Below, piece by piece: positions 1-64,000 of a stretch of DNA of 64,000 bases (the stretch's first letter is position 1; every line of letters starts with the position of its first letter). Source of the DNA: Hydractinia symbiolongicarpus (Eukaryota > Cnidaria > Hydrozoa > Anthoathecata > Hydractiniidae); contig NC_079888.1 of assembly GCF_029227915.1 (NCBI RefSeq), positions 14,863,001 to 14,927,000 of the forward strand. Reading direction: 5' to 3'. The translations under genes and the position numbers were made by a program. The notes under the pieces were generated by a model. That model did not search any database, was not told the origin of the DNA, and saw only the letters and a program-made list of their open reading frames with translations.

Positions 1-1604
1 AAATTCATGTCAGTGGGATTTTCAAAACGGATAAAATTTAAGGTTTAGTGACAGTACTCCAAATTTGCTGTTGACGTAACTAATCTCCCTCAATTTTAGG
101 AGATCCATGGATATTAATTATGTTGCTGCGCTTTTAATAAAAAAGATTAAAAACCCACTGAGAAGGAAGATCAAAGCACTCTGCAATACTAAAACCACAA
201 ATTAGCACCTGTGACAGTCATTTAGACCGCAGAATTGGAATATAAATTTTGTATCTTTTAGGGGAGATTAGTTACGAAATTTTATTTCGCAAAAAGGCCA
301 TAACCATGCGTTTTTTTGTCAATATTGCAAACTTGTTTTGATTAACACACATTAAACTTGGGACTGTCGAGTTCATAATAGTTTGGCGTTAGTTAAAAAT
401 AAAAAGAATTTTGCCGCCAGCACAGCAGGTGGGCATTTACAGCCTTGTTGTTAAGGCACAAAAACGAATAATAAACTGGTAGTTTAATTGAATGCGGTCA
501 ACGGAAATATAGGTGCTAAATGTTGTTTCCATATAAGTCCTGTTGACGTAAGATCCGTGTTCTTCCAAACACACAACGCGTGGGCGAAACGTACATAGGG
601 AGATTTATTATCATTATTACTAATTCATTTTAAGCATTACAGCATATATAAAACAGTTGTATAGATCGAAAAGGTATCAATCTTGGCAATAATAATAGTT
701 ATCTTAACATAGACTGTAATTACATTGGTAGGCTAAAGGCATTCTAAACGTCGCAACAACCTGGAAAGCTAAGATAAGGGTTAGGAAAATCATGAAGTCA
801 ACCGTGATTTTAATAAACGATATAACTACCGTAACACAAGGCCCGGAAGTAAATCTCCAGTGACCTAATTCTCTCGAGTTACCGCTTTAACATTTATTTA
901 AAATTTTATAACTGGAACCCCAGAAACTGTACGTCAAAGCCATTGGATGTTGGAACGATAACATTCAAGCTGGAACTCTAGCTGCAAGTAATGAGGCGAA
1001 AAACTTTGACTGACAGTTCACCTTATTTTCGCGCAATCCTCACACTATTCGCAAAATTGCACATACTAGAAACGATGGGAATTTTTTTTTTTGGTTGTAT
1101 AAGCTCTTGGGCGTTTCATTTACGTATTGCGACAAGTAAACTTAACAAGATTGTTTCTCCAAATAATTATTAGAATGGGGTATACAAATAAAAGACTCAA
1201 CTTAATAAATTTGCATGGCATCATAAAAAATATACATAAAAGCGGCTCAAAAACATGTAATAAAAACTTATCGTTTTCAAAAATAAAAAACTCGTTATTG
1301 TTTAATAAAATATGAGTCCTTGTTGTTGTATCAAATAAAGACTCACTATCGTTTTATCAAATATAGACTCGTTGTAATTTTATATAAAATAAGCACTCGT
1401 TATCTTTTTATTAATACAAAATACGGAACTAATTTCAATAAAACCTTTCAAACTTTAGGTAATTGTTAGGCATTTCTTAACGTTTTCTCCTATCATCAAA
1501 AACAGATAACATAATTTTCGTAGCGATCACAGAAACTATGTGCTCAAAAAACAAAAACAAACAAAGAAAAAAGAAAGAAAAAGATATCGTTTCCCATTAC
1601 TTAA
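1..1604. other. AT-rich non-coding stretch with an inverted motif pair
   Basis: No convincing gene is visible; the longest open frames are under 65 codons and have no recognisable content. CGTAACTAATCTCCCT at 75-90 faces its near-perfect reverse complement GGGGAGATTAGTTACG at 261-276, about 170 bases apart. The same motif is tandemly arrayed near 8.4 kb, so this pair could be the ends of a small non-autonomous transposon. No target-site duplication was found. Confidence 0.5.
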
Positions 1605-1609
1605 ATGTT

Positions 1610-4600
1610 TTATCGTTTTTTCATTCTGTACATTCGGCGTTCGTATTTCAGTCTGGTCTGGACTTGCATAATTTTATACTTTTGCAGAATTTCTCTACCA
1701 ATTTCTGATTTACTCAATTTTTCCAGTATGCGTTCAGCAGAAATTGGACCACCTTTTATGATGTCAAAACAAAGACTTTTGATTTCATTGGTTTCAATAG
1801 AATCAAACAATTTCTGCTGACCGGAAAGATTAGACGATGTTGTTGGTGGTATTACGTCAGTCGCGATAGACGAACAGTCGTCATGCTCACATTGCTGATA
1901 AAATGATGGATCAACGGGAGGACAAAGTTCAAGAGCTGCATTTTCTTTTACTTTTACTTGATCTTTAACGTTGCTACTTGTACCTGCATCGTAAATAAAA
2001 TAGGAACGAATTTTGTCGTAAATCTGTTTCTCAGATTTAGAGATGTCTAGTAATGGCAATTTTTCCCTGATCATCGAAATATTTATGTATTGCGCAGCAA
2101 TTTCTTTTTCAAAGTATTGCAACACTTTTGCCTCCTCGTCTTTGCTCCACTTGTTTGGTTTGGATGGTGTTGAATTTGGTCTTGGTCTTTCAAAGACAGA
2201 ATTTATAACGTTTATTCCTGCAACGGCTTGCTTTTCGCGCTCTCTAAGGCGATACACTTTCTTAGCTGTGGACAACGAATGTGCAAGCAAATCAGCTACA
2301 GGCTGTGCGTTATCTGGTTGCTGATCATGGACGCGAGTTGTGATGGATTTGCGTATTATCGTAGTGTTTATGTTCCCTTTTGGCATTTCAAAACCATCGT
2401 AAACTCCAGAGCGTGTCCAAATGGAGTGTATTTGTTTACTGACACTGCCAGATTCCAACGGTTTTCCATTCCAAGAAACAAACACCTGATTTGCCTGTCC
2501 AGGTACCTGTGGCCTTAGGTATTTAACAAATAATTCCAATAATCTTGCTTTTTGGACAGGGATGCAAATTACCGCTGGGCCATGCGTACTTTTTGTTTTG
2601 TGGTACTTTACCTTAATGAGAATATTATGACCGCTGTCATCTAACTTGCGCTTTCCAAATTCCTCCAAAGTTAAATTGGATGCTACACCCGCTCTGTGTG
2701 CATTTTGCAAAGCGATAACAGTCATCAAGTAATCACGCACGTTGGTGTATTCCAACATGGTGAAAACTTCGCTTTCTGATGCTGTCCCTAACAGTTTTAC
2801 CGCATTTCTGGCCAATTCGCTGCATTCAAATGTTGCCCATTGGTCTGGACTGACTAAAAGCTCCATTTGAGCTTCTTCTCTGTCCCAACGTTGCTCATCG
2901 ATGACTTTATTATAAGTTTTACGCCATTTATGTAAGCGTAATTTCGCGGTTATAAAATCATCCACACAAAGTTCAGGCAACTCCAAACCTTCACTGACTG
3001 CAAATTCCATGAATGAAATTAGCGAAGACATGTAGTGCTTGGAGGTTGCCGGCTTGCTTTTCTTGTCTAAGTAATTGACAAAAAAATCGTCTCGGATCTT
3101 ATTCTTCTTAAATAGATTAATAAGCTGGCCCCCCAAAACATTTACCACTGTGCGTACTTCGCTAACAGCTTGCAAGGAACTTTTCCTTTCACGTTGCCCA
3201 CCATCTGGGGACATCAGGTACGCCAGAAACTGTTGCATTGTGCCATTATTGTCAAAGCTTGTGCTGCTTTCGCAGTCGTTGCGTTCTGCTTCAGTAACCG
3301 GATTGTTGAAGTTCGTCTCAAAATCTACACTTGATTCTTCCCGAGGAGCTTCGTTGCTTTTGGAAACGGGACGGGAGGAACGTAATAACGCATAATACTC
3401 TTCATTAGTCTCCAATTTATGGTAGAGTTGGAGATGCTCTGACATTTTTTTTACCACTCTCAAACATGTTGGCAACGGACATATGCGAGGAACATGATAG
3501 TCTGGATAAGTTTTTTTATCTGCGCCTCCTTTTTTCCTACTGGGTGTTTCAAGGTGCCAATTGTAGGGCTTTCTCAGACTATGGCTTATCACTATCTGTT
3601 TAGACTTTGCTTTTGTCCATTTGTGTTTATCCTCCACGTGACGAGGCAAATTAAATTTACTTTCCCCACATTCTGGACAGATCTTCTTCTCCTTTTTGTA
3701 CGTCCTCTTTTGGCCCTAAGAGTAAAAATAACAAAGTGTACGGATTTTATAGATAGATCTATATTTATAGATGCTATTACACAGCAAGCTGAGAACTTTA
3801 TGATTACATATCATCATACAAGTTATTTACAATTTTCGTCCGTCACGATAGTAAGGGAGCTAAATAATTAAAGTTCTTACCACCACAACATTTGTTTTAA
3901 TAGATCCCTCTTGTTCTGCAATTTTCTCGTCATTTTCCTTCTCCCTTTTCTTTACTTCCGTTGCTATTATACTTGATCGTTTCATAACTATAAAAGAATT
4001 TTATTAAGTAAATATAAATTTTCACAGTAATAGTCTTGGCAGGCTTTTTCTAATAAAAAGAATGATAAATGACAGCAAACACTACCAACTGTTTTTGTGT
4101 CATTCTGAGCAATAAAGTATTAAATCAACAAAGAAAACTGTGATAAGCGATTAAAGAAAGAATCCCAAATTCACAAAACGAAAATTGTTCTGAGAAGTAC
4201 AATTCCCTCAAACATCGTTGACACTTTTTCTAGGTAATAGCAATCCTCACAATTTTTCAGTGGAGATAATTTCAAAACAGACACTACTACAAACAAGTGA
4301 TTATCAAACTCATAAAAGACATAGGTAAATTTCTATTTTGGTTCGAGGTATTAGTCACAACAGGGTACTGAAACCAACAAGTTTTCTTACATCTCCGTTC
4401 GAGCATGTCATAAGCTTCTTTGCCTCTATCTTTACCTCCCTCAGCCAGGTAAAAACGTGCCACTGCAGGGCTAACTTTGCAAAAACCAATAGTAGTCCAC
4501 AACACCACTATGTACTGCAAAACATCCACAACAAGTCTCTCTTGGTTATCGCAGTCCACAAATTTGTTAAGGACCACCTTCATAGAATCTAATTGGGTGT

Positions 4601-5341
4601 CTTTAAAATTACCATAACCACTTTCAACATTATGGTACATCAAATGGTGTGGCATCAATCTCTGTCCATCAATTTCAACTACTTTGTGTTTGAAGACATC
4701 AAGGCGATAATTTGGTCTTTTCCCCAACAGCACTTGGTGGATATATTTATCACACGACTCTGCAAATTGTGTTATGGATTTGTCTTGTATCTCGTTAATA
4801 ATATCATCCATTTTAGTCAACATAGATTCGTCAACCTTTTCAACTGAAATCAATCAATGAAAATAAGGGATAATAAAACTTTTTTAAAGGTACTACACAA
4901 ATAGAAATATAGAAAATTAGAGCTACTAGCATATATGGGAACAGAAAAAAATATGCCTGTTGCGATGTGAAACCTTCACTCAAAGGTGAATAATAAGTAA
5001 CTATCTCTACTTGGCAAACAAGAACTGATGCATCCTGAAATTTTCAATTTTTTTGTAAACCTGTAAAATTCACAATTTAGCAAGAAAGATTACAAAATGA
5101 AAATTTAATGATGTCGCACAATTTTTTAACATAATCAGAAAAAAAATTTCAAGTTGGTGGATGATGTTTTTTTTTAATTTTACTGAGAATTAATGTATAT
5201 ATAAAAAGATAATATTCAAACAGATTTCCAGAAATGGAATGAGATAAAGTAAAGCTTACCAGAAAATTCATCAGCATCCTGATCAATCCAATACTTCAAT
5301 GATTTTAATGCATCACCAACTGCAATGCTTATAACAGACAT
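1610..5341 (-). CDS. Four-exon tyrosine recombinase with zinc fingers and Myb-like domain
   Basis: Predicted gene complement(join(1610..3715,3881..3987,4391..4843,5260..5341)), 915 codons without a stop. All three introns have GT donors and AG acceptors (GTAAGC, GTAAGA and GTAAGA donors) and phases 1, 1 and 0 agree across every junction. Residues 1-214 (exons 1-3) match nothing I recognise. Then come two C2H2-like fingers: CPECG with H240/H245, and CPLPTC with H308/H313. The tyrosine-recombinase core follows, with R555 (NAHRAG), R669 (TIIRK), H693 (LLAHS) and Y702 (KKVYRL); the usual HxxR histidine is threonine. After that are a Myb/SANT-like segment from about residue 736 and a basic C-terminus (QTRLKYERR). 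Paralogous to the gene at 11.7 kb. Such YR genes in animals usually come from Crypton or DIRS-like elements; no transposon ends are seen here, so it may be domesticated. On the minus strand a TATA-like run lies near 5395-5412, upstream of the ATG. Confidence 0.75.
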
Positions 5342-5446
5342 GTTTTTATTTATTTTATTGATATATATAATTGATATGATATAATCTAAAGAATAATTAT
5401 ATATATAAAACAAGTATTTCATAATATTCTGGATTAGTAGAATACA

Positions 5447-6202
5447 TTGTTGCAGTCTTGGTCATGAATATTTGCACCCGCGTGCGGTTGTACGTACGCC
5501 TACAGGCGTGCAATCAGTATTGCACGCCTAGCTTATGATTTTGGCGTGCAATTATTACATTCAGGAGAGCGGCAGCGCAGAGTTTTTGAAGCATTGTTTT
5601 TTACTTTTTATTTGCTTCTTTTTCGTTTGTTGACTTATTTATTTTAGCAACAAAATGTTTACAAACCATGTTCACAACAAGCTGCCATATTGAATGAAGC
5701 ATGTGAAAAATGAATAACCAACTTTAATCTGCGAAGACTCTCAATTGACTTTCCTGTACAGTTCCGCTTTGCATTAAACTGTGCCTGTGACAATAATTTT
5801 TGAAGCATGTCACCGGCGACTTCTGCGATATTCAACTTAATAATGCCCTGACCTTCGGTTCGTAAATAGCATTTCCATTTGTCATCGTCTTAAGGAGATC
5901 AATACAAGGGTAATGAAGAAATTTTTTGCCAGCTGAAAAACAAAAAAAATATTGTCGACGCAATGCCGAGGCAAAACATTTGAAATGTATCTCACATTTT
6001 AATCTCACATTTTAATGAAGGTGGGTATTTAATAGAAATACATTTTAGAGATACATTTTAACGCGGAAGAACAATTATGTATTGGGTAAAGTTTGGGTAA
6101 GGGATTACTCTAAAATAGCTCAGTTCTGCTTGACGTGTGTACGAAGTAGAACGGAGGCGTGCGGGTGCGATCGCACGCCATTCATGACCAAGACTGTTGT
6201 TG
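5447..6202. mobile_element. MITE with 17-bp inverted ends and TTGTTG duplication
   Basis: CAGTCTTGGTCATGAAT at 5453-5469 is repeated exactly in inverse orientation ending at 6196. Both ends continue into GC-rich tracts with GCACCCGC-type sequence. The flanks 5447-5452 and 6197-6202 are both TTGTTG, a likely 6-bp target-site duplication. The 744-bp interior has no coding frame, so this is a non-autonomous DNA transposon. The superfamily is not assigned. It sits about 110 bases upstream of the predicted first exon of the recombinase gene and may supply or disturb its promoter. Confidence 0.8.
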
Positions 6203-8357
6203 ATGCACAATACTTAATGTCTTAAATGGAAATATTTCCAACCCTAAGAAATAAATACATATATACTTTAAATTTAAAAAAAAGGATGTATAAATACTTT
6301 GTCAATACAAAATTATTTCTCAAATTGATCTAAAGCAACCCATATGCTACAGTTAAACTTTTTGCCAATTTGGATTGTTGCCTGTCTTGTAACTGCAATA
6401 CTTAACTAATATATTTTAAAAATTTGGCTTAAACCTGGTATATATATATTTTAATAAAATAAATAATATGGCAGCCTTTCTAATTTAATTTTCTTACACG
6501 ATACGTTACTTTCCTGCATTGCTAACACGTTACACTTTTCAAAAAATTGGAATTTTAAAATAAAGAATTTAAAAAATATCTTTACTATCAAAACTAAATT
6601 ATAATGATTTATAATGGGAAACAGCTTAACACAGTTTTGTTCTAGAGAATTAATTTTGCACACCAGTAATGTAAATTACAAAAATACACCTTGAACATGT
6701 GGTATGATAAAAAAAAATTCTTCAAGATAACAAGGATAGCTTTAAATTTTATTCTAGAGTCTTCTTCTCCGAAGTGTTGTATCACAACTTTGCATATTAG
6801 CATTAACTAGCTTGTAAGGAAATGTTATTCATTAGATGTCAAAGTCAACACATGTAGTAAAAAAGTTGTATATTTATTACCCTAAAAACATGCACCACAT
6901 GGCATACAACAAATGTTGTCTGAATATTCAAAAATATATAGTTTAAATGAAAATTGATGCTTTGAAAGTTCTGAAAGGCTTTCTTCTTAAAAATTAAAGA
7001 AGAACTATTCGTGTAACAAAAGTAAAATCTAATCACTAAAAATACACACTGATAGGAGCACAAAAAAGTTAATTAGAAAAATTATCTAAGAATTTAAAAA
7101 CTGTACGTATGTTAAAAAATACTTGTTAATTTATTTGTGCCACTAAAAAAATTTAAGAGCCTGTCCAAACTTGAATAAATAAACAAATATCCGTCTACGC
7201 CCTTGTCGTACAGGGATGGTAAAATCGTGATTTTATTTGACTGCCCTTTTGTCTAGGATAGTATTTTATACAAATATTTAGTTTATCTGACCTAATTGTG
7301 GGTGTGAATGTACTAAGTATATAGTTTACCATGTAGAAAAAGTTATGTCACAATTCAATCCGTAGATGTAAGAATTCCTGAATGCAAATCAAGAAGTCGC
7401 TCACTCACTCACATATTGATTTTTAAGTGTCATTTTTACACTAAGAAAATGACCTACACACCCCTCTTAGCGTCCTAACAACCCGCAAGTGTACAAATGA
7501 TGTTAAAAAAATTCAAAAATAGATACAAGTCACCAACACATTAATATTTGCTTAATTGACAGAGTGACTTATGTCGAAAAGTTAATGGATTTGATCTTAA
7601 CATAAAGGTTGTTGTCTAGTTGTACAAAAATTTCTGTAGCTCAAATGGGATCTTTAAACACTATATAAACAACTTTTGTGGTCCCTCCTGGAAAGAATTA
7701 ACAGGGTATGTGCCTGTAATTAGTGAGGCTAATTACCAATAAAACACAGATATAAGGGGGTGACTGGCTCATACCACTGGTTTTGTATCTTTGTAGATCA
7801 ACCCAACTTTGTTTACTTATTTTTCATTCTTTAAATGAAAACATTACATTTCCATTAGGCCATAAAGGCGTTAATCCATAAAAGATGTAGAGCCGCCACA
7901 AAGCTGGGAAGCCATCAAGATGGTAAAAGAGTAATTCAAAAAGGGGAAATTTTAAAGTTGTTCCTCTAGCTAGCTTATTAAGATTATAAACACTACTGTA
8001 ACTACATTAAAAGTACAATTAGCTAGCTAGCTAGCCATTGCTAGCTGCAGCTCTCTAGATTAGCTTGCTACTTAGCCATAGCTAGCTACAATTATTGATA
8101 CTATGGTAAGAAGACTCAACCTAGCTAGTAGGTAGCTATGCAAAGCAAAACCAAAATTCATTCTTTGTGAAGCTATTTAGTTAAATAGCTAAAAGAATAA
8201 AGATTGGGGAGCTTTATAAAAGGTAAAGATTGTTACAAATTAAAAAAATAAGCCACATAAATACCCATGAACTTAATAATAAATAAAGCCAACGGATCAA
8301 CAAATCTTTCGTCCATTCATCTTGAATAGACAATAAAAAGTATGAAATGCGCACGCG
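6203..8357. other. Non-coding AT-rich region with AGCT-rich tract
   Basis: No gene supported. Between about 8020 and 8150 the sequence is dense in overlapping GCTAGCTA and TAGCTAGC tetramer repeats; similar AGCT-rich sequence recurs at 50.0-50.4 kb. Open frames here are short and of low complexity. Confidence 0.5.
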
Positions 8358-8541
8358 CGTAACAAATCTCCCCGATCCCGTAACTAATCTCCCCTAATTC
8401 GTAACTAATCTCCCCTAAAAAATCCACGTAACAAATCTCCCCTACGGCCGGCGTAACGAATCTCCCCTAAATGTAACGAATCTCCCCTAAATGTAACGAA
8501 TCTCCCCCAAAGTTCCGTAACTAATCTCCCCGTGAATCTCC
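8358..8541. repeat. Irregular tandem array of GTAAC(T/A/G)AATCTCCCC
   Basis: At least eight copies of a 15-16 base motif, CGTAACNAATCTCCCC, follow one another with spacers of 2 to 15 bases. The variable base is A, T or G. The same motif forms the inverted pair at 75-276. The array runs directly into the TATC microsatellite, which starts from the final TCTCCC of a copy. Confidence 0.85.

Positions 8542-8542
<1 letters not shown>

Positions 8543-8623
<81 letters not shown>
8543..8623. repeat. (TATC)n microsatellite
   Basis: About 20 perfect TATC units with no interruptions until TGTATAGG. It begins directly after a copy of the CTCCC motif. Confidence 0.95.
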
Positions 8624-11600
8624 GTATAGGTAAATAGGTTACGTTTTCTACCTCAAAGAAAAGTCATATTATAAAACCGCGCGTGATGTTTGAAGGGCTG
8701 CCAAAGGTTATTTTATATTTTTTAATAAATTTGCAACAAGAAAACCTAAAAGTTTTGTAAAAGTGTTGCGATTAAAAAAAAATGAGCAAGCTAAAGTTAA
8801 GATAGTAGGAATCGTAACCTACGTCGTGGTAAGTAGAATTAGGGCGTGGTATGGGAAAATATTGATTATATGGGTAAAGATCATCCTACCACGCACCAAA
8901 ATAGCCCCCTAATTAATTACCACCATTCGCCATTATCCAGTTTTTAACGATTTTTTAAAAAAAAAATTCGAGTGCAATCACATACATAACATACCCCTTA
9001 TCTTTTTAAAAGTAGGTCTTTTTTACGATTTTGGGGGCTTCATGTTTGCACTGTCACTGTGTAAACGTACTGTGTCAAAAAATCTTGAAATTACACATGA
9101 ACATTCTGCTAACATACACTGGCATTCGTACCAAAGGATTTGACGTGTAGTCACTTCAATTAGGATTTCTGGACCTGTCTGTTAGAGGTACCCTCGAAAA
9201 TTTAACACGTAGTTAACGTAACCTTTTCAAGATATGCACAACAACAACAAAAATTTCTTAAATTTTGATTATTCTTCATCAAATCATGTGGTTAAATACT
9301 TTTTAAGTTTGAAATTGTGTTTATATAATTGCTTTTTGATATTGCTACTCTGTTTCTAGTCGGATGTATTCTTAATATTCTATCGATGAGTTACGTTATC
9401 GACCTGAGTATAAAAATTGCGCATATTAACCCTTTTTGTGTCTATGAAGGCATATGAAAGAGAATCTCTTTATTAGCCAAGAAAAATAAATATATGTGGT
9501 AAGAATTAACGTAGTATTATCTCTTTCATCTTGGTGTTGCTGTCTTACGATCTATCACAGCATGGAAGTGGAAAGGTCGCAGACTTTTCCTACGGCGCGG
9601 AATCGGAAAAACGATCTTAGTGCACTCTAGTTTTCGTATTGTCTTTGTAAGAAACAAAACGGTGATAGACATAACAAGAGGTTATTATGTGAAAGGTGTT
9701 TCTATTAATTTTTTGATTATGTGTCGTCAACCAAAGTTGAGGCTAGTATATTGAGGGAAGGGGGATGCGGTAGTGCATTACCGCTAGGAGGTGGGTGTTG
9801 TTGGGAAAAACATTTTCCTAAACAAAATTTATCGTGTGTTGGCTTATATTTCATGACGTTTGTAGGAATAATTTCTAGATAACACAAGACAAACAAAATT
9901 TATGCATTAGACGATGACTGTCAGCAATATTTTATGCTGACGTCAGCTTTTTTAATCAATATTCCAGTTTTCAAAGAATTTTTTACATATAATTTCGTTG
10001 TCATTTATAACTTTTAGCACTTCTTTTCACATCTTCCTGACAAACACAAAAACAACTACTTTTTGGTAAACGTTGGTATTTCGCGCTGGCTGAAATCGTT
10101 AAAATCCATCGTGAATAATGTACAAGTACGAGTAATACAAGTAAAGTTTATAACAACAGCGTCAGTGTGAGATCATTGCACGAAGACGATCACTTTTATT
10201 GTAATCGCCTCCTACTCCAGGATAAAAACCACCGTACTCTGTAATAGCCAAACTAGAGGTTCTTATCGCTTTTTTCGGTTGGGAAAACCTTTGAGATTGC
10301 TACGCAATGACGACGTATACAATTTCCAACATAATTTCCTATTTAACAATGTTTAGACAGAATAATAAATATTGAACTATTGTTGATTGTTGCGTCATCC
10401 TTTATCTCCAAGATTTGTTTTGGGAGAAGAAGAAGAATCTTAATAACGCTACTTAAATTTGTGCTTTGATGTCTGCTTTGTCTTGCTGTCTATATATAAA
10501 AGCCAAATCATAATATCGCAAGTATAATTGTTAGTGGTCAAAACTGCTATTGTATTACCCACAGTTTTTATAATAACGTGCTGTTCAAGTTATAATACGG
10601 ATGCGTTATTTACAGACTCGAACATGTTAAAAATATAGTAGCGTGACCTAACAATAGTGCTGCGCCATTAACCGGGACATTATTTTACCTTCTTGGCACA
10701 CGCTGCAATAAATGACCATTGTTACTATTCTCGACTTTCCCTCACTTTTATGACAGTATGTTGCGTATTTATTTGAAAGGATATTTTTGTTTTTATTCCA
10801 ATTTGTTTTAAACAGATGAGGACACTCCCGCTCTTTACTGCAGGGTACTTTACAGAATACTGTTGCAAAATTAAATAGACCGTTCCTGGAGTTTAGCTGA
10901 TACTTTTCGTTATAATTTCGTGATTTCTAACCGACTTATTAAGTACTAAATTTAGCTAGATGTGGCACCTTTTCCGGTTAGGAACCCCATTTAATATTTG
11001 TCCCCTACGGTAGTATAACATTTATACTTCTTTTTTCAAAACGCCCATTTCCCCTTAACGAGCATAAAGGGCGCTTAATCGTGCATTTATTGACTGCTTT
11101 TGGTTACTTATTCAAAAAATTCACGAGTTACGTGGCATCACCTAGGCACATGGCAGTTCTCCCTAACGGCGACTCATAACACTCATAACGATAAAGGCAA
11201 TGTAATAAGGATTCACAAGGTACACGTTTTTTGTTATAAGCAAACGATGTTAGGGTGAATGATGAATAATGTAGCAAATTACGGAAATTTTGTTCATTGT
11301 TTTTGCATAACTAAATATATATATAGAAAAATAACATACATAAAAATGTCAAGTGATGCACATAAAACATAACTTGTATACTGCAAAACGATATAACTAT
11401 TTTTAACAAATGGTACTTATTTTAATCCATACTCTTGTCTCAGCACCGTTAAGAATTAAAACGTGCGCTACAGATCTTTTTTTTAACGAAACATAAGAAT
11501 TCAAAGAAAATGAAAACATTCTCGATACATACAATGAGGAGCGTTTAATAGTGGGAAAAATAATTAAAAGTGTGCGAAACTACACCAAATTATAGTTAAA

Positions 11601-11660
11601 TGTTTCGTACAGTAAAGGTAGAAATAAAACAGTTTAGAGACACTTTCTTCTGGAACTTTT
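8624..11660. other. Non-coding region
   Basis: Three kilobases without an open frame longer than about 60 codons and without recognisable motifs, splice-bounded exons or repeats that I could match elsewhere in the window. Confidence 0.5.
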
Positions 11661-11666
11661 TCTGTA

Positions 11667-13653
11667 CTACAAGCGCTCATATTTAAGCCTTGTTTGTATT
11701 TGCGACATGTCAAAGTTTTGTAGTACACGTTTTGCAACAGAGCTTGATTCGAGTGCACGTTCTACTCTATTGATGGATTTTGGTCCAGAACGAATGATCT
11801 CGGCACACTTTTCGACAATGATGTTAGCTTCAACATTCGAAAAAATTTTTTCCTTCCCAGAAACTGTATTTTCATAATCATCATCTTCACTTTCTTCGTC
11901 AACATCTTCGTTTTCACCATGATGCTTATCTACTATATCAAAAACAAAATTGTGTTTTCGCAACAAGAGCACACCACACACTATTAAGCCTTAACTAAAG
12001 AAATATTGGATCGGGCTGCTTTAAGTGCATAAACTTTCGCAACAGAAATATTCGCGAATTGTAAATTTCACAAAAAAATTGCATTTCGCGAGTTTCTGCC
12101 TGTGAAAGCCTCAGCGCTTTTTTCAAAATCAATTAAGCTAGCAAGTAGCACAACACAAACATACCTCCTTTTGACACAGATTGTTTGTATTCAGTTGCAA
12201 TAGAGGAGCATGAGTTGTCAACAGCATCATTACCATCTATTAAAAGATAGGAAATGAATTCTTTTAAATTTAATAAAAAAACAGGCACAATTTTCATGAA
12301 AATCTTTATATTTATACTAACGTAAAACAAATAAAAGTCACCAATACAACATATAAGAAGAAAAATGCGATAGTTTTAACCTACCTTTCTCCTCTTCCGT
12401 GACTCCATAGCGCCAGTAGCTTCTCAATTTATCTAAAATCTGCCTATCAGACAAATGAATAAGATGGATAAACTTTTCACGTAGATTACGTACATCGCCA
12501 ATTCTGACAGATTTCGCAGTCAAAAACTGCTTAAATAGAGTCTCCAACTCCCCGACTTCGGCATCAGTCCACGTTTTCTTTTTTTCGTAAATATTTGTTT
12601 TGCCACGTTTGTTGAAAGTTTCCTCCAAGGCAGCTGTACCCTTAAGGGCATACTTTTCCTTTTCTATCAAACGGTAGCATTTTTTGGAGGTGTTCTCAGA
12701 GTGCGTCAACAGGCTAGCAACATATGAAGCTTCACTTGGATTTTTATCTTCAATGATGGTGGATCCAGACTTTTGAAATATATTTGAAGTGATGTTTTTC
12801 CTCACTGGCGGATCGTTTTCACCATAAACACCGGACCTTTTCCAAGTGCTATTAATTTGTTTTGATATTGCTCCAGATTCTAACATCTTGCCATTATATA
12901 AAACAAAAACATTTTCAAAGTCACTGTGTATCTGACTGCGAATTGAATCGAAAAAAATTAAGAGCTGTTGGTACAAGGTTTCTCTCGTACACAGATTAAC
13001 AGGACCGTGTTTCCTAAATGTCTTGTGACGTTTTACTTTAATAATATATTTACCATCACGAAATACAGCAGCCTTCACCTCATCGATGTTCATGTTGCTA
13101 GGCACGCCAGACCTCTGACAATTAATTATAGTTATTTCCGTTATGAGAAAATCCCGTATACACGCATATTCTTGACGAGACAAGGTGTTTTCTCGGTAAG
13201 GGCTACGAAAATTTTTAATTATCGAGATAGCCTCCTTTGCACTGGCAGACTCCTCATACCGTTGGATCTGCTCAGGCGTGATAAGCACTTGTTGCTCCTC
13301 CATCTGTCTCTCAAGCTGCTGTATCTCTACCGTTCCATTATTAGATTTGCTCCATCGAGATACACTAACTTTCATCCTTAAAATCATATCTGGTGCTATT
13401 CCAGGTAGATGGATCTCCTCAGTAAGGAGAAAGTCATAGAAGTGTGGCAGTGTCAAAATATACCGTTTAATGGTTAAAGCTTTGTATTCCTTTGTCTTTT
13501 CGGCATACGTTGTCAAAAAGGTGTCGCGAATTTTATATTTTCTGACTAAATCACTGGGATATGAGGAATCCAAAGCTGTCCAAATATCTCTCAATTGCTG
13601 CTTTGACTGAATAGCACTCTTTTGGCAACTCTTCCCTCCATCAACTTTCATAA
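11667..13653 (-). pseudogene. 5'-truncated paralogous tyrosine recombinase gene
   Basis: Likely exons are 12385..13653 (open to 13663), 12165..12236 and 11667..11928 (or 11931), all with GT..AG introns and matching phase 1. The product is colinear with the recombinase at 1.6-3.7 kb from its DGG motif onward: Arg in NCQRSG, His in LLTHS, Tyr in KKCYRL, a Myb/SANT-like region (KTWTDAEV) and the shared C-terminus QTRLKYER. Where this gene has two introns, the paralogue is uninterrupted, so one copy gained or lost introns. There are no zinc fingers and no N-terminal domain. Upstream of DGG the frame runs into BEL/Pao reverse-transcriptase sequence, so the first methionine (13663) belongs to that element. 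Frame and catalytic residues are intact over about 420 codons, so a truncated product is possible. Confidence 0.7.
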
Positions 13654-13860
13654 AGTCATCCATGTAAAAATCTTGTTTGAGTGCCTTGATGACTTCGTTT
13701 TCAAAGTTGTTCTTTTCGTAGGTTGCTATTTTCTTTAACGCCCAGTTGGTACAACAGAGCGAATCTGCCTTCCAAAAAAGGTTGAAATTTTGTAATCTTC
13801 TATTTTGTCGATTTTCTTATTCCTCTAAACAAACCTATGAGCGTCTCGATCTGCTGGTCG
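13654..13860 (-). mobile_element. BEL/Pao retrotransposon reverse transcriptase fragment
   Basis: On the minus strand one frame reads CCTNWALKK, then EVIKALKQDFYMDDFMK. This is the layout of the BEL/Pao RT: (C)xNxAL, then a short spacer and the YxDD catalytic box (here YMDD). It runs in frame into the truncated recombinase gene at about 13654. Only some 70 residues are recognisable. Insertion of this element, or a recombination at it, probably removed the 5' part of the recombinase gene. Confidence 0.65.
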
Positions 13861-14046
13861 TACCTACACTTTGTGAAACATCTGCTCGATGTCCGCTATT
13901 AATGCATATTCCGAGGAAGACTATATAGAAGACATCCAAGATCTATATGATCTCTATAAGATTTTACGCCTCAGTAACATAAGCATGCTCTCCACAAGAC
14001 ATTTCGAAGTTTTAGAATTCCCGGTGTAGGAGGAGCTGATGTCGAC

Positions 14047-17000
14047 ATGTATATAGGGATGGTGCGACCAAACGTGAAAACCTTGATTGAGGACCAGGTA
14101 AAAGATATGCGTTCGGGGAGGTACATTTGTCCCTGTGGAAAACAAACTCGGAGAAGGCCAACGATGAGAATATTGAGGTAAAAAAAGTCTTCAAAAGTAA
14201 AATGGCCTCAGTCTTCCAGGGTAGCAACGTGGACGACTTGCTGGATAGAATGTTTGCTCAGATTAAAACACATGTAGAACATCCAGCACTACCCCAAAGC
14301 GGATTCACCATCAGTCGAATCATACACCGCGATGTAGACTTTCATAAACTGCGGTTAACGAGAGGTTCGTCATATATAGCGCTACCCAAGTGGATACCTT
14401 CGAAAAAGGCTATCATTAACCCGGTAAATGAAGACGAGGATTGTTTCAAGTGGTATATCATAGCTTCATTACATCATGAGGAAATTGGGAGGAACCCGAA
14501 TCGAATATCTCAGATGAGTCCCTACGCAGACCTCTATAATTGGGATGGTATAGAGTTCCCTACAAGCACTAAGAGTATATAAAAGTTTGAGGACAATAAC
14601 AAGGACATTGCGGTAAACATCCTATATACAATGGGGAAGAAGACCAACATCCTACGTCGATCGGTGCACAACAGACGTACTAAGGTGGTGACTCTTCCGC
14701 TTATCATCGATGATAAAAAGACCCACTACACGGTTGTTAAGAGTCTTTCACGACTCTTAGGCAGTGGGACATCAAAAAACACAAAATCGATGCATTTTTG
14801 CCTGAACTGCCTACATCGCTTCAAGACGGTTGAGTGGAGGAACAAGCACTAAAGATATTGCAAGGACCACGAGGCCGTTAAAATAACAATGCTAACAAAG
14901 GCTGAAAAATGGCTATTCTATAGAGATGGTCAGATGCAGATCAAGGTACCCTTTGCTATATATGCAGATTTCGATAGCTTATTGATACCAGTAGAAGATG
15001 CCAGGGAGACTAAGACAAAAAAGCTGAGGAAGCACGTACCGTATGGAAGTGTACCAGATTCCCTAACAGTGTACAGGGGTGAGGACTGTGTGACAACGTT
15101 CGTGAATCACCTGGAGGATAAAGTTAAAAGGCTATTCAATACCTTCCCGCAGCAAAATATGCTGCTCTAACGGAGGTCTTGAAAAGAGAATATGACGAGG
15201 CATCGATATGCCACATCTGCCAAAAGCCATTTGACGGTTGTGAGAATAACCACAAAGTTCGAGACCAGCGGCGCATAACATCTGCAACATGAAATACAAG
15301 ATACCTAGCCATATACCTGTGATATTCCACAATTTAAGCGGATACGACTCACACCTGTTTATCCAAGAACTGGGTGAAAATACGACACACAGGACATCGG
15401 GTGCATCGCAGAGAATACCGAGAAATATATCAGTTTCAACGTTAAAATCAAGGTACCACTGCCAGGTATGGGGTATGCCGATGGAGAAACGTATAAAACC
15501 ATAGAGATTAGGTATATCGATAGTTGTAGATAATGCCCTCAAGTCTAGAAAAATTGGCAAGCAACCTCATTGGAACAAACGCCGCTGGAATGAAATGCTG
15601 CCACTGTGCAGATACCTGTCTTCAATTCCATAGCATAGACACTGAATACATGGCAAAGTTTTGGTGTAAAAATTGCGATTCGAATACCATTAAGCAACTT
15701 AATTGGGACCAGGTAAAGGCAAACGTCCCATCCATGCTAACGTTCATCGACAAAGATGATACCTTCAGGCTGATTCTTCGAAAAGGCGTGCACCCTTAAG
15801 AATACATGGACGATTGGCAGCGATTTGAAGAGGCACAGCTATCTTCCAAGGATGCATTTTACAGCAAGTTAAAAATGAATGGGATTAGTGATGAAGATTA
15901 TCAATGCGCAAAAATAGTATGGAAGTGTATAACCCCGGAAGGTGATAGCTTCACCATGGGGGACTACCATGACATATACCTGACCATAGACGTCCTGCTA
16001 TTGGCCGACGTGTTTGAAACGCTCCTAGACGTGTGTTTGACAAACTACAAGCTTGATCTTGCACACTTTTACAGTACACCCGGATCGGCATGGAAGGCGG
16101 CACTTAAGTATACTCGAATCAGGCTAGAGCTCCTTACGGACCCCGATGTTTGAAAAAAGTATCCGTGGAGGTATAACCCAAGCTGTACACCAGTATGTTA
16201 AGGCTAGCAACAAGTACATGGGAGACCAGTATGATCCAGAGGTTGAATCCTCCTACCCCCAGTGTTTAGATGCGAACAACCTATACGGATGGGCTATGAG
16301 GTAGGACCTACCAACAGACGACTTCAAATGGGTATCGAACGTCGAGGCATTTACAGAAAAGCGAATCGAGAATTTCGTTATGGACAATAAGCATGGGTAC
16401 ATTCTAGAAGTTGATATCGATTACCCCGAGAGGCTACACGACAGGCATAACGGGTTGCCGTTCCTACCCGAACGCAGGACGGTCCACAGGGTAGAGAAAC
16501 TAGTACCAAATTTAGAGAACAAACCAAAGTACGTGGTACATATCAGAGGCCTTTACGAGGCCTTAAAACCTGTGCTTAAATTGAAGAGAGTACGCGGGGT
16601 CATCCAATTCAACCAAAAGCCATGGCTTAGGGGCCATATAGATCACAACACGAGCCTGAGAACAACTGCCAAAAACAAGTTCGAGAAGGATTTCTACAAC
16701 CTGATGAATTTGAGCGTGTTTGACAAGACGATGGAGAGTATTAGAAATCACCGCAACATTCAGCTGGTCACCAATGAGGACAAGTACATGAAGCTCGTGA
16801 TGAAGCCTAATTTCAAGAGTGGAAGTCGGTTTAGAAAGCACCGTTGAAAAGGGCAAGACGGAGGTCAAGATGAACAAGCCGTATACATTGGTCAGGCGAT
16901 ACTAGATATGTCAAAAATGGTGATGTATGAGTTTCACTATGATTTCATACAACCCAAATACGGTAGCAAATTGCAACTGTGCTACATGGACACAGACAGC

Positions 17001-17466
17001 TTTGTATTCCACATACGAATAGAAGACTTTTACCGTGACATTGCCCAAGACGTCAAGACACACTTCAATACGAGTGCCTATAGTGCGGAAGATAAAAGAC
17101 CTCTTCCCGTAGGGAAAAACAAGAAGGTCGTAGGCCTCATGAAGGACGTTAAATGGAAAGATCATGACAGAATTCATAACTCTTAGGGCCAAACTATATG
17201 CCTACAAGAGCCTTAAAAAAGAGATCGGTGATCTCAAAACGAAGGGCATGAAGAGATGCGTAACCAAAAAATCCATCACCTTTGATGACTATCGGCGATA
17301 TCTGGAAGAGGGCGTTGACGTCTACAAGAGCTAGGTGTTGATTCAAAACAAAAACCACCAAATCTACACCCAAAAGGTCAACAAATTAGCCCTTAACAGG
17401 GAGGATGATAAAAGGCTTGTACAACACAATCAAATTACGACACTTTCCCGTAGCCGTTACCGCCTG
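14047..17466 (+). pseudogene. Protein-primed DNA polymerase B (pPolB), broken
   Basis: Colinear fragments in several frames cover the whole family-B polymerase. They include the N-terminal region (LPKWI, CFKWYIIA, near 14400), a Cys-rich finger (FCLNCLHRF), exonuclease motif I (YADFDS, about 14960) and Exo II (FHNLSGYD, about 15330). Motif A (DANNLYGWAM) lies at about 16270, motif B at about 16700 and motif C (MDTDS) at about 16987. The C-terminal ITFDDY region lies near 17280. Stops occur at 14850, 15168, 16151, 16303, 16847, 17184 and 17332, with frameshifts between blocks. The usual asparagine and glycine of motif B (NS-FGK) are replaced by Leu and Asp. Its expected role was replication of the linear element by protein priming. 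A short preceding frame from 13889 may be part of the leader. Confidence 0.9.
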
Positions 17467-17571
17467 ATGTCTACGCGGAAATAAAGGGAGGTGTGTTTGC
17501 ATATCGCTATACTTTTACCGCATGCACTGATTGCGTTTTGCTTCTTTCAATATAGACGTATAACAAAGAGA

Positions 17572-17991
17572 ATGTCTGATATTGCACGAGTATTTGACAA
17601 TGGCTCTGCAGAATACGAACAGATAGAGAAACCTATGGATAGACTCCAAGTCCTGAAGGAAGCCCTACGGAAGGGCAAGGGCCATCTCCTACCTGAAAAA
17701 TGCACAGAAGGGTTTGTCAACAAGGCTCCAGATGAGGCCATCGACAAAGTCCATAACGTGTATGTACAACGTGAGCTTCAAGAGAAAAGGGAGAATACCA
17801 CAAAGGCGTTGATTACCCATGTTATTAGCCTGTATGCAAATTTGAATGGGAACTTCGTCGACATCGACAATGTAGATGAATTACGTCGAGATATCGAAGA
17901 ATACCCTATAATCCGACACTCTATGACAGATCTTGGTATCCTGGTGTACTGCACCATAGGAAGGTGTCTTGCCCCAGTCCTGGTGGCATGA
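17572..17991 (+). CDS. Polinton hypothetical protein, 139 aa
   Basis: One of the few unbroken frames in the element. It starts at an ATG 105 bases after the polymerase remnant, in the same direction. The product is mostly charged and helical, with an acidic middle and a short hydrophobic C-terminus (LGILVYCTIGRCLAP) that could be a membrane anchor. I do not recognise the family. Position and orientation suggest one of the accessory genes found between polymerase and packaging genes. Confidence 0.5.
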   Translation: MSDIARVFDNGSAEYEQIEKPMDRLQVLKEALRKGKGHLLPEKCTEGFVNKAPDEAIDKVHNVYVQRELQEKRENTTKALITHVISLYANLNGNFVDIDNVDELRRDIEEYPIIRHSMTDLGILVYCTIGRCLAPVLVA

Positions 17992-18006
17992 CACACGGCG
18001 AGACAT

Positions 18007-18442
18007 ATGTCTAAGAAAAAGGAGGATGCAGAGACTAACGAGGAAGAGTCTCGGATGGTGGTATAATAAAAGGAGTGGGGAGGGACAAAAACAAGAAGAG
18101 AGAGTCATTACAAAACCACCAAAGCATCCTGGTCGTGTGGCCCAAGGACACAAGTTGGCTGCACTGATGAAGAAGAGGAAGGAAGAAATAAAGCAACAAG
18201 AGGATACTGTAGAGCCTGCAGTCAAAGCCTCTTCTGGGACAAGTTCCGTACAGTCGGTTCACATCTATGGGGCCGGTACGCTGGCCGTGCTTGCCATAGG
18301 TGTCGGGATATGGTGGTATAGGTCCGGAAACAAATCTCAAAACATCACACCTGAGCCCCAGCAGGGAAAACAGGATAAATCCCAGCCAAATATCGAAATA
18401 CTTAAGATGCATTGGATTTTTTCAAAAAATGACACTAAATAA
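18007..18442 (+). pseudogene. Single-TM basic protein of the Polinton, frameshifted
   Basis: An ATG at 18007 opens an acidic N-terminus that stops at 18064. A second frame carries on from there with a lysine-rich segment (HPGRVAQGHKLAALMKKRK) and one membrane span (TLAVLAIGVGIWW). A charged, Gln-rich tail follows. I recall small proteins of this build, a basic helix plus one transmembrane segment, from cnidarian Polintons, but their function is unknown to me. One frameshift separates the two halves. Confidence 0.45.
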
Positions 18443-18697
18443 ATGGCAGCAAGCAACGTAACCCCTAAAGAGAAGGAGATTCTGGACATGTTGTACGAAA
18501 TAGTCGTAGACCTTAGTTTCACCCTTGCCTATGCCATGGCAGGTAAGGAATGTTTGGGTATAACAAGTCCATCTACAAGAATGGATACAAATGACGTTCT
18601 TAAAATGGTGTTGTATTTTTCTGCAGGTCGGGCGGGCCGTGAGACGGCTGTGAAGAAGGGATGGCTCCCCGCGAGTATCGTGCCAAAACCTAAATGA
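18443..18697 (+). CDS. Polinton small protein, 84 aa
   Basis: Intact frame beginning with ATG immediately after the stop of the preceding gene (zero-base spacing), ending KPK. It has a helical body with an amphipathic segment and a conserved-looking GITSPSTRMD stretch. No known domain recognised. Being intact and tightly packed against its neighbour supports it as a genuine element gene. Confidence 0.5.
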   Translation: MAASNVTPKEKEILDMLYEIVVDLSFTLAYAMAGKECLGITSPSTRMDTNDVLKMVLYFSAGRAGRETAVKKGWLPASIVPKPK

Positions 18698-18723
18698 GCG
18701 TCTAGTAAAATTTCTATTTCCCA

Positions 18724-19509
18724 TGGAGAAGATAGAAATCAATATGGAAGGAACCAAGTGCCCCAGACAATTTTAAGGTCAAGGTAAATGGTCAAACTAC
18801 AAAAACATGAACATGGTGCCTAACTGGAAAGAAAATGTCAAGGGGCAGCACATACGCACCGGCTTCCACCCTCTATATGAGCTCATGACTATCTGTAGAG
18901 GTTATATTGAAGCCAGTTTTCCGAGGTTCGTACCTAGGTGCTCTAAAAGCATTTGCACGTTCACCATAAGATACTGTTTCAGTATGTGGAAACTGGAAGG
19001 CAGCCCACGCTCGCCGAGGTTGCCAAGGCAATAGACAAGGCTACTACCTGGATAGTAAATAGAGATCAGGGCATGTTCAAAATGCAAACACATTCTAGCC
19101 CCCGACAAGTTTATGATTAGGGGCAGTAGTCGAACAAAGAGTTGTATAAATTGCCTAGATAAAGCCAAGGGAAAACGGCGGCGTATCAAATGCAAGGACC
19201 ATGTTATCGAACACAAGGTAGACGCTCTTGCTATTGACAAAGAGATTAGAGGGCTTCAACAGGATCGGAATTGTCTACTTCTATATACACTGTTGACATA
19301 TGACATTATACCCGGTACATTGAACTCATCGGAGAGAGCCAGGAGAAGGCACTACTAATCCAAAGGTACCGCAAGGTACTGCGATGCCTACAGGGAAAAT
19401 TATCCTATCCTACTCTAGCCATCGAATATAGGACCCCAAATACCAAACTCTGCCCTGCCTGTCGAGAGTCCTTGGTTAATAATCACGGTGGCGTCTTAAT
19501 ATGTTCCTA
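18724..19509 (+). pseudogene. Remnants of Cys-rich zinc-ribbon-like protein
   Basis: Fragments in three frames. From 19068 one frame reads CSKCKHILAPDKF, then CINCL, a CxxC...CxxC pattern close to the head module of the zinc-knuckle genes at 23.5-24.4 kb on the other strand. A later frame ends with CPAC and LICS near 19500. The part from 18724 to about 18990 (starting MEKIEINMEGTKC) is open only in pieces and may be a separate gene. Function unknown; nucleic-acid binding is an inference from the cysteine pattern. Confidence 0.4.
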
Positions 19510-19545
19510 AAGTTCACGACAGAAAATGGAGCAACTACTAAATAA

Positions 19546-20166
19546 ATGGATGTTGTGAAGGAGTCGCATACTTCAATTTTTACCGGCCCGACAAGTTGTG
19601 GCAAGACACAACGTGTTTTGAATCTACTCAGGAATGAGTATAGGAAGCACTTCCGCAATATAGTGATACTTTGCCCTACCCTGCGATGGAATACCACCTC
19701 TTTGTAGAGGGACTCGCTTTGGAAGGACTCTTACGTGTTTCTGATAGACCCCGAAAATGAACGTTTTGAATGGATCCAAAAATTGTCCTCATTTTTGGCG
19801 TCCGAGGGCACGTTACTTGTGATTGACGACGTCATACCTGATGAAAACCTCGACAAGCATCGGCAATCCCTACTTAAATTGGCTATTTCGGGAAGGCATC
19901 GCAAACATAACTTTTGGCTGTTAACCCAATCGTATACTGCATTACATAAAAATTTGAGACGTCAAAAGAAACAGATTTTTGCCTGGTACCCATCTAAGAG
20001 GAGTGACATGAAAATGATAGACGAGGAAACCAACCTTATTTCAGATTGGGATGATATCAGAGCCGAATTGAAAAAATCCAAGCATGCATGCCTATACGTA
20101 AGGCTTGAACACCCCGGGACCTGGAAGATTGGAATGACCCAAGTGAAATCTTCTGGCTTACGTTGA
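19546..20166 (+). pseudogene. FtsK/HerA-type genome-packaging ATPase, one stop
   Basis: One frame of 207 codons from ATG 19546 with a single internal TAG at 19705-19707. Walker A is TGPTSCGKT near residue 15 and Walker B is LLVIDD near residue 90. The length of about 206 aa suits the A32-like packaging ATPases of Polintons and virophages, which pump DNA into the capsid. Apart from the one stop the gene looks well preserved. Its frame ends 12 bases before the next gene. Confidence 0.85.
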
Positions 20167-20178
20167 TATATTAGAAAG

Positions 20179-20957
20179 ATGTCATCGCAAGTTATGTTCA
20201 ACACAGGAACCATAAGGACCCTGGTCAACAACCAGGATCAACCTATGTTTAAACGCGCTGATTTCGGACGTTTCTTGGTCATCGAAAAGAGTCTTATCGA
20301 GATATTCCCACCCTTCCACGCCGTGATTAAGGGTTGGTTACAAACCAACTACTAAAAGGAGATCAAAATAGGTATGACTCTTTTGTGACGTTAGACGACG
20401 CATTAGAGATTCTGCGTAGGTCAAAAAATCCTAGGGCGGTGGGCCTAATCAAATGGTTAACCCGGGCAGGTGTGAAAAAACTACAAGACCAACTTGAGAA
20501 GCAGCGCCAGGCCCTTGAGGACAGAGATATTGCCGTCGTTATGATCTTGACGGCAGAGATAGTCAGCTCATGGTACTCGAGGACGAACGTGAGGTACGGA
20601 CTAAGGAAAACGCAGGACTTAAAAAAAGATATGTTTCGCACAGATATCAATATGATACTGTGCTATGTGTGGTTGATAAAAACGATCCTCACGAGCATAG
20701 AAAAAAGGTATACATAAGCACTATATGATCCGATGCCAGCGTAGCAACTCGGTGCAAGAATAAACACGTTAAAAGCAATGTACCCTAATATGACAGCGAG
20801 GAAACCGGAATGCGATGATCCGAATGCTGTACATGCCTGGTGGCGATTCAGGGACCATACCCTAGGCATTGAGAGCTTTTACCTCAACCATTTTACGTTA
20901 CCCAACGATGATACGCGTGATCTATTCGAGGGAATGTTTGACATTGATATGTCGTAA
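20179..20957 (+). pseudogene. Bro/MSV199-like protein with DUF3627-like C-terminus, broken
   Basis: The frame starting at 20179 shifts near 20330 into one reading VTLDDALEILRR and GLIKWLTRAGV, then a Gln/Glu-rich coiled coil (residues DQLEKQRQALEDRD). Farther on, another frame gives MYPNMTARK and DDPNAVHAWWRFRDH, ending in DIDMS. This order, a Bro/KilA-type N-terminal region, a coiled coil and a C-terminal block like DUF3627, is known from NCLDV and Polinton proteins. The assignment rests on memory of motifs only. Two or more frameshifts. Confidence 0.45.
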
Positions 20958-21149
20958 GCAGGCGCAAATTTCTCTTGTGGGTAGTAAAAATTACCGCATC
21001 AAGGGCAGGCTTTTAAAGCTCTTCCCTATTAACCCTTTCAGCTGTATGTTAAAAGGTAGTGAAATATCAAAAAGTTGGAAGCTTATCTACAAAGGAATCA
21101 ATTTACAATCAGCTATAATATTCAGGTACAGGGTCAATGAAGGTAATCG

Positions 21150-21345
21150 ATACGTTTTGGGCCCCTGATGTGCCGTAAGAGCTGTTTACTCAGACAATGA
21201 GTAACCTTTTTTATGAGAGACCGCTCTTCTTTGCGAGCAACTTGATGGCTTTGCTCCCGGTCCAGAGAGGTTCCGGGGTGTAGTAGATATTGCTTAGCTT
21301 TTCAGCCTCCTCATTGGTAACAATATGTGGTAATTCTTCTGACAT
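21150..21345 (-). pseudogene. Retrovirus-like integrase, N-terminal fragment
   Basis: A 44-codon frame from ATG 21345 contains IYYTPEPLW and AIKLLAKKSGLS. After a frameshift the sequence continues as KKVTHCLSKQ and GPKRIDY. This resembles the N-terminal part of integrases carried by cnidarian Polintons. The catalytic DDE domain that should follow (toward lower coordinates) is not recognisable; the plus strand holds an unassigned open frame at 20959-21168 instead. Integrase would have inserted the element in the genome. Confidence 0.4.
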
Positions 21346-21466
21346 TATATGTCAGAAAAACGTTCCTACAGATTCTTATAGGCAACAAACCCTAGTAGAG
21401 ATAGGGAGCCAACAAGGAAGGCCAAATTCCCATCCTGTTGTTGCTTTAAGGATACTTAGAAATCTT

Positions 21467-21763
21467 TCAATTGCGGACATTCTTGTCTGAAGCAATGCAA
21501 TAGCTGTACATGTCGTCATCCAATTCACGCAGGCTTTTACCGGCCTTTATTTGCAGTTCCCGCTGTTCGTTGAACCAGTCTAATTTGGCTTGTCTATCTT
21601 GTATCCGCTTTGCTTGGGCGGCTTGTAGTTGTTCCATCACCCTATCATGTCTTTTCCTCTCTGCCACACCGTGTCCTGCAAGTTTAGAAAATAAGAAGTT
21701 TGTGCCGCTGAATACAAATGCATTTATCGCAGCACCTGCTACGATAACAGCTATTGTCGCCAT
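21467..21763 (-). CDS. Polinton small TM plus coiled-coil protein, 98 aa
   Basis: Intact frame. The N-terminus is a glycine-alanine-rich membrane segment (IAVIVAGAAINAFVF), followed by LFSKLAGHG and then a long charged helix with RKRHDRVMEQLQAAQ. I recognise this arrangement from small proteins repeatedly found in cnidarian Polintons; their function is not known to me, and a virion or membrane role is a guess. The ATG lies at the very end of the HNH gene upstream on the same strand. Confidence 0.55.
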   Translation of the reverse strand: MATIAVIVAGAAINAFVFSGTNFLFSKLAGHGVAERKRHDRVMEQLQAAQAKRIQDRQAKLDWFNEQRELQIKAGKSLRELDDDMYSYCIASDKNVRN

Positions 21764-22266
21764 GCTCTATTTTGAGACAAACGATTGCCTTTTAAAATGT
21801 TCTCACTCATCCACATAGGTCGCGTGTTGGTGTAGTGCAGTCTTTTCCCTACCTCGACAAGCGATGGAGCATCCTCGTTTTCCTTATATTAAATTGGCAC
21901 CTTGTGATCGATATGCCACTCCCCGTAATTGTCCCAATTCATATCCTCGGAAAGCTGTTTGTCAATATGGGCCTACAGGGTAGCGATATCGCAACCTAAG
22001 TACGCCTGGGAACTGAGCTCCTTGTTTTCCCTCAGGGCGTGGTAGGTTTGGCTTCTTACAACACCAACGATTTGTCCGACAGTGTCGCAAATTTGACAGG
22101 TGGATCTCCTTTTTTCATGCTTGCAAAATTGACTTTCTTTACGGAGATGTTTTTTTGCGTGGCAAATTTTCTCGGTTGCAAAATTATGGAAAATCATATA
22201 AATGAACATTTCTGGAGCTGTGATAGTCTTTTTGCTACAAAATCTATGTTGCAGATGTATTTTCAT
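21764..22266 (-). pseudogene. HNH-type endonuclease with zinc-knuckle leader, two stops
   Basis: In one frame: a zinc knuckle (CKHEKRRSTCQIC), a helical link, EYLGC-like QAYLGCDI, then DNYGEWHIDHKVP and LHYTNTRPMW. The WHIDH and LHYTN..PMW blocks are typical of HNH-like nucleases in phages and large DNA viruses, where the zinc-knuckle leader is also known. TAG near 21975 and TAA within the HNH part break the frame. It was probably once the C-terminal half of the zinc-knuckle gene at 23.1-23.5 kb, from which it is now separated by AT-rich DNA. Confidence 0.6.
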
Positions 22267-22269
22267 AGC

Positions 22270-23110
22270 ATGATTTGAGATAGTTATTCTTCAGAATATG
22301 AGCATGATTGGAGTGAATTGTCACTTTACGAGTGCTCATTAATGCTAAAATACTTAAATTAGTGATTTGGACTCGTAAAATAAGAGTTACTGATGGGAAA
22401 ATTTGAAAGAGGAGCAAGTTTGAACAAATTTTAGAGTAGATATTGAGTAAAGTAGTTTTCGTAATAATATTCATGTTTTACCTAACAATTAATCCGATAC
22501 ATACAATTTATTAACATTTTAAATAGTGTGAACTGTAATATAACACTAAATATGAGAAAATAGACTAAAATAAGAGCAATTTTGCAGCAAATAGTCATTA
22601 ATGATAATACGCTTTATGCTTTTGCACAAATTAACATTTGCACATCGGATTATAGATATTCAAATACCCGAAAAATGCACAGCTTGAAGAATAGTTTAAC
22701 ATAAAATAAAAGAACACTTCGGGATTTTTGTAAGATACCATTCTATTACAGTTAGTCGCTAAATTTATTGCTAGGGACTATTAGCTCCAAACTTGCTCTT
22801 TTTTTCATATATTTTTTTGTAATCGAAAGCAGTAATACCTAATAAACCTATATCAATAAAAAATATTTAAAAAAATTGGGATTAAAATGGAAAAAATCTA
22901 AAGATTTTTTACCTCAAATCTTATGAAAGACTTTTTTGCTCCAGTCTTGCTCCGGAAAAGAATGACTTAATACTCCGAAACAAAACATTGTTTTAAAAAG
23001 GGAAAAAACAGGACACAATTTCAATCTTTTTCTAATTGTGTCCATAATTTGAAAAAGTTGTACGCTACAAGTTATATTTCTCAAGCCACGTCAAACTTAG
23101 TTATCCAAAA
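22270..23110. other. AT-rich insertion between zinc-knuckle array and HNH domain
   Basis: About 840 bases of much higher AT content than the Polinton around it. No coding frame recognised. It separates two parts that read as one gene on the minus strand, so it is probably a later insertion. I found no clear inverted ends or duplication. Confidence 0.45.
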
Positions 23111-23117
23111 TCTTGCT

Positions 23118-23543
23118 TTTTTTGCCGCGCAAAAACGTGTCCTTACACTCTTTGCAATAGGCCCTCACTTTTTTATCCTTGCAGATGCTTCCACCCCCTC
23201 AGGCTTTGCACCGGGATCTTCGCCTGCCATGTTCACCGCAGAAACTTCCACCCCCACACTCTTTACACTGATATCTTATCCTACCATGTTCACTGCACAC
23301 CTGACTTTACCCACAGTCCTTACACGTTGTTCTTATCCTTTCATGTTTGCAGATTTCACTTCCCTTTCAGTCCTTTCAACGAGATCTCTGCCTTTAATAG
23401 GGGCATTTTTTACGTTCACGTGACGCCTTCCTTTTATCCGGGAAAGCTATGCACATTTTTGTTAGTTGACCATTCCCCTTGATCCTAAAATTGTCCAAAC
23501 AAAGATAGCGCTTACATTGCGTGCAGCTCTTAGTCTCATACAT
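23118..23543 (-). pseudogene. Zinc-knuckle array gene, module 3
   Basis: Starts at ATG 23543 with a head module (KSCTQCKRYLCLDNF). It continues in a single frame as repeated units of the form IC-xH-x(5)-C-K-x-C, for example ICKHERIRTTCKDC and CGEHGRRRSRC. The frame has five or so stops but no shift, so decay is by substitution. Each unit offers Cys and His ligands for one zinc. The HNH nuclease domain lies downstream beyond the AT-rich insertion. Confidence 0.6.
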
Positions 23544-23611
23544 ATTGATTGGTTTTTGCCCCAGAGGACAAACACGCGTTGTGGTCACTCATATTCCACA
23601 GAATAAAGCTG

Positions 23612-24436
23612 TATTTATTCCAGCTGTTTGCCCTTCCTACAGTCCTTACAGCAAACCTTATGTCTCTCATGCTCACAAATCTGACCGCCCTTACAGTTTT
23701 TACAATAAGCCTTCCTCCTTTCATGCTGGTATATATCTCTACCGCATCATTCTTTACATTGAGACCTCCGCCTACCATGGGGGCATCTGTTACGTTCCCG
23801 TGATTCCTTCTTTTTATCCTGGCAACATATACAAATTATTGCCGTCTTTCCATTTCTCAGCACTCTAAATTCATCTAGGCCCAACACGTTTTTACACTTC
23901 GGGCAGCTCCTGGTTCCCTCTAATTGTTTATCCTTCTTGCATTCCTTACAGCGATACCTTAATTTCTCATGAGGGCAAATCTGACTATCCTTGTATTCTT
24001 TACAGCATGCTCTCCTGCTTTCAGTCTGGCAGATTTCACTACCCTTGCATTTTTTACAGCAAGCTCTCCTCCTTTTATGCTGACAGATTTGACTACTCTT
24101 GCATTCTTTACACCGAGATCTCATCCTTTCATGAGGACAAATCTGACTGCCCTTGCAGTCTTTGCAGATGCATCTCTGCCTTTGATGGGGACAAATCTGA
24201 CTGCCCCCGCATTCTTTACAATAGGCCCTCATCCTTTGATGGTGGCATATTTAACACCCTGCACAGTCTTTACACTCTGATCTTTGCCTATCATGAGGAC
24301 ATTTGTTACGTTCCCGTTACGCCTTCTTTTTATGCAGGCATTTGATGCATGTATTTGTAGTTTGAGCATTTCCCAACACCCTAAATGCATCTAGCAAAAG
24401 ATCCCTATTACATTTTGAACAGCTCTTGTTTTCCAT
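23612..24436 (-). pseudogene. Zinc-knuckle array, modules 1 and 2
   Basis: ATG 24436 opens head module 1 (KSCSKCNRDLLLDAF). It is followed by about six CKEC-GSQICPH-type units, a CKKDKQLE end signature, and head module 2 (RSCPKCKNVLGLDEF) with more units ending in CRKGKQLE at 23612. TAA stops lie near 24320 and 24260, and another at 23744. The repeat unit is about 21 residues: CxxCxGSxICxHxRxR. It is like the arrays found in NCLDV and phycodnavirus nucleases. The two heads in one frame show tandem duplication and fusion of the gene. Role inferred: nucleic-acid binding. Confidence 0.65.
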
Positions 24437-24481
24437 ATTGACTCATTTTTACCCTTGGAGGACAAACACGAGTTGTGGTCA

Positions 24482-24890
24482 TTAGTATTCCACGCTATGA
24501 AACCTGCCATATAAGAGATTCAGCTGAGCATCCTGCAGAAGGTAAACGTAGCACCTAAAATCCCCAACTCCGTCGGCTTTCTTGGTCATATGCAATGTGA
24601 TGCAATCACTCAGGCATTGTAGGGGTCTTCCGGAGCCATGTAGATTATCGTTAGGAAAGGCTCGGAAATCCTTGAAGAGCGCATATCTTTCGTTGAAGAA
24701 TTGGCCAATTGCTATTGTGGGCACCGAAAATGTTCACGATCTGTTCGAGATGATCTTTGGGAAGCATGGCATGCGAATAGAGTTCATTGGGTTCTCCCTC
24801 AAAGGTGACGCTAATCTTCTCAATTTTCAGATTATTAAAGACTTCATTAACGCCAGAGATTGGGAAATGTATGTTCTAGCGCAGTCGCGT
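24482..24890 (-). pseudogene. C-terminal part of a probable Polinton capsid-type protein
   Basis: Two colinear frames: IHFPISGVNEVF and VTFEGEPNELYSHAMLPKDH, then after a frameshift FFNERYALFKDFRAF, CITLHMTKKADG and CYVYLLQDAQLN ending at 24482. The alternation of beta-strand-like stretches and the LQDAQLN ending recall a large protein of cnidarian Polintons that I believe to be structural. I cannot say whether it would be major capsid, penton or something else. The N-terminal part is missing. Confidence 0.4.
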
Positions 24891-25130
24891 ACGCGCACGC
24901 AGTGACGTCACAACAAATCCAGTACCATCCAATACCATGTAGTGCTCAGCCATGGAATTCAAGGGGTTATTCTGTATAATACAGTACATAGTAAGGGTAT
25001 ATCCCTAGTAAGTGATGACGTTATATAATGCAGCAAATGAGTCTAAAATTCTAGCGCAGGGGGAATTAAATCAATGCATGTGCAGTAGCTGCTCAGCAAT
25101 CTTCGGGCTTTGTTACATATATACATATAA

Positions 25131-25350
25131 ATGAGTCAGTTCAAGAGGCAATACACGTGCAACGAGGCTGTTGAGAGTATGCCCTGGGTGCTCATGGATG
25201 CCCCTAATGGGTTCAAGACGCAAGACATGTGCGGCAAGGCCGTTGAAAAATATCCCTACCTATTTAAGTGTCCCAAAAAGGTTCAGGACGCGAGAAATGT
25301 ACCTCAACATATGTCCAATATGTAGCTTCGGACCCTATCGGAATGATATA
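25131..25350 (+). pseudogene. DUF4116-like repeat fragment
   Basis: Frame from ATG 25131 with repeats of the pattern FKTQDMCGKAVEKYPYL; the pattern continues in another frame as RTREMYLN. The K-T-Q-(E/D)-M-C-x-K-A-V signature belongs to the DUF4116-type helical repeats of large DNA viruses and their relatives. About two repeats remain, with one frameshift. Confidence 0.4.
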
Positions 25351-25403
25351 TACTGGTGCTAAACGTTATCTTACAACCTTGTTGCAAGATACTAGTATAA
25401 CAA

Positions 25404-25602
25404 ATGTGCATCAGCTGTCATTCAAAATTTGATATCTTCGGAACTGCAGCATTGATGACCTTTATGGCCGGTATCGGCATCTCCATACCCCTCATGGCCC
25501 TGACATTAGTACAACAATCGGAGAGGGAGAAGGAGAATGAGCGGAAGATTTAAGCCCTAGATGATCGTCTTGAAGATTATGGAGTAAGTGGAACACTGTA
25601 AA
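25404..25602 (+). pseudogene. Small single-TM protein remnant
   Basis: ATG 25404 begins a 49-codon frame with one membrane span (LMTFMAGIGISIPLMALTL) and a charged coiled-coil start (EREKENERK). After TAA at 25551 the frame goes on as DDRLEDYG. It lies between divergent small Polinton genes and resembles their TM plus coiled-coil design. No family recognised. Confidence 0.35.
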
Positions 25603-26083
25603 AATTGCTGATCAAACTGTACTCGTAGTCACTAATCACACCGTTTTCCATTGGCTTTGAGATGAGATCAATGATGGAGTTCAGTTTAGATTCGGCCAAT
25701 AGCCTGATCCCCTCATGCTTTTTACTCTTAACCCCAAGACTTTTCAAAGCATTCCGGAGACCGGTTTGGCCTATTCCAGCTGCAATCGTGAGTCCCCTCA
25801 TGGTAACGGCTAGGGGAACCGCCATACCCGATGCTATAGCCCCAATACCAAGTCCCGACGTAATCACGCCTATACCAAGCAGACCGTGGTCGCAGAAGCG
25901 TACCCACGCATTATGCATTTTAAACTTCTTGGCAAACCTGTTCCGCTTTTTGATTTCATTTCGTAGATATTGCTCTATTTCCTCTATCTTTTTAAGCCTA
26001 AAGACTTGTCATTCATCCTGCATATCGGCGCTTTGCGCAGGTGCACTCGGAAAACTGGGATACAGTTTGCTGATATCGCTCAT
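25577..26083 (-). pseudogene. Coiled-coil membrane protein of the Polinton, one stop
   Basis: From ATG 26083 one frame of 169 codons with a single TGA near 26012. A charged helix (KKIEEIEQYLRNEIKK) leads to two glycine-rich hydrophobic spans (LLGIGVITSGLGIGAIASG and a second one). The end is a helical domain with KHEGIRLLAESKLNSI and ISDYEYSLI. This order of coiled coil, glycine-rich membrane pair and C-terminal helices is recurrent in cnidarian Polintons as far as I recall; function unknown. Outermost gene on the right side of the element. Confidence 0.5.
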
Positions 26084-26179
26084 TTTTATTCTATGAGAAT
26101 GCACATGCATTCTATGAGAATGCACATGGTTAGGCCGGTGAATGAAACATTCTTTTGATGGTGATATTCGTCTGTTAAC

Positions 26180-26470
26180 ATTTTTCCAACGTTTAACAAA
26201 AGTTTTTGGTTTTGGCGGATGTTGTCAATGAATGTGGCTGGTGTCTTGCATGAGGCAGGGGATGCTTACTCAAGGACCCGCACCAGATCCCAAGCTAGAG
26301 TGAATTTCACCAATCCTCATGTTTCCACACTCATAGGTGTTTGTTTCAGTACAGCCGCAATGCATTAGCTTTTCCATCATCCCTGTAAAGGGGAGAATAC
26401 AGAGGTTTTCCAATTGCTTCTTATTCTTTGGAGAAAAACCTCCTTTTTTTCATTAACATCTCTGTCTTAA
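26180..26470. repeat. Dispersed repeat, copy 1 (second copy 38568-38855)
   Basis: About 290 bases that match 38568-38855 in the same orientation with roughly 85 percent identity by eye; shared landmarks include GTCAATGAATGTGGCT and CCTCATGTTTCCACA. Read on the minus strand both copies contain a partly open frame (DLVRVLE, then ATFIDN), so the repeat may be an old coding piece of a transposon. Confidence 0.8.
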
Positions 26471-26597
26471 AACCCCAGGTATATCTGCATTGCGATGTAG
26501 TTGCTCCTATTCTCTGAAGATAATAACAGTAATGTTAATGTATCAGCACGCTCAAAGAGGAAAACCAATTCCTAAAAAAGAATGTGGATGTGAAGAC

Positions 26598-26995
26598 TTT
26601 TTAAAGAACGTAAATCCAAAGGAGAATTGAAGAACTTCTGTCTTGGGTTTCACCATTAGCATTTAAGAGTTTTGGAACTCGAGACGCAGCAACACTCAGT
26701 GAATGACTTTGTATTACATAAAGGTATGTAGCTACTGGTGATGCACAAGGAACAATTGCTAGTTGTTATCCAGTAAGTCCGTCAGTTGTAAGTCGAATAA
26801 TCCGAGAGACGTGTTTTGTAATTTGGAACATTCATCAAGACAAAGGTTCTGTTGCTGTTCCCTCAACAGTTAAGGAATGGATAAGGATTTCTCATAAAGT
26901 TGGATAAAAATGGAATTTTCCCATTGCCTTGGTGCTATAGATGGTAAGCATGTGGTTATGCATGAATATCAAAAAACATGAGTCCGTGAATCATA
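26598..26995 (+). pseudogene. PIF/Harbinger transposase fragment
   Basis: One frame with stops reads VATGDAQGTIASCY, SPSVVSRIIRETC, then NFPHCLGAIDGKHV, the block with the first catalytic Asp of DDE_Tnp_4 transposases. The remainder of the transposase (second Asp and Glu) is missing. Stops at several points make it dead. It is joined within about 200 bases to a Mutator-like fragment. Confidence 0.8.
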
Positions 26996-27189
26996 ATACA
27001 AAAAGAATGGGAACTGGATTGAGATCACTTTTAAAAGAGTTTAAGTGTGAGATTATTACATGGTCTATGTATCATGTATGATTTCACTGTGACCCGTGTC
27101 TAATCAAGTTTTCACAGAGTGGAAAGATTTTATTTATTATTTTGGGCAGAAAACTTTCTGATGGAAAAAGTTTTGGAGGCAGAGGAGGA

Positions 27190-27821
27190 GGTGTGACGTT
27201 ATTCAGAATTTTTACGGTAAATCAATCCGCGATAATAAGGGAGATGCAAAAGCGATGTCAGAGGCTGTTTGGGCAATTCTAGAGCATTATTTAAGTTGCT
27301 CTGATGATCCACGACAATTAAAGATGCCCAGTCGGGTCCACATCTTGCAGCTATAACCGTGATTTGTGCTTAGGCATTAATGCTCATAAACCGTTGAAAA
27401 ATCCACTGAGACCTGCTGTTCGCGAAGCTTTGATTCCACTGTTTACGCGTTTAACCAATCAGGAGTTTTTAGAAGGTGTAAAACAATGCTATACACAGAA
27501 TCCAAACGAATCCCTCCACCACTTAATTTGGGCAATTGTGCCTAAGGAGCAAAACAACTGTACTGAAGAAATATCGCTTGGAATCAGTCTTTGTGTATGC
27601 GTCCTTCAATAATGGTATAAATTACACCCTAACAAGTTTATTCAAAAAATGTTCCCTGCACTACACTGAAACCATGTCAAATAAGTGGAAAGCAATTGAT
27701 AATGAGCGCATGAAGAATGTTGAGTATAAGAACCAAGAAACTGCAAAACTACGTCGGAAGGAAAAGAAACGGCCGCGTTGTAAGAAGCAGGATGTAAGAA
27801 GCATACTCAATACAAGTTAGG
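27190..27821 (+). pseudogene. Mutator-like (MULE) transposase C-terminal fragment
   Basis: Two frames in series. The first has AMSEAVWAILEHYLS. After a shift come SYNRDLCLG, LRPAVREALIPLF, then CYTQNPNESLHHLIW and the tail IDNERMKNVEYKN with a lysine-rich end. The QNPNES...IW block is a hallmark of a MULE-type transposase family widespread in cnidarians and insects. Catalytic residues upstream are absent. Frameshifts near 27335 and 27610. Confidence 0.6.
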
Positions 27822-27935
27822 GGCTTTCAGTCAAACTGTTCAACAAGAGAGTGTGGCTCGAAACGAAAAAAGAAATAATTGCGTTTATGTATTTTATTTT
27901 TTTCATATTTTTCCTCGTTTGACAATGGAAAAAGT

Positions 27936-29190
27936 AAGAATTGTGTTCCTTTATATGAGCATATTCTTCAGAGGAGCAAAACCTCTAGAATTTAAATTTT
28001 AAGACTTAACTGGTCGAGTTTATCATTGTGCGTGCACTTTGTAATTTTCATTCTCATTTTTATATATTTTTTTTATATTTCATGCTGTTATTAGTGAAAG
28101 TTCTAAAGATCCGCAGAATTCTGTCATTGAAACTTCGTATGCGTTCTAAAAGAAAAATAGAAATTCTTTTATATAAAACAATTATACTTCAATTTCATAG
28201 TTTAGCTTTATTTTACTAACCTCTCTAAATTCGCCTACTATATCTCCTGTACAGAAGGATCGAAGATAGGATAGCATCGAGAGTGGAAGTAATCGAATTA
28301 TTTTTTTTACCAAGAGGTTTCTAGCCCAATAGCAATAAAAAGAAAATCGAATTTTTCTTGATGTTTTCGATGTTTTCTTTCTAATATTTACGGCATCTTT
28401 TAGTGTAGAAATGAGCAGGCTGCCATCGTATCTAGATAAAATAAAAATTGAATTATTTGAAAGAATGTAAACAAGGTGAAAGCTTGTTTATTGAACAAAT
28501 CAAAACTGCTTACCCTACATCTCTCATGTTTTTTCTAACTTGTTCTTCCAACGACAAAAGATTGTCTGGGTTTCCTTTGCTGTTTTTTCTGCAGTGTTTT
28601 ATTTGCTTTTGACATTTTTATATTCTTATTGTCACAAATATTTTCACAAAACAAAAATGAAAGTTGAATAGAAACGTTTTCTCGATTATTCTGTTTTTGA
28701 ACATTTATATTCATATTATGCCCTCAAACCCCCTGACGTGACAAAAATATTATCATATTAGAAACAAATGCTTTGAGAATTATTAATTTTGTTTTATTAT
28801 GACAGGAGGCATTCGTATGCACAAAAAATGTTGAATAAGAGTTCTGCAAGTTCACTTTAAATCACTAATGAATAATTAAATATTCTCCTTATTTAATTCT
28901 TTTTTATATTAATATATTTTTGACATTACATTTTTCTATTTATGTTTGATCTGTGACCAGTCCGTTTATGTTGTTAGCTCTGTCTTGTGTCGTATTGTTT
29001 GTGATAGAAGGATTGCTTTTTCTCTTTACGATTTTCTTAAAGAATAGTTTTGATCCAAGTTGGACAGTACTCATGCTTTTAAGAAGCAAGAAAGTGTATT
29101 CAGCACCTTCTTCTGGGAGCCTAATCCAAGTTTTGACAACCACCGTCCCTGGAGACAAGATACTTCAGTGCAGCTTGCGTTACTGTAAAC
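27936..29190 (+). mobile_element. Retroelement 3' tail, copy A
   Basis: 27936-28065 is nearly identical to 31565-31690, and 28891-29187 to 32119-32417. Between these blocks this copy has about 400 more bases than copy B. No coding part remains; its left edge is cut by the Mutator-like fragment. A weaker relative of the first block lies at 46668-46790 after the protease-bearing element, which ties all three to one family. Confidence 0.75.
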
Positions 29191-29414
29191 CTTTTTCATT
29201 TTCAATTTCTTGCAAACAATCACAGGTCGAAATAAAAAAGTTATCCCTGAATAATTTTTTTGTAAAATTTTTAGTTGCCTACTCTTCTTAAAAGGGATCT
29301 GTTTGAAAAATTCATTAGATGACGTCATGAAACTTTCGTTTTCGGCTTCACGAGTGTTTGATCTCTATTCGCGTGTCTCATTTTAATTGTCAGCGAATTT
29401 GGATGCAAAAGTGA

Positions 29415-29985
29415 TTGAAAGAGAAAGGAAAAAAAAAAGGTTTTATTTTTATGATCTCACCCTCTGTCAGAAAGAATGGAAATTCTAGAATCCATCATGC
29501 TTCCCTTCTCTTTGGATTTAAGGCTCAACCCGGACATGCCCTATCTGGTTTAAACAGACGTGCCTTACAGTCCATCTCGTTGGTAAAAGAGAAAAATTCC
29601 TCTATTCAACAACTGTAAAACGTGTCAGACTTAATGCAGAGGCAACATTTACAAACTTCGCTAGGCAATGTTAAATTAAAGTTAACAACATTACGCCGGG
29701 GAGAACGGAACAGTAAAAAGCGATAGAAGATCCGCAATGCAAACCGTGCATTTGGTAAGAATCCTTAACAGGCTGGTAATGATCTGCTGGATCCCAAATG
29801 CTCTATTAGGCTTAATGTTCCTAAAGAATCCCTAGATCCCCACAAAGCTTCAGTGTTAATTGATCCCTTATACGAGATACCGCTTTCGACCCTTCCTGGT
29901 TTGCCTAACAGTCGGGGCGGTGAGTTGGGAAATTTAGGAGAACTTCTGATATTCACACAGCACAATCGTATATATAAAAGCATTT
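29415..29985 (+). pseudogene. N-terminal/pre-RT region of a non-LTR retroelement
   Basis: Decayed frames read FGKNP-QAGNDLLDPKC, LNVPKESLDPHKAS and PLSTLPGLPN. I recall this pattern (NPY.AGK.LLDP...HK) from the region just before reverse transcriptase in cnidarian and fish retroelements. Several stops and at least one frameshift. The RT and endonuclease that should follow are absent in this copy, which passes to the protease fragment at 30.6 kb, so an internal deletion is likely. Confidence 0.4.
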
Positions 29986-30307
29986 AAAAAACATTGACTG
30001 GCCTTCTTGAATTGTCTTGCTTGTCCTATTTTTAGAAATGACGTCACAGCATAAAAAAGCTAACAGCCACAACTATAAAACCCCACAGAAAACATATTGC
30101 CGTGAGCATTTTTTGTCGAAATGTAAAACAAAATGGGACTCAATAACGCTGAAGTTACTTTCGGCTCCGTAATTATGATATTAATGCGCATAAATCTTGT
30201 CACCAAACCTCTGTATGAGAAAATATCAAATATTTGACAGGAAATACACTAACTAATTTATTATCTAACATATACTTAAAAACCAAGAATATTAATGTTA
30301 ATCTGAA

Positions 30308-30478
30308 AATAAAGTTTCTTCATCTTCTGTGTCATCCTCACTTTCGTCATCAGAACTATCGACTTCAACATCATCTTCGAGAATTATCTCGTCGTTGTCT
30401 GATCCTTGATCAACACAGTTACATGAGCATAAATCTATGCAAGGCAAACACAAGTTTCTTTGGCGCAAGATGATGACT
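30308..30478 (-). pseudogene. Acidic C-terminal tail of an unidentified transposon protein
   Basis: Minus-strand frame with CLPCIDLCSCNCVDQG, followed by a strongly acidic tail (EDDVEVDSSDDESEDD) and a TAA at 30308. The Cys cluster before an acidic end is common in transposon-encoded proteins, but I cannot name the family. Confidence 0.35.
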
Positions 30479-30583
30479 TACGGCAAGAGCAAGAAACCAT
30501 TTCCAATAGAGTATCTGGTGCAGGTCGTCTTAATAGCCAAATGATCTCTAGTTTCTCACCGTTGACATTCCATCCATGTCCAT

Positions 30584-30999
30584 TTGAGCGAAGAATTGTC
30601 AAGTGTCAACTCGTACTTCTGTCACTACTGCAATAGTCACCAAACTGCAACAGTTGAAAAAGAGGTCGCAGAGTGCAGTTCAATTTTGGTTCTGCAATTA
30701 AAGCGCTTTGCCTATAACAAAAGTTTTGTGTCCAAGGTTTGTTTTCCTGCCGCATCTTACCTGGGCACCGTTTCTATACCTATCACCGTAGACAGTGAAG
30801 TCTCTTGTCGCAAGCACTTCAACTTAAGGGTTGTAATTAATCACGCTGGAAATTTGAAAAATGGCCATACACTACTGTTGCTTATAACCAAGTGCATGGT
30901 AAGTGGTTTCGATGCAACGACAGAGCAGTGGTCCCTTGCAAACAAAGCTTGCTTAATGGTGTACAACCTTACATCCTTTTCCTTGAAGAGCTTAGGTAA
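30584..30999 (+). pseudogene. Ubiquitin-specific protease (C19) C-terminal part, copy B
   Basis: Contains the zinc-binding CxxC of USPs (YFCHYCNSHQTA), LVLQLKRFAYNKSF and the histidine-box region NHAGNLKNGH. A one-base deletion directly after GH puts the rest in another frame, which ends FLEELR and TAA at 30999. The Cys box is missing upstream. It is colinear and about 55-60 percent identical by eye to 45827-46231. USPs cleave ubiquitin from proteins; this copy is inactive. Confidence 0.8.
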
Positions 31000-31035
31000 A
31001 TTGCAGTCAGCACCACAACTTCCGGCTTATGTGAG

Positions 31036-31341
31036 CAAGGGGGTTTGACTATTCTTATTTTTTTTATTTATTTTTATTTTTTTTATTTTTTTGTAGTCTT
31101 GTCTTTGGAGAGTGACGACTCCACCTATTACCCCAGTCAAAATAAAAGCGAAAAACAAAAGAATTACGCCAGCGAGGAGGGTTTGACTGTACCAGGTCCT
31201 ATCTTTGAAGAGTGACGACTCCACTTATTACCCCAGTCAAAAAGGAAAAAACAAAAAAAAAAAACATTATGTCAGCAAGGGGGTTTGACTGCACTGATCT
31301 CTTCTTTGGAGAGTGACGACTTCACTTCTTACCCCAGACAC
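31036..31341 (+). repeat. 101-bp tandem repeats in the retroelement 3' region, copy B
   Basis: Three units with the core CTTTGGAGAGTGACGACTCC at 31103, 31203 and 31304 (the second has GAAGAG). Each is followed by TATTACCCCAGTCAAAA, an A-rich spacer and AGCAAGGGGGTTTGACT. The same unit appears twice at 46286 and 46387 after the other protease copy. Confidence 0.9.
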
Positions 31342-31387
31342 ACAAGATTGTACAGAGTAGAACAGATGAAAAGTTATGGATAAAAGA

Positions 31388-31449
31388 AATGTCTAGTTCC
31401 TGCTGAAGACTGTTCGCAGACCTCTTTTGAGGTGACTCAGCTAGACATT
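31388..31449 (+). ncRNA. Conserved stem-loop in the retroelement 3' region, copy B
   Basis: AATGTCTAG pairs with CTAGACATT 62 bases on, enclosing TGCTGAAGACTGTTCGCAGAC. At 46482-46542 the same structure exists as GATGTCTAG and CTAGACATC, a compensated change at the base of the stem. This points to selection on RNA structure. Confidence 0.6.
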
Positions 31450-32420
31450 TTGGGCACCTTGGTTCAGGAATATGAGTCGAAACCCTTGTACCCTTTACAG
31501 AAGTCCTGTCCTACTCTCTCTGTCTGTTTGTTTGTTCAATTTTTGTGCCAATTATCTTCTTGGAAAAAGGAAGAATTGTGTTCCTTTAAATAAGCATATT
31601 CTTTAGAGGAGCAAAACCTCTAGAATTTAAATTTTAAGACTTAACTGGTCGAGTTTATCATTGTGCGTGCACTTTGTAATTTTCATTCTTCATTTACGGT
31701 ATATTTTAAAAACGATTAAAGTTGAGAAAAATGATACACGCGATTTAAATTCAGACTATGGTGAATATGTGGACATATTTTTTTTCTGTAAACTTGTAAA
31801 CTTTTGAGACAAATCCCTTCACAGTTGGCCACACCCACTTTTTAAGACTTTCGACTATACTTTTTTAATAATAATATTGTAGAACAAACTTTTATATTAA
31901 CAAGTACATGTATGCTTTTATAATGTTTTTTTAAAGGAAAGTTGAAAAAAATGCTTTATACAGAAGAGGTGTAATTTACAATACCGCTACCTTAACAACC
32001 CTGCCGTCCTTAGTCAAAATATCGACAGGGTGGTCCTGTCGTGACAACCTCCTGTGTAAGGCTGAATGTTGGGGCCCTGTAACACATGTGGAAAGCCAGA
32101 GTCACACAGGAAGGTTTTATTTAATTCTTTTTTATATTAATATATTTTTGACACACATTTTTTCTATATCTGTTCAAACTGTAACCAGTCCGTTTATGCT
32201 GTTAGCTCTGTCTTTTGTCGTATTGTTTGTGATAGAAGGATTGTTTTTCTCTTCACGATTTTCTTAAAAAATAGCTTTAGTTCCAAGTTGGACAGTACTC
32301 ATGCTTGTAAGAAGCAAGAAAGTGTATTCAGCACCTTCTTCTGGGAGCCGAATCCTAGTTTTTACAACCACCGTCCCTGTAGACAAGATACTTCAGTGCA
32401 GCTTGCTGTATTGTAAAGTT
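31450..32420 (+). mobile_element. Retroelement 3' tail, copy B
   Basis: Continuation after the stem-loop. 31565-31690 and 32119-32417 match copy A at 27.9-29.2 kb. No coding capacity. The second block includes a partial open frame (SKKVYSAPSSGS) on plus in both copies, but it is short and probably not coding. Confidence 0.7.
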
Positions 32421-32820
32421 TTCTTAACTCATGAAACTTCTTTGCAATCTCCGTTGTCCCCTTGTTTCAACCCTAAACCTTGCATTAACATGGCCGTAAG
32501 CAAGCTTTGAAGCCAAAGAAAGTTTGTTAAAGGGAAAGTTCGGTCAAAAAAAAGTTTTTTATTTTATAAAACTTTACTTCATTAAACTTGGAGTTTCGAA
32601 AATGTCCCCAATGTTTACACAAAGTTTTTTAAAAAGCGCGTCTGAAAAAAAGCTGGGTTCTAACTCTAGTGTGACGTTTCATAGTTCAAGACATTGCATC
32701 GTATGAAAGAGTCACAACACAGGCTACACGATTTGCTAGAACAATCTACTTTTGTCTAGCTATATTTTCAAATCTGTAACAACTTACTTCTTTGAAAATA
32801 CAGTGTTAGTTTTGTAAGCA

Positions 32821-33884
32821 ATGGATTAAATTCGAAGCGATTCAAGTTCTTATGAAGATGAAAATGATGACATACCTGATTTATCCACTCTCAGACCCTT
32901 TAATTTTGAACCAGAACTTTCTTTGGAAGAACTGAATAAATTAGAAACGTGTAGTTCCGAGTGATGACAAAGAGAATGAAGTTTCAAGGATCGGCAATAA
33001 TAACTGATGCTAATGCGTTGGTCACTGTAGAGCAATTAAGTCGTACAGTGAATGGGATACAAATGAAATTCCTGACAATCATTTTAAAGGTAAAATAAAC
33101 AAAAAAATTAGCCAAGCATAATTTTCTTTTTCGTGTTTAAAACCATAACAAAACTCTGCATATTCCCTTTAAATATTGCTCTTTGCGTTGATAAAAAATA
33201 TGCCTACGAACAGGTCAACTGACGCAAAACTTCTTTCAAAATATTTTGCGTAACATGAGTGTTTTCTTAAAAACATTAAACTCTCCTTTGCATATATTTT
33301 ATTTATCATTCGCTACTGCCACAACAATCTCCCAAAAAAATATTCAGCTTTACAAATCGAATGAGAACGTGCGCTCAAAAATCAAAACTTGAGACGGGGA
33401 TCATTTTTTAAGATTTTCTTTTTAGGAAAACAATGTATAACTGAAGCCGAAACTTTCGGGATGGTTTGTCAGTGTAAACCAGTACTAACCACTGCACTGT
33501 CTGCCCTAAGTAATTTTAGGGGCGTACAACGCACACGGATAATTGTTACGTTTTTTCATTACATCTTATTTTAGGGGTTCAGGGCAAGAAAGGACTTGGG
33601 AACAAACTTGTGTTATATCACAATTTCTTTTTAGTTCACTACGTTTTGCCGGTTATAAACAGTACACGTGGTGGATACATAGCAGATTGAGAGAAGGTGT
33701 GCAAAAAGTTATACCGTCGTGTGCTTTATGGGCAATTCGTATTAAATATCCATCTGAAAATAGTATTTATATTCCATTTGCGGAGAGCATATCCGACGAC
33801 AAACGGCTGTATGAAAACACGATTCTGATTCTGCGTAAAAGAACCAACTTCAACCTTAGAGCTAAAGAAGGGATTGAATACTAA
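32821..33884 (+). pseudogene. P2X7-intracellular-domain-like protein, intron-bearing
   Basis: Exon 1 (32821-33089) gives an acidic N-terminus (SSSYEDENDDIPDLS), then after a shift RIGNNN-C-CVGHCRAIKSY. Donor GTAAAA at 33090. Exon 2 from 33426 has QCITEAETFGMVCQCK and ALSALSNFRG. The last exon holds YKQYTWWIHSRLREGV and VIPSCALWAIR and ends at 33884. The WWIH...VIPSCALWAIR block is the Cys-rich C-terminal domain of P2X7 receptors, which in cnidarians occurs as many stand-alone genes near transposons. Stops right after the first ATG and around the Cys region indicate decay. It lies tail-to-tail with the Kolobok transposase, 17 bases away. Confidence 0.65.
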
Positions 33885-33901
33885 TATTAAAAAAAATATT
33901 A

Positions 33902-36900
33902 CTATGTAAACCTTGTTTTCATATTTTCAATGGCTTCTTTTTTATCTAGTTCCTCTCTTGGCGCTATATAATTTGGAACATCGCCGACTTTGGGAGCTGG
34001 GTACCCTTCTTTAGTTGTAACCAAATGCTTCACTTCACTAACAATATCCTCTACTTTTCCATGTAGACTTTTTTGACAACCCATGAGTCTGTAATCATCG
34101 AGTATTGTTGCTTATAGTGATGCTCTCCAGACGATGTTTGTGCGTGGGAGGAGCCAGCTCCTGCATTAAAGCTAAGAACGGCGAGTTGTGACTAGCAATC
34201 ACTCCTGCAAAGGTAAAATGTAACCTCTTTGGGCAATATTTGTTGTAGAGTGAGTGGTAAAATTCGAATTTTCTTGTCTGTTTGAACTCGACGAAGTACT
34301 TTAAATCACGCAACAAAGACTTAAACTACAGTTTCAAGGTCTTTGTAGACAGGCGTTCCTTCCATCAACCATTTTTTTGATCGTTGTTCTAATTTAGATA
34401 GTTTAGCGTGTTCACATTTGTCACATATTTTGTTGCTTTCCCATTTGTGTTTGTTCTTTACATGACATAACAAACTCAGTCATTTCTCTCGTAACTCTGC
34501 CACGTTACCATTACAAGAGGCGCAACACCACCAGAAATGATTTGCGACAGCTTTTACTCAAGGAAGCAAATCTTTAGCATTTGTTTTCTTGGCACAATTG
34601 ACCAACTTCTTTTTAATGTTTTTTCCCATTTGCCATACATCAAAATAGTGTTTAATATCCTAACGTTCTTCTCGCATGTACTTCCGGACAAAATGGTGTT
34701 TGATATCCTTCCGTTCTCGCGTGTACTTTCGAATTTGAACGTGCCTGTCAGTTGCAATGCCATCAATTAAAAATAACAATCAATCCTTGTTTTTCCATGC
34801 GTGACGAATTTCCAACTTGGCCGGCATGAACTGCATGAAAGTCAACTATTTCATTTGATTTTAAATTATGTAACGTGCAAGTTCTGTACTTTGCACTGTA
34901 ACCTGGTGAATCACACCTCCCTTCGCCTGTTATGTGTAGTACCTTTTTGCTTTCTAGGTAAGACTGAAATCGTATTCTCCGAAAATATATTTTGTGAATC
35001 GCTTGGAATATGTACTTTTTTGTATTTCGTAAAAGGTGGTTTTGGACAAAAATGTATTTTTTGCGATCTGCATCATTTCTTTAACGCGTTGGTGTGTGTT
35101 ACCGGAAATTAAAATGGCTTACTCACCAGTGGTTGCGATGACCATTCGTCAGCATGATGATCACTGCACAACAAATGTACGATTAGTTGAGTCCTTTTAA
35201 CTGCAATTTTATTCATTTCAGTTGGCTTAACCCTATTCGGTCCGGGGGGGGGGGGCGGATTCCGCCCCCCTGACGGTTTTTTTTTAATAACTCCTAATTG
35301 CTTTCTTATATGGCTATGATACTTACTGAGTTTCAACATTTATCTATTAAACACCTGCATGCTAAATTGTTAGGTCCCATACCTTTCAGAGGCTTTGATA
35401 TTGATATGGGGAAAATGTAATAACTCCTGTTAGGATTATCCTTAGAACTTGAAACTTGCAACACAACTTTTTTTCATCAAGAAGAATCATTTTGAATAAT
35501 TTTGACACGTGATTAATCCAATTTCCCGATTTTGTCGGATTTTACCCAAAAATCGGAAAAAACGAATTTACGGGCAATTTTTGGCAATTTTTTATCCGCT
35601 TCATGTAAAAACCGGAAGATATGTTAAAAAATTTCATTTAGCTTTCAGAAACATCAAACAGAATGTAAAAATTCGCTCTAGAACAAAAGTAATTATATTT
35701 TAAGCAGATAGTTGCATTTTTATCAATTTTCAAGCTTATGATAACGTCACAGAATATGTACTGACGCAAGCAAAAAATTTTTGCCACCATTTTGTGCCTT
35801 TTATGACGTACTATAAGTGTGCCAAGTTTGATCCAATTGGAACAATCCTATGGAAAGTTATTGAGGGAATCCGCCCCCCCCCTTCCCCCCGGTCATAGTA
35901 TGTTCAAAAAAACCCGGACCAAATAGGGTTAAAACATTGAAACAAAATCGTAGCAGAGGTAGAAGGCAAGACCAACAAACGATAAAACACGTGCAGTTTA
36001 GGTTGGGAATGTCCGCATAGGAGTCGATATCATTCTCACTATCTGGTAGATTTTCCAAGTTGAACGATTCGTCTTGACTTTTCTCATTACTAATTGTTTC
36101 TTCCTTGTATTCTGAAAATTCTTCTATGAGAGACATCGATATTTTTTCTACGTCGGGTGAGAACGAAAAATTGGTATTACAACATTTGTCCTTCTTTTTT
36201 TTTTTTGCTTTTGGAATCTTTACTTTTATTGTAGCAACTAGATTCTAACCTTCTCATGACTCACACATAGTGATGATTGACATTGAAATGTCTTTAATGA
36301 CTTGATAGCATTGACATATTTATCAATGCCATTTGTTTCAGTCTGGGTTTCCATTACTTGTTTTTTTCAGGTTGTGTAGTATCACTTGCGTCTATTTCCA
36401 GCATAGAGTCAATTAGCTAGAAGATAACCAAACAAAACTTCATTTTAAACCAACCCTTTGTATTGCAAAAACATATAGACACTTATTTTACCTGTCGTTT
36501 CGGTCTTCGATTCTTTTTACTGTTCTGTTATGTTTCTCAGGCTGTTTCGTAAAATTAAACAAGGTCGGAACAGCACCATCTTTTAATTTCTTTCCCGGTG
36601 GGGAACCCATTAATTCAGCCTAGAAATTTAAAAATAATAGATTTTCATTGCCCCTGTCTTACGAAAGCACATGTTCTTGTAGGGTTTTTTGATGTGAAAA
36701 AAACATTCAGCACTGGGAGAAAGAAAATGCGAACATGCGGAGGAAATATAATGATTAACATGGTTTTGGTTTGGAAATGGCTATAATAAATGAAACTGTG
36801 TTGAATGTTTCTAAATACGAGAAAGACAAATGTTTGGCTGTTTGGTGAAACATAGGTAACAAAAGGACTTACTTGTAAATCTCTTTCGAAGCACTCTGCT

Positions 36901-37174
36901 TCAAATTGTTGAGAACAAATATAAAACCCAAGAGACTTTCGGCAAGGTACCACTTCTTTTTATATTCTGTAGCCATTATTCCGAAGCTCTTTATCTTTTT
37001 TCGCACTAGGAATCTAATAAAATACTACGCGGATTTTTCTTTCATTGTTACATTTTCCTTTCTCGTAAGCTTTTCGTTGTCTACCTCCTTATTTTCCTCG
37101 CTTTCCTTACCCTTTTTTGTTTTTTTATTATTGCTACTTCGATTTGTACAACCGATGGCAGCACAGTTTGGCAT
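33902..37174 (-). pseudogene. THAP-Kolobok transposase gene, broken
   Basis: Exon 1 (37111-37174) starts MPNCAAIGCTNRS, the first half of a THAP finger. Exon 2 (36873-37013) ends YICSQQFEAECFERDLQ, the second half. Exon 3 (36492-36619) has the post-THAP AVPTLF box. An acidic, poorly conserved region follows to about 35940. The transposase body from 35167 down includes DEWSSQPL, SKTTFYEIQK, ATDRHVQIRKYTRE, FDVWQMGKNIKKKL, NHFWWCCASCNGN, KYCPKRLHF and IAPREELDKKEA. N-terminal THAP plus this DRH-containing body is the Kolobok layout as I know it. There are stops in exon 2 and many frameshifts in the body, and a MITE is inserted at 35227-35932. Its function would have been excision and insertion at TTAA. 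Confidence 0.7.
35227..35932. mobile_element. TTAA-ended MITE inside the Kolobok gene
   Basis: Left end TTAACCCTATTCGGTCCGGG; the right end is the reverse complement with one mismatch. Inside each end is a long G or C run with GGATTCCGCCCCCC-type sequence. Ends starting with TTAA suit a Kolobok- or piggyBac-mobilised element. The 706-bp body is non-coding. A related, truncated and inverted copy lies at 40088. Confidence 0.8.
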
Positions 37175-37539
37175 ATTGAAATAATAAGTATGTATAAACA
37201 ACACGCTTCTTCATGTAATTACACCTAATTCCTAACAGCAAACTTCGCTTTTTGAAGTATAAAACGTCATAATTCAAACTCGACCAACCCTTCGAAAAAA
37301 CGTAAAGGGGTCAGTATACGAAGGTGTTTTTACGTGTGGTTAACACAGATTATTTCAAAAAAATAAGTTATCGTATTGTTTTTTTTCCTTTATGACCATT
37401 GATTATGAAAATATAATCTTTGACCGAACTTCCCCTTAAAAGCTAGGTACGTTTTCTCCATCATCATTTCGAAGGAAAACCCAGCCAAACGTTTGGTTGC
37501 TTCTAAAACCAAATAAAAATATTTGTGAAGAAGACAACC

Positions 37540-38486
37540 TTTTAATTAAATACAATGCATGGATTCGTTTTTACGCATTTCGAAAACGAGTCCGCCTAAA
37601 ATTCGCATCTTCTGTGAAATGTTTGAAGCCTTTTTTAATCCTTTCCCACTTACAATGAAAGAACCATAGGTAAGGATTAACTCGTCTTCCATGACTAAGT
37701 GCTTAGTTTCATCATTGTTAATGGGTCACACAACAAACTCTTCCAACTCTAAAGAACCTCCAGCTGGCTTTTTATGTGGGTAAAGTACCAGTTCGCACTG
37801 ACTTTGAATACCAGTAAAACTATCGGATGACTCTTTTCTGCACGCATCTATGACAATGCCTTTTCATATCACCAGAAAAGTAAAATCCCAAGCAGATTGT
37901 TTTTTCATTCGACTGTCTACAAACAATTATGTCCCCATAACCAGCTTAACCAACCTTAGAATTATGAAAAAAGTCCCGTTATTTTCTTAACGTCTCGAGT
38001 AGAATTTAACACGTGTAAAGCTACAGCCAGGTTCACAAGTCCTGGCGCACAGATCGTTGCATGCTTTAGTTTACTTTTGTTTCGTTAGAAATTATTCTAT
38101 GATTTATCCGTTTAAGGATAGTTTAGTGATAAGTCCTTTAATGTTTTTTTATTAGTGTTTTGTGCTTTGCCCTTTTTAATGGTCATTATTTTTTCTGAGA
38201 GAATCCATTTTTAAAAGGGAGAGTTACAACCTCTATAATATCTAACCAGCCGTCATTAGACAAGCTATATCACAACAGCCACCTGCTTTGTCACTTCATC
38301 ATCAATTTGCGTTCCTTGGCCTCCTTTACAACCTGTACGGATAGAGCCAAGATACTGCTGACAAGATCTTCGTTTTTGATGGTGGCGAAATAAATGCCGT
38401 GGCAGTTTGCTCACTATTTCTCCACAATAGTAGCAAGCGTCACTTCTGTCATAAATTCGCAAACCTTCTTTTGATTTATGTGCCAA
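37540..38486 (-). pseudogene. Zinc-finger N-terminal part of a recombinase-type transposon gene
   Basis: At 38486-38265 a frame gives DACYYCGEIVSKLPRHLFRHH, a C2H2 finger much like the one in the 1.6-5.3 kb recombinase. Farther on (about 37980-37545) fragments read GDMKRHCHRCVQK, MEDELILTYGSFIVSGKG and NISQKMRILGGLVFEMRK. I recall these blocks from N-terminal regions of cnidarian tyrosine-recombinase proteins. The catalytic part is absent. Stops and shifts throughout. The repeat at 38568 lies just upstream. Confidence 0.4.
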
Positions 38487-38567
38487 CAGTAAATCGATTC
38501 CTTTAAAATAGCGTCAGTAGTTCAAGGCAACAACGATACGATTTGCTGCTGTCGACTTTTCTTTTCT

Positions 38568-38855
38568 CAAAGTTTAACAACAGTTATTGGTTTTGGCAGA
38601 CAGTGTCAATGAATGTGGCTAGTTTCTTGCGGGAGGCAGGGGATACTTACTCAAGTGCATGCACCAGATCCCAAGCATGAGTGAATTTTACCAATCCTCA
38701 TGTTTCCACATTCATACGTGTTTGTTTCTGTACAGTCGAAATCCATTACCTTTCCGATTATCCTTGTAAAAGGAGAATGCAGAAGTTCCTCAGCGGCTTC
38801 TTATTCTTTGGAGAGAAACCTCCTTTTTTTTCATTAAACTTTCCGTCTTAATTTT
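38568..38855. repeat. Dispersed repeat, copy 2
   Basis: Second copy of the sequence at 26180-26470, same orientation, with many substitutions and few small gaps. On the minus strand it lies immediately 5' of the zinc-finger fragment, so the repeat unit is probably part of that transposon. Confidence 0.8.
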
Positions 38856-39299
38856 TTAATATGTGGAGTCCTGTACTTTTGTTTTTATTATTGAAGTCAG
38901 ATTAGACCTGTCTTGCTTAGATTAGCGGTTGTTTATTAGATATTCTGTGATATAAAATATAAAGAATCAAAGATATTCTCTTTGTAGACTGAACAGATTC
39001 AGCATCGTCATCATAACTTTCTACGTCCTCATTTACTGTGTCGCATATGCTAGGGAAGTCTCTAAATAATCCAGAGTCGTTCCCTAATGACATCTTAAAA
39101 TTTAAAGCAACAACAAATCAAATACTTCGTCAGAAAGAGTAATATCAGCCATAGCTAAGGTTCGTTCAAACAAAAAAACAGCAACAAGCAAACAAGTAAC
39201 TGAATCAGTGTACCTTTTGATCTTAAAATACGTTACCAAATATCTTGACAAAAAAATCTTTATTACTTCACCACGCCCCACACTATACTATTTACTTAC

Positions 39300-39841
39300 A
39301 TGATTGAGCACACTAGCATTATTGCCTTCACCAGGTGGTCCAAATTGTCATCGTTGTCAAGTCTAACAACAGCCTAATGAAATAACGTAATCGCATAGGT
39401 AATTTAGCATCAATTTAAAACGTTCTTCATTATTCTTTACAAGACGTATACATTTTAAATTATCTCCACTTGACAAGCCAACTTAATCTCTTTTATGGTT
39501 GGACACTATACGTAAGTGAATAAATTTGTAAAAACAAAAAATAAGGCATTACGCATTACATTATGCAACGTGTTAAATTAACTACGTATTACAAACCTTA
39601 CGAAGTGTCATATCGTTACCATCATCAACTGTAGGATCGAAATTTGCTTCTTTTATAACAGTTTCATCACAAATGGTCTGAAATAGATTAAGAGAAAGTC
39701 GAAGCATATAACATCAGCGTATATTAAAAAGTCTATCCATGTAGTTTACAATAAGAGACATGTTATTCCTTCGGACATTGCAAGCCAGCAATATTAATTT
39801 ACCTGGTTCATACTAGGGGGGAAATTCTCTTTTTCTTACAT
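39300..39841 (-). CDS. Small exons of an acidic protein, partial gene
   Basis: Three short exons with consensus sites and agreeing frame. One ends at about 39804 (KENFPPSMNQ, donor GTAAAT). 39597-39677 is 27 codons (TICDETVIKEANFDPTV and on; donor GTTTGT). 39300-39373 contains AVVRLDNDDNLDHLV (donor GTAAGT). A further acidic frame (MSLGNDSGLFRDF...) starts at 39094, but its phase does not fit directly. No family recognised. The exons could be the 5' end of the zinc-finger gene to the right on the map (37.5-38.5 kb). Confidence 0.4.
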
Positions 39842-40087
39842 TTCCTAAAGAACAAAAATTAATCAGGTTCACTTTGCTCCATAATTAAACCCGAGACAGC
39901 ATCAAAACTTAAAAAAATTTTCCTCGTGTAATGTAATTATCTATACTATATAAACTTGCTAGGATGGTTGCAAGTTATATTTGTAAGAACATAGGGCCTG
40001 GACATATACGGCTAGGTTGGCTTGGTTCGCTGTCATTCTTGGTTGTACACAAGATACAAAATTTTGAAAGACAATGTTTTTCTTGGC

Positions 40088-40525
40088 TTAACCCTATTCG
40101 GCGCCCCGTAATAACTTTTCATAAGCTTGTCCAAATTCAATCAAACTAGGGACACTTTCTACTACTTCAAAAAAGGGAAAAAAAGGCAGCAATAAATTTT
40201 TGTTTGCGTTAGCATATTTTTTGTGACGTCATCAAAAGCTTAAAATTTGCTCAAAATGCTAATATCTACTTAAAACTAAATTGCTTTAGTTATATAGCGA
40301 TTTTTTACAATCTGCTTGAAGTTTCAGAAAGGCAAATATTAGTTATTTTCCCTATTATTAGGATTTTATGGCGATTTTTAGGAGTAGTTTCTAGTGATGG
40401 CCAATATCAATGCCTCTGAAAGCTATGGGACCTAAAAATATGGCATACATGTGTCTAATAGATAAATATTAAAACTTAGTAAGTATCATAGCCATGCATA
40501 AAGGTGCCCTGAATGAAATCTATGA
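40088..40525. mobile_element. Truncated, inverted relative of the TTAA MITE
   Basis: Begins TTAACCCTATTCGGCGCCCC, the same terminus as the MITE at 35227. Toward its other side it matches that MITE in reverse complement: TTAGTAAGTATCATAGCC and CTGAAAGCTATGGGACC correspond to GGCTATGATACTTACTGA and the ACCTTTCAGAGG region. The second terminus is missing. Confidence 0.65.
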
Positions 40526-42062
40526 TTATTTTTTATTTAAAATGATTTTTGCCTTTAGCTGCTACGTACCAATGGACATAACGATCTGCCCATTGATAAC
40601 AAAAAATTGTTACCAGCTCCTCACACTTTTAATACTGTAGCCACAGCTATACCTAAATCCCAATTGTAAACCCACTAACAATATCTAATTTATTTAGAAA
40701 GTCGGTCGGAAACAAATGGGATTTAAATTCATGGTGAGAAAATCTCAATAAAACATAAGCCTTTTTTTGAGGATGCTCCTATCCTATGTATCAGGAATTT
40801 TGCATTGGGCTATATGCATATAATTTGTGTAGCAGTAGTAAGGCGAGTGCTACTGTATTAAAAAAGATCCTCGTATATATAAGTTTTCATCAAGACAAAT
40901 TGGTCAACTCTCTGACAATTTTCAGCAGTTTAATGGTACTATACCAAAGGAAATAACAAGACAGTCCAGAAGGCTAAATGATTTTAAATGTTCGATAGTT
41001 ACAGAACTTCGCCAATTCCTGCTTCTATACTGGTCTGATTGTTTTAACAACCCATCATTGCGAAAAAAAACTATGATAATCATACTCTCTAATATTTGCG
41101 TTAAACTATGATAATCATATTTCCGCTGGATACCAATGCGCTCATATGTACTTAACTGGTTCGGATAAATTTTTCAGTCATAAAGTTGAAAAAACCGTGT
41201 AAATTGGTTGCCGTGATTTTCATTAGGCGATTGTTGATAATAATGGCAGGCATATGGCAGATTGACACAGATTGTGGCAGATCTTGCGTTTTGGTTTGAT
41301 GGCTGTGAGATGACATTAATAAGTAGAAACTAGTTGGTTATATGAACAGAATTTTATTCACATGGATAGCAGTAAAAGTGGGAAAGCTGAAGGGACTCGC
41401 GGGGAGGTGAAGGAAGGTAAGCTAGATGCTATAATGTTATGAGCTCTATTATGGGCCCCAGCCCAGGCCAGTATAATATTTAGTAGGATATGATATACCC
41501 TAGTCCTAAAGCTATAAAACTACCTAAAAAACCTCTTTCCATGTTTTTATTGCATTTGAATTTGAATCTGTTTGCCACTGAATTTTCTTTGTACCGTGTA
41601 TTATAGCATACAACACATGTTCAGCTCAGTGGGCATTTTCTTCACTTTTGTACTTGAGCTAGCAGCTAGACGGTTTTAAATGTTTCAGAAATTCCTTGAA
41701 TTTGTTCTCGCTTCCTACTACAGTAAGAAAAATTTTTTTCATTATTATAGCTCACAAACTCTTGCAAACACTGCTGAAACCTGGTTTACCGACCAGAAAA
41801 AAAAGCAAGATTTTATGAATACAGCAGAAGTTCCAAGACTGGAGAAAGAATACTCGAGTAGCACGTAATACCAAAACGCAGGTACAAAAAGAAAACAAAG
41901 CCGAGAAATAGAACTGCAGAAACATACTCATCAAAACAGAGAGTTATTTGCTCTAGGTGTTATACATACATAGGCAGTACTGTGCCAGTACTCCTATATA
42001 TTTTGGATAAAAGAAGAGAAAATTATGAAATGGAAAATGATAGCTATGCATTCATATTATAT
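40526..42062. other. Region 5' of the KDZ pseudogene, mostly non-coding
   Basis: No firm gene. A frame at 41680-41868 (SQTLANTAETWF, then a lysine-rich part) may be an early exon of the KDZ gene. AAACTATGATAATCATACT at 41068-41086 and a near copy at 41103 match, in inverse orientation, a 19-mer at 50534-50552. Confidence 0.35.
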
Positions 42063-44163
42063 CTTTGTTTTCTTTTTAGATAATGTCACGCCTGAAAGTA
42101 GTATTGCAACAAATGAAATTGTCAATAATACTGAAAATATATATGGTATATTTCTTGAATTATATATCCACTAAGTTAACAATAACTACCCAGCTGCTAA
42201 AGAGCATTCAATCTGGCAAAGCAAGCTAGTAATAAAGTAATTAAAATAAATATAATTACATCTATTTTAAGGTACTGAAATCAGCAATGAAATTCCTAAT
42301 AGAAGGGAAGATGTGTTCACCAGGAGCACTGAGTTGTTAAGGACTATGATTCGGCCAGTTGGTAGTAAAAAATAAAAAAATAAATCTTGGTTTGACCGAA
42401 CAAAATCTAATAAAGATAAGTGGCGAAGAAATAGACCTTTAATTTGGGAAATTATGTTGGCAGTAGAAGAACTTACTGGGTTTTGTTCTGTATGCAATGA
42501 CAGAGGTGCAGTCATTAGATGTGATGATTGCTGTAACAGTGCTCTTTTTGGATGGAATTCAACAACGTATAACTCCGTTGGAAGCAATAAATGATAACAT
42601 GGACATTGAACCAACAGGCATGTATACAGTAGCATTTATTGTATAATGATTTAGTGTAAGGCACTGCTTTTATAACTTTCACACCTTCATTGATAACTGT
42701 GCCAATAGGAACTGAAGAGGTTGTCCTAACTAAATAATTATAATGTAAATATTGTTTTTTATGCTGCAGTAAAATCCGTAAAGCTCAAGTGTTTCTCTTG
42801 TGAGCATTGCGATGGAAAAAACATAAGACAAGAGGATACTGATGATATCTGTATGGTGGTTACATTGAAAGGTTTGTATGTCAGATAAACATATGCGACA
42901 AATAACGTTATTTTCAATATATTCATATTAATTTATATCCATGTGTATTGTATATTTATAGGGCGGTATGACATTTTCAAATATAGAATTTATGTGAAGA
43001 CTGTGGCGGCATTCCCATTTGATATTAGCTCAGTGCTAAAATCAGGGTATTGGCCTGGGAGTCCGTGTTCCATTAATCATCTGATTAAAGAAGATGTTTT
43101 TATATTATGGGATGCATTTCGTAGCAGAATGCCTGGTAGCTCTTTAAAGGCATTCCTTACATCATTATGTGATATTGGTGAATACTATGGAAGGGTACGT
43201 TTATTGCTTCAATATTTTTTACTTTGTTCTATATTAAGAAATGATATATAGTTCATGCATATTTCAAATTCTGAAAATATTTTGTATGCTCAATAAAAAA
43301 TTTGCTTACGTGTATATATATATATACATTTTCTAGACAAACATGATCAATGTCAACACATTCTCATCGTCATTTAAAGAATGGAAATATTGAAGACATG
43401 AGAAAGACGTGATTCAAAAGATGAACTGGCTTGATTGTCCGCCATGTACAGTAAAACAACACAGGTGTCATGTAGATGGAAACTGTAAATTATACAGATA
43501 TTCCTCCTCCGGCAAGTAAGACTAAACTAACAAGTTTTTGCCATATAAGTACCAGTTTTATTATTCAAGTGCAAATTTCTATCTTAAAGGTATTTTTAAT
43601 GCATTAAGTATAAAAGACAATTATTAATTTTTATAAGGCGAAGAAGGCCATCATGATATGGTGAATTGCTCTTTTGGTCAAATGAAAAAGTATATTCATA
43701 TATGGAACAACTATATGAAAATTGCTCTTTTGTAAGCAAGGTTTGTGTTTTTTCTTAAATGTATCTCTTTTCATGTTATCTGTAATAGTAAATTGAAATA
43801 TACTTTGTAATATCCATATATTTGAAAAATGTGTTTTGATTTTACTTAACAAGGGTGACACACAATGTGGGGGCGATGGTCAGCAGCAAGAAATGTGAAA
43901 AGAAAAGCGAAATCGCTAGATAAAACAGGCCTTGAAGGCATGTTATAGGACAGAAAGCTGTAAATATGTTCCAAGGAGAGGTTTTTAGGTATTCCTTGTT
44001 TATAATGAAGGAATTCGTGATTCCAAACAGTGTGACATTTTATTTTGCTGATGTAATATGTAAACTTTGGAAATTCATCTGCAAACATGCAACTGACATT
44101 TCAATTGCAATTAAACCAGCTCTATCTATTATGCATGCTAAGGCACATGCCCACGACTGCCAA
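42063..44163 (+). pseudogene. KDZ-superfamily transposase, intron-bearing, broken
   Basis: Exons with good sites: 42080-42145, from 42272 (TAA in frame at about 42372, then CSVCNDRGAVIRCDDC, the CxC cluster typical of KDZ proteins), 42961-43195 (SGYWPGSPCSINHL, WDAFRSRMPGSSLKAFL) and 43337-43516 (FKEWKY, CPPCTV, HVDGNCKLYR). The last, 43854-44163, contains SLDKTGLEGM, GEVFRYSL, FADVICKLWKF and MHAKAHAHDCQ. LDxTG and the DVxC block carry catalytic acids of Kyakuja-Dileera-Zisupton transposases. Stops and frameshifts in the last exon. The 3' remainder is lost at the junction with the retroelement. Confidence 0.7.
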
Positions 44164-44507
44164 GTATGTTTTTTTTGTAATAATATTTTATATAACATAC
44201 ATGACATAAAGATTCTGGTTTATACAAAAATATTTTTAAGTTTAGACCCCCAAAATATTTTTATTTTGCGAGAAAAACAGGCGACCAAAATTACAAATTT
44301 ATGATTTAGTGAAAATGAGTTGTACCCTTTTATCGTAACTGATGACAGCATGTCTTGACATAATGTTGATTAAATGTTGATTATGTAGGCCTTAAACTCG
44401 ACAAGAAAAAAAATACTTGGATTTCCTTCTTTGCGTTTTGTTATTGTGTTATTCGCTTGTAGCCACTTTTTTTTCTTTGTGTTCCTCTTGGGTAGAGCGT
44501 ATTTCTT

Positions 44508-45255
44508 ATGCCTTCATGCGTAATTCGCTTGTTTATTAGTCTGCGTCGTGTGTGGTTCTTATTTCAAAAGGATTTTAGGTTTGCATCAGACTGGTCGAGC
44601 TGGTTTAGGGCTCTTACACCACAAAAATATATCACCAAAAGGCACTTATGTCATGACTCGGTTTTAATAGTTTTGGTTAAGGCATTAAAAGAGTTTTTTG
44701 TATCATATGAACCTCTTAAGGTTTCCAAGTGCAACGAAATTAATTTCATTCCAGCCGGTCAATCACCATCTAAGAAGAGTCATACAAAGTGTCCAGGCCT
44801 TCTTCACCTTGCTTCCGATTGGAAAATACTGTCAGATTTAGATTCCGTTTTAGTTGTTCCACCATACATTGCAATAACACAACTACGCCCAGACGTTATT
44901 AAAAACTGTAATTATGTTAGAACTGACTTGTCCATGTGAAGAGAATACGGAATATTGGCACAAACGAAAGCTTAACAAATATTCTTCACTATGTTATGCT
45001 ATGAAAAACAATGGATGGATCGTGCATTTCTTTGCCATTGAGGTGGGTGCAAGGGGTTTCTGTTCAGAATCAGTAAGGACCTGTTTTCGTCGCCTTGGTT
45101 TCCCTAACAAGCCTTTGCGTTCCCTATTAAAATCCCTAACTTTTGCCTCCATGAGTGCTTCTTTTTACATCTGGATGTCTCGAAATTCTACCACTTGGGT
45201 TGAGCCTGAAAAAGCTCCAATCATTCCTGAAGTTTGTTACAAATATGGAATGTGA
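44508..45255 (+). pseudogene. Restriction-like endonuclease domain of a non-LTR retroelement
   Basis: First frame: HLASDWKILSDLDS, then AITQLRPDVI. A frameshift near 44910 leads to LELTCPCEENTEYW, KRKLNKYSSLC, IEVGARGFCS and FKR-like CFRRLGF. The order PD, about 15 residues, E-L-T, then K..KY fits the PD-(D/E)XK endonuclease at the C-terminus of R2/NeSL-like elements. The reverse transcriptase expected upstream is not present; KDZ sequence is there instead, so the copy is 5'-truncated. Its stop TGA at 45253-45255 overlaps the ATG of the protease frame. Confidence 0.55.
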
Positions 45256-46231
45256 GAAATCAAAAAACCCTGAGAAATCTTCCGCAAGTGCCACAAACTC
45301 TTGTAAAATCAAAAAACCCGAAAAACTTGCTACAAGGTCTTCCAAAACAACAGGCGCATTGCCATCTAACCCGGATTTTAGGAATAGCGGTCTAAAAAAC
45401 TTGGGAAACACATGTTATGCAAACTCAATCTTACAATGTTTTTATAACCTTCCAAAAGTTAAAGAAGCCATTTCTGGCAGCAAAACAACCTCAAAGTTAG
45501 GCGAAGCATTTGTAGGTGTTTTTCAAAGTTTGGCTGTTTTTAGAAGTCCAGTTGATCCCTCCCATTTTTTTGCGTGCTATGCAACATCATATCTCAGCTG
45601 CGAAGGGAAGTGCATTTAGTATCTTTGCTTAGCACGACGTCCCCGAGGTTCTTGAATATCTCCTACCTGGTCTGCCATTAGTCTTTTTAGTATTGGCATC
45701 AAGACATGAACCACTTGCAATTCATGTCATATTACCAGCTCCTCAGAAGTTATAACACCATGCATCCAACTTTCTCTGCACCCTACGTTACAATCTTCTT
45801 TAGATAAGTTCTTTGAAAGCGAGGAGTTGTCACACACCAATGCCTACTTCTGCCATGTTTGCAACGCTCATCAAACTGCTCTAGTTGAAAAAGAGGTAGT
45901 GTCGTGCGGTTCCCATCTCATTTTACAGCTAAAACGTTTTGCCAGTGCCAACGGCCTTGTGTCAAAAATTGTCTCTCGTATTACTGCTTACCCTGGTACC
46001 CTTTTCATACCTTTTACCGTAGATGGAGAAGTGAAATTTCGTAAAAATTTTCAATTAAGGGCTATTATCAACCATTGCGGCAACTTAAATAATGGTCACT
46101 AAACAACCATAGCCTTCGACCAAATGGTTCACAGGTGGATACATTGCAACGGTAGAGCAGTAATTTTCTGTGATGACCGCCTTATTAACAGTCACGAGTC
46201 ATATGTTTTCTTTTTAGAAGAGCTGAGGTAA
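45245..46231 (+). pseudogene. Ubiquitin-specific protease (C19), copy C
   Basis: ATG 45245 starts a Lys/Ser-rich leader, then the Cys box GLKNLGNTCYANSILQC near residue 45-60. A frameshifted middle follows (stop at 45617), then YFCHVCNAHQTALVEKE (zinc CxxC), LILQLKRFASANGL and the His box NHCGNLNNGH. TAA takes the place of the tyrosine that follows GH. The frame then reads on to FFLEELR and TAA at 46231. Length, about 325 codons, is near that of a minimal USP core. Cellular USPs remove ubiquitin. The overlap with the endonuclease frame and the retroelement 3' end following it show that it travels with the element. Confidence 0.75.
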
Positions 46232-46790
46232 GAATATTTTAACCAGAATGAGTCAGCAATTGTGCTTGGCTACACTCAGTCTTGTCTTTGGAGAGTGACG
46301 ACTCCACTTATTACCCCAGTTAAAAAAAAATAAAAAAAATAAAAAATATAATATTAGCAGGGGGGTTTGATCACACATGATCTTGTCTTTGGAGAGTAAC
46401 GACTCTATTATTACCTGAGTTAAAAATAAAGAACAGCAAAGTTGAACAGAAAGTGATCAAAGTTTATTATAAGAAGATAGGGATGTCTAGTTTCTGCTGA
46501 TGACCGTCCGCGGACGTCTTCGAGGTGACCCAGCTAGACATCTACTTAGGTTCAGAAATATTAGTTGAAACCTACCTACCCTTAGTTAAAGTTCTGTTCA
46601 TCTTTTCAAATGTGTGTGTCCTTTTTATTTTTTTATATTTTTTTAATTAATTCCTTGTAAAAAGGGAGAATTGTGCTTTTTGAGGCATGTTCTCTAGAGG
46701 AGTACAACTCTAGCTTATTTCCAAAGACCTAACAGGTTGAGTTCATCATTGCGGTGGCTTGCCACCTCTTTGTAAATTATTTTTTTTTTA
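46232..46790 (+). mobile_element. 3' region of the protease-bearing retroelement, copy C
   Basis: Two 101-bp tandem units (cores at 46286 and 46387), then the stem-loop at 46482-46542 (GATGTCTAG/CTAGACATC around CGTCCGCGGACG). Then comes a tail block at 46668-46790 that is a diverged relative of 27936-28065 and 31565-31690. No poly(A) end was identified. Confidence 0.7.
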
Positions 46791-47216
46791 CAGTTTCCTT
46801 TTCATGAAAGGTCGAATGCACGCGTTTATACTGTACTACTGGAAAAATCCACGGGTTTGCCTGTCCTTTTTAGGTACAGGTTTTTTTTTGTAAGCAACAA
46901 AAAAGAAATTAAGTGTGACTTGATATTGCTTGTTCTTATTTTTAAAGACTAAGCTGTTTATTAACAAATAACTTCGACCAAATTCACATTTAGGCTAGCT
47001 TTTACGTTTTTCATACTGAACTCACAGAACACGATAAGTATCGGAAGCTTTGGTGCTAATAAAATTTCTTATTTCTTTAACCTATTTTCAAGCTGGGAAA
47101 TGATTTTAACAATTAGCGCCAATTGCTGAATATATATTTCAAAAAATAAATTGGTCTTACAAGTTACATAAAAAGAATAAAACCCTAAAAACTATCATAT
47201 TTCTTCTTTAAAGCCT

Positions 47217-49045
47217 TATCGAAACGGCGGGAAATCGACAAAACTCTTTTACTGTTTTCTGTAGTGTGTTTTTGACGTGTGTCATAAATCTGTCGAAGTA
47301 TCTAAAATAAACAAACTACATGTTTCATAATGTGGAAAAAAAGAGCTTTAAGGCGAGAGGCCCTTTCGTTAATATAGCATTGACAAGACACGTAAAAATA
47401 GTCAAAATATATATTTTTGTACGGACTTTTCATAATAAAAAATAAAATAACATATACCTGTTACAAGCTTTACAAGGAAGAGGTTTGACTTGACCAATAT
47501 GATAAATCTTCGTGTAATAATTAAGCAGTCTAACTTGTCTTAATTTGAAAAGTCCAGCCAACTTGTCTGAAACCTAGTGCACAGCTTTCATATGACGGTC
47601 AACTTTACCTCCTATATATTGACATCTATTGAATGGACATTTCACTTCATATATTATTCTGCTATTTATTGCTATGACCTTTACAGCATCTGTACTACCA
47701 AGATGATTCTGTAGATCGCTTAGGATCTCAGTGCACCGTCGACGCACGAAGTTAATAGCCTGAATATGTCTGAAATTTATAATGCATAATATAGTAATTT
47801 CTTTAAGTAAAAAACATTTTCGCATTAACTTTCGCATTTTTAATTCAAGCAAAATTAAAATTTTGGCAATGTACAATGAACCAAAACAATAACAACAGCA
47901 AAAACAACAACAACAACTAGAGTGAATTATTTAACTACCTTGGATTGTTGTCGGCAGGAATGTTGCGAATAAATGGCAGTTCTAAATAATAAAATAATAA
48001 AAACACACAAATAGTACTTTTAAGGTAATGTTGTTATTAATACAGGACTTCCCTTATTTCTAGTATTCATTTCACACATAGATATAGTATCAAGGTAATG
48101 ATTAAAATTTCCAAATGGAAGGAGACTTAAAAAGCTAATCGATCATAAGAAGATATACAATAATTTCAGGATTACAAGCGAACAAGTAAAACAGCATAAT
48201 TAAAAAACATAAAGAATATATACGATCAAAGTGTAAGCCAATATTTAAAATGTGTATAAAATGTGACCAAAGAAATTAAAACTCGTTTATATAGATATAC
48301 AGATATTATAAAAAAAGTACCTGGATAAAAGTTTCGATCACCAGAATACTTGAACTTCTATTCATTCGATTTTAACATTGTTTTTTATTTATAATGACCT
48401 AATGAAAGAACGTATATATAGATATTTTCTCAACAAGTAACATTTTTCTTCTATTAACAGAGCGCAAATTTTACATGCCTTTATTCAATTTTGAAAATTT
48501 ATCCACACTAATGAACAAAAAAAAGAACAAAAACATATATATTTACATCATATGTATTTCAATATACATTAATATACATTCAATTTACATCAGCAGTTTC
48601 TCTTTTGGATCTGTATATTTGGATTTACGTAAAATAATGTAACAATGTGTTGTAAAATGTGCAAATTTCTCAAAGCATATTCGCAATACAAATCTATGTA
48701 TAGATAGAAAAGTATACAATTCTATGTCATAGAGACAAAAATAAACTGTATTAGTTACAATTAGATATGAGTAATTGCTGAGCTTCTCCTGATATATGGA
48801 GCACACCAGCCTCACTCAGAGCATGAAGAACGTAAGTATGTTTTACCATCCTTCGAAATTCTCCACACAACCTTACTTGGGTCACCAATGCCATATCTAC
48901 ATTCTGATAGCTTATTCAGCCACATGCCTTCAATTTTACGCCCAGTTGAAGACACTACTTTTAAAAGCCATAATGTTTCATCGTCATCAGGTTGAGCATA
49001 TACAGACAATATATGCCCAACAGTTATGTCTGATTTTGGTAACAC
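47217..49045 (-). CDS. Exons of a minus-strand zinc-finger gene
   Basis: 47939-47981 (LPFIRNIPADNNP; AG acceptor, GTAGTT donor) joins in phase to 47458-47769. The latter reads NFVRRRCTEILSDL, VKCPFNRCQYIGGKV, RHMKAVH (a C2H2 finger), an in-frame TAG at 47574, then SDKLAGLFKLRQVRLL and CKACNR before GTATAT. A further possible exon from about 47306 reads ILRQIYDTRQKH. A separate frame at 48812-49045 (ITVGHILSVYAQ, LWLLKVVSSTGRKI) has an acceptor at 49046; it may be an upstream exon or another gene. Finger style resembles the recombinase genes of this window. One stop suggests recent decay or a short isoform. Confidence 0.45.
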
Positions 49046-49438
49046 TAAACAAAAAAATATTTACTTTATGACCACATTCAATGTATTTTTTAGTTGCAAT
49101 CTCATTTTTTGCATTGCATTCCTCACATTTCTAAAATAAACAAACAGTTTTCCATAACTACGTTATGACTAAGATACTGTAATAACCCAAAATTCATTGT
49201 TAGCACATCAGAAAGTCCACAAGGATTTGCCTGTTGTAATGACCACTTTTAACACACAAAAATATGAATATTGTTATAGAAAAGGTTAATAACCTATGAA
49301 AAAATCCACCTGTTTAGGAAGATTACAGATATCAACACAAAATTCAGATTTGATTACCTTTATATATTATTTATATGTAAAGTGACTTGACGATGCTAAA
49401 GAAATAAAAAATAATGTCAATGTAAGATTTATTAAAAA

Positions 49439-49479
49439 CTGGGTTAGTGCCCCACTGCTCTGCCAACTGAGCTATCGGT
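49439..49479 (-). other. tRNA-like 5' half (box A and anticodon arm)
   Basis: On the minus strand: ACCGATAGCTCAGTTGGC, a perfect box A/D-arm, followed by a possible anticodon arm GTGGG-CCCAG with loop GCACTAA. No T-arm follows, and position 33 of the loop is C instead of T. So it is a tRNA fragment or the head of a tRNA-derived SINE and not a working tRNA. Confidence 0.35.
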
Positions 49480-52400
49480 CTGTACTGAGACAAGTTTGCA
49501 ATTGCCTTTTCTCTCACTACAGGATTGAATCCCGCATATATACATATACATATTTTTTATTTATATATAGCTATATATCTTATCAGCTAGCTGTTCGTCA
49601 AAATTTGTATATAATCTTATGTCATTAAGCTGCTCACTGAAGAGGAAACAGTGAATAAATATTGGTGACATCGATTTAAGATTTTAGATTTTTTGTGTGA
49701 AGGAGTCAGTCCCCAACTCTATTTATGAAAAATATCATTGTCAAACAGGATGAAAGTTACTTGTCAGAAAATAACAAAAATGGTTTTGACGTAAACCTGG
49801 AAGACTTACAGTAGGCACTAACTTATGTAACATACGTGTTTATGGGCACTGATTTGTCAGATAAATTTCATTTAGCAAAACTGCCTAGCTAGTCACCCAG
49901 GCCTAGGATGTGCAACAAAAAGTTTTTGTAGCGATTTACACAAAATAAACAAACAGTGGACATATTTTTTAGTTTCCACAAAGCCAGGTCAGTTATAACT
50001 ATAAAAAAGTTCAACAAAAGGTGCTAGGATAACCCCTGAGAATTTTTCACCCCTGTGCTAGCTAGCTATGGCTACACTGTGTATAACTATGTAAAAACTT
50101 ATTTGTCAATGCTAGGTATTTCATTTTAAACACAGAGTGGGTCTTAGCTAGCTAGCTAGTTTCGAATAATTTTCTTCTCTCTCTCTTTCTTACAGATTAA
50201 AATGAAGGTAGCTATAGCTAGCTAAAACTCTGTTTTATCCCAAGGTTATAAAAACATCAACCGTCATATCTTACTTTCATTGCTCAACTTGTTAGATTCA
50301 CTACTTTCTTGTCGAGATTCAGTATCTTCCATTTCTTTTATTTTTTAGAATTAATAGCTAGCTAGCTACGTATATATATTTATTCTTTGTTGTTCCTTTC
50401 GTTCGCTCCGCACGTGGTGGCTCGTTACTTTTTTTTATTAAAAGCAGAACGAGTTAATATTTGTTCTGCAAAATATGTTCTGTAAAGTAGACTAAATTAC
50501 TATCATTAACATAATATTTTTTAAATTTCAGAAAGTATGATTATCATAGTTTATTCTTGGGAGGACATGTTGGTTTTAAAACATGTACTGGGGAAGGATA
50601 TATATCAACATTCTTTAGTTTCATGAATTGTCCGTTGTATCCTATTATTAGGGAGCTTGAAAAATTACGAAGGCGGTATTCTAAGACAGCATTCCGAATT
50701 AGTTTATTCTTCTACGCATGCCAGGCCATCTTTAAAAGAATTAAAAGCCGTGTCAAAACATGTTTTCTCGGTTAATTAAATATTCAAGAGAAAATGGCTA
50801 GATTAAACTACTTGGCCGTCGCGTCGAGAATATTGACGAAATTTGAAAAATTTGGATGTATAGTGGGGGCGAGGTGCGGAAGTCCTATACACTCTCCACC
50901 GTACTTTCTTTTCATTTATATTTGGCTAATTCAGGAGTAAATGGGCCTTGCTGCGCACAGCTTGCTTACGCTCGCTTGGCTCCGCAAAAATAAGACCAAT
51001 TAAGGCAATACATCAATTTCCCGTAAAAAAAGTGTAAACAGTTGAGATAAACTTTCTTAGTGAGGCAAGCTTATTTGAGCATGAGCCCTCTAGCAGATAC
51101 GCCAGATTAAAGTCAGTCATATCGACGGAAATTACTTTTATTCAATTGTAAATGATGTTAATGAGAGATTAGAACAAAGGAGACGAAAATATTTCCTAGT
51201 TAAAGTAACGATTTACCTGTCTAAACAGAAAGGATATGTTCTAAATTAACTGCGTTCTCAGCATTTCTCAGTTCTTCTCTAAAAAACTAATTTTTCAATT
51301 TTGCATAAAATTTATTACAGCAGTTATAGCTTCTAAAACACAGGAAAAGAATAACAAAGCGAAGAAATATGTGAACTGTTGCAAAGGGTGAACTATCTTT
51401 TAAAAGCCTGTATATTACAAGCTCATGCTTGGCATACCGTTTTTAAAAATCATATTGTCAAAACAAGGTATTTTTAACGAGCCTGAAGTTTCTAGAACGA
51501 CGCAGTCGAAGCTTTTAGAGATGAAAACGATTTGAGGATTTAAGTAAACATATTTTTTTAATTTTTTTTGCCAAATGTTTGAAGCTTTTAATTAATAGAA
51601 GATTTATTTTGAAAAGGAAATAATAATTCTTGGCAGGAAAATTACAACATAAACTGTTTGAGGTATCTATGCCGAGAAATGTTACCCGAGGTTGATAAAA
51701 TTCCTTTAGAAGAGATAGATAAAACAGTTTATACTGTATTTATTAAGTGATAGCTATATTGTTTAGGTTTGTAAAAATTTGTAAAAGCTAGGTTTAGATA
51801 AAGAAAGAAAACGTTCATAAAACAATGGAATATCAATGCATAGAATGCATAAAACGCCGTTTTGCTTGTGCTCATTGTTGCAATGAATGTTAATATGAAA
51901 AACGCAGTGGATTTAAAATTTTTAACATTTATTGCTGTGTTTCAAGTAGAGTGATGCGAAGTTTCAGATATACTGCAGCTAAGTTGTTTTATAGTCTATC
52001 CGTAGCTAGCTATGTGACCAATTATTTTAGTAAAATTGCTTGTTAACAATTATAGCTACATTTTAGTTGCTATGAGATTTAAGGTCATACCGTGCTGTAT
52101 AACGCCCTTAGTGAAGGCTTTTTGACCAATCTGCGCAGCGGATTTCACGTATAAATCTGATAAAAATAGCCATCAGTTAATAAACTTGTAAATAAACGTT
52201 TTTGTAAGTATAGCAACAAATGAAACTGAAACGAAGGATGTTTTAGAGCTGTAAGAAGATAATACAAGTCCTAGTAAATCCTATGAGAATTATTAAGACC
52301 TATCAAAGATTGAAACAAAATCTATATAGGTTATGCAATATAATTTTGTTGAACATAATTTTTGTTGGTAAATATAAACAATTTTTAACAACTATAAAAG

Positions 52401-54444
52401 CATTAATTCATCACAGAAAATACTGTAACGATTGTTAAGGAAAACTTAATGGAAAATATTTTTTAGAATCTGCAAAAACATACATACTAAAACTTCATAA
52501 ACAAAAACATTTGTGGCGTGGAAGAGTGTCAAGAAAGTCCCTTGCTAGTTAGATATTAAATGGTTGGATAATATTTACCGGAGTAATTTAAAAAGTGCTT
52601 CTCCTAAATAACGTTCAGTTTCGTCCTTGGTTTCTTTCCATTGCGACAAATTATCACAAGGTAGGCCGCCATTTAAATACGATGGCGATATTATTTAATT
52701 CAAACCGCGGTCAACCTTCAGGTTATTAACACACAATGCTTCAGCGAGTTCGACCAATTATAATAATCCTATTCCTTGACACAGGTTACCATAGCGCTGC
52801 TTTCATTTCCCGTTTTGTATTAATTGAACAACATAGTGTTTACATTATAAAAAATTCTTTTGCATTGATTACAGATCACGTAAAGATTAAAACAGGTTCT
52901 TAAATATTAATCTGCCTATTTCTTGTAAACTACGTCAGCATACGCGACAACAAATCATATCAAAATTTTCCTGTGTGCCGAAAGTCAGTGTTCACACCCT
53001 TCCCTTTTCGCAATAGGTGCACATTAAGACGACGCCCTTAAGCTCGCAAACACACACAAATTGTTTCTACCCTAGGATACCCTTTTTCACTTCAATATAG
53101 AGAAAAAAACACAGTTGTCGATAATGTACCTAATTAAAGGTATGTATAAAACAAATTAATGCTCGTGATACAGTTGAAACTAGATATTTTTTGGCCGAAT
53201 AAAGATAGAATAATATGAGACTATGATCTATGGTTGGCGATGCAGGTAATAAAAATGGTAGTTTGCAAAGAATCGTAACGCCGGGAGACGTTAAAACGTT
53301 ATTGTCTAACCTGCAATATATGATACGGAACTATATAATAATTAGTCTTGGTATTAGCAACTTAATTAGATTCAATTAGGCTCGATTTATTTTAAGCTTA
53401 ACAAAGCGAGTAATGACAGAGCCAACGCAACACACTGAGCTTCTATTTTTACTTTGTTTCTTGTTGCTAAGATATTTATAAAATTCTCTGTTTGTTCTGA
53501 AACAGGATCTAGTTTTTCGAACATTGACGAAACGACCTAGACCGATCCATGAGAAATTTTGTTTCTCGCCACCTTGAGATTCTCATATCTTTATTTAAAT
53601 CCTAAAAATAACTCATTTTTATTTAAGGCAAAAAAACTTTCTCTCATTCGACTTTTTGGCACTCCGTTTTTTGTATTGTTTGATACATAAAGTAAATACC
53701 ATATAGTTAGAATCCTCCCTAAAAAGCTGACAAATGTTAAAAAAATTCAGAACTATTCTGCAAATATACTAACTGCTGCAGCAATCTTTTTGTGTTTCTT
53801 ACTTTAAAAACGAGGCATAGAATGTTAAATCGGAAAGTATAAAGCGTTTGACTACGATGAGCATATCCCTATAACGTCTTGAATGAGGAAGTTAAAATGT
53901 TGTTTTCGTAGGACTTCCATTTTTTGAACAGTGTGAGGAGAATTGTGAGGAACGTGTAATAACGTGTAAAAAGGCGCACTCTGATTATTAAAAGTGCCAT
54001 GAGAAAATTCGTTTTTTATCAAATGTTCAATCACAGTGGTGTAACAAAAGGCTGTTAAGCATCTTTTAAAATCACACATTTTATTTATCGAGAAATGCGT
54101 ATTATTAATTTTTGCATATATATAGTTTAAATTTATATATTATTATTAGTTACAATTTCTAGTAACATTATCTAATCTAAGAATATTTTCCTGCGTATTT
54201 TCATATTTATATTCTATATTCAGTTGCAGAACATTAATTTTCCGGTTCACTTTTGATTACCGAAATCTTTTCCGTTTTTGCCAATCAAGGGAAATACAGG
54301 AGAAAACGGGCGTGTGATCAGGGTAATTTTTTAGTTTTTGGCTCAATCACATAAAAACGAAGAAATAAAATGTTATACCAAGCAGCTTTCTTCAGGAGTC
54401 TTTGAAAGGCCTGAATCAAAAGTTCTACAAATAAGATAACAATC
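49480..54444. other. Long non-coding region
   Basis: Nothing firm. AGCT-rich tetramer runs at 50040-50370 recall those at 8.0-8.15 kb. A 72-codon frame at 50557-50775 (GGHVGFKTCTGEGY) begins close to the inverted 19-mer at 50534 but matches no family. 51-54.4 kb shows no repeats or exons that I could identify. Confidence 0.45.
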
Positions 54445-55265
54445 ATGATTTACTCAAAATGTTTTATTTTACTTATCCTTGCATGTTGGCAGTTGGTGAA
54501 GGTATGTGTGCATTTTTAGCTTAAATTTTACTTTTGAAGTATTGTATCGATTTTGTTTGCCTTGAGTTCCAGTAAATAGAATTTATCCCACACATAATTG
54601 CAGCTCTTTCTATTTTATTGCAGGGATCAAACCAAAAAAAAGTGTGCCAAACGAATTTTAAAGTTCGGAAATTCATCGCAGATGTGTGCATGACAAGCGA
54701 CGAAATTGACGTCACGTTAAAACCATTGGATGAAAGCCATTTGAAAGTTCTTGTAAAGTTCATTGTTTTTGTAAAAGTGCTGAATGACGACTCATCATTT
54801 AAACTCACCAGGTCAAATGCAGCAAAGCTTAAGATAGCATTGCAAAAGTACAGAAGATGTTTGGATGGCCAATCAGATTTCGCTTGTCCCAAACCAATTG
54901 TAAAGAACATAGGGAATAACAATATTGGAACGGCATTTATTACATTACAGAAACAGAAAACAAGCCTTGGTTTTGATATTACCTCCTTTGTCGTCGATTC
55001 TGAGAAAATAGGAAAGAAATCATTGATAAGGCGATCTTTGCAACATAAAAAGAATAACCAATCTGATACCTTTGCCAAAAGATGTGATCTGGGGACAGTG
55101 GCATGTCAAAAACCTGTTCAAACAACACCTGCACAAACGAAGTTACAGGCATGTGAAGCTGGAGAAATCAACTGTGGGAAAGTAAATCTTACTTTGATAG
55201 GTACACAAAAAACGCATGGAGAAAAAAAAGACAAAGACGTTCAATTGACGAATGGCATGTTGTGA
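54445..55265 (+). CDS. Secreted basic protein, two exons, paralogue 1
   Basis: join(54445..54501,54624..55265), 233 codons. Exon 1 encodes a signal peptide (MIYSKCFILLILACWQLVK); donor GTATGT, acceptor TTGCAG, phase 0. The mature part has VCQTN, ADVCMTSDEIDVTLKP, SNAAKLKIALQKY, CLDGQSDFACPKPIVKN and FDITSFVV, then a basic linker with RRS and a Cys-containing tail. The domain with four or more spaced cysteines is shared with the gene at 60.7 kb. I do not recognise the family. Dibasic sites could allow processing. Frame, splice sites and the paralogue make it a convincing host gene. Confidence 0.75.
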
Positions 55266-58200
55266 AAGTTATTAAATTTTTTGTACATGCTTTTACGGCA
55301 ATAAACTGATATATTATTGCCTCAAAATTTGATGTTGCTTGGCAACTCAATTTACAGTTTTTGAACATAACATGTGTATAATAGTAGTTATTAAATGTTG
55401 ATACGTGGACGTTTTTTATGACATATTTTCTTTTTTACTTCTAACTATCCACGCCTCTATTCCTTCACAATGGTGGTTTTTCATTGCATATATTTCTCTT
55501 ATTACCTGACTAACCTTTTGGCCTGTTTTATAGATTCTTTCCTTAGTGTTTGCATTGCAAATCGCACCGTGGGTGAGGGTGCCAATTAAGGCAGTGTGCT
55601 ATACATAAAATATTGTAAATAATACATTATTCTGAATTTTTTGTAGCAGGTAAAATGTTTTTTAAAACTTTTTGTTAGAGAGATAAATAAAAATTTGTAT
55701 TTAATTCCCTATCCGCTAATTAGAGAGTACTCCAAGGAGAGAAGTTTATTATATGAAATAAGAAGCCATTCGCTGATAGGAGTGTAATCTGCTTAACTAA
55801 ATTCTTTTATATTTGATGGTGCGTTAACTTTTCCGTTAACTAGAGGTGTGCCGTTTTAGAGTGCCCGTTAACTAAAGCGTTGACTGTATAAATACACGCC
55901 GAAATGTGATATACAATCGAAGTAAAAAGTAGCATAGTGCATACTTCATCTTTGTTTCATTTTTTTAAAAGTAGATTAACTTTGACCTATCACTTCAAAT
56001 GCTAAAAAAAGCTTGGTAGAAAGGTTTGTCAAAGGTTTATTAAGAGAGAGTAGAAAACCTTTCCAAAATTAATAAAGATGAAGATCCAACAACCGTGTGC
56101 GTAGACGGAATTGTTAGATCTAATGTCAAACTTGTACCTAACTATGCAGACTAAATATTTATTTGGGTCAGTCAAGTAGAGGGATAGCTCCAAACATCAG
56201 TGTGAATGCCTATCTTGGAGAACACAAAGAAGATACATAATGTTAAAATCAATGTATGCGTAATAATGCCTTTTTTAAAACGGATTTTCAAAATAAGTTT
56301 GCTACTTGTATCCAATTTTGTGTAAACGTCTTTATAATTTTTGCTAATTTTAGTAGAGTTCTTATAAAATACAAATAAGTGATTACAATTCACATTTCTC
56401 TGTGATGATTTTGATTGGTGTTATCATTCCCAATTAAATATATATGGATGAGTCATGCTAGCATTGATTTGTTTTCCATATCTGAAATAATTAATGTAAG
56501 AGATGTATGCATTTAGTGTTCTTGTTTACTCCTTAATGTAAATATTTGTAAGGAGAAGGTAAAAAAGTTAATTATGACGTTAATTTCGCTTTTTTAAAAT
56601 CTCTGACCTTCATTTTTATTAAAAAGGGAATTTGCAGAGGTCCATTAGCACAAAATAAAACAAAAATCTGTTTGTTTTTAGCACATACAGTATAACAATA
56701 TCAAGCGCTTCTCAATAGTTGGCAGGTAATTATATTATAAGTAGCTTATTGAGTAAATTATTTCTACCATGGAAATGCTTTCTGTTTCTAATAGTTGCAA
56801 CATGCATTAGAATTTTATTAAAGACAATACAGTGGACGGATGTGATTATCCATGGTGAAATCAGACTTTCACTTAAATTTGTTTAACCACAGTTAGACAC
56901 AAAAAATCTAGATAAAAAAGTTTGGAATCCAGAACTTTTTATACTAGAAGAAATGAATTGTATGCTCTTTTTCAATTCGTGTGTATCTTTCTGTAGCCAA
57001 GGATATAAAAAATAAAGGGACAAGTCTCTCCAATTTAAAGTGTTCCCGCTATAATAATACTGTGTAACTACTAGCAAGAAATACGCAGGTGATTTGATAT
57101 CTTCTTAAATTTTTTAATCAAGGGTAAAAATAACGATGCTCACATAGTGAACAGCGATAAGGACTTTTGATGACCCATGGAAAAGTCCGCGGTCGTAATT
57201 TTTTACCAAGGGCTTTTTCAAGGATCATCAAAAATCTACAACATAAATGTTATTACTATTATTACTACTAACTTATTAGATTTTAAAAGTATTTATGATT
57301 CAATTATCTTCAATTTAATTGTAACACGTGGCGTAAAACGCCCACAAAATGTAAATTTCACTTTTACAAATGCCTTATATTGTCGAACTTGGGAATACTT
57401 AACACAGTGAGTCTAATGAGCATAATAAAGTAATACTGACACGATAACAATTTTTAGAATTGAAAAAAAAAATAAACAAGAAATAAAAGTTAGGAGAAGA
57501 TAAGTGCATAAATACGCGGACCAAAAGTAACAATAATAATGTTTAGCAGGTCGTTATTGAATATTAATGGCCACTAAGATCGCAACAATGTGTTCTTGCC
57601 AGCCCTTTTAATTAGTAATAATTGAAAATAAATACACGTTAAAAAAAATTAGTGACCACTTTTCTTCGGACATCGTTTAAACCAGCAAGCAAGTGAATAT
57701 ATGGATGAATATCGACAATAATACCCCTGACGCTCTGCTTCGTTCAATTACTTCAGGGCAATAGGTGATTAATGATCCACAAAATGCGATGCAGGAGATT
57801 CGTGCGACGCGGGCAAATTCTACAGATATTTCCAATGAGCTAAAGTCTAATAGCTACTTTGCACTAAGAATTAATAGAACAAATATTCCCGAGATATGTA
57901 CAATGATGAATGAAATTTATACAAAAGACGAAACCGTGTATTTATTAATGGACTACTGGCTAGGCCATACTTTAATGATCACATGATGGTAGCCGCAAGT
58001 AACGATGATGGAGATTTCTTGGAATTTTCTAAAGGGTGAATTTGTGTGGATAATTTTACGGGCTTGCGATTAGTATTTCAGCATGTAATTTCTTATGTTA
58101 CCGAAATTCTTCTTTTTAAGTTGAATCGAAATGCATCCGAAAAAGCTATAGTTAAATATAGATTTGTGTGTTTTTCGTGTGTTACTCTTTCAGGTCAGAC

Positions 58201-60719
58201 TAGTAATGTTTACAAACATTGTCCTGCCGACCAGAATGCACTTTATTAGACAGTCACATGATCATGTCTAATGACAGAGTGGGATTGACGAATGAAATAT
58301 AAGAAAATACATGTATATACTATCAAATGCTTGTGTATTGCAGGTTGAATGAAAAAAATGGAGAAGCAAGTTTCGGTTGCTTGACATACCTTGGTCAACA
58401 CTCTATGTACGTAGTTGCGTGAACAAACTACCAAATTTCTACAATGAACGCATAATGAAATTTTGCGTACGAGTTATCAACGAACTCCAAATATTTTTTA
58501 AAACGAAGCTGGACACGCACTTTAAATAGTAAGTGTGAATGCATTAAGTGAAAAAAGTAAGGAAAAAATGTTGTAAAAATACCGGATTTTTAAATTTCCC
58601 ACTTGTGCGAACGACCATAGTATTTGCTGGAGTAAGGTTGTCAGTATAATTTTCTTTGTTTTTTAGCTACAAAACTAACTGCTATAGCAAAAAAATAAAT
58701 TTTCTTATAGAAAAATCAAATGTGAAGAAACAAATACGTAGGGTGCTGAAATAAGCCTTTAAACACACACAGAAACCATTTTTGTACAAAAAGGACCCTA
58801 TTCTCATAACAATTATTACTTCCAGTGATCACATCGTGTTACAAATGTCCCCATTGAGGAATAGGTAATTTTATACACGACCTGTTAAGGAAGCAGATTC
58901 TGCTTTGTATTCGTTTGTTCGACCTTTAAAACAAATATACTTATTCTAAAATTATAACAGCATTTTAAAAGAAGAAGTCGTTAAACCGTGGACAATTCAA
59001 TGGGCACCAGTCCTATGTATCACGGTCTTTAGATTATAACCCGTCGTTTATATCCCAAGATATTTTGAGCATAATTTGGAAATGCAAAGAGGTGTAAGAA
59101 GGTGTGTGAAGATTTTAAAATTAAATTTCCTCAGAATATCATAGATGTAGGGGAGGGGTTAAAGGCTTCGCAATGAATATATATACAGAACAAGATGACC
59201 CTGTATGCTAAACCAAGCAAAGTTTTTTCTACGCTATATTTTACCATACGTAAACGTTGTCAATGCGAAAATCATTTTTTGTATTAAGACGGAACCTAAG
59301 AAGTACTGGAAAGAAGATACTTTGTTCAAAAATGTACTAAACTCCAAGAGCGAAATTTCACAAAATCTCCGCCTCTTGTGAATGTACCGTAATGCTTAAA
59401 ATGAAAACTCCTTTCATTAGACGCCCTTCGATTTAATGTACCTATAGAAATAAATGTTGAATATCACCAATAAGGATCTTTCTAAAAATCTTCTCGAAAT
59501 AATAAAAGAAGACAAATAGCCGATACTGTACCAGTTTTGTAATACTTAAAGATGATGTCATCAATCTTTGGAACATTCCACGTGAATTTGAACAGAAAAT
59601 ACCACCCCTTTACGCAAAGTTACTTTTTTTAACTCACGGAGAAATGCACCCGTCACAACAATGAATAAAAACATATTGCATTTGCTGTTTTGTGTGTCCG
59701 TAGCATAAGGTTCTTTCTCGCGCTCACCACACACAGACAAAATACATATATTAATAATATAGACATTGATGATACGTAATAAAAGTCTAATCAACGCTTA
59801 CACTTTTAATCACTGCCTCCAATAAAGTCACAAAATTTAAGGGACGTTTAGATAATTTTTATATCTCTAATAGCCGCCAAATTTCCACGAATTTTTTAAC
59901 AACGTGTTCACAACTGCTGCGCACAGTTTTTTTAAAATTCTCTAGAGTATTTTATCATTGTTATTTTCATAAATGACTCTGTTTACTAAAACTGCTAGTA
60001 TGATATATGCTTCTAATGTTAGACAACTTACAACTGTAAAAAGGCAAATAATCTCCTTAATTTTTTGCGTTAATACCCCATTCTATTTAAAAAATATTTC
60101 CTGTCTCGTTTGATCAGAAACAGGATATATATATTTTGCACACGAGCGAAACGTCCCAACCTTTAAACTCGAACAATACGTCTTACGTTCTTTGTACAGT
60201 TTCTATGCCACATCAATGTATGTGTTGACATTATAAGCGTTTTATCGCTACATTTATAATTGTATTAGCACATAAGTAAATTAAATACCATTTTTCTATA
60301 GAAATGTTAATTGAAATCTTTGGAAAGCTATGTTAATTAACAAAATCTGCTATCAATATTATCGGAGGAAAGTTATTTCAACAATGTTTTAAAAAATTGT
60401 TACGTCATCTTCTTGTTTACATGTCATAGACAACTTTCCGGTAGCATTTTCTATGGGTGCCCATTTACTGCAAAATGTGTTGGGTTGGGTTGGGTTATTT
60501 CTTTTTTTCTGATACTATTTCCTTCCTGCTCTGTGCCTTTTCCTCTTCCATTCAAGAAAGGGAAATACAAAATAGCATTAGAAGAAAGTTGGGGAATTTT
60601 ATTTCATTTTGCGAATCATATAAAACAAACGAAAAAAACATGATTTACAAGGAAACTTTTAAAGAGGGCAAAGCTCCTAAGAAGTACCAAGTGGGACTAA
60701 CCAGCGCAAATTTTTAATT
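55266..60719. other. Non-coding region between the paralogous secreted genes
   Basis: No firm gene. A 73-codon plus frame at 57765-57986 (EIRATRANSTDIS, ICTMMNEIY) has a natural composition and continues in another frame for about 25 codons (NDHMMVAASNDDGDF). It may be a gene remnant, family unknown. Other open frames are short and AT-biased. Confidence 0.4.
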
Positions 60720-61628
60720 ATGTTGTGTTTAAGAACTTCTGTTATCGTCTTGGTATTTTGGATGTTAGCACAGGTATGAAATTTAATATTAATCAAAAAT
60801 CCCTAATGTTGAATTATGTTTCCGTTACTATATGTATAACTTCTTCTCGATTTATATGTGCATATTACCTAATTATAGGAATCCTATCAAACAAAGTTGT
60901 GCTGGGCTAGCAACAAACTGCCTCGGTACATTGCAGCTAGTTGCATGACGACCAACGAAATTGACGTTACAATAAAGCCACGATGGAAAAATAATCTTCT
61001 AAAGCTGGTGGGAAAGTTTAAAATCAAACTGGAAATCGTAAGCCAAAGTTCTACCGATGGTTTCTCATTAACATTTCCATTTATTTTCACCAAATCGAAT
61101 GCTAAAAAAATTAAGGCATCATTACAGAGATATATCACTTGTCTGAAGGGTCAATCAATTGGCGATGCCAATTGTTCTCAGCCAATTGTTAAAAACCGAG
61201 CAGGGGATGACAAACAAGGAAAAGTTCTGATCGTTTTGAAAAAATATAAAGCAAGATATAGGTTTGATGTTGACCGTCTTGTTGTAAGCTTTGAGAAAAG
61301 AGAAAAGCAACTGCGAATAAAACGATCAGCGACTTCACCAAACAATTATGGTAATGTTACGAAAACTGGAACTGGTAAGAATGGAACAGAAGAAGTGAGC
61401 CTTTATAAACAATGCAAAACTGGCACCTCGGTATTTCGCTGCACAGGTATAAAGGCAATCAAATCCGAAGGAAGGGGATCACAAGAAAAAGCAAGAACCA
61501 AACGGGTAGCATTTATGCGCCTTAAGATATATGGTGTACAAAAGCAACAACAAAGACGTTCACTGGATTATTGGAGCGTTCTGAAGGTTGTTGATCTTGT
61601 CATCACTGGTTTAACAACAATATTGTAA
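60720..61628 (+). CDS. Secreted basic protein, two exons, paralogue 2
   Basis: join(60720..60773,60879..61628), 268 codons. Exon 1 encodes a signal peptide (MLCLRTSVIVLVFWMLAQ); donor GTATGA, acceptor TTATAG, phase 0, the same intron position as in paralogue 1. Shared blocks: ASCMTTNEIDVTIKP, KSNAKKIKASLQRY, CLKGQS...CSQPIVKN and RFDVDRLVV, then RIKRSATSPNN. The C-terminus differs (QQQRRSLDYW) and ends with a hydrophobic stretch (VVDLVITGLTTIL). Basic and probably cleaved at KR sites. Function unknown; defence or matrix roles are only guesses. Confidence 0.75.
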
Positions 61629-63303
61629 TGGTGCACTTGTTCATAAAAAGCTTTCTGTTGTGCAACCGACAAAATATATTATGCGTTAATTAACTTTGAA
61701 TAGCTTTTAGCTTATTTTATATAGGACTTATTAGAATCATATAGAAGTAATATTGAGTTTACATTGTTAATCTATATAATCTGGTGTACCATAATCTTAA
61801 GGCACATTTAGTAATGAGACATGAAACTTAAGTGAAAGTCCCTTCATAGTCAAGGTAGATTTATTCGTGAACATTTCACTCTATTCTTTTATTCTATACA
61901 AAGACCACGACTTGATCTTGATTTATAGGCAATAAGAAAAAGAGTTTATTAGAGAAGTCCAGGTATTATCTTCATATCAGTTTTTTTTAATATTAATCGT
62001 CACCGTTTTTAATATTGTATTCTTCATTATGAATCACGTTGGTAAAAATGTTACCATTGTGAATATGGTTTAAGACATGTTGTTTTAATTCTATCCATTA
62101 ATCACTAGCCGAAGTCCCGTGGAAGAATCCACTGAATCTCTCATCGAGTCCATATGATGGGTGCCAAATAAAAACATAGAACATGGAGAACGTGGAGAAA
62201 TCCACTTTAATCAAAGGAACAATGGAAAATATTGTTGATTAGAACCATTTCAACGACTAACAAATATACATAATACCACGTCAAGAAAGTCTGTTATGAA
62301 TTACACTGACAATTAATTCTATTATTGACGAAAAACAGCTAAAACAATATACGTAATAAAAAAAATCTTACATTTGGTATGTGTAAGTTGATTGAATGTC
62401 CGTAATCCGCGATGCATAAGGTAAAAACGAATTTTGGAATGTCTTTATTGCCCTGACTTTTAGTTCGTGGATTATCCCTTAAACAAGAGATAATCTACTT
62501 AACAAAGCGCGCCACGGGAAGGCAAGCCATGGGACTTTGCGCTTCACCTAAAAAAGAAAGAAGAGCATGTGTTAGACAACATAAGAAAACAGTGGTATGG
62601 AGAAGTGTGGAAAAGGAAATAATCACCTACTGTAATGGACAATTGTGTTTTCGAAGGTGTAGTCAGAAAGAAAGACAAATAAATCTGGTGTGCTATATTA
62701 AACTACCTGTTTAATTTATTGTACAACATAAACTCTTTAACTTATCCTCGCACTTTTATTAACGATAAGAAATAGGAGTTATCTGAAAGATTCGAACACA
62801 ATAATGTAAACGGTGGAATGTAATAAACCATTACATACTAATAAGGTTTTATCACTTAGTGAGTAAAAGAATGTGACAATAAAATAAGAATGAAATGAAG
62901 TTGAAAATGGGTAATTTAATATAAGCCATCTGGAATCGCAACAGAAACTTCAATTAAGAGAATTGTTCCGTAAATAATATGTTATGAAAACTTCTCAACA
63001 GCTACTTTGTAGTGTCAACGTGACACAATAGGGGGCATTCAAAAACGCTCAAATAGTCATTACTATGTACTCATCCGTCAACTAATTTGTATTTGCCTTA
63101 AAATGTTTGAACAAACTGTTTTTTGAATGCCTCCATGTTATCTATCTATAAATTAATACGACTTGTGTAAATTCAAATGGATTTGTTAGGAAACACAAAA
63201 ACGAAGTCTGTTCAGAATTGTTTTTACTCCGCAGAATTTTATTTTTGTTTGAAAACATGTTTAATTATAAAGCACTGTCGATCTCATCACCATGACAAAA
63301 GAT
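61629..63303. other. Non-coding region
   Basis: Nothing firm. A 61-codon frame at 62529-62714 rich in Lys, Arg and Cys has no match. AGTCCCGTGG at 62113 and CCATGGGACT at 62527 are nearly inverted but too short to call ends of an element. Confidence 0.4.
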
Positions 63304-63590
63304 TCATTTTCCAAAATGAAAAGTGATAGTTCCGTCATGGCAATTAGACACAACAGTGCAGGGTCGACTTCGCTCTTGTGTTTCGGGGAACTGTGTTTGT
63401 TTATCATTAGTTGTAATGCTGGTGGTAGTTTTTTTATTTAGTTGTTTCTTCCAGCTCCTTTTGAATTTTTCACTGTCTTTATACCCATTATGTTTCCAAA
63501 ACTGAAACGATCTTTCAGATTTTGGACCAGGGTTCTCATCCCTATATTCTTTGTAGCGAGCACGAAGCTCGTCGTTCTCTTTTTCCTTTT
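63304..63590 (-). CDS. 3'-terminal exon of a minus-strand gene
   Basis: Acceptor TTTTTTTCAG then 94 codons and TGA at 63304. The frame enters in phase 1 and reads KENDELRARYKEYRDENP, SERSFQFWKHNGYKDSEKF, then a Thr-rich part and CTVVSNCHDGTITFHFGK. The composition is that of a genuine hydrophilic protein. No family recognised. Upstream exons must lie beyond 63600, possibly outside the window. Confidence 0.5.
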
Positions 63591-64000
63591 CTGAAAAAAA
63601 TTAAACTTCTAATAATCAAAGATTTTACGTGCAAGTGCTAACGGTGTCCTCAATTTTATGTTACTTACTACTTACTATTTAAGTAACAATTGAAATTTGT
63701 AATTATGATTGATCTCTTTAGGTAAGTTGTGAAAGTAATTAAAATTAAAAATTAAATTGCTCGACATAATATAATATCTGCACTGTAAAGTCATGAAATG
63801 TGCTGATTTAAGTTGTCCTTTTTCACCATGAAATTTATGCTTGTTGATAGAACGTTTTTAAGAAAGTTTGAATGATGACGTTAAAAGATTTCGCAACAGT
63901 CTACGATGTTGTCATTAAAACACTGAAATTTTAGGTCATTCTTAGGTAATAAAAATGATAAATGATGTACACACATGAGTTTATAGTCATGTGTTTTCAT

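Follow-up and report, generated by a model that had tools for sequence, protein, structure and literature searches.

RLE-type non-LTR retrotransposons of Hydractinia symbiolongicarpus with a predicted C-terminal ubiquitin-specific protease

Results

Two decayed copies in the window

The window, a stretch of 64,000 nucleotides from contig NC_079888.1 of Hydractinia symbiolongicarpus, holds two dead copies of a retroelement in which a restriction-like PD-(D/E)XK type endonuclease (RLE) is linked to a C19 ubiquitin-specific protease (USP). Copy 1 (44585..46790, + strand, family D) is a 5'-truncated RLE-USP retrotransposon, delimited by a tblastn chain and by genomic copies at 92-93% identity. Its pre-RLE region and RLE (44610..45198, +) are read in two frames, with the switch near 44.9 kb, and are followed by the RLE-USP linker with the 45.25 kb junction (45199..45376, +), a decayed C19 USP domain (45377..46210, +) and 3' untranslated repeats (46279..46790, +) that match L003, L006, L007 and the 3' region of copy 2. 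When an intact 1426-aa element protein was compared with copy 1 by tblastn, a single collinear chain was obtained (E 7e-69), in which aa 892-982 correspond to 44610-44900, aa 988-1087 to 44899-45198 and aa 1093-1421 to 45245-46210. Pfam UCH was matched by the frame at 45155-45616 (E 7e-10, 39.3 bits, cut-off 23.9) and by the frame at 45710-46099 (E 5e-5), the latter with 23.5 bits, slightly below the 23.9 cut-off. The RLE motif is still legible (RPDV, then LELTCPCEE), as are the Cys box (LKNLGNTCYANS), the CxxC pairs and the His box of the USP, and the database protein P0050 (LOC130628696) is 90% identical to window 44902-45267. Decay is nonetheless plain, since three reading frames are needed, stops lie in frame within the USP, one of them immediately past the His-box His, and the catalytic Asp position reads G. 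On the 5' side of copy 1, window 42889-43248 (+) has a frame that matches the CxC3 cysteine cluster of KDZ transposases (Pfam PF18804, E 7e-11), and a KDZ transposon probably lies immediately upstream.

Copy 2 (28889..32417, +, family C) carries an internal deletion and is flanked on each side by a tail repeat. The 5'-side repeat (28889..29199, +; 88-90% identical to the tails of L009-L018) is a pseudo-LTR-like piece of an upstream unit. It is followed by a coding remnant with stops that belongs N-terminal to the reverse transcriptase (RT) core (29454..29912, +; matching L009 aa 111-262), the 3' half of the USP with a frameshift at the His box (30586..31002, +; a UCH match, 92% identical to L003), 3' repeats (31096..31690, +) and a 3' tail (31991..32417, +; about 86% identical to the tails of family A copies). 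Tblastn with the L009 protein placed aa 111-262 at 29454-29906 and the USP at 30590-30978, the USP remnant matched Pfam UCH with E 3e-5 and 24.1 bits, and P0075 was 85% identical to this copy over 29523-29912. Copy 2 has lost its RT core and RLE together with the first half of the USP. Because the USP regions of the two copies are only about 64% identical at the DNA level, copies 1 and 2 belong to different families (D and C, respectively). The RT core is absent from both, and the link to an RT comes from intact copies elsewhere in the genome.

These results largely uphold the first-pass annotation, which had read an RLE followed by a C19 USP with Cys, zinc and His boxes at 44508..46790, with correct coordinates and with element-specific 3' repeats after the USP. 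Its label of "R2/NeSL type" for the endonuclease is right as a statement of RLE class. Its second copy at 29.4-32.4 kb does contain a USP and 3' repeats, but the protease is not the same one, being a 3' half from another family. The junction at 45.25 kb, whose uniqueness to this locus had been raised as a concern, recurs in genomic copies, with 92.5% identity between window 44908-46041 and L020:1149-10 and 93.4% between window 45171-46306 and L005:1153-1.

An Rfam search of the window gave no match. Elsewhere in it, long frames at 1610-3715 (-) and 12338-13816 (-), of 701 and 492 aa, have no credible Pfam match, and matches under the cut-off were obtained for a SIR2-like domain at 60879-61625 (+; E 0.05) and for RhoGAP at 17485-17988 (+; E 6e-4).

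Intact genomic copies encode RT, RLE and USP in one frame

A search of the genome (480,894,487 bases, 76 contigs) with the Pfam UCH profile returned at least 150 matches, several of them in open frames of 1,422-1,426 aa from stop to stop, and 12 loci among the matches listed were retrieved for closer inspection. The 1,426-aa frame of family A is found in L009, L010, L011, L012, L015 and L017, with 1,420 to 1,426 of 1,426 residues identical to L009, and L018 has a frame of 1,423 aa with 1,421 residues identical. A second family is represented by L019 (1,422 aa) and L020 (1,379 aa), at about 56% identity, and the frames of L013, L014 and L016 are shorter (967, 1,345 and 472 aa as compared). In L009, Pfam recognises RVT_1 at 339-609 (E 8e-16) and UCH at 1137-1423 over the full length of the profile (E 5e-32), with zf-RVT at 828-892 reaching 24.2 bits, below its cut-off of 27.5. 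The same scan gave no model match for the RLE, which is assigned by motif and position from its invariant P, D and E and the preceding CCHC. No integrase and no GIY-YIG domain were found in a Pfam scan of three intact ORFs. Penelope-like elements (PLEs) carry a GIY-YIG endonuclease, and membership in that group was rejected given the lack of this domain in the three ORFs and the presence of the RLE motif.

The co-occurrence of RT, RLE and USP, which the first-pass annotation proposed to test, is found in intact single ORFs. At the sequence level, these predicted products define an RLE-type non-LTR lineage encoding one polyprotein in the order RT - zinc knuckle - RLE - USP, and the identification of the element as a USP-carrying RLE-type non-LTR retrotransposon is close to certain. 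Two RefSeq proteins of H. symbiolongicarpus, P0069 and P0145, match the element at 100% over the compared part. P0145, named "ubiquitin carboxyl-terminal hydrolase 2-like" standing for 13 member sequences and encoded on a contig of 35,952,230 bases, corresponds to the RLE-USP end of the retrotransposon and reads as a transposon annotated as a host gene.

Linkage was then counted genome-wide on the best 149 of 1015 USP candidates (150 rows, less a weak one, E 3e-4, that was the second part of a USP match), the best 150 of 649 RLE candidates and the best 94 of 2662 RT candidates, so that all linked counts are floors; the decayed copies of the window are absent from these lists. An RLE match lies no more than 800 bp upstream on the same strand at 63 or more of the 149 USP places, where 0.025 would be expected at random RLE placement, and at least 36 have an RT match within 4.5 kb, 30 of them together with an RLE and 6 with the RT alone. 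That host USPs and RLE elements are neighbours by chance was rejected in view of the single ORFs, this RLE linkage (63/149) and the recurring junction.

USP copies without RT or RLE nearby, which had been named as evidence against a composite element, do occur: 80 of the 149 places have neither among the matches listed. Inspection of 11 of these 80, with 1.5-2.5 kb viewed at each, weakens that objection, as four (L005, L007, L022 and L024) turned out to have an RLE or RT-RLE upstream. Two others, L001 and L002, resemble the element only weakly and look like genes for host USPs, and the remaining five (L003, L021, L023, L025 and L026) show a USP alone in the 1.5-2.5 kb viewed. On L007 coordinates, the three family C copies among these each begin at a different linker position, namely 1420 (L003), 1332 (L025) and 1385 (L026), and L021 and L023, from other families, likewise start in the linker region; as the sample was picked for a USP match without an RLE, breaks are forced near the linker and their closeness proves nothing. 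The USP-only copies are likely 5'-truncated insertions, a solo-USP derivative being possible. The USP frame of L003 is open over 299 aa.

Element ends and tandem units

The 3' ends of ten family A loci fall within a few bases of a common sequence (...GTAAACCTTTTTCA) and have no poly(A) run; their 5' ends are variable. The unit measures 5,369 bp in L009. All seven loci that reach the unit start have a 5'-truncated piece of another unit directly ahead, of 111, 204, 291, about 480, 758, 1,032 and at least 1,729 bp. Among the remaining three loci, truncation lies inside the ORF in L013 and L014, and the retrieved interval breaks off within L016. Tails at 98-100% identity number at least 40 (the best 40 of 296 candidates), and in six places they are spaced 5,364-5,387 bp apart, one of these having three in series. 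Copy 2 of the window is likewise flanked by tails, at 28889-29199 and 31991-32417. No target site duplication or common target was evident by eye at the ten loci, nine of which have a true 3' flank.

Upstream-unit pieces fused directly to a full unit, or pseudo-LTRs, are also a feature of Penelope-like elements and of HeT-A, the latter an element without RT, and in both of these transcription proceeds from the upstream tail into the following unit. By analogy, transcription of the Hydractinia element would start from the upstream piece's tail and continue through the next unit. Several families share, in their 3' regions, a recurrent motif some 35 bp long, CTTTGG...ACGAC...CCACTTATTACCCCAGT (window 46279-46430 and 31096-31340; L003, L004, L005, L007 and L009). 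It could form a short hairpin, TGGAG/CTCCA or TGGG/CCCA depending on the family, and is possibly recognised by the RT; a scan for this motif gave 879 matches, which is far too permissive and serves as a pointer only.

Domain order and conserved residues among relatives

Protein databases were searched with RLE+USP (68 proteins), with the RT (best 120 of 235) and with the USP alone (best 120 of 196), and profiles were run on 267 sequences, comprising 264 proteins and the three Hydractinia ORFs. An RT was recognised in 140 of the 267, arranged as RT-RLE-USP in 80, RT-RLE in 54 and RT alone in 6, with no other domain order, in a sample biased to the USP in that P0001-P0068 came from the USP-containing query and P0069-P0144 from the RT query. 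Since 51 of the 54 USP-less proteins stop 0-36 aa past the RLE, the USP is cleanly added at the C terminus. The exceptions extend 69 (P0056), 83 (P0074) and 468 aa (P0124) beyond the RLE without a USP, and no Pfam domain was found in the longest of these extensions. Across the 80 USP-bearing proteins, the RLE-USP linker varies from 12 to 441 aa, and in P0145 the linker (residues 65-111) has a pLDDT under 50.

The C, C, H and C of the zinc knuckle and the P, D and E of the RLE are invariant (63/63 rows), as are, in the rows covering them, the Asp of the first RT motif (53/53) and the DD pair (58/58), the latter within an F/Y-x-DD of non-LTR type. The catalytic and zinc residues of the USP are kept in all covering rows except for one His position in P0039, at which the USP of that protein breaks off. 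The Cys box, His box and catalytic Asp of Peptidase C19 are present in the element alignment, and a fold search, which barely probed the RLE end, returned lists filled by USPs, including USP21 and USP1. In 20 proteins scanned with Pfam, no Ulp1 or OTU model was matched, and the protease, where present, was C19 and C-terminal.

Six USP-bearing proteins (P0052, P0081, P0085, P0096, P0100 and P0117) are longer, at 1,868-2,151 aa with 676-837 aa N-terminal to the RT. C2H2 zinc fingers were recognised in this region of P0052, and weakly in that of P0117, and P0100 has a DUF7128 match under the cut-off there; Pfam recognised nothing in the same region of P0081 and P0085. Two hits, P0026 and P0122, carry the label "Pseudomonadales" MAG, probably through binning errors, and among the matches listed no USP-bearing relative has a credible organism name apart from Hydractinia.

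Trees and divergence of RT and USP

The RT tree comprised 101 rows and was rooted on 19 rows including fish RLE elements, with nine distant rows and one duplicate omitted. It contains an 82-row clade with support 100/100, in which 58 rows have a USP and 24 do not. With all rows labelled, 8 changes of USP state are needed, at least 7 of which are forced by well supported branches, and a quick RT-RLE tree of 111 rows likewise gives 8. Leaving five doubtful rows unlabelled (P0074, P0075, P0082, P0084 and P0124) reduces the number to 3, which would fit, without proving it, one USP gain and two losses. For P0075 the doubt is well founded, as this family C model of Hydractinia ends without a USP and the near-identical L007 (before and in the RLE) continues into one. 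Two clades of 15 and 4 rows lack the USP and end 0-36 aa past the RLE, indicating that some relatives can do without the USP.

In a USP tree of 83 rows, 74 from elements and nine cellular, which is the check by C19 phylogeny that had been proposed, a branch with support 96 sets all cellular USPs apart from those of the elements. Some cellular rows are joined or untrimmed and the basal placement of element USPs is weakly supported in this tree, with which a single origin of the element USPs would be compatible. Patristic distances of RT and USP are correlated (r = 0.83 over 56 rows, with a permutation maximum of 0.28; 0.76 over 47 main-clade rows), and 27 of the 47 main-clade rows have the same nearest neighbour in both domains. 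USP divergence is about 1.7 times that of the RT (median distance ratio 1.68). Close pairs of family B gave dN/dS values of 0.52-0.85 where computable, with few USP changes and no visible constraint, three USP pairs showing 4-5 amino-acid-changing and zero synonymous differences.

Discussion

Proteases are already known from RLE elements. PMC4640811 describes an N-terminal Ulp1-like protease in the RLE non-LTR elements NeSL (from nematodes) and Utopia-1_TSP. NeSL/Utopia elements share with ours an RT, a zinc finger and a C-terminal RLE, and some have a ubiquitin/SUMO-type cysteine protease; here, in contrast, the protease is a C19 USP, lies C-terminal behind the RLE and occurs in most of a broad clade. 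Likewise, PMC2836005 reports OTU and Ulp1 fusions in Ginger1 and other DNA transposons and one Trichomonas vaginalis protein joining transposase_11 to Peptidase C19, which are also fusions of a mobile-element protein with a protease, but of DNA transposases rather than retrotransposons. Cellular USP2, USP8, USP36 and USP15 share the fold and catalytic boxes of the element USP, from which they are set apart by the branch with support 96 and, for USP2, by an identity of about 28%. In agreement with the first-pass annotation, which knew of no described non-LTR family with a USP, none was found in the literature searched, mostly at abstract level and with Repbase, Dfam, preprints and subscription papers outside its scope. 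In the accessible part of PMC7599744, "deubiquitinase" appears solely within the title of a cited Helitron paper.

The best solved relatives of the RT are R2 PDB proteins (E 2e-19 to 8e-19 for the three best chains), and R2 has the order RT, then zinc knuckle, then RLE. Our element differs from R2 in carrying a USP and in that its nine 3' flanks are not at a single site by eye. As USP-less relatives (P0058, P0060 and P0127) match R2 at similar E, nothing places the element inside R2, the R2 matches being weak and the trees built without R2 rows.

As in R2, the RLE would nick DNA and the RT would copy the element RNA by target-primed reverse transcription. The USP of intact copies is very probably an active deubiquitinase and would remain attached to the RT-RLE protein, stripping ubiquitin from this protein and its RNP, which would then escape the proteasome long enough to arrive at chromatin and integrate. 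An RT-RLE-USP polyprotein with such a self-protecting deubiquitinase is the explanation that we favour, with a probability of roughly 60%; self-protection as the main role of the USP is a more tentative proposal, held at slightly under even odds. Support comes at the sequence level from the domain order, the open near-identical copies, the variable 5' and near-constant 3' ends, the conserved USP residues and the correlated divergence of RT and USP, and protection in cis would explain why the USP stays fixed to Pol, why its catalytic residues are conserved and why cleavage sequences resembling a ubiquitin tail are scarce. Against it stand the faster divergence of the USP, the USP-less clades, the unconstrained close pairs, the seven or more changes of USP state and the dead state of the window copies. 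The chances are about equal either way for the joint historical scenario, in which the USP would have been gained once near the base of an old, widespread clade, lost about twice and otherwise kept intact because retrotransposition needs deubiquitination, with 3'-tail transcription in tandem units as in HeT-A.

Other roles of the USP were weighed against the same data. Tethering to a DNA-nicking RLE in one polypeptide could instead direct the protease to host chromatin ubiquitin (H2A/H2B, PCNA or FANCD2), opening the site or steering repair toward integration, and the authors of the Ginger study suggested a role of such proteases in transposition and repair (PMC2836005). The fold matches include USP21 and USP1, though this is expected for any USP, and the 3' flanks have no common sequence by eye; we consider this role unlikely. 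Equally improbable in our judgement is counter-defence, in which the USP would reverse ubiquitin placed by a host silencing pathway. Its faster divergence relative to the RT (1.68) is what an arms race would produce, but it fits weaker constraint just as well, and no host partner is known.

The position of the USP in a long polyprotein, behind a linker of 12-441 aa whose pLDDT in P0145 is under 50, might also suggest that it cleaves its own polyprotein, like the aspartic proteases of LTR elements. USPs cut after the C-terminal Gly-Gly of ubiquitin, yet the pattern [LIVMF][RK]xGG is present in 4/80 proteins and no Gly-Gly was found in L009; among 20 proteins no ubiquitin-like domain exceeded the Pfam cut-off, APG12 in two of them (E 0.04 and 0.004) staying below it. 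Given such a cleavage sequence in just 4/80 proteins, processing was rejected as the main role, and we hold it to be very improbable. Hardly credible, finally, is a passenger USP, either a host domain that was captured and has no role, or host USP genes next to which elements happened to insert, even though USP-only copies make up 5/11 of the inspected RLE-less places, RefSeq calls one such frame "ubiquitin carboxyl-terminal hydrolase 2-like" and close pairs show no USP constraint. The single ORFs, the conservation of catalytic residues across a deep tree, the correlation between RT and USP distances and the recurring junction all argue against it.

The lineage is, judged on its sequences, large and recently active, and "ubiquitin carboxyl-terminal hydrolase-like" genes in RefSeq annotations of such genomes can be transposon fragments, as P0145 illustrates. 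If the favoured reading of a self-protecting deubiquitinase is true, Ulp1 is not the only kind of ubiquitin-system protease that LINE-type elements have taken up, and this second kind was retained over deep time. The open copies make the idea that ubiquitin restrains retrotransposition directly testable through one change at the catalytic site. Taken together, these predicted polyproteins suggest that retrotransposons may interfere with ubiquitin tagging in their host.
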